36,987 nt of DNA from Thermoleophilia bacterium (lineage in GTDB: Bacteria; Actinomycetota; Thermoleophilia; Gaiellales; Gaiellaceae): assembly GCA_009694305.1 (NCBI GenBank), contig SHVL01000025.1, positions 1 through 36,987 of the forward strand, in the 5' to 3' direction. The position numbers and the translations under genes are program-made. Position 1 is the stretch's first letter, and each line of letters starts with the position of its first letter. Below are positions 1 through 36,987 of the stretch, piece after piece. Below the pieces are notes generated by a model. It searched no databases. It worked only from the letters and a program-made list of their open reading frames with translations, and was not told where the DNA came from.

Positions 1-94
1 GCCTGGCACCGCCGACCAGGGGCCTGACACCGCCGAGGAGCCCGACAACAGAGCGCCGGCCCGCAGACCGTGCACGTGCCTTGCCCTGGAGGGG

Positions 95-349
95 CTACGC
101 AGCCAGGCGTTCTGCGAGCACACCCGAACGATCGAGCGCCGCGAGCTCGTCGTAGCCGCCGACAGGGTCGCCGTCGATCATCACGAGGGGAACCGTCCAC
201 CGGCGGCCGAGGTCATACACCCGTTGCCGGAAGCCGGGGTCATCGTCGAGCGATACGTCCTCGTAGGCGAGGTCGAGGGCATCGAGCAGCGACCTGGCGC
301 GAGCGCAGTAGCTGCACCATGTCGTCGTGTAGAGGAGAATCCTGGGCAC
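95..349 (-). CDS. Glutaredoxin-like thiol-disulfide oxidoreductase
   Basis: This is a small cytoplasmic thioredoxin-fold protein of 84 residues, the usual glutaredoxin length. The N-terminus reads PRILLYTTTWCSYC, giving a first beta strand followed by a CxxC redox motif (Cys12, Cys15). A cis-proline segment WTVPLVMIDG near residue 55 and the GGYDEL motif form the usual glutathione-site loop. The GTG at 347-349 is the only standard start close to the fold; the reading frame stays open far upstream, but that part is antisense to recO. It is divergent from recO with under 100 bases between. The WCSYC motif resembles the mycoredoxin/NrdH-type proteins of Actinobacteria, so the reductant could be mycothiol rather than glutathione; that is inference. 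Confidence 0.88.
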   Translation of the reverse strand: MPRILLYTTTWCSYCARARSLLDALDLAYEDVSLDDDPGFRQRVYDLGRRWTVPLVMIDGDPVGGYDELAALDRSGVLAERLAA

Positions 350-442
350 AGGCCCATAAACGACCGCAACCGCCTCCGTATTCCGTGCCGGACAGACCCC
401 GGTCATGGCTGCTCCGGCCATGGCCACTCGTACACTGAGGCC

Positions 443-1183
443 ATGGCTCGATCGACCACGACCGAGGCGGTCGTCCTCCGCTCGTTCCGGCTTGGCGAGG
501 CCGACCGCATCCTGCACCTCTACACGCAGGAACGGGGGCGTGTCGGCGCAGTTGCCAAGGGCGTCCGGAAGACGAAGTCCCGGTTCGGCGGGCGGCTCGA
601 GCCGTTCTCCCACGTCGAGCTCGTCCTGCATCAGGGCCGTGGCGACCTCGACACCGTCACCGGAGCTTCTCTCATCCGCTCTCACGACCGCATCCGCTCG
701 GAGCCGTATCGGCTTCAGGTCGGGATGATCGGGCTCGAGGCGATGCTGAAGCTCTTCACCGAGCAGGAGGCGAACGAGAAAGCCTTCCTGGCGTTGACGC
801 GCTTTCTCGATGTGCTCGACGAGTCTCCGCTGCGGCCCGGCTCCCGCGCCGCGCTCGACCCGGTCGTGCTCTCTTTCCAGCTCAAGTTGCTGTGGGTATC
901 CGGCTACATGCCCCATCTCGAGACGTGCGTCGAATGTGGATCCACCGAGCCACTTGTCGCATTCCTTCCCGCAGCGGGCGGCGGCGTCTGCGCGTCGTGC
1001 GGCCACGGTGGCATCTCTCTGTCGCCCGAGGGGGTGCACGGTATGCGCCTGCTCCTCCACTCGCCGATCGCGGCTGCGCCGACGGCGGGCCTCGGTGAGA
1101 GGGCGCAGCGCGACGCATTAGCGGTCGTCACCGCATCGTACGAGCACCACGGCGGGTTCCGGCTGAAGACGCTGTCGGCGTGA
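443..1183 (+). CDS. recO: DNA repair protein RecO
   Basis: RecO works in RecF-pathway recombination and helps load RecA on SSB-coated single-stranded DNA. The 246-residue product begins MARSTTTEAVVLRSFRLGEA, the typical OB-fold start, and has GRVGAVAKGVRK around residue 35. A Cys4 zinc site is visible (Cys162, Cys165, Cys183, Cys186), as in many RecO proteins. The ATG at 443 is chosen because it starts the conserved domain and follows a TACACT box (431-436) by six bases, which suggests a leaderless transcript. It stands alone on this strand; downstream is a long non-coding stretch. Confidence 0.93.
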   Translation: MARSTTTEAVVLRSFRLGEADRILHLYTQERGRVGAVAKGVRKTKSRFGGRLEPFSHVELVLHQGRGDLDTVTGASLIRSHDRIRSEPYRLQVGMIGLEAMLKLFTEQEANEKAFLALTRFLDVLDESPLRPGSRAALDPVVLSFQLKLLWVSGYMPHLETCVECGSTEPLVAFLPAAGGGVCASCGHGGISLSPEGVHGMRLLLHSPIAAAPTAGLGERAQRDALAVVTASYEHHGGFRLKTLSA

Positions 1184-1574
1184 CGCTCGGCCCGGATGCA
1201 CCGTTGTGCGCCGGCGTTGCATCTCGTCGAACCCACCAGACCGCTTCGCGCCCCGGTTACAGCGCTCTGCCCTTTCTCGGGGGCTTCACCCGGACGAGGC
1301 GTTCCTCATGGAGATGGACATCGGGACATCGGCCTGCTCGGCCCCAAACCCGGCCGTCCCGACGGCCCTGACGAGCGCCTCGCGATCACGCGCAACGGTG
1401 CATCCAGTCCTAGTGCACCGTTCCGGAAGTCACTCGGGCCCTGGGTGGCTGCAAAGCGGCGCCGGGCCACGTCCTCGGTCACCCCGGTATGACCCGATAT
1501 CGGGGCTCCCTACGTCCTTGCCCGGCTTGCTTTTCGCGCGCCAGGATCACCAAGCGACTTCCCGAAACGGCGTA
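1184..1574. other. Intergenic stretch with inverted repeats, no gene seen
   Basis: About 390 bases between the recO stop and the end of the NUDIX gene. The open frames here have no recognisable protein features. A 9-bp inverted repeat (AACGGTGCA at 1394-1402, TGCACCGTT at 1414-1422, 11-base loop) and a 12-bp palindrome CCCGATATCGGG (1493-1504) are present. The TGCACCGTT word also occurs at 1197-1205 just after recO. No T-run follows the hairpin, so it is not a standard intrinsic terminator. No tRNA or other RNA fold was recognised. Confidence 0.5.
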
Positions 1575-2246
1575 CTAGCGGAGCTCGAAAGGTTCGGGCG
1601 CTCTGCCCGCAATGACCTCGAGTAACCCACGCAGGGCACGGGCCGGATAGCCGTTGCTCTCGCCTGCCGCGAACCCGGCGACCGTGATCGGGGCGACGAT
1701 CACGGCGATGCTGCCTCGCCGGAGCTCGACACCCTGCACCGCCTCCTGCCGGCCTTCGAAGAGATCGAGGGCGGCAGCTAGCGGAACCGAGACGACCGCA
1801 TCTACCTCGTCCGGATGGAGACGGTAGGCATCGAGTGGAAGATCCGAGCGAAGCGCGAAGACCTCCTGCACCTCGTTGTCCGACCCGGTGGCTCCGGGTG
1901 CGAAGCGGCGGCCGAGCCGGGTGACATCTCCGAGATCGACCAGAATGCCGATCTCCTCCTCGGCCTCGCGAACTGCCTCGGAGAGCGTCTCGCCGGCGCG
2001 AAGGTGCCCGCCCACAGCGACGTCGAGGGAGCCGGGCCAGGTGTCCTTCGTCTGCGATCGCCTCTGGAAGAGGGCGAAGGGCAGTCCGTCTGCATCGACG
2101 CCCCCGACCCAGATGTGGAGCGCCCCGTGCCAGTCCCCATCGCGATGGACGTCGCAACGGCGCTTGTGGGCACCCGTGGGCTCGCCGTTCCCATTGAGGA
2201 CGTCGAACAGCTCGTCCTGTGGGTCGGTGGTAGTGGGGCCGCTCAG
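1575..2246 (-). CDS. NUDIX hydrolase, isopentenyl-diphosphate-isomerase-like subfamily
   Basis: NUDIX enzymes hydrolyse or isomerise diphosphate-linked substrates using a Mg-binding box. The box is visible as GGHLRAGETLSEAVREAEEE, followed by IGI. Upstream in the same frame are subfamily hallmarks: DELFDVLNGNGEP, VHRDGDWHGALHIWV and FALFQRRSQTKDTWPG, typical of Idi/YfcD-like members. These conserved residues lie before the first standard start in frame (GTG at 2013-2015), and no ATG, GTG or TTG occurs between there and the start of the conserved region. I therefore draw the gene from the CTG at 2244-2246, which overlaps the stop of the cysteine-dioxygenase-like gene; ATT at 2247-2249 or CTG at 2208-2210 (preceded by AGGA) are alternatives. 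Substrate unknown. Confidence 0.7.
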   Translation of the reverse strand: MSGPTTTDPQDELFDVLNGNGEPTGAHKRRCDVHRDGDWHGALHIWVGGVDADGLPFALFQRRSQTKDTWPGSLDVAVGGHLRAGETLSEAVREAEEEIGILVDLGDVTRLGRRFAPGATGSDNEVQEVFALRSDLPLDAYRLHPDEVDAVVSVPLAAALDLFEGRQEAVQGVELRRGSIAVIVAPITVAGFAAGESNGYPARALRGLLEVIAGRAPEPFELR

Positions 2247-2818
2247 AATCGCTCGAGCACGCCGTCGAGCGCACCCTCGGAGACCAGCTGCTCGGTGAGC
2301 TCGTTGCGTCCGGGCCGCACGTCGCGTTGAACGACGCCGTCCTCGCCGACCCGGTACTGGCCGACCCAGTCGAGACGTGGTGAGTAGACGTGCACCGTCA
2401 CCGCCGGCAGGCCGTCGTGGTGACCGACGCGGTGGATGTAGCCGGGACCGCCCTGGCGCGACTCACCGACCTGGAGCTGTCGGGACACGTGCTGCGCGTC
2501 GTAGGCCATCAGATCCTCCTGCACGGCCCCGCGTGCCACGCAGAGACCGACCCCCGAGATGTAGTGGTCGTGAAAGCCCGTTCCCTGACCGGGCATCCAG
2601 GACAGGATCCAGGCATCCATGCGGTCGTCCTCGTAAAGGAGCTCGTACCGACGATGCGCGGTGTCTTCGTGGAGGAGCGGCTCCCAGATGTCGGTGCGCG
2701 CTGCGACTCGACGGGCTACGTCCTCCAGTTCGCCGGGTGTCAAAAACCCGTCGTGGGGCACGACGTCGCCGAGCGAAGCGAGAACCGGAACGAAAAGTGG
2801 CTTGACCTTCACAGTCAT
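2243..2818 (-). CDS. Cysteine dioxygenase-like cupin (thiol dioxygenase)
   Basis: This 191-residue cupin matches the bacterial cysteine dioxygenase family, non-haem iron enzymes that oxidise cysteine or a related thiol to the sulfinic acid. The first metal motif is TGFHDHYISGVG (His83, His85) and the third ligand is probably His129 in GYIHRVGH, spaced as in the family. The second cupin motif ends in TVHVYSP. The ATG at 2816-2818 follows a TATTAT box by six bases, so the message is probably leaderless. Its stop overlaps the probable start of the NUDIX gene, suggesting one transcript with translational coupling. The exact thiol substrate (cysteine or 3-mercaptopropionate) cannot be read from the sequence. 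Confidence 0.88.
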   Translation of the reverse strand: MTVKVKPLFVPVLASLGDVVPHDGFLTPGELEDVARRVAARTDIWEPLLHEDTAHRRYELLYEDDRMDAWILSWMPGQGTGFHDHYISGVGLCVARGAVQEDLMAYDAQHVSRQLQVGESRQGGPGYIHRVGHHDGLPAVTVHVYSPRLDWVGQYRVGEDGVVQRDVRPGRNELTEQLVSEGALDGVLERF

Positions 2819-2824
2819 ATCTTC

Positions 2825-2855
2825 ATAATACCTTGCACCGCAGAAGTCATGTCGA
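2825..2855 (-). promoter_or_regulatory. Promoter of the cysteine-dioxygenase-like gene
   Basis: On the minus strand a near-consensus -10 TATTAT (plus-strand 2825-2830) ends six bases before the ATG. A weak -35 TCGACA lies at 2850-2855 with a 19-base spacer. Transcription would start at or next to the A of the ATG, giving a leaderless message. Confidence 0.55.
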
Positions 2856-2942
2856 GGTAATGTCCATCAGGCAATCCCGCCGGACGTTTGCGAGTGGATC
2901 AGCCAGAAGGCCACAGGGGCGCACGCCTCGGCCGATGGGTGC

Positions 2943-4304
2943 CTACGGCGACGAGACCCTGGGTGAGGTCCATGGCTCCGCGAGCCGGTCGAGCACGTGC
3001 TCCCGGGCGCGGGCGATCGAGATTCGCTCCTGGGCGAGCGAGTCGCGCTCGCGGATCGTGACCGTGCCGTCCTCGAGTGTCTGCTCGTCGATCGTGAGCG
3101 CGTAGGGCGTTCCGATCTCGTCCTGTCGGCGGTAGCGCCGGCCGATCTGGCCACCGTCGTCGTACTCGACCGAGATCACCTGGCGTAGCTCCTCGTAGAG
3201 CTTCCGCGCCCGGCCCGTCATATCCTCGCTCTTGCCGATCAGCGGCAAGATGGCCGCCTTCACCGGCGCGAGTTGCGGGTGCAGGCGCAGCACGGTGCGG
3301 TCGCGCTCGGCGACGACTTCTTCGTCGTAGGCATCCACGAGGAACGCGAGCATCGACCGGTTCACACCGAGGGCCGGCTCGATCACGTGCGGCGTGTAGC
3401 GGCTACCGTCCTGCTCGACCCACTCGAGCTTCGTCCCGGAAGCTGCCGTATGCGCCGTGAGATCGAAGTTGCCGCGATTCGCCACGCCCTCGAGCTCAGA
3501 CCAGCCGATCGGGAACAGGTACTCGATGTCGCTCGTTCCGCTCGAATAGTGAGAGAGCTCGTCGGCGTCGTGCGGGCGAATCCGTAGATGGCTCTCCCTG
3601 ATGCCGTACTTCCGGTGCCAGGCGTATCGCTCGTCAACCCAGTAGCGGTACCACTCGTCGGCCTGATCCGGCGGAACGAAGAACTCCATCTCCATCTGCT
3701 CGAACTCGAGCGTACGGAAGATGAAATTGCCCGGCGTGATCTCGTTACGGAACGATTTTCCCACCTGTGCGATGCCGAACGGCGGCTTGCGCCGCGCGAT
3801 TCCGGCAACGTTCTTGAAGTTGATGAAGATGCCCTGCGCCGTCTCGGGCCGCAGGTATACGGGCACGCCCGTCTCCTCCATCGCTCCAACGCGCGTCTCG
3901 AACATGAGGTTGAACTGTCGGGCGTCGGTGAGGTCGCAGTCGGCCGCCTCGCCGGGCCGCTTGCTCGGCCGTTGGCCGCACTGGGCATCCTCGAGATGGT
4001 CGGCGCGATAGCGCTTCTTGCAGAACTTGCAGTCAACCAGCGGATCCGAAAACCCGCCCACGTGGCCCGACGACTTCCACACCTCGGGGTGCAGGATGAT
4101 CGAGGAGTCGAGGGCGACGATGTCGTCTCGCTCCTGCACCATCGCCGACAGCCAGCGCTGCTTGATGTTGTCCTTCAGCAGCACGCCGTAGTGGCCGTAG
4201 TCGTACGAGGAGCCGAGCCCGCCGTAGATCTCGGATGACGGGAACACGAAGCCACGCCGCTTACAGAGAGAGACGATCTTGTCCATCGTGACGGCGTCGG
4301 CCAT
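2943..4304 (-). CDS. glyS: Glycyl-tRNA synthetase, single-chain alpha2 type
   Basis: Class II aminoacyl-tRNA synthetase that charges tRNA-Gly. The product (453 residues) starts MADAVTMDKIVSLCKRRGF and continues EIYGGLGSSYDYGHYG, diagnostic of the dimeric bacterial/eukaryal type rather than the alpha2-beta2 type. A zinc-like cluster CKFCKKRYRADHLEDAQC follows; motif 2 is RNEITPGNFIFRTLEFEQ and motif 3 lies in EPALGVNRSMLAFL. A C-terminal anticodon-binding domain is present (LAPVKAAILPL to the end). The ATG at 4302-4304 is preferred over a start eight codons upstream because TAGGGT (4312-4317 on the plus strand) sits seven bases before it, the leaderless pattern seen across this window. Confidence 0.95.
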   Translation of the reverse strand: MADAVTMDKIVSLCKRRGFVFPSSEIYGGLGSSYDYGHYGVLLKDNIKQRWLSAMVQERDDIVALDSSIILHPEVWKSSGHVGGFSDPLVDCKFCKKRYRADHLEDAQCGQRPSKRPGEAADCDLTDARQFNLMFETRVGAMEETGVPVYLRPETAQGIFINFKNVAGIARRKPPFGIAQVGKSFRNEITPGNFIFRTLEFEQMEMEFFVPPDQADEWYRYWVDERYAWHRKYGIRESHLRIRPHDADELSHYSSGTSDIEYLFPIGWSELEGVANRGNFDLTAHTAASGTKLEWVEQDGSRYTPHVIEPALGVNRSMLAFLVDAYDEEVVAERDRTVLRLHPQLAPVKAAILPLIGKSEDMTGRARKLYEELRQVISVEYDDGGQIGRRYRRQDEIGTPYALTIDEQTLEDGTVTIRERDSLAQERISIARAREHVLDRLAEPWTSPRVSSP

Positions 4305-4379
4305 GAGCCTGACCCTAGCCGCGCCCACCTACCGACGTTCCCGGTAGCGTCACGGCTGGTGGCGACCACGGTACCGGGC

Positions 4380-4637
4380 TCACGACTCGTCTCGGCTGGC
4401 CTCGAGGCTCGCGCGATCGCGTGGCGCCGAACTGCGCGGCACCCCAATCCCGAGCGGTCGTTCGAGGAGCACGACCTCGAGGGGCTGCCGATCCCGGAGG
4501 GAAATGACGCTCCGTCCGCCTTCACGCGTCCCGGCGTGATGCACGCCTGCGCGAGTGACGGTCCCGCTGCAGTACACGCAGCGACGGCTGTAGAACAGGG
4601 CGAATGCGCATTCGGCACGATGGTCGCCCATCACCAT
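4380..4637 (-). CDS. Possible small protein with CxxC motif, unrecognised
   Basis: An 85-codon frame between glyS and the YbaK gene. The translation contains AECAFALFYSRRCVYCSG, with a CVYC pair that could bind metal, followed by an arginine- and leucine-rich half. Third codon positions are strongly G/C, as in real genes here, and there are no tandem rare codons. There is no clear ribosome binding site before the ATG at 4635-4637 and I do not recognise a family. The frame remains open upstream into the YbaK gene on the other strand. It may be real, or a remnant. Confidence 0.3.
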   Translation of the reverse strand: MVMGDHRAECAFALFYSRRCVYCSGTVTRAGVHHAGTREGGRSVISLRDRQPLEVVLLERPLGIGVPRSSAPRDRASLEASRDES

Positions 4638-4725
4638 CTGCGGTGCGCCATCGACGAGGCAGCGTTGCGGGGCGGAACCGCCGTCTCTGTCCGACCGGCG
4701 CTCGACGCGCTCGGCTAGTCGGCCC

Positions 4726-5193
4726 GTGGCGGGAAAGGGCACGCCGGCCGTTGTCGCGGCAGAGCGGGCGGGTATCGCGTTCGAGTTGCACGAGTACGTG
4801 CACGACCCGAAAGCCTCCTCGTACGGTCTCGAAGCCGCCGAGAAACTCGGGGTCGATCCGGCCACGGTCTTCAAGACACTCGTCGCGGACGTGGACGGCA
4901 CGTTGACCGTTGCGATCGTGCCGGTCGAGGCTCAGCTCGACCTCAGGGCCCTTGGCAAGCGCGTTTCCATGGCCGATCCGACACTTGCCGAGAGGGCGAC
5001 GGGATACGTCACCGGTGGAATCAGCCCGCTCGGGCAAAGAAAGCGGCTCCCGACGGTGCTAGACGAGGCGGCGCTCGCATACGAGACGATCCACGTGAGC
5101 GCCGGCCGTCGTGGTCTCGAGATCGAGCTTGCTCCCGGCGATCTCGTTCTCCTGACGGGCGCGCGCGTGTGCTCGATCGCCGTGCGCCGCTGA
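4726..5193 (+). CDS. ybaK: YbaK/EbsC family aminoacyl-tRNA deacylase
   Basis: YbaK proteins remove wrongly attached amino acids from tRNA, classically Cys from tRNA-Pro, in trans to the synthetase. The 155-residue product shows the family start GTPAVVAAERAGIAFELHEY, the VFKTLVADVDGTLTVAIVPV strand pair with the conserved lysine, the ADPTLAERATGYVTGGISPL segment and a GLEIELAPGDLV tail. Length fits the family. The GTG at 4726 directly begins the domain and no better start exists. It is followed closely by the glutathione-S-transferase-like gene on the same strand. Confidence 0.93.
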   Translation: MAGKGTPAVVAAERAGIAFELHEYVHDPKASSYGLEAAEKLGVDPATVFKTLVADVDGTLTVAIVPVEAQLDLRALGKRVSMADPTLAERATGYVTGGISPLGQRKRLPTVLDEAALAYETIHVSAGRRGLEIELAPGDLVLLTGARVCSIAVRR

Positions 5194-5284
5194 CCCTGTC
5201 CAGGCCGAGATCCTCGTAGGTTGTGACCGTGGGCCGGTGATTGTCGTGCGGCCCGGGAGGGAGCGTGGCGGCTACCGTACCACC

Positions 5285-5956
5285 GTGCTCGAGCTCTTCC
5301 AGATCACCGGGTCGGCCAGCTTCGCCGTCCGCGCGGCCCTCGAGGAGGCAGGGGCCGACTACGTCACGATCGACGTTCATCCTCGTCGTCGTGACGACAA
5401 CGCCGACTTCGCGGTGGTGAACCCGCTGCGGGGTGTGCCATCACTTCGAGACGGCAGCTCGACCGTCTACGAAACGGGAGCCGTCCTTCTCTACCTCGTC
5501 GAGCGCCTGCCCGGATGCGGGCTGGGCCCTCTCCCTGGCGAGCCGTTGCGTGCCGACCTGCTCCGCTGGGTGGCGTGGCTCGCAAACGTGCTCCACGGCT
5601 CCCACCAGACGCTCCGCAGTCCACAGTCCTATACGGACGACCCGGAGGGGCATGAGGGCGTCACGCGCCGGGGTCGAGAGAAGCTCACTGCCCACGGGGA
5701 CTACCTCGAGCGTGAGCTCGCCGGCGGTGCATGGTGCCTCGGCGACAGGTTCTCGGTTGCCGATATCTACCTCTACATGCTCAAGGGATGGGAGCACTAC
5801 ACCGAGGGGTACGTCCTCGGTGGTGAGATGCTTACGGCCCACTACGCTCGCGTTGGTGCCCGGCCCGCTATCACCCGGACGCGCGAGCTCGACGGCCTCG
5901 ACGAGCGGCTGATGCGGTACCACCCCGAGCTCCGGGCAGGCAAGCCGATCGCCTGA
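5285..5956 (+). CDS. Glutathione S-transferase-like protein
   Basis: A 223-residue protein with the GST architecture: an N-terminal thioredoxin-fold domain (LELFQITGSASFAVRAALEE, then the cis-Pro segment LRGVPSLRDG and the YETGAVLLYL helix, which contains the ligand-binding Glu/Thr) and an all-helical C-terminal domain ending in LGDRFSVADIYLYMLKGW. GTG at 5285 is chosen because it is the natural beginning of the fold and follows TACCGT (5273-5278) by six bases; an alternative GTG at 5237 would add 16 unlikely residues. Actinobacteria generally use mycothiol, so the thiol substrate is uncertain. Confidence 0.85.
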   Translation: MLELFQITGSASFAVRAALEEAGADYVTIDVHPRRRDDNADFAVVNPLRGVPSLRDGSSTVYETGAVLLYLVERLPGCGLGPLPGEPLRADLLRWVAWLANVLHGSHQTLRSPQSYTDDPEGHEGVTRRGREKLTAHGDYLERELAGGAWCLGDRFSVADIYLYMLKGWEHYTEGYVLGGEMLTAHYARVGARPAITRTRELDGLDERLMRYHPELRAGKPIA

Positions 5957-5973
5957 CGGGCTCGCCGCCCGGC

Positions 5974-6939
5974 TCAGCTGCGCGTGAGGACGCTCGCGGC
6001 GAGAGCCGGATCGACGTTGCCGCCCGAGATGACGAGCACCGTCGGCCCGTCGGCCGTCACCGCACCCGTCTGGATTGCCGCGAGCGTGAGCGCACCCGTC
6101 GGCTCGACGAGCAGCTTCGCCTCGAGCGCAAGCCAGCGCATCGCCTCGAGAACGGCGTCGTCAGAGACGGTGACGATCTCATCGACAAGGGCAGAGATGA
6201 TGGCGAAGTTCCGTGCTCCGATCTCCTGGGTGCGCACGCCGTCGCAGATCGTCCGCGTCACGTCGGCCGCCGGCCAGCTCACGACGCGCCCCTGCCGGAG
6301 CGACTCCTGCGCGTCGGCGGCCAACTCGGGCTCGACCCCGACGACGCGAGCGTTGGGGCAGAGGGCTTTGACGGCCGTCGCGACACCCGAGATGAGGCCG
6401 CCGCCACCGATGCAGACGACGACCGTCGCGACATCAGGCAGCGCGTGGGCGATCTCGAGGCCGACCGTTCCCTGCCCCGCGATGATCCGCGCATCGTCGA
6501 ACGGCGGGATGTACTCGAGCGAGCGGGCGTCGCGGATCTCGGCGGCCACGCGCTGCCGCTCGTCGGTCGAGTTGGCGCAGCGAATGACCTCGGCGCCCCA
6601 CCCGGCAGTCCGTTCGACCTTCACGGGAGTTGCATTCTCCGGCATCACAATCGTCGCCGGCACCCCGAGCAGTGCGGCCGCTGCCGCGACGCCCTGGGCG
6701 TGATTCCCGCTCGAGTCCGCGACGACACCACGCTCGATCAGCGCGAACGGCGTCGAGACAAGGGCGTTGTACGCGCCACGGAACTTGAAGGAGCCGGTGC
6801 GCTGGAGGCTCTCCGGCTTCACGTAGACGTCGCCATCGAGCGGCAGACGCAGGAGCGGCGTGCGCAGGGCCACGCCGTCGATCCGGTGTGCTGCCGCTTC
6901 GATGTCACGAAGCGAAACAGGAAGCGTCCGGGTGGTCAC
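5974..6939 (-). CDS. Threonine/serine dehydratase, PLP-dependent
   Basis: A 321-residue fold-type II PLP enzyme that deaminates threonine (to 2-oxobutyrate) and often serine (to pyruvate). The Schiff-base lysine is Lys52 in TGSFKFRGAYN; the substrate loop is DSSGNHAQGVA; the phosphate-binding glycine loop is CIGGGGLISG; the pyridine-ring end is LVISGGNVD. It lacks the C-terminal ACT-like regulatory domain, so it resembles the short catabolic type or serine racemase rather than biosynthetic IlvA. Start is GTG at 6937-6939, six bases after a TACGAT box (6946-6951 on the plus strand). It is divergent from the PPDK regulator and convergent with the GST gene. Confidence 0.9.
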   Translation of the reverse strand: MTTRTLPVSLRDIEAAAHRIDGVALRTPLLRLPLDGDVYVKPESLQRTGSFKFRGAYNALVSTPFALIERGVVADSSGNHAQGVAAAAALLGVPATIVMPENATPVKVERTAGWGAEVIRCANSTDERQRVAAEIRDARSLEYIPPFDDARIIAGQGTVGLEIAHALPDVATVVVCIGGGGLISGVATAVKALCPNARVVGVEPELAADAQESLRQGRVVSWPAADVTRTICDGVRTQEIGARNFAIISALVDEIVTVSDDAVLEAMRWLALEAKLLVEPTGALTLAAIQTGAVTADGPTVLVISGGNVDPALAASVLTRS

Positions 6940-7044
6940 GCTGCGATCGTAGCCCGAGGACTGGCGTGAGCCGGGTACCTGACCCTGACCCGCGCGCGGA
7001 TGAGATGCCGGTCAATCCCGTCTGCACCGGATACGCTCCGGGAT

Positions 7045-7878
7045 GTGACCACGGACCAGACGCCCGTCGAGCTCCACATCGTCTCGGACTCGACCGGGGA
7101 GACTGCCGCTCGTCTCGTCCTTGCTCTCGAGGCCCAGTTTCCCGAGCAGGTGTTCTCCGAGATCCGGCACCCGCGCGTCGAGTCCGTCGATGATCTGGAG
7201 GTCGCTGTTAGTACGGCCCGGGGCCGCCCCGCCGTGATGGTGTACACGCTTGTCGAGCCCGCACTGCGGGAAGCCATGCGTCAGCTTTGCCGACGAGCAC
7301 GTGTGCACTACTGCGATCTGCTCGGCCCCCCGATCGACTCGATCGCAAGGGTTTCAGGGGTTGCAGCCCGGATGATGCCCGGTGCGAGGCCGCCGCTCGA
7401 CCAGACGTACTTCAAGCGGATCGAGGCGATCGAGTTTGCCGTCAAGTACGACGACGGCGTGGGGAGTGGGCTCGACGAGGCCGACATCGTTCTCGTCGGT
7501 GTCTCGCGCACCTCGAAGACGCCGCTCTCGATCTACCTCGGCTATCTCGGTCACAAGGCGGCGAACGTGCCGATCGTGAAAGGGATCAAGCCCCCCGCTT
7601 TGCTCTTCGAGATCGATCCCGCGAAGGTGGTCGGACTCACGATCAAGGCCGAGCGGTTAGCGGAGATCCGGGCGAACCGGGCGGCCACGATGGGTGGCCC
7701 GAAGAAGAGGTACGCCGGCCTGCACGGCGTCTACGAGGAGCTCGACGAGGCTGCGGCGATCCACCGGCGCCTTGCCTGCCCGGTGCTCGACGTCTCCGAC
7801 CTCTCGGTCGAGGAGACTGCGATGCGCGCGATCAGGGCCGTCGCCGACAGACAACGTGAGAGGCGCGTGTCGGTGTGA
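7045..7878 (+). CDS. Pyruvate phosphate dikinase regulatory protein (kinase/phosphorylase)
   Basis: This bifunctional protein phosphorylates a threonine of pyruvate phosphate dikinase with ADP to switch it off, and reactivates it by phosphorolysis. The 277-residue product has the family start ELHIVSDSTGETA, the RHPRVESVDD segment and the P-loop GVSRTSKTP at 152-160, then LGYLGHKAANVPIVKGIKPP. GTG at 7045 is chosen because it fits the family start and follows TACGCT (7032-7037) by seven bases. PPDK is encoded 1 kb downstream, which favours PPDK over PEP synthase as the target. Its last bases overlap a small membrane protein gene. Confidence 0.92.
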   Translation: MTTDQTPVELHIVSDSTGETAARLVLALEAQFPEQVFSEIRHPRVESVDDLEVAVSTARGRPAVMVYTLVEPALREAMRQLCRRARVHYCDLLGPPIDSIARVSGVAARMMPGARPPLDQTYFKRIEAIEFAVKYDDGVGSGLDEADIVLVGVSRTSKTPLSIYLGYLGHKAANVPIVKGIKPPALLFEIDPAKVVGLTIKAERLAEIRANRAATMGGPKKRYAGLHGVYEELDEAAAIHRRLACPVLDVSDLSVEETAMRAIRAVADRQRERRVSV

Positions 7879-8072
7879 GTGAGCGGAGCCTCTGGCGGGC
7901 GGAAGGCCGGTCGCTCGAGGACAGGGGCTGGGTGCCACTCCGCTTCTTGGCGCTATGGACAGCCCTGCTCGGCGTTGCCGTGTTGCTCTTCTACGTGCTT
8001 TTGACGCCGTTCTGGATCGGCCTGCGGGCGGTCGCCTGGCTCGCCGAGTTCGGGGCACGCCGCCGGAGCTGA
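7875..8072 (+). CDS. Small single-pass membrane protein, unknown function
   Basis: A 65-residue frame whose GTG start overlaps the stop of the PPDK regulator gene by four bases, a typical translational-coupling arrangement. A charged N-terminus (SERSLWRAEGRSLEDRG) is followed by a long hydrophobic segment (residues about 22-57), enough for one long or two short membrane helices, and an RRRS tail. No family recognised. The coupling implies that it is made with the regulator. Confidence 0.6.
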   Translation: MSERSLWRAEGRSLEDRGWVPLRFLALWTALLGVAVLLFYVLLTPFWIGLRAVAWLAEFGARRRS

Positions 8073-8151
8073 CCAGGGCCTCCACCTCCGCCCGGGTGCG
8101 AAGACGCACGACGGGGTACGCCGCGATCTCTACCGCAGAGCCAGGCCTTCT

Positions 8152-8835
8152 TCAGCGCAAGCAGCGCGTCTCTATCGGCTCGACTGCGGCGGCGGAGACC
8201 CGGTAGCCACGAGCCCCGGCGCGGTCGCTCACCATCTCGACGAACTCGGTGCCCCGGTAGACGGCTGCAGCCCCGTCGTCGCACGCGATCCCACCCGGGA
8301 ACCCGTCGGCGACGAGGCGGGTGTAGACGGGACGGCGGCGGTCCTCGCCGTCGAAGTGCGGGCAGAAGCTGCCGGCCAGGAAGCCGAGACCGTCACCGAG
8401 ACCGTCGAGGTCGGCGGAGAACGAGTCGGTCACGCAGGCCTCGAACCAGCAGTTCGCGCCGGCCGAGACGCCACCGAGCGCCGCTCCACCTTGCCAGGCG
8501 TGACGGAGAGCGGCGTCGATCTCGTGGAGACGCCAGAGCGCGAGCAGGTTCGCGGTGTTTCCGCCCGAGACCACGATCACGTCGGCGGCTGCGACGCGCT
8601 CGGCGGGATGATCGGGGATCCCGAAGAGCGCCACGGTCTCGGGCTCGCACTCGCGGGTCGCAAAGGCCTCCCGGAATGCGCCGACCGCTCGCTCGGAGTC
8701 TCCGACGGCCGTCGGCAGAAAGACGATCCGTGGTTGCGGTCGAGGCGAGAAGGAGAGGAGCAGATCGTCGAGCGGCGACCGTGTGTCGCCGGCGAGGAAG
8801 CCCCCGCCGCCCATCGCAACGACATATCCCTCCAT
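8152..8835 (-). CDS. Peptidase S51 family (dipeptidase E/cyanophycinase-like)
   Basis: S51 peptidases are serine hydrolases with a glutamine-amidotransferase-like fold that release aspartate-containing dipeptides or degrade cyanophycin. The 227-residue product starts MEGYVVAMGGGGFLAG; the nucleophile is Ser124 in LGGVSAGANCWF, preceded by VVSGGNTANLLALW. Length fits the PepE-like group. The ATG at 8833-8835 is preferred to one three codons upstream because the family begins there and an AACAAT box (8843-8848 on the plus strand) sits seven bases before it. It lies between the PPDK regulator and PPDK on the opposite strand. Confidence 0.88.
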   Translation of the reverse strand: MEGYVVAMGGGGFLAGDTRSPLDDLLLSFSPRPQPRIVFLPTAVGDSERAVGAFREAFATRECEPETVALFGIPDHPAERVAAADVIVVSGGNTANLLALWRLHEIDAALRHAWQGGAALGGVSAGANCWFEACVTDSFSADLDGLGDGLGFLAGSFCPHFDGEDRRRPVYTRLVADGFPGGIACDDGAAAVYRGTEFVEMVSDRAGARGYRVSAAAVEPIETRCLR

Positions 8836-8932
8836 GGATTCCATTGTTGCAGCCGCGTCCAGGGAGGCGATTCCGACCGCCGGTTGACCGGTCTCGCTTC
8901 GCGCACGGCCCGGCTTGTGCAAGGATCGCGGC

Positions 8933-11530
8933 TTGCGCTACGTCTACGACTACGCCGAGGAGGCTCCGGGGGGCCGCGAGCTTCTGGGAGGCAAGGGAAT
9001 CGGCCTTGCCGAGATGACGGCGCTCGGGGTTCCGGTTCCCGCGGGATTCACGATCACGACCGACGCGTGCCGCGCCTACATGGTGAGCGGCAAGCAGGTG
9101 CCGGAGGGTCTCGACGAGGAGGTCGGAGAGCACATCGCGGCACTCGAACGGCAGTCCGGCAAGCGGTTTGGCGACCCGTCCGACCCGCTGCTCGTCTCGG
9201 TGCGCTCTGGCGCTTCGGTGTCGATGCCGGGGATGATGGACACGATCCTCAACCTCGGCTTGAACGACGTGGCCGTCGAGGGCCAGGCGGCAACGACCGG
9301 GAACCCCCGCTTCGCGTACGACTCCTACCGACGACTGATCCAGATGTACGGCGAGGTCGTGGACGGCGTCGGAGGACATCGGTTCGAGAGCGCCCTCGCC
9401 GACCTGAAGGCGACGCGCGGAGTGGCAAACGATGTAGACCTCGGTGCCGAAGACCTGCGCGAAGTAATCGGCACCTTCCAGCGGATCTACGAGGAGGAGG
9501 TCGGCTCCGGATTTCCGCAGGATCCACGCGAGCAGCTTCGCCGGGCCTACCGGGCCGTCTTCGACTCCTGGGACGCCCCCCGGGCACAGGTCTACAGGCG
9601 CCACCACCGGCTTCCCGACGACATAGGCACGGCGGTGAACGTCGTGCAGATGGTGTTCGGCAACAAGGGCGCAAGCTCCGGGACAGGCGTGTGCTTCACC
9701 CGTGACCCATCGACGGGTGAGGCGGTGCTGTACGGCGAGTTCCTGGTCAACGCCCAGGGCGAAGACGTGGTTTCGGGCATCCGCACACCCGAGCCGATCT
9801 CCGCCATGCGCGAGCAGATGCCGGGGACCTATGGGCAGTTGCTCACGACGCTCGACCGACTCGAGGCGCATTACCGCGACATGCAGGACATCGAGTTCAC
9901 CGTCGAGGAAGGCAGGCTGTTCCTGCTCCAGACCCGGACCGGGAAGCGTACGGCCACGGCGGCGCTACGGGTTGCGGTCGAGATGGTCTCCGAGGGGGTG
10001 ATCTCGCGTGAGGAGGCGGTGGCACGGATCGACCCCGAGCAACTCGACCAACTGCTGCACCCGATGCTCGACCCGACGGTCGAGGTCGAGGTGGCGGCGC
10101 AGGGGCTGAACGCTTCGCCGGGTGCGGCGTCGGGAGAGATCGTGCTCGATGCCGACACGGCCGAGATGCGCGGCAAGGAGGGCGACGACGTCATCCTCGT
10201 TCGCTGGGAGACGACGCCGGACGACATACACGGTCTCATCAGGGCGCGGGGAGTGCTCACCGCGCATGGGGGTATGACCTCGCACGCCGCCGTCGTCGCG
10301 AGGGGCATGGGAAAGCCGTGTGTGGCGGGCTGCGAAGGGCTCTCGATCGACGTGCGCGCAGGCACCGTGACGATCGGGGAGCACACGCTGAAGGCCGGAG
10401 ATGTGATCACGATCGACGGCGGTACCGGGCGCGTGATCGTCGGTCCCGTACGGCTCGTGCCGCCGGCCATCGACGAGAATTTCGACATCATCCTCGACTG
10501 GGCCGACGACGTGCGCAGGCTGCGTGTTCGTGCCAACGCCGATACGCCGGAGGATGCCGCGAGGGCGCGGGAGTTCGGGGCCGAGGGCATCGGTCTTTGC
10601 CGTACCGAGCACATGTTCATGGCGCCCGACCGGCTGCCGGTCGTGCAGGAGATGATCCTGTCGCGCGACGAGACCGCGCGTCGCGTTGCGCTCGACAGAC
10701 TGCTCCCCGTCCAGCAGTCCGACTTCGAGGGAATCTTCGAGGCGATGGTGGGGTTCCCAGTGACGATCCGCCTCCTCGACCCACCGTTGCACGAGTTTCT
10801 GCCTGCCCTCGAGGACGCGACCTCGGACGAGATGCGCCAGCGGATCTTCTCGCTGCACGAGGCGAACCCGATGCTCGGCACGCGCGGCTGTCGGCTCGGG
10901 CTCCAGTTTCCGGAGATCTACGAGATGCAGGTGCGCGCGATCGTGCGTGCAGCTGCCGCGGTCGAGGCCCGCACCGGTGAGGCGCCGCTCGTGGAGATCA
11001 TGCATCCGCTTGTCGGCTTTCGAGAGGAACTGTCTCGTCTTCGCGCGTTGACGGAGCGCGTGGCAGCGGAGGTGCCGTCGGTGGCGTACATTTGCGGCAC
11101 CATGATCGAGCTTCCGCGCGCGTGTATTCGGGCCGACGAGATCGCCGAGGTGGCGGACTTCTGCTCGTTCGGCACGAACGATCTCACCCAGACGGCGCTC
11201 GGATTCTCGCGTGACGACGCAGAGGGCAAGTTCCTCACGTACTACCTCGAGCACGGGATCCTGGAGCGCAACCCGTTCGAGGTGCTCGACCAGGAAGGTG
11301 TCGGCGAGCTGATGCGGATCGGGATCGAGCGAGCTCGCAGTGTCAAGCCCGAACTCAAGATGGGCATCTGCGGCGAGCATGGCGGTGAGCCGGCGTCGGT
11401 CGCCTTCTGCCACCGCATCGGGCTCGACTACGTGAGCTGCTCGCCGTATCGCGTGCCACTGGCGCGGTTGGCCGCGGCGCAGGCTGCGCTCGTCGATTCC
11501 GGCGTGACGGCACTCGTGATCGGCGGCTGA
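8933..11530 (+). CDS. ppdK: Pyruvate, phosphate dikinase
   Basis: PPDK interconverts pyruvate, ATP and phosphate with PEP, AMP and diphosphate. Domains in order: N-terminal nucleotide-binding domain (start LRYVYDYAEEAPGG, then LLGGKGIGLAEMT), the swivelling phosphohistidine domain with GGMTSHAAVVARGMGKPC (His451, and Thr449 as the likely regulatory site), and the C-terminal PEP/pyruvate TIM barrel with EGIGLCRTEHMF, GTRGCRLG and SFGTNDLTQTALG. The TTG at 8933 is chosen: it begins the family N-terminus and has AAGGA seven bases upstream; a TTG at 8915 would add six residues. The 865-residue length is normal. Confidence 0.95.
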   Translation: MRYVYDYAEEAPGGRELLGGKGIGLAEMTALGVPVPAGFTITTDACRAYMVSGKQVPEGLDEEVGEHIAALERQSGKRFGDPSDPLLVSVRSGASVSMPGMMDTILNLGLNDVAVEGQAATTGNPRFAYDSYRRLIQMYGEVVDGVGGHRFESALADLKATRGVANDVDLGAEDLREVIGTFQRIYEEEVGSGFPQDPREQLRRAYRAVFDSWDAPRAQVYRRHHRLPDDIGTAVNVVQMVFGNKGASSGTGVCFTRDPSTGEAVLYGEFLVNAQGEDVVSGIRTPEPISAMREQMPGTYGQLLTTLDRLEAHYRDMQDIEFTVEEGRLFLLQTRTGKRTATAALRVAVEMVSEGVISREEAVARIDPEQLDQLLHPMLDPTVEVEVAAQGLNASPGAASGEIVLDADTAEMRGKEGDDVILVRWETTPDDIHGLIRARGVLTAHGGMTSHAAVVARGMGKPCVAGCEGLSIDVRAGTVTIGEHTLKAGDVITIDGGTGRVIVGPVRLVPPAIDENFDIILDWADDVRRLRVRANADTPEDAARAREFGAEGIGLCRTEHMFMAPDRLPVVQEMILSRDETARRVALDRLLPVQQSDFEGIFEAMVGFPVTIRLLDPPLHEFLPALEDATSDEMRQRIFSLHEANPMLGTRGCRLGLQFPEIYEMQVRAIVRAAAAVEARTGEAPLVEIMHPLVGFREELSRLRALTERVAAEVPSVAYICGTMIELPRACIRADEIAEVADFCSFGTNDLTQTALGFSRDDAEGKFLTYYLEHGILERNPFEVLDQEGVGELMRIGIERARSVKPELKMGICGEHGGEPASVAFCHRIGLDYVSCSPYRVPLARLAAAQAALVDSGVTALVIGG

Positions 11531-11548
11531 GCCCGTACGGCCGTCGGG

Positions 11549-12394
11549 TTACAGCACGTAGCTCTGGACGCGGACGTAGGCGAGCACGAGGCTGAGAACG
11601 CCGACACCGACCGCGAGGAGCACGCCGACCTTCTGTCGCGGGCCCTCGCGGTACTGCTCCAGGGCGTAGGTTGCGGCGATGCCCCCGATCAGCCCGCCGA
11701 TATGGCCGCCTTTGGAGATTCCGGGAACGGCGAAGGTGAAAGCGAAGTTGACGAGGATCAGGATCATCGCCTGCCCCATGAATGACCCGGTTGCGCGGTA
11801 CTCGAGAATCAGGAGGGCACCGATCAGCCCGAAGATTGCCCCGGAAGCACCGACCGTGACGGCAAATGCCGCGCTGAACCAGAGAGCCCCTGCGGAGCCC
11901 GCAAGTCCCGAGACGACGTAGAGGAGAACAAAGCGTGGCGTCCCGAGCGCCTGCTCGATGACGTTGCCGAGCCAGTACAACGCGAACATGTTGAACGCGA
12001 GATGCAGGAGGCTGCCGTGCAGGAACATCGCAGTCACGAGCCGCCACCCGTCACCGTTTGCAACGGACGCCCCCTGAAGTGCCCAGTCGGCGAAGAGTTG
12101 ACCGCCCGGGAGATTTGGCCCGCCACCCTGCGCCGCGGTGATCACGTAGACGAGCGCGTTGATCGCGATCAGGACCATCGTCGCCGGGGCTGCGGCGGCA
12201 CGCGTCCGCCGACGAACGCTCTGGACGGTGCGGGCGGGAGTGGGCTTGACCGCACCGACGTTCGCGTGGTCAGGGCAGCGGATCCCGACGGGGGCAAACG
12301 TCATGCAGTCCTCACAGATAGGACGGCCGCACTCCGAGCACGACACGCGGGTCTCGCGGCCCGCATGGCGGTAGCAGTGAGGTGTGTCCGACAT
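11549..12394 (-). CDS. Rhomboid family intramembrane serine protease with N-terminal zinc finger
   Basis: A 281-residue membrane protease. Residues 1-45 form a B-box-like zinc finger with Cys7, His10, Cys19, Cys22, Cys27, Cys30, Cys40 and His43. A basic linker follows, then about six or seven membrane helices. The catalytic pair is visible: Ser184 in VGASGAIFGL and His231 in KGGHIGGLIGG; the HGSLLHLAFNMFALYWLG segment is the conserved L1/TM2 region. This finger-rhomboid fusion is common in Actinobacteria. The ATG lies eight bases after TACGCT, a box shared with the divergent comB promoter. Convergent with ppdK. Substrate unknown. Confidence 0.93.
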   Translation of the reverse strand: MSDTPHCYRHAGRETRVSCSECGRPICEDCMTFAPVGIRCPDHANVGAVKPTPARTVQSVRRRTRAAAAPATMVLIAINALVYVITAAQGGGPNLPGGQLFADWALQGASVANGDGWRLVTAMFLHGSLLHLAFNMFALYWLGNVIEQALGTPRFVLLYVVSGLAGSAGALWFSAAFAVTVGASGAIFGLIGALLILEYRATGSFMGQAMILILVNFAFTFAVPGISKGGHIGGLIGGIAATYALEQYREGPRQKVGVLLAVGVGVLSLVLAYVRVQSYVL

Positions 12395-12416
12395 GGACGG
12401 CTAGCGTAGCGGCGTG
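12392..12416. promoter_or_regulatory. Bidirectional -10 element for rhomboid and comB
   Basis: The starts of the two divergent genes are 19 bases apart. On the plus strand TAGCGT (12402-12407) ends six bases before the comB GTG; on the minus strand TACGCT (12403-12408) ends eight bases before the rhomboid ATG. Both boxes come from the same seven-base core TAGCGTA. No -35 match was found for either direction. Both messages would be leaderless or nearly so. Confidence 0.5.
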
Positions 12417-13109
12417 CACGTTCATGTTGCCTTCACTCCGGACGAGATCGCCGCGGCGCCGACCGGTGTCGTGATCGACGTCATCCGCGCTACTTCCACG
12501 ATCTGCCAGGCACTCGCAAGCGGGTACGAGCGCGTGCTGTGTGCGGCGGAGGTCGAGGATGCGCGCGCGCTCGTTGCCCTCGGAGGCGTGACCCTCGGGG
12601 GCGAGCGTCTCGGCGTGCTGATCGACGGCTTCGACCTCGGGAACTCGCCGTGCGAGTACCTGACCGTCCGCACGCCCACTCTGGCCATGTCCACCACGAA
12701 CGGCACGCGGGCGATCGTCACCGCGGCCGAGCGCTGCGAGCGCGTTCTCATTGCCTCGCTTCTCAACCTGGACGCAGTCACGGAGGCGGCGCGTGCCCAC
12801 GATGACGACGTGGCGATCTTCTGCGCGGGCGTCAAGGGCTCGTTTGCGCTCGACGACAGCTACGTGGCAGGCCGGATCGTCGGACAACTCGGCGACGACC
12901 GCAGTGACGCAGCCGAGTCTGCAGCCCGGCTAGCTGCGTCCTATGCGACCGCCGAGGAGGCGCTCCGTGCCTCGCGCAGCGGCCGGAACCTGATCAACCA
13001 CGGGCCGGAACTCGAGGCCGACATTCCGTATTGCGCGCGTGAGAGCGTGCTCGACGTCGTTCCGCGCCTCGTCGAGATGCACGGGGTCGCAGCCGAGATC
13101 CGGGTGTAG
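12414..13109 (+). CDS. comB: 2-phosphosulfolactate phosphatase family protein (ComB-like)
   Basis: ComB hydrolyses 2-phospho-3-sulfolactate, a step of coenzyme M synthesis in archaea; bacterial homologues may act in sulfolactate metabolism. The 231-residue product carries the family motifs TGVVIDVIRATSTICQAL, GGERLGVLIDGFDLGNSPCE and STTNGTRAI, and FCAGVKGSFALDD. The GTG at 12414 follows the bidirectional -10 by six bases. Ten bases after its stop the photolyase gene starts, so the two probably share a transcript. No other sulfolactate or coenzyme M gene is in the window, so the in vivo substrate is open. Confidence 0.88.
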   Translation: MHVHVAFTPDEIAAAPTGVVIDVIRATSTICQALASGYERVLCAAEVEDARALVALGGVTLGGERLGVLIDGFDLGNSPCEYLTVRTPTLAMSTTNGTRAIVTAAERCERVLIASLLNLDAVTEAARAHDDDVAIFCAGVKGSFALDDSYVAGRIVGQLGDDRSDAAESAARLAASYATAEEALRASRSGRNLINHGPELEADIPYCARESVLDVVPRLVEMHGVAAEIRV

Positions 13110-13118
13110 GGAGAGCCC

Positions 13119-14429
13119 GTGCAGGTCGCGGTCGTCCTGTTCACGCGCGACCTTCGCGTCCACGACAACCCCGCGCTCGCGGCGGCCGTCGAAGAGGCCG
13201 AGACGGTGCTGCCGCTGTTTGTGCTCGACGACGGGATCGGCCGCACACGCTACGGCGCGGCAGAGAACCGCAGGGCCTTTCTTCTCGAGGCGCTGGCCGA
13301 CCTCGATCTCTCTCTCCGTTCCCTCGGCGGTGCGCTCGACGTGCGCCGCGGCGAGGTGGTCACCGAGACCGTGCGTGCCATGCGCGAGGTCGGGGCCGTC
13401 ACCGTCTTTGCGAACACGGATGTCAGCCCGTACGCGATCGCGCGAGAGAGGCGGCTCGGTGCCGAGGTAGACCTTCGGCTGCTCGACGGCAACTTCGTCG
13501 TTCCCGCAGGCGAGGTCACCCCGATGGGCAACGACTACTACCAGGTGTTCTCTCCCTACCATCGCGCCTGGTCACAGGTGCCGCCAGGGCTCCCCGTTGC
13601 GACGCCCGCCGTGATCCGCCTGCCACCCGGCGTCGAGCCGGGCCCGGTGCCTGTCTCCCGGGTCGTAGCACCGGTGCGAGGAGGCGAGAGCACGGGTATC
13701 GAGCGAGCCGGATCATGGCTCCGCACGCACCTGGACGGCTATGGCTCCGGCGGCCACGACGCGCTCGCTGCCGACACGACCTCGCGGCTCTCGCCCTATC
13801 TGCACTTCGGGTGCGTCTCGCCACGTTCCCTCGCAGTGCGGGCACAGGAGCAAGGGGGCGACGCATTCGTGCGGCAACTCTGCTGGCGCGACTTCTACGC
13901 ACAGATCCTCTTTGCCCGGCCAGGCACACAGGTTGACGACATGCGGCCGCGCGGGGACCGCTGGCTCGACGATCCCGAGGGTCTCGCCGCCTGGAAGGAG
14001 GGGATGACGGGATACCCGCTCGTCGATGCCGGGATGCGGCAGTTGCGCCAGGAAGGCTGGATGCACAACCGGGCCCGCATGGTGACTGCCTCGTTCCTCG
14101 TCAAGGATCTCGGGATCGACTGGAGGGAGGGCGCGCGACACTTCTTCGACCTCCTTCTCGACGGTGACGTGGCACAGAACATCGGCAACTGGCAGTGGGT
14201 CGCCGGCACGGGTGTGGACACCCGCCCGAACCGCATCTACAACCCGACCGCGCAACTCAGGAAGCTCGATCCCGAAGGGGGCTATGTCAGACGGTATGTG
14301 CCGGAACTCGCGGACGTGCCCGCGCGGGCCATCGCCGAGCCGGGGTTGCTGGCGCCGTCGTACCCGGGCCCGATCGTCGATCACTCTCTCGCGGTGGAGG
14401 CGTTCCGACGCCGACGCGGCCTCGGCTAG
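13119..14429 (+). CDS. phrB: Deoxyribodipyrimidine photolyase
   Basis: Light-driven repair of cyclobutane pyrimidine dimers with a reduced FAD cofactor. The 436-residue product has an N-terminal alpha/beta antenna-binding domain (MQVAVVLFTRDLRVHDNPAL) and a C-terminal helical FAD domain with TSRLSPYLHFGCVSPR, LCWRDFYAQIL, GYPLVDAGMRQLRQEGWMHN, RARMVTASFLVKDLGIDW and AQNIGNWQWVAGTGVD, the signature of class I CPD photolyases. GTG at 13119 is supported by GGGAGA just upstream. Two strong hairpins lie downstream of the stop. The antenna chromophore cannot be told from the sequence. Confidence 0.95.
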   Translation: MQVAVVLFTRDLRVHDNPALAAAVEEAETVLPLFVLDDGIGRTRYGAAENRRAFLLEALADLDLSLRSLGGALDVRRGEVVTETVRAMREVGAVTVFANTDVSPYAIARERRLGAEVDLRLLDGNFVVPAGEVTPMGNDYYQVFSPYHRAWSQVPPGLPVATPAVIRLPPGVEPGPVPVSRVVAPVRGGESTGIERAGSWLRTHLDGYGSGGHDALAADTTSRLSPYLHFGCVSPRSLAVRAQEQGGDAFVRQLCWRDFYAQILFARPGTQVDDMRPRGDRWLDDPEGLAAWKEGMTGYPLVDAGMRQLRQEGWMHNRARMVTASFLVKDLGIDWREGARHFFDLLLDGDVAQNIGNWQWVAGTGVDTRPNRIYNPTAQLRKLDPEGGYVRRYVPELADVPARAIAEPGLLAPSYPGPIVDHSLAVEAFRRRRGLG

Positions 14430-14443
14430 CGGGCCGCAAACAT

Positions 14444-14464
14444 CGCCTCTCGTGACGAGAGGCG
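14444..14464 (+). terminator. Hairpin after phrB
   Basis: Nine-base perfect inverted repeat CGCCTCTCG/CGAGAGGCG with a three-base loop, starting 14 bases after the phrB stop. There is no U-tract, so it may be a transcript 3' end or a stabilising structure rather than a classical intrinsic terminator. Confidence 0.45.
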
Positions 14465-14537
14465 GGGTCGTGCGCGGATGTCGCCGATGCGTACGATCTC
14501 TCGCGGCCAGACACCGTTGTCGTAGCTGGTAGGAGCC

Positions 14538-14579
14538 CGGGCCCGTCTGAGGGGAGACGCCCATCGTCTCCTGGGCCCG
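14538..14579. terminator. Two-part hairpin between phrB and imuB
   Basis: An outer stem CGGGCCC/GGGCCCG (14538-14544, 14573-14579) encloses an inner stem GGAGACG/CGTCTCC (14553-14559, 14565-14571) with an asymmetric internal loop. It sits between the phrB stop and the imuB promoter and may isolate the two. No U-tract. Confidence 0.35.
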
Positions 14580-14645
14580 TGTCCGGCAGCCGAGAAAGCC
14601 GATCCCGCGGACCCCCGGTGGCTTCCCCTGTCCGTTTCGGTCATC

Positions 14646-14675
14646 TTGACAGTCGAACATATGTTCGTATAGAAT
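14646..14675 (+). promoter_or_regulatory. imuB promoter, -35 TTGACA and -10 TAGAAT
   Basis: A perfect -35 TTGACA (14646-14651), an 18-base spacer and a -10 TAGAAT (14670-14675). The predicted start of transcription is about 14682, only a few bases before the imuB ATG at 14686, so the message is nearly leaderless. This is the best sigma-70-type promoter in the window. Confidence 0.8.
14654..14667. promoter_or_regulatory. LexA operator (SOS box)
   Basis: CGAACATATGTTCG is a perfect palindrome that matches the Bacillus/actinobacterial SOS consensus CGAAC-N4-GTTCG. It fills most of the spacer between the -35 and -10 of the imuB promoter, the position expected for direct repression by LexA. Confidence 0.9.
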
Positions 14676-14685
14676 AGAGAATTCA

Positions 14686-15882
14686 ATGGTCGCCTGTCTC
14701 CTCATCCCCGGATTTGCACTGCGGGCCGCCTTGCGCGCCCGGCCGGGTCTCGCGCTCGTGCCGGCAGCACTTGCACCGGATCCGGGCAGGGAGGCGCGCA
14801 TCGGGCCTGTCACGTCGGCCGCCGAGGCCGCCGGCGTGCAGGCCGGTATGCGCATGGGCGAGGCTCTTGCGACGTGCCCCGCCCTCGTGCTCGTCGCACA
14901 GGACCCGGCTGCGGTCGAGCAGGAGTGGGAGGGAGTGCTGCGTCGTCTCGAGGGTGCGGGATTCTCGGTGGAGTCGGCCGAGCCGGGCAGGGTCACGTTC
15001 GAGACCGGCGGTGTCGAACGGCTCTACGGTGGAGTGGAGGCGGCGCTTGCCAAGGCGCTCGCCTCCGTCGGATCTGCCTGGGACCCCCGTGCAGGCGTGG
15101 GTGAGCGCCGCTTCGTCGCCCTCGCGGCGGCAAGTGTGGCACGGCCCGGGCAGGCAGTGATCGTCGAGGGGAAGGAGGAGCAGGGCTTTCTGGAGCCACT
15201 CCCTCTCTCGCTCTTGCCGCTCGCGTCGAACCGGTACGCCGAGCTCGAAGGGCTCGGGGTGCGTCGGCTCGGCGAGTTGACGTCGCTTCCCGGCGGCGCT
15301 GTCGAGGAGCGGTTGGGGCCAGAGGGGAAGCGGGCGTGGAGCCTCGCAGGCGGGGAGCGTCACAGTGCTCATCAATCCCGCGTGCGTGGGCGATCACCTG
15401 CGGCAGAGCTGGTGGAGGCCCTCTCCTTCCCCGAGGCGGTTGCGAACGAGTTGACGTTACGGAGGGCGTTCGGGGCGTTGCTCGACCGGCTGCTTGCAAG
15501 GCCAGAGCGGGCGGGACGACCATTGCGCAAGGTGGCAGTGTCGGCCCGGCTCGTGGGTGGAGGCTCATGGCGGCGGGCAACGACGCTGCGTGAGGCCACC
15601 GCAGATCGCGGCCGGTTGCGGGCAGCGCTCGGGCCCAAGCTGCTCGAGGTCACGGCCCCGGTGACGGAGTTACGGCTGGAGGTGGTGGAGTTCGCCGACC
15701 ACGTCGGACATCAACTCGCGCTCGTTCCTCCGGAGGGAGAGGAGATGGATGCGCGGCTACGCGAGGGCTTGAGGCAGGTGCGGGCCAGCACGGGCACGGG
15801 ATCGGTATGCGCGGTGGTGGAGGTGGCGCCGTGGTCGCGTATTCCGGAGGCACGTGCTCTCGTTGTGCCCCTCGACGTGTGA
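14686..15882 (+). CDS. imuB: ImuB, catalytically inactive Y-family polymerase homologue
   Basis: ImuB is the scaffold of the mutasome: it lacks polymerase activity but links DnaE2 to the beta clamp. The 398-residue product has the Y-family layout: palm/fingers (MVACLLIPGFALRAALRA; RIGPVTSAAEAAGVQAGMRM), a helix-hairpin-helix region (LEGLGVRRLGELTSLPGG) and a little-finger-like domain. The usual catalytic Asp near the N-terminus (DxDxFFA) is absent, and the DE/SIDE-type pair is replaced in ESAEPGRVTFETGG, as expected for ImuB. A possible clamp-binding motif QLALV is at 343-347. It is preceded by a strong SOS promoter with no Shine-Dalgarno; 144 bases separate it from the DUF6504 gene. Confidence 0.9.
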   Translation: MVACLLIPGFALRAALRARPGLALVPAALAPDPGREARIGPVTSAAEAAGVQAGMRMGEALATCPALVLVAQDPAAVEQEWEGVLRRLEGAGFSVESAEPGRVTFETGGVERLYGGVEAALAKALASVGSAWDPRAGVGERRFVALAAASVARPGQAVIVEGKEEQGFLEPLPLSLLPLASNRYAELEGLGVRRLGELTSLPGGAVEERLGPEGKRAWSLAGGERHSAHQSRVRGRSPAAELVEALSFPEAVANELTLRRAFGALLDRLLARPERAGRPLRKVAVSARLVGGGSWRRATTLREATADRGRLRAALGPKLLEVTAPVTELRLEVVEFADHVGHQLALVPPEGEEMDARLREGLRQVRASTGTGSVCAVVEVAPWSRIPEARALVVPLDV

Positions 15883-15936
15883 CGTGTGTCCGTGTGCTCG
15901 TGCCTGTTGCCTGGTGGCCGGGCTGGCTGGCTTCCC

Positions 15937-15960
15937 GGCGGCCGTCTTCAGCCGGCCGCC
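15937..15960 (+). other. GC-rich hairpin between imuB and DUF6504
   Basis: GGCGGCC (15937-15943) and GGCCGCC (15954-15960) form a seven-base stem with a ten-base loop. No U-tract follows, so it may modulate rather than end transcription within the cassette. Confidence 0.35.
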
Positions 15961-16026
15961 AGGGTTGCACCCGCCGGGCCGAGCGGTGTTAGCCGCCACG
16001 TCCCCCACCGAAGCTGGAGGAGGCCC

Positions 16027-16320
16027 GTGAGTGCCGTCGGCGGATCATGGGCCAGTCGCGCACATACGCTGTCGCGTGCGACTGCCGGACGTCTCAACGT
16101 TCCCCGGCCGGCGCTTGTGGAGAACAGTGTCGACGGCACTCCCTGCGTCGTCAACCGCCAGCACGTCGTCTGCGTGCGCGAGGAATGGCGCGTCGTTGAC
16201 CGCTGGTGGACGGAGGAGCCGATCGACCGTCGCTACTACGAGGTCGTGCTCGAATCGGGGCAGAACGTGTGTGTCTATCGCGACCGTGAGCGTGGCTGCT
16301 GGTTCACGCAGAGAGGATGA
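16027..16320 (+). CDS. DUF6504-like small protein of the mutasome cassette
   Basis: A 97-residue protein with VDGTPCVVNRQHVVCVREEW, VVDRWWTEEPIDRRYYEVVL and YRDRERGCWFTQRG, the tryptophan/arginine-rich pattern of the DUF6504 proteins that accompany imuB and dnaE2 in Actinobacteria and Deinococcus-Thermus. Function unknown. GTG at 16027 is chosen because GGAGGAGG lies directly upstream at good spacing; a start at 15886 would add 47 low-complexity residues. Its placement implies induction with imuB. Confidence 0.75.
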   Translation: MSAVGGSWASRAHTLSRATAGRLNVPRPALVENSVDGTPCVVNRQHVVCVREEWRVVDRWWTEEPIDRRYYEVVLESGQNVCVYRDRERGCWFTQRG

Positions 16321-16376
16321 AGCCCTTCACCTTCCGGCTCGAGCAGACCGTCCGGCAGCGTGACACGGGAGTACGC

Positions 16377-16436
16377 GCCGGCAAGCACGCCGGCAAGCAC
16401 GCCGGCAAGCACGCCCGTCAATACGCCGGCAAGCAC
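16377..16436. repeat. 12-bp tandem repeat, five units
   Basis: Unit GCCGGCAAGCAC occurs perfectly at 16377, 16389, 16401 and 16425, with one degenerate unit (GCCCGTCAATAC) at 16413. It lies in the 248 bases between the DUF6504 stop and the end of the cupin gene, which otherwise holds nothing recognisable. A forward frame starting with ATG at 16317, overlapping the DUF6504 stop, would translate it as AGKH repeats, and the reverse as VLAG repeats; neither is a convincing protein. Confidence 0.85.
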
Positions 16437-16568
16437 ACCGGTGTCCTGACAGAAGCAGAAGGCCAGCGTCCCGGTCGCGCGCTTCGCCCCCGACGTGGCG
16501 AGCATCCGGGGTGGCTTCACGTCGAGATGAGCGAGGGTGGCCAGCTTGGCAGGCCTGCCCCGCCGCAC

Positions 16569-17420
16569 CTACATGAGCTTCATGTCATAGCGAGAGGCGA
16601 TCTCTGCCATCGTCGCCGGATCGTGCAGGCCGTTGGCGGCGGCGGCGCATTCGCGGAAGAAGCGCTCGAAGCCACCGGGTGCATGCACGTCGAGCAACCG
16701 TGCCTGCGTGTCGGTCGCGTTGGAGAGCCCGTACACGATGCCGGGAGGAACGACGGCACCGTCACCGGCCTCGAGCACGTGGTGTCCGTCGCCGCTGCGG
16801 ACGGCGACCTGACCCTCGAGCACGTACAGGACATGGCAGGTGTCGGCATGGACGCGTGCCGGGAGGCCAGGAGAGGACGGCGGCATCGTGAGCTCGATCA
16901 GCCCGATTGCGCCGAGCGTCTCGTCGGCATCCAGGAGGAAGCCGACCTCGAGGCCCTCCACACAAACCGCGTCCGTCCGGGCGGTACGCACGATCACCGC
17001 TGCCGGATCGAGGCTTCCACTCTCTGGTGCCGGGTACTGGTCGTACCGTTCAGCGAGCACGATCTGGTCGGTTTCACCCAGGCCCTGGCTCTCCCTGAGA
17101 TAGCGGTCGAAGCTCACTCCAGGGGCATGGATGTTGAGGAAAAGAACCTCGTCGGGGCCGTCATTGCGAAATGTGTGGACGACGTTTGGCGGGATGAACA
17201 CCGTCGTTCCGGGGCCGACTGTCCGGTCGCCGTCGGCAAGAGAGAGCGTGAGCGCACCGCGGATGACGTAGAAGCAGTCGGTATGCAGCCGGTGCACGTG
17301 CGGGTTGGGACCCTGTTTGCCGGCGGCGTAGAGCCATTCGAAGAGAACCATGTGCTCGAGCGCAGCCCGGACGCTCGCCTTTTGCCCGGGCCTGTCGATG
17401 ATGACGATCGATTCGAGCAC
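16569..17420 (-). CDS. Double-cupin domain protein
   Basis: A 283-residue protein with two cupin barrels. The first has PHVHRLHTDCFYVIRGALTL and VFIPPNVVHTFRN, giving a HxH...E-like metal site; the second has ARVHADTCHVLYVLEGQVAV and AVVPPGIVYGLSN, where the last histidine is replaced by tyrosine, so only the first barrel is likely to bind metal normally. No specific enzyme can be assigned. GTG at 17418-17420 is six bases after TAGACT on the minus strand. It lies antisense between DUF6504 and dnaE2, with only 11 bases between its start and that of dnaE2. Confidence 0.85.
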   Translation of the reverse strand: MLESIVIIDRPGQKASVRAALEHMVLFEWLYAAGKQGPNPHVHRLHTDCFYVIRGALTLSLADGDRTVGPGTTVFIPPNVVHTFRNDGPDEVLFLNIHAPGVSFDRYLRESQGLGETDQIVLAERYDQYPAPESGSLDPAAVIVRTARTDAVCVEGLEVGFLLDADETLGAIGLIELTMPPSSPGLPARVHADTCHVLYVLEGQVAVRSGDGHHVLEAGDGAVVPPGIVYGLSNATDTQARLLDVHAPGGFERFFRECAAAANGLHDPATMAEIASRYDMKLM

Positions 17421-17426
17421 GGGGAA

Positions 17427-17432
17427 AGTCTA
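17427..17432 (-). promoter_or_regulatory. -10 box of the cupin gene, overlapping the dnaE2 start
   Basis: TAGACT on the minus strand ends six bases before the cupin GTG. Its last plus-strand base is the A of the dnaE2 ATG (17432), so polymerase at this promoter would cover the dnaE2 initiation region. Confidence 0.45.
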
Positions 17433-20400
17433 TGACGTACGTCGAGTTGCACTGCCACTCGTCGTACTCGTTCCTCGACGGTGCGTCGCTGCCGGAGGAG
17501 CTTGCAGCGCGTGCCGCCGAACTCGGCTATCCGGCACTCGCGCTCACCGATCACGACGGCGTCTACGGCTCGCTCGAGTTCGCCCACGCGGCGAAATCTC
17601 TTGGCGTGCGACCGATAACCGGCGCGGAGGTGACGGTCGGTAGCGCCTCCTCGCCGGACACGGCCGGGTGCGGAGGTGCCGGCTTTGCCGGGGCCGGAGC
17701 GGGAATCGACTCGCATGTGACGTTGCTCGTCGAGTCGAGCCGTGGCTACGCAAATCTCTGCCGTATTCTCACCGAGGCGCACGCGGATACCCGTAGCGTC
17801 GGCCGTGAGCAGCACGAACTGCTCGCACCTTCCGTGGGCCAGGCATTCATCGAGGAGCACGCTGACGGCCTCGTCTGCCTCTCCGGCTGTGCCCGTAACG
17901 GCCTCGGCGTTCGTGACCCGGACGCCACCGCCCGTCTCATGCGTGCGTTTGGCCGCAGGAACTTCCTCGTCGAGCTGCAGCGTCCCTACGAGCGTGGTGA
18001 CGTCCGCCGCAACGCCGCCCTCCGCGACCTCGCCGAGCATCTCGGTGCCGACACCGTCGCCACCGGCAACGTGCACTCGCACGCTCCACGGCGCACGCTC
18101 CTTCAGGACACGCTCGTCGCCATCCGCGGCCGCACGTCACTCGACGGCTGTGAGCGGGAACGACGCGGTAATCGTGAGAGCGTCCTGCGTGCCCCAAACG
18201 AAGCTGCCGGGCGCTTCGCGGATATCGACCCCGCTGCCGCTGCCCGCACCGTCGAGATCGCAGAGCGCCTGCAGTTCGACATCACCCTGGAGCTCGGCTA
18301 CCGCTATCCGGACTTCTCCGGCGGTAGCGAACCGGCGATCCGCCAGCTTGCTGCAATCTGCAACGACGCGTTCGCAGACCGCTACCCGCCGAGCGACCAG
18401 AAGCTGCTCCGACGAGCGCGCATCCGCCTGGAGAAGGAGATCTCACTCATCGACGAGCTCGGGCTCGCCGGGTTCTTCCTGCTCCACTGGGAGGTGCTCG
18501 AGATCGCCAGAGACTGTGCCTTCCGGATACGGGGGCGCAACTCCCCTCGCCGGTTCCTGCCACCCGGGCGTGGGCGCGGCAGTTCCGTCGGTTCGATCGT
18601 CTGTTACCTCACCGGCCTCTCGCACGTTGACCCTGTCGCGAACGATCTCTCGCTCGGCCGCTTCCTCAACCGGGAGCTGGCCTCCGTCCCGGACATCGAT
18701 CTCGACTTCCCGCGTGATATCCGCGAGAAGCTGATCGTCGCAGTCACGGAGCGGTATGGCAACGATCACGCTGCGCTCGTCGCCAGCTTCTCCACCTACC
18801 GTTCGCGTGGCGCTATTCGCGATGTCGGGAAGGCGCTCGGGCTGCCACAGGCGGAGCTCGAACGACTCGCCCGGCTGACCGACGGCCGGGACGCCACCGG
18901 TATCGCCGAAGAGGTTGCGGGCCTGCCGGATGCAGAGCAAAAGCTGGTCTCGAAACGGTGGCGGGCGTTCGGGTTCCTCACGACCGAGATCGCCGGCCTG
19001 CCACGGCACATCTCCCAGCATCCGGGCGGCATGGTGATCTCGACGCGGCCCCTGATCGACCTCGTCCCGATACAGCCCGCCGCGATGGCGGGGCGACAGC
19101 TCTGCCAGTGGGACAAGGACTCCTGCGCCGATGCAGGGTTCCTCAAGATCGACCTGCTCGGGCTGGGGATGCTCTCCGCCGTCGAGGAGTGCGTCGAGAG
19201 CATCGCCGAGGCCTACGGCTCACCGATCGACCTCTCACGCATCCCGCTCGACGACCGCGAAGTGTTTGCCGAAATCCAGCGGGCGGACACGGTCGGAACC
19301 TTTCAGATCGAGAGTCGGGCCCAGATGCAGAGCCTGCTGCGCACGAAGCCGGAGACGATCGACGATCTCACCGTGCAGGTCGCGCTCGTGCGGCCGGGCC
19401 CGATCCAGGGCAAGGCAGTCCATCCCTATATCGAGAACCGGCGACGGCTGCGCGAGAATCCGGCGTTCGTCTACCCGGTAGACCACGAGGCGTTGCGGGA
19501 GCCGCTCCGTTCGACGCTCGGCGTCATCGTCTTCCAGGATCAGGTGCTCGACGTGGCAATGGCGCTCGCAGGCTTCACGGTGGGAGAAGCGGAGGGTCTG
19601 CGTCGCGCGATGAGCCGCAAGCGCGGCCGGGCCGCGCTCGAATCTCACCGGGTGCGGTTCGTCGAGGGTGCTGTCCGTAACGGTGTCGCCGAGGAGGCCG
19701 CAGACCGCGTCTACGACAAGCTCGTCGGCTTCTCGGGCTTCGGCTTCCCGAAGTCACACGCCGCGGCATTCGGGCTGCTCGCCTACCAGTCGCAGTGGCT
19801 ACGCCATCACTATCCGGCCGAGTTTCTCTGCTCGCTGCTGAACGCCCGGCCGATGGGCTTCTATCCGCCGGCAAGCCTCGTCCGCGACGCCCAGCGGCGA
19901 GGGATAGAGGTGCTTTCCCCCGATGTGAACCAGAGCGATGCCCGGTGCTCCCTTACCCCGGGCACCGAGCAGAGTGGCGATGCGACACAGGCCCCTCGGG
20001 CCGTGCGCATCGGCCTCTCGTACGTCGAGTCGGTCGGGGAGAACGATGCCGCGGCCGTGGTCGTGGAGCGCGATCTGAATGGCCCCTACCGGGATGTCGG
20101 CGACCTCGCACGGCGTGTGTCGCTCTCGAAGAGCGGTCTCGTGGCGCTCGTCGAGTGTGGCGCGTGCGACGGCTTCGGCTCCGAGCCTTCGAGGGCGAAG
20201 CGCCGGGACATCCTCTGGGAGCTCGGGCTGGCAACGCGTCCGGCATCTGTTCCGGGAACGAACGGCGCTGCAAAGCAGCTCACGCTCTCGCTCGGCCCGA
20301 CGGCTGCGACCCCTGCGCTTCGCGACCTGACGCGGTGGGAGCAGATGGCGGCCGACTACCGCCTCACGGGACTATCGGTCGGAACCCATCCGCTCGTGCT

Positions 20401-20776
20401 TCTGCGGCCCCACCTGCCTGGCGGCACGGTCTCGAGCTGCGAGCTGCACCGTTTGCCGCACGGATCCGCAGTGGCCTATGCGGGCCTTGCAATCGCTAGG
20501 CAGAGACCTTCCACGGCGAAAGGAATCGTCTTCATGCTGCTCGAGGACGAGCACGGCCAGGTGAATCTGATCATCCCGAAGCTCGTCTACGAGCAGTACC
20601 GGGCGATCATCCGTAACGAGCCACTGCTCCTTGCACGCGGCCGCTACGAGCGGGTGGGCGAGAACCGCAACATCCTCGTCACCTCGGCCGAGGCCCTCGG
20701 GGCGCTTGCCCGCCGTGTCGCAGATCTCGACGTTGGCGCAGCGCTCCCGCGCGCACATCACTTCGGGCGCCGGTGA
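17432..20776 (+). CDS. dnaE2: Error-prone DNA polymerase III alpha subunit DnaE2
   Basis: C-family polymerase that performs SOS translesion synthesis with ImuB. The 1114-residue product begins with a PHP domain (YVELHCHSSYSFLDGAS; His7 and His9; LALTDHDGVYG), then the palm with the catalytic pair in PDIDLDFPRDIREK (Asp421, Asp423), GRGRGSSVGSIVCYLTGLSH, fingers (YDKLVGFSGFGFPKSHAAAF) and a C-terminal OB domain (SAVAYAGLAIARQRPSTAKG). Length and the shortened C-terminus fit DnaE2 rather than replicative DnaE1. GGGGA lies nine bases upstream of the ATG. No SOS box was found directly upstream, so it probably depends on transcription from the imuB promoter. Confidence 0.94.
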   Translation: MTYVELHCHSSYSFLDGASLPEELAARAAELGYPALALTDHDGVYGSLEFAHAAKSLGVRPITGAEVTVGSASSPDTAGCGGAGFAGAGAGIDSHVTLLVESSRGYANLCRILTEAHADTRSVGREQHELLAPSVGQAFIEEHADGLVCLSGCARNGLGVRDPDATARLMRAFGRRNFLVELQRPYERGDVRRNAALRDLAEHLGADTVATGNVHSHAPRRTLLQDTLVAIRGRTSLDGCERERRGNRESVLRAPNEAAGRFADIDPAAAARTVEIAERLQFDITLELGYRYPDFSGGSEPAIRQLAAICNDAFADRYPPSDQKLLRRARIRLEKEISLIDELGLAGFFLLHWEVLEIARDCAFRIRGRNSPRRFLPPGRGRGSSVGSIVCYLTGLSHVDPVANDLSLGRFLNRELASVPDIDLDFPRDIREKLIVAVTERYGNDHAALVASFSTYRSRGAIRDVGKALGLPQAELERLARLTDGRDATGIAEEVAGLPDAEQKLVSKRWRAFGFLTTEIAGLPRHISQHPGGMVISTRPLIDLVPIQPAAMAGRQLCQWDKDSCADAGFLKIDLLGLGMLSAVEECVESIAEAYGSPIDLSRIPLDDREVFAEIQRADTVGTFQIESRAQMQSLLRTKPETIDDLTVQVALVRPGPIQGKAVHPYIENRRRLRENPAFVYPVDHEALREPLRSTLGVIVFQDQVLDVAMALAGFTVGEAEGLRRAMSRKRGRAALESHRVRFVEGAVRNGVAEEAADRVYDKLVGFSGFGFPKSHAAAFGLLAYQSQWLRHHYPAEFLCSLLNARPMGFYPPASLVRDAQRRGIEVLSPDVNQSDARCSLTPGTEQSGDATQAPRAVRIGLSYVESVGENDAAAVVVERDLNGPYRDVGDLARRVSLSKSGLVALVECGACDGFGSEPSRAKRRDILWELGLATRPASVPGTNGAAKQLTLSLGPTAATPALRDLTRWEQMAADYRLTGLSVGTHPLVLLRPHLPGGTVSSCELHRLPHGSAVAYAGLAIARQRPSTAKGIVFMLLEDEHGQVNLIIPKLVYEQYRAIIRNEPLLLARGRYERVGENRNILVTSAEALGALARRVADLDVGAALPRAHHFGRR

Positions 20777-20786
20777 CCGGGGGCCG

Positions 20787-21572
20787 CTATCGCGCGACGA
20801 GCGTCGCCTCCGTGTACACCGCAGCGGCCTCGAATCCGAGCCGCGCATAGGCCTGGAGCGCGGCGGCGTTGTCGGCCTGGACGTTGAGAGCTATCGTTTC
20901 GGCCCCGTCGGCGAGCAGGAGCAGGCAGAGGGCCGCGCAGGTGCCTCTCGCGAGACCCTGTCCGCGGAGTTCCGGCAGGGTCGCGATGTTCCCGAGTGCC
21001 GCCACACGCCATGTGGGGGAATAGACGTGTACGCCCACCACGCAGACGAGTTGCCCGTTTTGCCGGATCCCCACATACCGCCCCGTTTCGAGCATCCGTG
21101 GCACGAACCAGGTGCCCGGGTACGCGGCAGCGTAGAACGTCTCGATCTCGTCCAGGTCGGCCGGCCCGAGGATCTCGACCGGAACGGCATACCCGGCGAG
21201 GAGGTCGCTGCGCATGAGCGCCAGTTTCAGGTGAGGCCTGGCCGCTTCTATCCTCCACCGCTCCGCGAGCGTGTCGAGTAGCGGCGCCGTCACGTGCGCG
21301 TGGAGCACGGGTGGGAGCAGGTCGCGAGCGGCCCGGAGCAGGTCGGCCATTGCACCGAGAGGTTTCTCGGCGATCGCAATCACTACCGGAACCGCCGGAG
21401 CGGTGTAGAGCAGCGCGATCTGCTCCAGTCGTCCGTCGCGCGTCCAGCCGAACCACCGGGTGTGAGGCCAGTCGAAGTCGTCGAGGTCTCCGAGCTCGTA
21501 GACGTGCGCATGCGCGTTGCGTCGAAGGAACGCGGCGATCGTGTTCCTGTCCTCGAGTTCGACGAAGGCCAT
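20787..21572 (-). CDS. GNAT family N-acetyltransferase
   Basis: A 261-residue protein with a C-terminal GNAT fold. The acetyl-CoA pyrophosphate loop is LRGQGLARGT (202-211), preceded by the beta4 strand LGNIATLPE; the conserved end is NAAALQAYARLGFEAAAVY. The N-terminal 120 residues form a second, degenerate acetyltransferase-like half, as in members that act on amino acids or peptides. Substrate unknown. Convergent with dnaE2 (10 bases between stops) and divergent from dtd. Confidence 0.85.
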   Translation of the reverse strand: MAFVELEDRNTIAAFLRRNAHAHVYELGDLDDFDWPHTRWFGWTRDGRLEQIALLYTAPAVPVVIAIAEKPLGAMADLLRAARDLLPPVLHAHVTAPLLDTLAERWRIEAARPHLKLALMRSDLLAGYAVPVEILGPADLDEIETFYAAAYPGTWFVPRMLETGRYVGIRQNGQLVCVVGVHVYSPTWRVAALGNIATLPELRGQGLARGTCAALCLLLLADGAETIALNVQADNAAALQAYARLGFEAAAVYTEATLVAR

Positions 21573-21627
21573 CTAACCGGGAGCGGAGTGCGCTGCGCGT
21601 CGGACGGGAATGGGTGAGACTGCGCCC

Positions 21628-22131
21628 ATGCGCGCCGTGATCCAGCGAGTCAGTCGGGCAGAGGTCACCGTTGACGGGGTAACGGTCGGTGCGTGTGGGG
21701 CAGGCCTGCTCGTTCTTCTGGGCATCGTGACGGATGACGGCCCGACCGAGGCTGCCAGGCTGGCGGCCAGGGTTGCGCGCCTGCGGATCTTCGAGAACGA
21801 CGACGGCAGGTTCGACCGGTCTGTCGTGGACGTGGCCGGGGAAGTTCTTGTCGTGAGCCAGTTCACACTCGCCTCCGACAGCGGGCGCCAGAAGGGCACG
21901 CGACCCGACTTCTCGAAGGCGGCGAGGCCCGAGGTAGCCGAGCCGCTCTACGCACGGTTCTGCGAGGAGCTTCGCGGTCTCGGAGTGCCTGTCTCGACGG
22001 GTGCGTTCGGGGCTCGGATGGAGGTCTCGCTCGTCAACGACGGCCCGGTGACGATCGTCCTCGATGTCGAGACGGGAAGTGCCGGGACTGCGGCGCGCTC
22101 GGCCCCTGACCCGGAGGGCACGCGGGGATGA
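21628..22131 (+). CDS. dtd: D-aminoacyl-tRNA deacylase
   Basis: DTD hydrolyses D-aminoacyl-tRNA and mischarged Gly-tRNA-Ala, protecting translation. The 167-residue product starts MRAVIQRVSRAEVTVDG and has both active-site motifs, SQFTLA (77-82) and NDGPVT (137-142, carrying the Gly-cis-Pro). ATG at 21628 is preferred over one six codons upstream because it is the family start. The C-terminal 20 residues, rich in Ser, Ala and Pro, extend beyond the core. Confidence 0.94.
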   Translation: MRAVIQRVSRAEVTVDGVTVGACGAGLLVLLGIVTDDGPTEAARLAARVARLRIFENDDGRFDRSVVDVAGEVLVVSQFTLASDSGRQKGTRPDFSKAARPEVAEPLYARFCEELRGLGVPVSTGAFGARMEVSLVNDGPVTIVLDVETGSAGTAARSAPDPEGTRG

Positions 22132-22189
22132 GACAGGGGCCGCTCCTCGTGCTGTCTGAGGCGTAGGCTGTGCTCCCTGACTCGTGTGG

Positions 22190-22198
22190 TGCTATTCT
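22190..22198 (+). promoter_or_regulatory. Extended -10 promoter of the rimP operon
   Basis: TGC-TATTCT fits the extended -10 TGnTATAAT pattern at 22190-22198; the -35 region has no good match. It would start transcription near 22205 and give a leader of about 118 bases before the rimP GTG. No other -10-like box lies between the downstream hairpin and rimP. Confidence 0.45.
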
Positions 22199-22225
22199 CT
22201 TCCTACCGCATTTCTTGGTTTGACG

Positions 22226-22251
22226 AAATGGGCGCAAGAGCGCCCATTTTT
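22226..22251 (+). terminator. Intrinsic terminator in the rimP leader (attenuator candidate)
   Basis: AAATGGGCGC (22226-22235) pairs perfectly with GCGCCCATTT (22240-22249) around an AAGA loop, followed by T residues (TTTTT at 22247-22251). It is the only hairpin with a T-run in the window. It ends 72 bases before the rimP start, downstream of the likely promoter, so it may control readthrough into the operon; it could alternatively just end the dtd transcript. Confidence 0.75.
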
Positions 22252-22280
22252 GTTGAGGGAACAGGGTTGTTGAGGGAACA
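22250..22280 (+). repeat. Direct repeat in the rimP leader
   Basis: The 14-base word TTGTTGAGGGAACA occurs at 22250-22263 and 22267-22280, a 17-base period, directly after the terminator hairpin. Confidence 0.8.
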
Positions 22281-22322
22281 CCGCTCTTGGTGGAACACGG
22301 TTTGGCGACGAGGAGAACAGCA

Positions 22323-22763
22323 GTGGCTGACATGCTCGCAACGGAACGGAAGCTCTCCCGGGATATCGTCCCGGCGGTCGAGCGCGCCGTTCCAGGGGTC
22401 GAGGTGCTGGCAGTCGAGTTGCTCTCGCCAAGCCGATTCTGCGTCTATGTCGATCACGCCGAGGGTGTCGATCACGCGCTCTGCTCGCGCGTCACCGAGA
22501 TTCTTGCCGACTACCGGGAGGCGTACACGGTCGATGTCTCGTCCCCCGGGCTCGACCGTCCCCTCCGCACCGCCGAGCACTTTCGGGCTGCAATAGGCCG
22601 TGACGTGCAGATCCGTACCGTCGGCGAGATCTCCGGCACACAACGTTTTCGTGGCCATGTCGTGGCCGCTGCGCAACAGAGCCTCCGGATCGCAGTAGGC
22701 GAGACGGAACTCGACATCCCGTACGAGGCAATCGTGCGGGGCAACCTGATCGACGAGGGATAG
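22323..22763 (+). CDS. rimP: Ribosome maturation factor RimP
   Basis: RimP assists 30S subunit maturation. The 146-residue product shows ILADYREAYTVDVSSPGLDR, containing the family signature SSPGLDRPL, and a C-terminal SH3-like domain ending IPYEAIVRGNLI. GTG at 22323 is chosen because AGGAG lies seven bases upstream; an earlier GTG at 22287 would add 12 residues without a ribosome site. First gene of the rimP to pnp superoperon; nusA follows after eight bases. Confidence 0.93.
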   Translation: MADMLATERKLSRDIVPAVERAVPGVEVLAVELLSPSRFCVYVDHAEGVDHALCSRVTEILADYREAYTVDVSSPGLDRPLRTAEHFRAAIGRDVQIRTVGEISGTQRFRGHVVAAAQQSLRIAVGETELDIPYEAIVRGNLIDEG

Positions 22764-22771
22764 GTGACGTC

Positions 22772-24316
22772 ATGACCCAGGAAATCATGGAAGGCATTCA
22801 CACGATCGAGCGCGAGAAGGGCATCGAGGCCGGCACGCTCGTGGCGGCGCTCGAGGACGCACTCCTCGCCGCGTACAAGAAGACGCCGGGTGCCTCTCGC
22901 CACGCCGAGGTCATCCTCGACGACGAGGGCGACTTCAAGGTCTTCTCGATCGAGATTCCCGCCGACCTCGAGGAGCGACTCGTCAGCGAGGCGCGCGAGG
23001 CCGCGATCGACGAGCTCGAGCGGATCGAGGAGGAAACGGGCGAGCGGCAGCACACCCTCGTCACCGACACCGACCTGGAGCTCGACTGGACGCAGGTGCC
23101 CGAGGAGCTGATGGTTCGTGCCGATGCAACACCCGACGGCTTCGGGCGCATCGCTGCCATGACCGCAAAGCAGGTCATCCAGCAGCGCATTCGCGAGGCC
23201 GAGAGGGCGATGATGTACGACGAGTACATCGACCGGCAGGGGGAGGTCGTCACCGGCATCGTGCAACAGGCCGGCGACCGCAACAACGTGCTCGTCGATC
23301 TCGGTCGGGTCGAGGCCCTGCTGCCGCGCTCGGAGCAGGTGGATGGTGAGCGGTACGAGCAGGGATCCCGGATCAAGGCGGTGATCACCGAGGTTCGGTC
23401 GGGCACGAAGGGGCCACAGGTGATTCTCTCGCGGCGTGACCCGGAGCTGATCAAGACCCTCTTCGAGCTCGAGGTGCCCGAGATCGCGGATGGCCTGGTG
23501 GAGATTCGAGGCGTCGCGCGCGAGCCGGGTTACCGGTCGAAGATCGCCGTCGAGTCGCACACGCAGGGCGTCGATCCCGTCGGTGCGTGCGTTGGCCCGC
23601 GCGGTTCGCGCGTCCGGATGGTCGTCTCCGAGTTGCGCGGCGAGAAGATTGACATCATCCCGTGGAACTCGGAGCCCGCACGGTTCGTGGCCAAGGCACT
23701 GTCACCCGCACGTGTGCGGGAGGTCTACATCGACGACGACACCCGCGAGGCGACCGTGATCGTGCCCGACGATCAGCTTGCCCTCGCGATCGGCAAGGAC
23801 GGCCTGAACGCCCGGCTCGCAGCGCGCCTCACCGGCTGGAAGGTCGACATCCAGTCCGACAGCGAGTTTGCCAAGGCCGAGGCCGAGGCTGCGTATGCGG
23901 GCGAGGATGACACGCAGGAGTTCTCCGGTCGTTGTGCGGCGATGCTGTCGAACGGGAAACGGTGCCCGAATGCCGCCCTGCCAGGCTCTCACTACTGTGG
24001 CGTGTCGGCACATCAGGCACTGCACGGAACGGCACCTCCTGCGGCACTTCCGGAGGATGACGGAGCCGGCGAGATCGACGAGAGCATGGAGGGTGAGGTG
24101 ATCGAGGCGATCGAGGAGATCGTTGCAGAGGTCGCCATGGCAGAGGTCATGCTCGACGCGGCCGTCGAGGACGCGGTGATGGCCGGGGAGATAACCGTTG
24201 CCGAGGGTGCCGCTCTAGAAGACGCGATCGACGAGGTGGCCGTCGAGGTCGCCGCAGAGGAGATCGCAGAGGCAATCATCGAGATCGCGCAGGAGGACGA
24301 GTCTGCTGAGGCATGA
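22772..24316 (+). CDS. nusA: Transcription elongation factor NusA with C-terminal zinc-knuckle and acidic tail
   Basis: NusA binds RNA polymerase and modulates pausing, termination and antitermination. Order: N-terminal polymerase-binding domain (EIMEGIHTIEREKGIEAGTL), S1 domain (GEVVTGIVQQAGDRNNVLVD), KH1 and KH2 (GACVGPRGSRVRMVVSELRG; LALAIGKDGLNARLAARLTG). The core ends near residue 370. Beyond it, Cys388, Cys398, Cys409 and His414 form a small zinc-knuckle-like motif (GKRCPN, GSHYCG), followed by about 100 residues of Glu/Ala-rich, very acidic sequence. This tail replaces the AR repeats of E. coli NusA. The ylxR gene overlaps its stop (ATGA). Confidence 0.94.
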   Translation: MTQEIMEGIHTIEREKGIEAGTLVAALEDALLAAYKKTPGASRHAEVILDDEGDFKVFSIEIPADLEERLVSEAREAAIDELERIEEETGERQHTLVTDTDLELDWTQVPEELMVRADATPDGFGRIAAMTAKQVIQQRIREAERAMMYDEYIDRQGEVVTGIVQQAGDRNNVLVDLGRVEALLPRSEQVDGERYEQGSRIKAVITEVRSGTKGPQVILSRRDPELIKTLFELEVPEIADGLVEIRGVAREPGYRSKIAVESHTQGVDPVGACVGPRGSRVRMVVSELRGEKIDIIPWNSEPARFVAKALSPARVREVYIDDDTREATVIVPDDQLALAIGKDGLNARLAARLTGWKVDIQSDSEFAKAEAEAAYAGEDDTQEFSGRCAAMLSNGKRCPNAALPGSHYCGVSAHQALHGTAPPAALPEDDGAGEIDESMEGEVIEAIEEIVAEVAMAEVMLDAAVEDAVMAGEITVAEGAALEDAIDEVAVEVAAEEIAEAIIEIAQEDESAEA

Positions 24317-24558
24317 CCGCTGCGCCGGAGAGAACGTGCGTGGGTTGTGGGCGCAGGGCTCCGCAGGCCGAGCTACTGCGCTTCGGCTCCGTCGAGGGCC
24401 TGTTGACGGCCGGCCGAACGCTCCCGGGCAGAGGTGCGTACACGTGTCGGCGGCTCGTCTGCTTCGAGAGAGCGGTAGCGTCTCGCGGCTTCAACCGGGT
24501 GTTACGTTCCACGGTGGTCGTGGAGTCGGGCCTCGCGAGCCACTACACTGACAGCTGA
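24313..24558 (+). CDS. ylxR: YlxR/RnpM family RNA-binding protein
   Basis: An 81-residue DUF448 protein; homologues bind RNA and, in Bacillus, regulate RNase P. The signature RTCVGCGRRAPQAELLRF and the later GRGAYTCRRLVCFERAV with FNRVLR match the family. Start and stop overlap nusA (ATGA) and infB (TGATG), showing tight coupling in the operon. Confidence 0.93.
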   Translation: MTAAPERTCVGCGRRAPQAELLRFGSVEGLLTAGRTLPGRGAYTCRRLVCFERAVASRGFNRVLRSTVVVESGLASHYTDS

Positions 24559-26612
24559 TGGCAGACGAACCCAACAAGTCAAGCCGCCCGCTCCGCCCCC
24601 GTGTGGGCCAGTCCGGGCGTAAGCGCAGGGTCGTGATCGACGGCGGGAACACGCGCGGGCGCGACGGGCGCCAGGCACGCGATCGAGGCGCGTCGGCGGA
24701 GACGCAGTCGCGTCAGCAGCCGGTCGTAGCAGCCACGGGACCGGTGACCGTCCCCTCGGGTGTGAGTGTCAAGGATCTCTCCGCCGCCCTGGGTATCACG
24801 GTTGTCCAGATCATCAAGATCATGATGGGGCTCGGCGAAATGGTCACGATCACGCAGTCACTGAGCGACGACTCCGTGATGCTGATCGCCACCGAGGTCG
24901 AGCGGGAGGTCGTGATCAAGCATGCGGCCGATGACGACTCGGAGCCCGAGATGTTCGAGGATGCCGACGACGACCTGACTCCACGGCCGCCCGTCGTCAC
25001 GATCATGGGGCACGTCGATCACGGCAAGACCACGCTTCTCGACGCTATCCGCCAGACATCTGTCGTCGATACCGAGGCCGGCGGAATCACGCAGCACATC
25101 GGTGCGTACCAGGTCGTCATCGGCGGACGCCGGATCACCTTTCTCGACACGCCCGGCCACGAGGCCTTCACGGCGATGCGTGCGCGCGGTGCCAAGGTCA
25201 CCGATATCGCGATTCTCGTTGTCGCTGCCGACGACGGCGTGATGCCGCAGACGCGCGAGTCCATCTCGCACGCGCGCGCAGCAGGAGTGCCGATCGTCGT
25301 TGCGGTCAACAAGATCGACGTCCCGAATGCCAATCTCGACCGCGTCCGTTCGGAGCTTGCAACCGAGGGGTTGCAGCCCGAGGAGTGGGGAGGAACGACC
25401 CAGTTCGCAGAGGTATCTGCGAAGCAGAGGCTCAATCTCGACGAGTTGCTCGAGAAGCTGTTGCTCGTCGCCGACGCAGAGCTCGACCTGCGCGCCAATG
25501 CTTCGGTGGAGGCGTCGGGGCCAATCATCGAGTCGCGCCTCGACGTGGGCCGCGGCCCGGTTGCGACCATGCTCGTCCATCGCGGAACCCTGCGTGTCGG
25601 AGATGCGATCGTCGCGGGTGACGCCTCGGGCAAGGTACGGGCGCTCCACGACTACAAGGGCGACAAGGTCAAGGAGGCACGTCCCGGCGAGCCAGTGGAG
25701 ATCCTTGGTTTCGACCGGCCTCCGCCGGCTGGTGAGCTTGGTCGCGTCGTCGAGCACGAGCGCCTCGCCAAGGACATGGCTCAGAAGCGAGCAGGCCGCC
25801 TTCGGCGGGAGCAGCTCGCGCAGCGTTCCAAGCGCGGCGTTTCCCTCGAGAGCCTGTTCACCCAGATGCAGGAGGGTGTCGTCCAGGACCTGAACATCGT
25901 GCTCAAGGGCGATGTCCAGGGCTCGGTCGAGGCTCTGCTCGGCGAGCTCGGGAAGATCCAGCACTCCGAGGTGCGGGTCAACGTGATCCACACGGGCGTC
26001 GGGGGAATCACCGAGAACGACATCAACCTCGCGTCTGCCTCGAATGCCCTTGTGATCGGCTTCAACGTGCGGCCGAGCGCGGAGTCGAGAGCGCTCGCCG
26101 ACCGCGAAGGCGTCGATATCCGAACCTACCGCGTCATCTACCAGTTGACCGACGACATCCAGAAGGCTCTCGTGGGCATGCTCTCCCCGGTCGAGACCGA
26201 GGAGACGATGGGCGAGGCGGAGGTGCGCGCGCTGTTCAAGGTCTCGCGGCTCGGCACGATTGCTGGCTGCATGGTCACGAACGGCACGATTCGTCGCAAT
26301 GCCCAGGTGCGGGTGGTGCGCGACGGAACCGAGATCTATGACACGTCGATCTCGCAGTTGAGGCGGTTCAAGGACGATGCGCGCGAGGTCAGCGAGGGGT
26401 TCGAGTGCGGGATCCTGCTCGACGGGTACAACGACCTCAAGGAGGGCGATATCCTCGAGGCCTACGAGACGAGACAGATCGAGCGTACCGATCTCGCCGA
26501 GACCGTCCGGGCTCCGGCCGCTTCAGACGAGCCAGACGAGTTAGACGGATTAGACGGATTAGACGGATTAGGCGAATTAGACGAAGCACCGGCTGACGCC
26601 GAAGCAGAGTGA
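24558..26612 (+). CDS. infB: Translation initiation factor IF-2
   Basis: GTPase that delivers fMet-tRNA to the 30S subunit. A short basic N-terminus is followed by the IF2-N domain (VSVKDLSAALGITVVQIIKI), the G domain (GHVDHGKTT at 151-159; DTPGHEAFTAMRARG; NKID) and domains II-IV. At 684 residues it is much shorter than many actinobacterial IF-2 proteins because the long N-terminal disordered region is missing. The C-terminus ends in an odd LDG repeat encoded by tandem TTA codons, beyond the conserved domain. Start overlaps the ylxR stop. Confidence 0.95.
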   Translation: MADEPNKSSRPLRPRVGQSGRKRRVVIDGGNTRGRDGRQARDRGASAETQSRQQPVVAATGPVTVPSGVSVKDLSAALGITVVQIIKIMMGLGEMVTITQSLSDDSVMLIATEVEREVVIKHAADDDSEPEMFEDADDDLTPRPPVVTIMGHVDHGKTTLLDAIRQTSVVDTEAGGITQHIGAYQVVIGGRRITFLDTPGHEAFTAMRARGAKVTDIAILVVAADDGVMPQTRESISHARAAGVPIVVAVNKIDVPNANLDRVRSELATEGLQPEEWGGTTQFAEVSAKQRLNLDELLEKLLLVADAELDLRANASVEASGPIIESRLDVGRGPVATMLVHRGTLRVGDAIVAGDASGKVRALHDYKGDKVKEARPGEPVEILGFDRPPPAGELGRVVEHERLAKDMAQKRAGRLRREQLAQRSKRGVSLESLFTQMQEGVVQDLNIVLKGDVQGSVEALLGELGKIQHSEVRVNVIHTGVGGITENDINLASASNALVIGFNVRPSAESRALADREGVDIRTYRVIYQLTDDIQKALVGMLSPVETEETMGEAEVRALFKVSRLGTIAGCMVTNGTIRRNAQVRVVRDGTEIYDTSISQLRRFKDDAREVSEGFECGILLDGYNDLKEGDILEAYETRQIERTDLAETVRAPAASDEPDELDGLDGLDGLGELDEAPADAEAE
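26541..26585 (+). repeat. 9-bp minisatellite at the 3' end of infB
   Basis: Five tandem units of TTAGACGGA or close variants (the last two read TTAGGCGAA and TTAGACGAA). They encode LDG-LDG-LDG-LGE-LDE, each unit beginning with the rare codon TTA. The stretch is visibly AT-richer than its surroundings. Confidence 0.9.
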
Positions 26613-26708
26613 CCCGGCAGGCCGTCGCGGCCGTCGGTTGCCCGGTGGTGGCGGAGTCTCGTCGTGGGTGGCGTCGGCATCCCGCTTCTCCGCGCAGAGG
26701 CCAGAGGG

Positions 26709-26734
26709 CGTACTCTCCGGCGCCGGAGAGTACG
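26709..26734. repeat. Perfect 26-bp palindrome between infB and DUF503
   Basis: The half-site CGTACTCTCCGGC is followed directly by its exact reverse complement. As RNA it folds into an 11-bp stem with a GCGC tetraloop; as DNA it could be a dimeric operator. No T-run follows. It lies in the 152-base gap of an otherwise tightly packed operon, 30 bases before the DUF503 start. Confidence 0.9.
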
Positions 26735-26764
26735 AATGACCGCCGCGAACGCTTCAATGGGGAC

Positions 26765-27064
26765 GTGGCAACGGGTTTCATCGGCATCTACTCCTTCGAG
26801 CTGCTCTTCCCGGAGAGCCACTCGCTGAAGGAGAAGCGCATGCATCTCCGATCGGTGAAGGCCCAGTTGACGAGACGCGTAGCCTGCTCTATCGCAGAGG
26901 TAGACCACCATGAGGTGTGGCAGCGGACACGCCTGACCCTGGCGTGTGTCACCCGTGAGGCCGGTGAGGCCCATCGTCTCCTCGACGAAGCGGAGCGGTG
27001 GCTTGCCGGACAGGATTTCGACCTGATCGCCCACGAGCGCGACCTCGTGACGCTCGATGACTAG
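26765..27064 (+). CDS. DUF503 family protein (YlxP-like)
   Basis: A 99-residue protein in the position usual for the DUF503/YlxP family, between infB and rbfA. The motif SHSLKEKRMHLRSVKAQLTR and the DLIAHERDLVTLDD end fit the family, a ferredoxin-like fold of unknown function. GTG at 26765 is chosen because it begins the domain; an earlier GTG overlapping the infB stop (26609) would add 52 low-complexity residues. The stop overlaps rbfA by eight bases. Confidence 0.85.
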   Translation: MATGFIGIYSFELLFPESHSLKEKRMHLRSVKAQLTRRVACSIAEVDHHEVWQRTRLTLACVTREAGEAHRLLDEAERWLAGQDFDLIAHERDLVTLDD

Positions 27065-27473
27065 AAACCCGTCACGCTCACCGCGGATGCGCCGGGTGGA
27101 CGAGGCGATCAAGGCGGTCGTCTCGGAGACGATCCCGACCCTGAAGGATCCACGAATCGGCTTCGTCACCGTCACGGGAGTCGTCACGACCTCCGACCTA
27201 GCGCAGGCCACCGTGTGGCTCAGCGTCTACGGTGGAGAGAAGCGGCGGCAGGCGACGCTGACTGCGCTCGAAGGGGCTGCCGGCGTGCTCCAGGCACGGG
27301 TGAACCACGACCTCCGCCTGCGGCGCACCCCGCAGATCATCTTTCAATACGATCCTTCGGTCGAGGATGGCGTACGCATGTCGAAGCTGATCGACGATCT
27401 CGACCCGGGGCCTGCAGAGGCGAGTGACGATGAGGGTGCTGCCGACGGCGGCGGTGACGATGACGGCGCCTGA
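27057..27473 (+). CDS. rbfA: 30S ribosome-binding factor RbfA
   Basis: Cold-shock and 16S-maturation factor with a KH-like fold. The 138-residue product contains RRVDEAIKAVVSETIP, LKDPRIGFVTVTGVVTTSDL, AQATVWLSVYG and LRLRRTPQIIFQYD, all family hallmarks. The tail is Asp/Gly-rich. Overlaps both neighbours; ATG at 27057 is fixed by the overlap and family alignment. Confidence 0.94.
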   Translation: MTRNPSRSPRMRRVDEAIKAVVSETIPTLKDPRIGFVTVTGVVTTSDLAQATVWLSVYGGEKRRQATLTALEGAAGVLQARVNHDLRLRRTPQIIFQYDPSVEDGVRMSKLIDDLDPGPAEASDDEGAADGGGDDDGA

Positions 27474-28452
27474 GATCACAGCCGTCCTGGACGTGCTGCG
27501 TGCGAACGACCGTTTTCTCGTCACCTCCCACGAAAATCCGGATGGGGACGCTCTCGGGTCGCTTCTGGCGATGCACCTGTCTCTGGTCGAACTCGGGAAG
27601 GACAGCGTCATGGTGCTGGCCGGAGACGGGCCGGTTCCGGGTGAGTACGCGTTCCTCGACCTCGACGGTGCCGGTCTTCTCCGCGAGTTGCCGTCTGACC
27701 GGCTCGGCCGGGTGCTCGTGGCTGTGGACTGTGCGCAGGAGATGCGATTGACCGATGTCCGCCTGCTCGAGGCCCCGGTCGTCGTCAACATCGACCACCA
27801 TCACGACAACACCCTCTTCGGCTCCGTGAACCTCGTCGTCGGCGAGGCGTCGTCCACGGCGGAACTGCTTGCCGATGTCATCGCCGGGGCGGGGATCGTG
27901 CCCACACCGGCTATTGCCAGAGCGCTCTATACGGGGCTTGTCACCGATACGGGGCGCTTTCAGTACGCGAATACCACGCCGAAGGCGCTTCGCCTGGCTG
28001 CAGACCTCGTCGAGGCAGGCGCAGACACCGAGAGCGTCTTCCGGAATGTCTACGAGTCGATGCACTTCGCCAAGCTGAAGCTCCTCGCCCGGGCCCTCGA
28101 CCGGGCGTCTCTCCACGCAGACGGGCACGTTGTGATCTCGTTCCTGCTCCGCGAAGATTTCGGGGACGTTGGAGCGGTAGAGCCCTATTCGGAGGGAATC
28201 ATCGACGTTCTGCGCGCGGTCGAGGGGGCCGAGCTAGCAGCGTTGATCCGGGAGCCACTGCGCGACGGCGGCCCTGCACGGAAGGTCTCGTTGCGGTCGT
28301 CTACCGATCGGGTGGATGTCTCTGCTATTGCGCGGAAGTCGAGTGGTGGCGGACACCGTCAGGCTGCCGGATTCTCCAGCGATCGCTCGCTCGAGGAGCT
28401 CATCACCTTCATCGTGGACGAGTTCGCGGTGCAATCGGCGATGACGGCCTGA
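27460..28452 (+). CDS. nrnA: DHH/DHHA1 phosphoesterase, NrnA-like oligoribonuclease/pAp phosphatase
   Basis: NrnA degrades very short RNAs and dephosphorylates pAp. The 330-residue product has the DHH-family metal motifs: SHENPDGDALGS (His24, Asp28, Asp30), VAVDCAQ (Asp90), NIDHHHDN (Asp112-His115) and TDTGRFQYANTT; the C-terminal DHHA1 motif is SSGGGHRQAAGF. ATG at 27460 overlaps rbfA by 14 bases; a GTG at 27424 would add 12 residues and overlap more. Standard superoperon position before truB. Confidence 0.92.
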   Translation: MTAPEITAVLDVLRANDRFLVTSHENPDGDALGSLLAMHLSLVELGKDSVMVLAGDGPVPGEYAFLDLDGAGLLRELPSDRLGRVLVAVDCAQEMRLTDVRLLEAPVVVNIDHHHDNTLFGSVNLVVGEASSTAELLADVIAGAGIVPTPAIARALYTGLVTDTGRFQYANTTPKALRLAADLVEAGADTESVFRNVYESMHFAKLKLLARALDRASLHADGHVVISFLLREDFGDVGAVEPYSEGIIDVLRAVEGAELAALIREPLRDGGPARKVSLRSSTDRVDVSAIARKSSGGGHRQAAGFSSDRSLEELITFIVDEFAVQSAMTA

Positions 28453-28468
28453 GGGCGCGTAGAGCGTG

Positions 28469-29281
28469 ATGGCGATTCCGAGGGGACTCGATCCGACAGG
28501 GGTGATCCTCGTGGACAAGCCCGCGGGGCCATCGTCGTTTGCCGTCCTCGCGGGCGTGCGTGCGCGTACCCGGGCAAAGACCGGCCATGCGGGCACACTC
28601 GACCCTTTCGCAACCGGGCTCTTGCTTCTGTTGTCCGGTGGGGCAACTACACTTGCGTCGTGCTTTGTCGGATTGCCCAAGCGGTATCTCACCGATGTAG
28701 ACCTGTCACGCCGGACCACTACCGGCGACCCCGAGGGCGACCTGCTCGAGGAGCACGACCCTCCGAGTCCTGCCGAGCTCGAGGCATCGCTCGCGGGCCT
28801 CCGTGGTGACGTCGAGCTTCCGATCCCGACGGCGTCAGCCGTCAAGATCGGTGGCGAGCGCGCCTACCGCCTGCACCGCCGGGGTATCGCCGTGGAGATG
28901 CCCCTGCGCCGCTCGCGCGTAGACACGCTCGACGTCATCGCGTATAGCGACGGCATCGCAACACTCGACGTGCTGGTCAGCTCCGGGACGTACGTCCGTT
29001 CCATCGCCGACGTGCTCGGCGGTCACTGCGCAGCCCTGCGGCGAACGGAGGTCGGGCCGTTCGCGGTCGCAGAGGCCGACGCCGACCGGGTGCTGGCAAT
29101 CGGCGACGCCCTCGGCCGCATCGGGATGACGGTGGCCGAGGCCGAGGCCGATCGGCAGAGCCGCGCTGAGGCTGACCGCAGCCGTGCCGAGCACGGTCGG
29201 AGTCAGGCCGAGGACGAGCGCCATCGGGTCGCCTTGCAGCAGTCAGGCGAAATGGTCGAGGGATCGGCGGCAGGCAGCTGA
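28469..29281 (+). CDS. truB: tRNA pseudouridine(55) synthase TruB
   Basis: Makes pseudouridine 55 in the T-loop of tRNAs. The catalytic Asp45 lies in KTGHAGTLDPFATGLLL; GVILVDKPAGPSSF and RRLSRVD-like, SSGTYVRSIADVLG and LRRTEVGPF motifs follow. Beyond residue 205 there is an unusual 60-residue charged tail with repeated AEADR/AEHGR/AEDER words, probably a helix or short coiled coil. ATG at 28469 is chosen over the GTG one codon earlier. The stop overlaps ribF by one base. Confidence 0.93.
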   Translation: MAIPRGLDPTGVILVDKPAGPSSFAVLAGVRARTRAKTGHAGTLDPFATGLLLLLSGGATTLASCFVGLPKRYLTDVDLSRRTTTGDPEGDLLEEHDPPSPAELEASLAGLRGDVELPIPTASAVKIGGERAYRLHRRGIAVEMPLRRSRVDTLDVIAYSDGIATLDVLVSSGTYVRSIADVLGGHCAALRRTEVGPFAVAEADADRVLAIGDALGRIGMTVAEAEADRQSRAEADRSRAEHGRSQAEDERHRVALQQSGEMVEGSAAGS

Positions 29282-30156
29282 TGCGGATCGCGCACGCGCC
29301 GGGACAACTCGAGAGACAGCCGCGTGCGGTCGCGATCGGCACCTTCGACGGAGTGCACAGGGGCCACCGGAGCGTCGTCCAGGCGGCGATCGACACCGGC
29401 CTCGCGCCGACGGTGATCACGTTCGACCCGCACCCGCGGATCGCGCTCGGGAACCACGTCGAGCTGATCGCCACGCTCGAGCGGAGGCTCGAGCTCCTCG
29501 GAGAAGCCGGTGTCGAGGCAACGCTCGTCGCATCGTTCACGCCGGAGCTGATGGCGCTCGAGGCCGAGGTGTTTGCGGAGCGGTATCTGCGTGGGATCGG
29601 AGCCGAGGCGGTCGCAGCCGGAGCGGATTTCCGTTTTGGCGCGCGGCGGCGGGGCGATCTTGCGTTGCTCGAGCGGCTTGGCTTCGACGTGCTCGAGGTC
29701 GAGACGGTGCCGGGCGTCTCGTCATCGGGGATCAGGAATGCCCTGCACGAGGGCGATATGGTTGCAGCAGCCACCATGCTCGGCCGGCCCTACGAGCTCG
29801 ACGGCGTCGTCGTCGCCGGCGACCAGCGTGGAGGAACGCTTGGATACCCGACGGCGAACCTCGCGCCCGAGCCCCAGCTCGTCTGTCCGCGCAACGGCAT
29901 TTACGCCGGTGCGGCGCTCGGCCACCGGGCCGCAGTCTCGATCGGGACGAACCCGCACTACGGGGGAACGGAACGGCGGATCGAGCCCTACCTGCTCGAC
30001 TTCGACGGTGACCTGTACGGCAAGCGACTCGTCGTCGAGGTGTGGCAGAGGCTCCGAGACGAGGAGGTGTTTGCCTCCGAGGCCGACCTCGTCGCCCAGA
30101 TCGGTCGAGACGTGGACGCAACGAGGTCGGCCGTGCGGCCGACACGTCCCGTCTGA
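29281..30156 (+). CDS. ribF: Bifunctional riboflavin kinase/FMN adenylyltransferase
   Basis: Converts riboflavin to FMN and FAD. The N-terminal nucleotidyltransferase domain has AIGTFDGVHRGHRSV and TFDPHPR; SSSGIRNALHEGD closes it. The C-terminal flavokinase domain has GDQRGGTLGYPTANL and ISIGTNP-like SIGTNPHYGG. The 291-residue length fits. The ATG overlaps the truB stop (TGATG). It ends the tightly coupled part; about 300 bases then precede rpsO. Confidence 0.94.
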   Translation: MRIAHAPGQLERQPRAVAIGTFDGVHRGHRSVVQAAIDTGLAPTVITFDPHPRIALGNHVELIATLERRLELLGEAGVEATLVASFTPELMALEAEVFAERYLRGIGAEAVAAGADFRFGARRRGDLALLERLGFDVLEVETVPGVSSSGIRNALHEGDMVAAATMLGRPYELDGVVVAGDQRGGTLGYPTANLAPEPQLVCPRNGIYAGAALGHRAAVSIGTNPHYGGTERRIEPYLLDFDGDLYGKRLVVEVWQRLRDEEVFASEADLVAQIGRDVDATRSAVRPTRPV

Positions 30157-30322
30157 CGGCGATGGGCGGCGTGCCGCGGCCTGTCTGACAGAGAGGCGCA
30201 GTCGTGCCAGCAGGTCGATCCGCGGCCGTCTGTAGGGGTTTACTCGCACAAGCACGAGCGGCCTCGGTGCCATCAGTCGGGGCGGCCCTTTCGGCGCGGT
30301 CGGAGGGCGTAGAGGATAGGTT

Positions 30323-30352
30323 TTGACCGCTCCGCAGCAGCCAGAGTACGGT
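30323..30352 (+). promoter_or_regulatory. Promoter and leader of rpsO
   Basis: TTGACC (30323-30328), 18-base spacer, TACGGT (30347-30352). It would give a leader of about 97 bases before the S15 start, long enough for the autoregulatory structure known for other S15 messages, but I could not identify that fold. The rest of the 299-base gap between ribF and rpsO holds nothing recognisable. Confidence 0.5.
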
Positions 30353-30455
30353 GAAATCCCGATGGGTGCTACGATTCCGGCGGACCCTCTCTCGGCTGGC
30401 CGTGCCTTCCTTCACGCCGCGCTTGGAGTGTGGAACCTCAACGCAAGGAGGACGT

Positions 30456-30725
30456 ATGCCCCTCACCAAGGAAGTCAAGCAGGAACTGATCGACAAACAC
30501 GGCCGCGCATCGACCGACACGGGTTCGCCCGAGGTGCAGGTCGCAATGCTGACGAAGCGCATCAACGACCTCACCGAGCACCTTCGAGCTCACTCGAAGG
30601 ATCACCACTCGCGGCGTGGTCTGCTGAAGCTCGTCGGGCGCCGCCGCCGGTTCCTCGCCTACATGCAGAAGCACGACATCGAGGGCTATCGCGCACTCAT
30701 CAAAGAACTGGGCCTGCGCCGCTAG
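30456..30725 (+). CDS. rpsO: 30S ribosomal protein S15
   Basis: The 89-residue S15 protein binds 16S rRNA in the central domain. The sequence starts [20 protein letters not shown] and carries the conserved [20 protein letters not shown] and [20 protein letters not shown]. The ATG at 30456 has a strong AAGGAGG ribosome site at 30445-30451. Confidence 0.97.
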
Positions 30726-30754
30726 GTCAACGACCTGGGCGCACGTCCCACTGG

Positions 30755-30818
30755 CAGAAGGTGGGTGTTTGATCGAGCCGTGCGGCGCAGCACGGTTGGC
30801 TCAAACTTCCACCTTCTG
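30755..30818 (+). other. Long hairpin in the rpsO-pnp intergenic region
   Basis: Three stacked helices: CAGAAGGTGG/CCACCTTCTG (30755-30764, 30809-30818), GTTTGA/TCAAAC (30767-30772, 30801-30806) and CCGTGC/GCACGG (30778-30783, 30790-30795). This matches in position and shape the RNase III-processed leader through which PNPase autoregulates its own message in E. coli. Function here is inferred. Confidence 0.8.
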
Positions 30819-30845
30819 AAATAGAAAGACGGAAGGAACACACAT

Positions 30846-33284
30846 ATGAGCATCGCAACCGGGCGTCAAGCCACGGTGTCGATCGAGATCGGTGGTCGCG
30901 AGATCACCTTCGAGACCGGCAAGCTCGCCAAGCAGGCCGACGGCGCTGTCGTCGTCCGCTCCGGCGACACGATGATCCTCGCGACGGCCGTTGGCCGGCA
31001 GGAAGCTCGCGCAGACGCGGACTTCTTCCCGCTGACGATCGACGTCGAGGAGCGGATGTACGCCGCCGGCAAGATTCCGGGCGGCTTCTTCAAGCGCGAG
31101 GGGAAGGCGTCCGAGCGGGCGACCCTCACGGCGCGAATGATCGACCGCCCGATCCGGCCGCTCTGGCCCAAGGGCTTCCGCAACGAGGTACAGGTGATCT
31201 GCACCGTCCTCTCCGCGGACATGGTTCATGCGCACGACGTGCTCTGCATCAACGGCGCGTCTGCCGCGCTCGCCATCTCACCGCTGCCGTTCCTCGGCCC
31301 GGTCGGGGCGGTTCGCGTGGCACGCATCGACGGTGAACTGGTTCTCAACCCGACCCTCATCGAGGCCGACGAGGACTCCGATCTCGACCTGATCGTTGTC
31401 GGAACACGGAATGCGCTCACGATGATCGAGGCCGGCGCAGACCAGATCCCCGAGGACGTGATGCTGCAGGCGTTCGAGCTCGCCCACGGCGAGATCAAGC
31501 GCATCTGCGACGTGATCGACAACCTGCGTGAGCAGGTAGGCAAGCCGAAGTGGGTCGATCCGGCCCTCACCGCCGAGCTCGAGGAAACCCATGGCGGTGC
31601 GATCCGGCAGCGCATCCAGGATCAGGGCCTCAAGGCAGTCGCCTCGATCGTGGACGAGATCGTGGACGAGGTGTGCACCGACATCACGCTCGACTCCACC
31701 GAGGACGACATGGTGCAGGAGATGCAGGTCAAGGGTGGACTCGCCCTCGTGCTCGACAAGCTGCGGCTCGCCGCAGTCGAGGCGCCGGTGCGTGACCAGT
31801 TCGAGACCCAGTTGCGGGCACTGACCGACGCGGAGTCGGACTCCAAGTACCTGAAGTCACGCAAGCGCGGCATCCTCTTCGACAGCATCGTCGAGGGCGT
31901 GAACCTGCCCTTCCCGAGCTCCGACGGAGACTCGGACGGCAAGGATGCCACGACGAAGACTTGGGTCAAGAAAGCGGCAGACGCGGTCTACAAGGACATC
32001 GTCCGCAAGAACATCGCCGTTGACAAGCGTCGTCTTGACGGACGGGGTACCGAGGAGATCCGCCCGATCAACGTCGAGGTCGGTTTCGCACCACGGACGC
32101 ACGGCTCCGGCCTGTTTACGCGTGGCGAGACGCAGATCCTGACGCTCTGCACGCTCGGTACCGCCAAGGAAGGTCAGCGGATCGACGACCTTTCCCTCGA
32201 GCAGGATCGCCACTACATCCATCACTACAACTTCCCGCCCTACTCGGTCGGCGAGACCGGGTTCATGCGGGGGCCGAAGCGCCGCGACATCGGTCACGGT
32301 GCACTCGCGCAGCGGGCGCTCCAGGCGGTCATCCCGTCTCCGGAGGACTTCCCGTACACGATTCGCCTCGTCTCGGAGACGCTCGAGTCGAACGGCTCGT
32401 CGTCGATGGGATCCGTCTGCGGCTCGACGATGTCGATGATGGATGCAGGTGTGCCGATCAAGGCTCCGGTTTCCGGGATCGCGATGGGCCTCGTCAAGGA
32501 GGGCGACGACTACGTCATCCTCACCGACATCCAGGGTGCCGAGGATCATCTCGGTGACATGGACTTCAAGGTCGCGGGCACCGAAGCGGGCATCACCGCC
32601 CTGCAGATGGACATCAAGATCACCGGCGTCACGCAGGAGATCATGCGCGACGCGCTCCAGCAGGCGAAGCGGGCTCGCACGGAGATCCTCGCCAAGATGG
32701 CAGAGGCGATCTCCGAGCCGAGGGCCGAGCTTGCAGATCACGCGCCGCGTATCTCGGTAGTGCAAATCAGCCCCGAGTTCATCGGCATGGTGATCGGCAA
32801 GGGCGGCGAGACGATCCGTGGCCTCGAGGCCGACTACGACGTGCAGATCGACATCGGCGAGGACGGAACGATCCTCGTTTACGCGACCGAGGGCACGAAG
32901 GGTGACGCGGCAGTCGCGGCGATCACCGCACTCACGAAGTCGCCCGAGGTGGGCGACACCTACACCGGCAAGGTCGTCAAGACGACCGAGTTCGGTGCCT
33001 TCGTCGAGCTGAAGAAGGGCACGGACGGCCTGCTCCACGTCTCGAACGTCGGGCCGGGCCGCGTCGCGCACATCGAGGACGTTCTGGCCCGAGGCGACGT
33101 CGTAGACGTGATCGTGCAGGAGGTGGACAAGGACCGGGGCCGCATCGGCCTCAAGCTCGTCGCCAAGCACGAGGACGGCGGGCTCGTGATGCCGGACGTG
33201 CTGATCGAGCGGGCAAAGGATGCCCCGCCGCGTGAGCCGCGTCCGCCGCGCGACGACCGTGGCGGCCGTGGCGGCCGCCGCTAG
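30846..33284 (+). CDS. pnp: Polyribonucleotide nucleotidyltransferase (PNPase)
   Basis: Phosphorolytic 3'-5' exoribonuclease and polymerase of RNA; actinobacterial members can also make (p)ppGpp-type products. Two RNase PH-like domains are seen ([40 protein letters not shown]; second core with [19 protein letters not shown] near residue 560), then a KH domain ([13 protein letters not shown] near 646) and an S1 domain ([20 protein letters not shown], about 700-770). The C-terminus is a short RG-rich tail ([10 protein letters not shown]). The 812-residue length fits actinobacterial PNPase. GGAAGGA lies upstream of the ATG, after the intergenic hairpin. Confidence 0.96.
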
Positions 33285-33291
33285 CGATCTC

Positions 33292-33335
33292 GTCTGTGGG
33301 CTCGCGGTGGAAGAGCGTACCGCGAGCCCACAGAC
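33292..33335 (+). terminator. Strong hairpin after pnp
   Basis: A 17-bp perfect stem, GTCTGTGGGCTCGCGGT with its exact complement, and a ten-base loop, starting eight bases after the pnp stop. It probably marks the 3' end of the superoperon, though the following sequence is pyrimidine-rich rather than a clean T-run. Confidence 0.75.
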
Positions 33336-33360
33336 TCATCGCCTAGCCTTTCCTTTCCAG

Positions 33361-33391
33361 GGAAGAGCAAGATCCCTGAAGGAAGAGCAAG
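33361..33391. repeat. Short direct repeat after pnp
   Basis: GGAAGAGCAAG occurs at 33361-33371 and 33381-33391; the first copy overlaps a small hairpin CAGGGA/TCCCTG. A shorter GGAAGAGC is also in the loop of the pnp terminator hairpin (33309-33316). Confidence 0.6.
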
Positions 33392-33479
33392 TCTCTAGGG
33401 CTGTCCGTCTGGTCGGGCGAGAGGACGCTGGTGCAGGCGGGCGCGCGATCACCACGGCTTTGATACGACTCGACTCGCC

Positions 33480-33851
33480 TTGAATTACGTATATGCCGCT
33501 CTCGCTGCCGCTTGGGGTCTCTGGGGCATTTGGGACATCCCCAACGAGTGGACGCGGAGGTCGGACGAGTGGCCTTCCGTAACGCCGAGCTTCTGGCTTT
33601 GGGGTAGTGCAACCTGGAAGGCTCTACGCCGAACCGGCGTTCTCTCGTCGCCCACCCTCGTCGTAGTGGCCGTCGTCCTCATTTCGTCAGGCGCCGTCTT
33701 CACCGTGGCTACTTACGCCTTGGTATCGCTCTCGGTCCTCTGTCTTGCAGCTGCAGTCTTCAATCGACCGCCCTTCCTTACATATCCAGGACTGCGCCAT
33801 GAGCCGGGATTGGCGCAGGAGGCATTTCGCTCGCTACGCAAAAGGCTTTGA
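33480..33851 (+). CDS. Hypothetical tryptophan-rich membrane protein
   Basis: A 123-residue frame starting with TTG. It has an N-terminal hydrophobic, Trp-rich segment (YVYAALAAAWGLWGIWDIP), a loop, and two further hydrophobic segments (about residues 58-92: TLVVVAVVLISSGAVFTVAT, YALVSLSVLCLAAAVF), then a basic C-terminus. No family recognised. Its end overlaps the next small gene by 53 bases in another frame. No clear ribosome site or promoter box precedes the TTG. The base composition is slightly less GC-rich than the superoperon. Confidence 0.5.
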   Translation: MNYVYAALAAAWGLWGIWDIPNEWTRRSDEWPSVTPSFWLWGSATWKALRRTGVLSSPTLVVVAVVLISSGAVFTVATYALVSLSVLCLAAAVFNRPPFLTYPGLRHEPGLAQEAFRSLRKRL

Positions 33852-34056
33852 CAGTTCGCCGTCGGGTGACATTCCTGAACGGTGGCGCATCCCTCCGTCC
33901 TCGGTCTCGGGCGGTCGTCAGTCGACGCGCAGCCGAGCCTGGAGACCGCCCTGGGTTGATCTGACGGGGGTTCTGGGCGGGTTCGCGGCCGGGGTTCTGA
34001 CCACTGCGGTGATCACCCTGATTGGGAGCCTCTGGTCAGGCTCTCGCAGGCACTGA
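33799..34056 (+). CDS. Hypothetical small tail-anchored membrane protein
   Basis: An 85-residue frame: a basic N-terminal region (MSRDWRRRHFARYAKGF), a Ser/Arg/Pro-rich middle, and one C-terminal membrane helix (WVDLTGVLGGFAAGVLTTAV and following) with an SGSRRH end. AGGA lies eleven bases before the ATG. It overlaps the preceding gene, which suggests paired expression. No family recognised. Confidence 0.45.
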   Translation: MSRDWRRRHFARYAKGFDSSPSGDIPERWRIPPSSVSGGRQSTRSRAWRPPWVDLTGVLGGFAAGVLTTAVITLIGSLWSGSRRH

Positions 34057-34212
34057 GGCACACTGGGCGTACGCGTGGCGCAATCGACCCTCGACGAATG
34101 GTGTCAGGGCGTGCAATCACCAAGCGCACGGTCGCCGTGTCGCGAGGCCTGGCGCCGATCGCGCGAATACCGGCGCATGCGAAGGGGGGGTCGCGCCCAG
34201 CCGGCCGTCGAT

Positions 34213-35025
34213 CTAGGCGACCGCCGTGATCACGTGTGCCTGGATCTTTGCGGCAACAGGGCCCCGTCCGTGTTGGCGCGCGATCTCGGCTGCAGCATGG
34301 TTCGTCGCCGCCTCGAGCCCGCCCGGAGCTCGGGCCTCGATCTCGTTGCGCAAAGGCGTCCCCTGGCAGTACGCGCGGGCGACGACCTGCGGCGACGGTG
34401 CGCGGCTCTCGGCAGCCCTCGTCTCGATCACGACGTCCGTAAAACCGACGGCTTCCAACTCGCTCCGGATCAGCGCGATGTCGTGGTAGCCGTGAGGCGT
34501 GCGCGCCAGAAACCGTGGCGGGTCGTTCGGGAAGGCGTCTGCCAGTGCGTTCGTGACGTCGTTCGCGAACACATTCTCCTCGATGCGATCCCAGACGTTG
34601 AACAGAAACCGTCCGCCGGCCCTGAGCACCCGCCGTGCTTCTCGGTAGCCCTGGTGGCGCTCGGGGAGGAACATGACGCCGAACTGGCAGCACACGAGAT
34701 CGAAGGTAGCATCGCCGAACGGGAGCGCCTGTGCGTCCGCCGTACTCCAGCTGATGCGCGGGTCGGCGCCCTGCTGTGCGGAAGCGTAGTCGAGCATCGG
34801 CTGGTTCAGGTCGGTGACGACGTACGTTGCGTTCGGCGGAAGCATCGGGGCCAACGCTCGAGTGACGACTCCGCTGCCGGCCGCCGTCTCGAGGACGAAC
34901 GCGGGGGACAGCGCGGCTGCCCGTCGCGCGATGTCCTGGGCGTACCCCTCGAAGATCAGCGGGACGATGTACCGGTCGTAGTTCTCCGGGATCGAGCCCG
35001 CGAATTCTGCGTCGGCCTCAGGCAT
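34213..35025 (-). CDS. Class I SAM-dependent methyltransferase (UbiE-like)
   Basis: A 270-residue methyltransferase with the Rossmann motifs: motif I VLETAAGSGVVTRALAP (44-60), the acidic ribose-binding loop YVVTDLNQPML, motif II-like TADAQALPFGDATFDLVCCQ and motif III RVLRAGGRFLFNVWD. Such sequences often act on small molecules; the substrate is unknown. ATG at 35023-35025 is preferred because GGAGA lies eight bases upstream, against a GTG eight codons earlier. A small upstream frame ends on its start codon (TGATG). Confidence 0.87.
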   Translation of the reverse strand: MPEADAEFAGSIPENYDRYIVPLIFEGYAQDIARRAAALSPAFVLETAAGSGVVTRALAPMLPPNATYVVTDLNQPMLDYASAQQGADPRISWSTADAQALPFGDATFDLVCCQFGVMFLPERHQGYREARRVLRAGGRFLFNVWDRIEENVFANDVTNALADAFPNDPPRFLARTPHGYHDIALIRSELEAVGFTDVVIETRAAESRAPSPQVVARAYCQGTPLRNEIEARAPGGLEAATNHAAAEIARQHGRGPVAAKIQAHVITAVA

Positions 35026-35201
35026 CAATCGTCTCCGGCGCATGGACACGTCTCACGACGCATCAGCCCACCAGTCGCGCTGTCCATCGGCGTCGTCGCG
35101 CGGATCCTCGCCGAGGTTGGGCGCACCGATAACGAGGATCTCGCCGTGGCACGGTCGAGTGCCTCGAACGCTGCCAGCACGGCATCGACGTCGTTGCTCA
35201 T
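35025..35201 (-). pseudogene. Small gene upstream of the methyltransferase, probably frameshifted
   Basis: The ATG at 35199-35201 follows a good TAATCT box (35208-35213 on the plus strand) by six bases. Its first 17 codons read MSNDVDAVLAAFEALDR, a protein-like start. In the same frame the rest looks random and ends on the methyltransferase ATG (58 residues). In another frame the same stretch reads HGEILVIGAPNLGEDPRDDA and ends WWADAS before a stop at 35053, which looks like the true continuation. A one-base shift near codon 18 would join them into a protein of about 49 residues. Confidence 0.4.
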
Positions 35202-35207
35202 GCGGAC

Positions 35208-35213
35208 AGATTA
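35208..35213 (-). promoter_or_regulatory. -10 box of the small gene and methyltransferase
   Basis: TAATCT on the minus strand ends six bases before the ATG at 35199-35201, the leaderless pattern seen elsewhere in the window. It is 28 bases from the TAGCCT box of the divergent cupin gene (35242-35247). Confidence 0.45.
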
Positions 35214-35253
35214 CTCCCGGGTTCAGCGCGGTCGCGCGTGATAGCCTCGCCGC

Positions 35254-35753
35254 GTGGGTGGTGTCAGCGAAGCACCGCTCGAGGACGCAGGCGCCGGCCT
35301 CGCGCCGACCGGCAACGGTTGGTTCGTGGTCAACGTCCGCGACACGGAGTGGATGACCTCGCAGAGCTTCGGCTCGGGCTGCATGTTCGAGAGCCGCGAT
35401 GATTCGTGCCCGCAGTTCGGGATCAACGTGAGCGTGCTCGAGCCGGGCCGCCCGAATTGCCTCTACCACTCCGAGGAGGCGCAGGAGGCCTTCCTCGTGC
35501 TCTCCGGCGAGTGCAAGTTGCTCGTCGAAGGGGAGGAACGCGAGCTGAAGGCGCGGGAGACGGCCCGTGCGTCGTCCTCATGATGGGTGCGCGCGTCGAG
35601 GACGAGAAGCTCTTCTACCCGGTCTCCGGGCTAGCCCAACGGTACGACGCTAGCGCCGAGGTGGACACCCCCGACCCGGGTGTTGCCTACGCGCGGTTCG
35701 AGCGCCCCGCGAAGGCCAGGCCGTCGTACTGGGCCGAGCTTCCCTGGGCCTGA
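35254..35753 (+). pseudogene. Cupin-domain protein, disrupted by internal deletion and frameshift
   Basis: The first frame (GTG 35254, six bases after TAGCCT) gives a cupin first half: QFGINVSVLEPGRPNCLYHS and AFLVLSGECKLLVEGEEREL, the first metal motif and following strands. It then runs into ARASSS and a stop at 35583. From about 35545 another frame gives the expected end of the same family: GDGPCVVLMMGARVEDEKLF, YPVSGLAQRYD and ARPSYWAELPWA, stopping at 35753. The second cupin motif that should lie between (with its histidine) is missing, so a deletion of roughly 15 codons, not a multiple of three bases, seems to have occurred. A compressed assembly is an alternative. Confidence 0.6.
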
Positions 35754-35759
35754 CCGCTC

Positions 35760-35957
35760 GTGGCCAAACCGCCGGTCGCGCCGTATCCACCGGACGTCGA
35801 TGACGACGCGCCGGGCGAGATCGAGTTCGGCGACCTCGTCAACGCCGTCGTGCGGGAGGCGACCTTCTCGAGCGCCCGTCTGGAGCGGGTCGAGCTTCGC
35901 GGCTGCGATCTCGCCGGCCTGCGGGGCGGGGAGGCGCTGCGCGGCGCGAGAATGTAG
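35760..35957 (+). CDS. Truncated pentapeptide-repeat-like protein
   Basis: A 65-residue frame that starts VAKPPVAPYPPDVDDDAPGE, has an acidic region, and then LERVELRGCDLAGLRGGEAL, in which every fifth position is Leu, as in pentapeptide-repeat proteins, before stopping after GARM. Members normally continue through many more repeats, so this looks shortened internally and at the C-terminus. GTG at 35760 follows the cupin stop by six bases. Family call is tentative. Confidence 0.4.
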   Translation: MAKPPVAPYPPDVDDDAPGEIEFGDLVNAVVREATFSSARLERVELRGCDLAGLRGGEALRGARM

Positions 35958-35994
35958 CCCGGGCGCCTGCCCGGCGTTCCGCATACTGGACGGG

Positions 35995-36132
35995 ATGGAC
36001 GACGATCGCCCTCCGATCTGCCCCGTCTGCGGCGTGACGATGATCCCGGCCGAGCTGAGTGGGCTGGACGCGCGTTCAGACGACTGGATCTGCGCGGAAT
36101 GCGAGGAGACCAGCGAGTCCGAAATGACGTGA
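35995..36132 (+). CDS. Tiny zinc-ribbon protein
   Basis: A 45-residue protein with two CxxC knuckles: ICPVCGVTM and WICAECEE, spaced as a zinc ribbon, and an acidic tail. The ATG follows CATACT (35982-35987) by seven bases, the leaderless pattern of this window. It is too short for most gene callers. Function unknown; such ribbons often act in protein-protein contacts. Confidence 0.6.
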   Translation: MDDDRPPICPVCGVTMIPAELSGLDARSDDWICAECEETSESEMT

Positions 36133-36281
36133 GGCCCGCGCGCTGCACGACCCAGCCGGTTGCCAGAGGACAGGGTTCCGGCCGGCGCCCTCCCCGGCCG
36201 GGAACAACGTTGCCTGCCGTCAGCGCGCGTGGTTGCAGCCTGCATGGGGCGCTCTCGGGGCGCTGCCCCCGCACCCGCGAT

Positions 36282-36287
36282 TAGGGT
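36282..36287 (+). promoter_or_regulatory. -10 box of the M16 peptidase gene
   Basis: TAGGGT ends seven bases before the ATG at 36295, so the peptidase has its own promoter and does not depend on the pnp transcript. Confidence 0.45.
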
Positions 36288-36294
36288 GCAGAAT

Positions 36295-36987
36295 ATGAAA
36301 TCCCATCGACTGACGACCTTTCCCGGCGGCGAACGCGTGATAACCGAGCGCATCGACGGCGTCCGCTCCGCGGCGATCGGTCTCTGGATCGGCGCAGGAT
36401 CGCGCGACGAGCCCCTGGCCAAGGCCGGCGCCTCGCACTTCATCGAGCACCTGCTCTTCAAGGGAACGGAGCGGTACGACGCAGTCAAGATCGCCGAGCT
36501 CTTCGACACGATGGGCGGCGAGCTCAATGCCGCAACGTCACGCGAGACGACCGTCGTCTACACCCGTGTCCCCGACGACCACCTCGACGTCGCCCTCGAC
36601 GTGATGACCGACATGGTCTTCTCGCCGGCCCTCACCGACCTCGACTCGGAGCGGGAGGTGGTGCTCGAGGAGATCGCGATGGTTGACGACAACCCACAAG
36701 ATCTCGTCCACGATCTCGCCGCCGAAGCCGTGTTCGGCGACCATCCGCTCGGGCGCCCCGTGATCGGTCGCGCCGAGGTGATCTCGTCGATCTCGCGTCG
36801 GTCGCTGCTCGGCTACCACCGCAGCGCGTACAGGGGGCCGAACGTCGTCCTCGCCGCCGCGGGCAACGTCGATCACAAGTGCATCGTCGCCGCGCTGAGG
36901 AAGAGCCGAAAGGGGGCCGGAGGCCCGGCGCCGGCGCTGCCCCGCAAGCCCGCAGGTCGGATCGCTGCTCCCGGCGCCCGGTTCCTG
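36295..36987 (+). CDS. M16 family zinc metallopeptidase, 3' end outside the window
   Basis: The first 231 residues of a processing-peptidase-like enzyme. The inverted zinc motif HFIEH (48-52) is present in AGASHFIEHLLFKGTERY, and the third ligand region follows in EREVVLEEIAMVDDNPQDLV. The HPLGRPVIGR and VVLAAAGNVD motifs are typical. In Gram-positives a homologue (mlpA/ymxG type) usually follows pnp directly, so its position supports an insertion between pnp and this gene. The gene is cut by the window edge, not broken. Confidence 0.92.
   Translation, partial: MKSHRLTTFPGGERVITERIDGVRSAAIGLWIGAGSRDEPLAKAGASHFIEHLLFKGTERYDAVKIAELFDTMGGELNAATSRETTVVYTRVPDDHLDVALDVMTDMVFSPALTDLDSEREVVLEEIAMVDDNPQDLVHDLAAEAVFGDHPLGRPVIGRAEVISSISRRSLLGYHRSAYRGPNVVLAAAGNVDHKCIVAALRKSRKGAGGPAPALPRKPAGRIAAPGARFL

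Follow-up and report, generated by a model that had tools for sequence, protein, structure and literature searches.

Can the short leader in front of the rimP-nusA-ylxR-infB operon of this Thermoleophilia genome stop transcription before the first gene, and what would decide between stopping and going on? The question arises from the window (the whole 36,987-nucleotide stretch that was analysed, part of a 2.47-Mb MAG), in which a promoter element, a short hairpin, P1, and an intrinsic terminator hairpin, T, follow one another between dtd and rimP. The initial annotation read this arrangement as an attenuator. The features concerned are the following.

21610-22131, + strand: dtd, co-directional, upstream of the leader (Pfam)
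22190-22198, + strand: extended -10 promoter element TGCTATTCT (direct reading; TGnTAnnnT at fixed spacing in relatives)
22205, + strand: predicted transcription start, an A 7 nt past the -10, +/- 2 nt (from promoter spacing)
22209-22214, + strand: 5' arm of P1, CATTTC, competitor of the terminator 3' arm (direct reading; P1 alignment)
22225-22230, + strand: GAAATG, common to the 3' arm of P1 and the base of the 5' arm of T (direct reading; alignments)
22226-22249, + strand: intrinsic terminator hairpin T, AAATGGGCGC-AAGA-GCGCCCATTT (fold, inverted-repeat search, alignment)
22247-22251, + strand: T-run of the terminator (sequence read) and predicted end of an attenuated RNA of about 47 nt
22250-22283, + strand: 17-bp tandem duplication TTGTTGAGGGAACA(GGG/CCG) (repeat search)
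22310-22315, + strand: rimP ribosome-binding site GAGGAG (direct reading)
22323-22763, + strand: rimP, first gene of the operon (Pfam, DUF150_C 4e-10)
22772-24316, + strand: nusA (Pfam, NusA_N, S1, KH_5)
24313-24558, + strand: ylxR (Pfam)
24558-26612, + strand: infB, encoding IF-2 (Pfam)

The leader in the window

Direct reading placed the extended -10 element, CATTTC and GAAATG exactly where they had been annotated, and the perfect intrinsic terminator about 72 nt before rimP was found as described. Its arms (22226-22235 and 22240-22249) form 10 bp with 100% complementarity around a 4-nt loop, and T was the sole inverted repeat reported within 22100-22340. The fold of 22205-22260 has an energy of -21.3 kcal/mol (z -3.15; 3 of 200 shuffles were equally good), and the whole 192-nt leader region showed no unusual stability (z -1.05). 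With up to three mismatches allowed, the stem pattern of T has a single location in the 2.47-Mb genome; the other hit of that search is the same palindrome read on the opposite strand. A simple terminator scan did not list the site because the T-run lies partly inside the 10-bp stem and the tail that follows is TTGTTGAG. Read as a G+C stem of 6-7 bp followed by ATTTTTG, T is an ordinary terminator.

A consensus promoter scan of the window had no entry at the leader since there is no -35 match. The claim that TGCTATTCT is the only -10-like element was too strong, as TAGGCT at 22164-22169 also fits TAnnnT. Of these elements, only TGCTATTCT sits at a position conserved in relatives.

The start of rimP was taken as GTG 22323 because relatives use the matching codon as their start; a TTG at 22287 is also in frame. 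The gap from 22251 to this GTG is about 72 nt and puts the ribosome-binding site about 60 nt away from T. Part of this length is accounted for by the tandem duplication, in which TTGTTGAGGGAACA stands twice; it copies an RBS-like GAGGGA and lengthens the leader in this genome. RimP_N was not found in the window's own genome, although the C-terminal domain of RimP is present.

Conservation of P1 and T in the family

A 6-bp pairing such as P1 could occur by chance in a single sequence, so the case for it depends on its conservation. The window's family, whose MAGs carry the label Actinomycetota or Thermoleophilia, is represented by 103 genomes; NusA was identified in 95 of them, and the DNA ahead of it was collected. 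From 94 first loci, two copies of the window (L008, L009) and three loci lacking usable upstream DNA (L007, L045, L056) were removed. A GGGC..GCCC core upstream of nusA was seen in 88 of the remaining 89 loci, the exception being L036. These 88 comprise the 84 leaders of the main set (window included; 83 distinct sequences), L069, whose contig was too short, and L040, L066 and L082, which gave no tblastn match and were inspected separately. L040 and L066 show both P1 and T, and L082 has T without CATTTC.

All 84 leaders have a RimP match downstream. A typical one reads TGCTATCCT, about 10 nt, CATTTC, a loop, GAAATGGGCGC, a loop, GCGCCCATTTTTT, a ribosome-binding site and rimP. The order annotated in the window, extended -10, P1, T and rimP, thus recurs across the family. 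TGnTAnnnT was found 8-11 nt upstream of CATTTC in 74 of the 76 family leaders tested, compared to 0.8 expected from mononucleotide shuffles. CATTT is present in 77 of 83 family leaders and absent from at least five (L006, L031, L076, L079, L081). In the alignment, G52, G54 and C55 and their partners C71, C69 and G68 are invariant in 83 of 83 leaders; the sequence of the T stem and not its shape alone is conserved, as is the U-run. Where the start rule gave a choice, which it did for 60 of 84 leaders, T and the rimP start are separated by 18 nt (median); for the window that rule picked TTG 22287, not GTG 22323. With its gap of about 72 nt compared to the usual 18 nt or so, the window is an outlier, and in relatives the ribosome-binding site lies within a few nt of the U-run.

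Pairing was tested on the 83-row alignment, with P1 taken as 8 pairs and T as 11. For P1, 87.0% of cells were paired, compared to 28-53% for slid partners, and the covariation score of 0.174 was reached by 0 of 500 shuffles (0.123 +/- 0.007). Doubly changed pairs (3 vs 2.3) and pair types (13 vs 12.5) were not above shuffles, and a slide of -1 gave more double-changed cells than the true register (31 vs 23). For T, 95.2% of cells were paired, compared to 23-70% when slid, and its covariation measures were as mixed as those of P1. Covariation of both hairpins in relatives, suggested at the outset as a check, was seen in two measures and not in the other two for each helix. The bases of P1 are mostly invariant in the family, and we regard the case for its covariation there, judged from these alignments, as moderate. 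The proposed pairing between CATTTC and the base of the 5' arm of T is conserved. Subgroups extend P1 inwards with differing pairs: CAUUUCG with CGAAAUG, CAUUUCGG with CUGAAAUG, and CAUUUCGAGG with UUUCGAAGUG.

The best P1 stem had at least six pairs in 79 of 84 leaders, partly by construction because the best stem was sought. Of 73 family leaders, only 21 reached p<=0.05 in shuffle tests of P1 leader by leader, which are weak tests. A family permutation test counted 578 double substitutions vs 388 +/- 72, with a permuted maximum of 622, which is only suggestive. RNAalifold on the 83 leaders predicted T and did not predict P1, as is to be expected of two mutually exclusive helices of unequal strength.

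P1 and T compete for GAAATG, and their mean energies across 77 of the 84 leaders (all except L006, L031, L039, L048, L076, L079 and L081) are similar: -18.2 kcal/mol for T and -15.7 kcal/mol for P1 plus the core, a difference of 2.5 +/- 2.3. The gap is at most 3 kcal/mol in 46 of the 77. The window itself shows a preference of 6.4 kcal/mol for T (-19.5 vs -13.1), so P1 may be too weak to matter there. When P1 is formed, a 5-bp G+C core with the U-run behind it can still form, and this might terminate transcription.

A leader peptide with the ATG in GAAATGGGC as its start was also considered and, by eye, rejected. The hairpin loop varies in length by single bases, so a reading frame is not kept, and there is no ribosome-binding site ahead of the ATG.

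Distribution beyond the family

The covariance model R1 of the leader found matches in 90 of 103 family genomes and in none of 26 genomes that belong to other families of the order. Across the phylum, 4 of 396 genomes matched, all four within the window's family; both of these searches used stricter filters. Second matches were seen in three of the 90: G051 has one on the opposite strand at the identical position, G082 a weak one and G088 one on another contig.

Scanning named genome contigs for the exact pattern returned 35 stretches. Thirty-four are titled Actinobacteria, Actinomycetota, actinobacterium or Thermoleophilia (seven bear the last name), and one belongs to a Myxococcaceae MAG. 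This MAG (L222, 959-1003) has P1 and T in the same order, and the next open reading frame is RimP (Pfam, RimP_N 5.7e-25), followed by NusA. Among 51 loci from the phylum of this MAG, 27 have CATTT, with 12 distinct arm pairs; most of these arms pair with the T arm over 8-10 positions, and one of the 27 (L248) is unpaired. Pairs beyond CATTT co-vary in this phylum, with 82 double substitutions vs 27 +/- 13 and a maximum of 68 in 300 permutations, so that covariation of P1 is clearer here than in the family. The family and the loci from the Myxococcaceae phylum together gave 1559 double substitutions vs 710 +/- 119 (maximum 1120), above all 300 permutations.

The terminator reaches further. Of 60 loci that represent eleven other families of the class, 52 have a strict GGG[C/T]..[G/A]CCC core with a U-run upstream of nusA. 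So do 16 of 40 genomes taken from 39 further families of the phylum; one of these 40 stretches (L280, 580 nt) cannot accommodate the leader. In family f9 the competing arm has another sequence, GCUUUC with GAAAGU or GAAAGC, and was significant in 3 of 6; a similar arm in f79, CUUUC with GAAGG, was not significant in the two tested. Shuffle tests found no P1-like competitor in f3, f5, f6, f7, f8, f78 and f80, and one in 11 leaders of f2. T is thus widespread and old, and P1 patchy.

Two further elements were seen in these families. The sister family f2 (L132-L147, e.g. L137) carries a hairpin GAGCGC/GCGCTC directly upstream of the terminator that shares no bases with it. In f6 (L168-L171, L182), a conserved AAACTGCGAGGT lies between the -10 and the rimP terminator, and no pairing of it with the terminator was found.

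Relation to known leaders and proposed mechanism

Attenuator-like leaders before rimP or nusA in other bacteria, to which the initial annotation had appealed, are described in parts of three published sources (PMC2965389; PMC12288461; PMC4448216). The closest is the rimP-leader, which the founding paper calls the most ubiquitous attenuator and describes, in the part used here, as a short terminator upstream of rimP-nusA-infB with a GGGc..gCCC stem and a U-stretch, 4-130 nt from the gene (PMC2965389). The window has the operon position, a GGGc(...)gCCC stem and a T-run 72 nt from the GTG, and we consider it very probable that its leader is an attenuator of this type. According to the same part of that paper, NusA was suggested as the regulator (Naville and Gautheret 2010), and the general form has no visible antiterminator, one being seen only in some Gammaproteobacteria, together with a second terminator (PMC2965389). 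In the window, by contrast, the competitor is a short hairpin that takes up the base of the terminator itself. We call the element a variant of the rimP-leader because P1 is present in the family and in part of a second phylum, whereas the general form has no visible antiterminator.

The window has no Rfam match at the gathering threshold. The Rfam family named rimP (RF01770), whose gene context is alike to judge by its name, gave no hit there at any E value up to 10. Its best score in the whole genome was 16.3 bits, at another place and below the gathering score of 47, and membership was therefore rejected. Literature queries that named neither Thermoleophilia nor Myxococcota, and that left subscription papers mostly uncovered, found no description of a P1-like hairpin at a rimP leader. 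The conserved competing hairpin appears to be a new element of the rimP-leader.

Three known leaders offer analogies. In Bacillus subtilis, a different phylum, NusA stimulates intrinsic termination in the leader of its operon and thereby regulates itself, and the 2025 review passage that reports this does not mention a competing hairpin (PMC12288461). In Streptococcus agalactiae, the RNA-seq results consulted show short and long rimP-nusA RNAs from one start and an intrinsic terminator; transcription ends 31 nt past the start, compared to about 47 nt predicted for the window, where P1 occupies the added part (PMC4448216). The Escherichia coli metY-rimP-nusA-infB operon is described in the section cited as having terminators upstream of rimP and as acted upon by its own product NusA (PMC6511841). 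That leader also has the metY tRNA, several promoters and RNase III sites, none of which was seen in the window.

We propose that the leader attenuates transcription of the rimP-nusA-ylxR-infB operon close to the promoter. RNA polymerase would start at about 22205, and the first RNA to emerge would fold into P1, CAUUUC with GAAAUG; in this nascent fold, the CC before CAUUUC may also capture the GG of GGGC. Once the 3' arm GCGCCCAUUU emerges, T could reclaim GAAAUG by strand exchange, and transcription would then stop after about 47 nt. If the polymerase passed the U-run before T had formed, the operon would be transcribed. The product of the second gene, NusA, would prolong pausing in favour of T, and much NusA would then leave little operon mRNA. 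The leader would thus probably let the cell limit its own supply of this termination factor.

The comparison of relatives supports the order promoter-P1-T-rimP, the shared segment, the similar energies and the independence from dtd. From these and from the known leaders, we infer actual termination, the start site, P1 as the antiterminator and NusA as the sensor. Comparison and analogy make P1 a somewhat probable antiterminator, and analogy with other bacteria makes NusA a reasonable candidate for the effector at a similar level of confidence. The full model, an attenuator with P1 as antiterminator and NusA feedback, is our preferred reading with moderate confidence, as its component readings are correlated and the P1 and NusA parts rest on analogy and comparison. 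The earlier interpretation thus stands by comparison for the leader, the pairing and the independence from dtd, and by analogy for NusA as effector. If the model is true, NusA feedback would extend to poorly studied soil lineages.

P1 could instead be no switch. The terminator alone would then be regulated, through stimulation by NusA, as in a plain rimP-leader, and P1 would be conserved for, e.g., initial transcription or protection of the 5' end. The lack of an antiterminator in the general form as given in the founding paper (PMC2965389) would be accounted for, as would the several families of the class that have T and no detectable P1. The reported S. agalactiae stop 31 nt past the start leaves scant space for an upstream hairpin (PMC4448216), and P1 spares the G+C core hairpin. 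Still, this explanation seems rather unlikely to us: the P1 pairs are kept and, in subgroups, lengthened with changed pairs, P1 covaries with the T arm in a second phylum, and the energies of T and P1 are close.

The hairpins at the 5' end could also shield the mRNA end or the ribosome-binding site without stopping transcription. The short distance between the U-run and the ribosome-binding site in relatives suits such a role in translation or stability, but the U-run is conserved though shielding does not need it, and in the window the ribosome-binding site is far from T. We give this explanation little credence.

We think it highly improbable that T is an ordinary terminator of dtd and that rimP is driven from elsewhere. 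dtd is co-directional upstream of T in the window, and 61 of 84 family leaders are preceded by a Dtd match, which in no case lies on the opposite strand. However, 23 of the 84 have no such match upstream (two of these have less than 100 nt of upstream DNA). According to Pfam, among 20 upstream ORFs from these loci, eight with a family match point away from T (L002, L031, L044, L054, L058, L059, L062, L065), seven with a match are co-directional and five have none; these ORFs are stop-to-stop frames, so gene starts are not fixed. L002, from the same genus as the window and with a NusA 93% identical, has a divergent T2SSE gene. Since T persists where dtd is missing and beside divergent genes, it is not simply the terminator of dtd, and the possibility that it serves only dtd, named at the outset as a refutation, is not supported. 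The conserved stem sequence and the position of T downstream of a conserved promoter, usually 18 nt before rimP, also speak against this role. A promoter downstream of T is unlikely from the sequence: 22252-22322, between the terminator and rimP, has no TA at all, and the gap of about 18 nt in relatives leaves little room for one.

That CATTTC/GAAATG, an inverted repeat near the start site, is a DNA operator for a repressor is scarcely credible, since the distance between its halves is not fixed (most leaders have a loop of 4 to 15 nt) and its changes are compensated as RNA pairs, G-U included.

The attenuator model can be taken one step further. Because no antiterminator was seen, the stop-or-go decision of the rimP-leader has been left open. 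Tentatively, and at less than even odds, the rimP-leader of at least two phyla might be a ligand-free kinetic switch in which the CAUUU.. hairpin, transcribed first, races the terminator and senses pausing, and through it NusA activity. Its shortness and its limited reach, no further than the base of the stem, would explain why such a hairpin was overlooked in the general form. If this is true, a conserved competing hairpin of less than 50 nt, which leaves no space for either a leader peptide or a large aptamer, would turn the decision into a testable race between folding and polymerase.

Two proteins encoded in the window carry features of separate interest. Past its KH region, at residues of about 388-413, NusA has a short Cys/His-rich stretch, CAAMLSNGKRCPNAALPGSHYCG, that looks like a small metal-binding motif; it also has a long acidic tail. 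At 17432-20776, upstream of a GNAT gene, lies an ORF for a 1114-aa protein of the DNA polymerase III alpha type (Pfam: PHP, DNA_pol3_alpha, finger, HHH_6), possibly of the error-prone kind.
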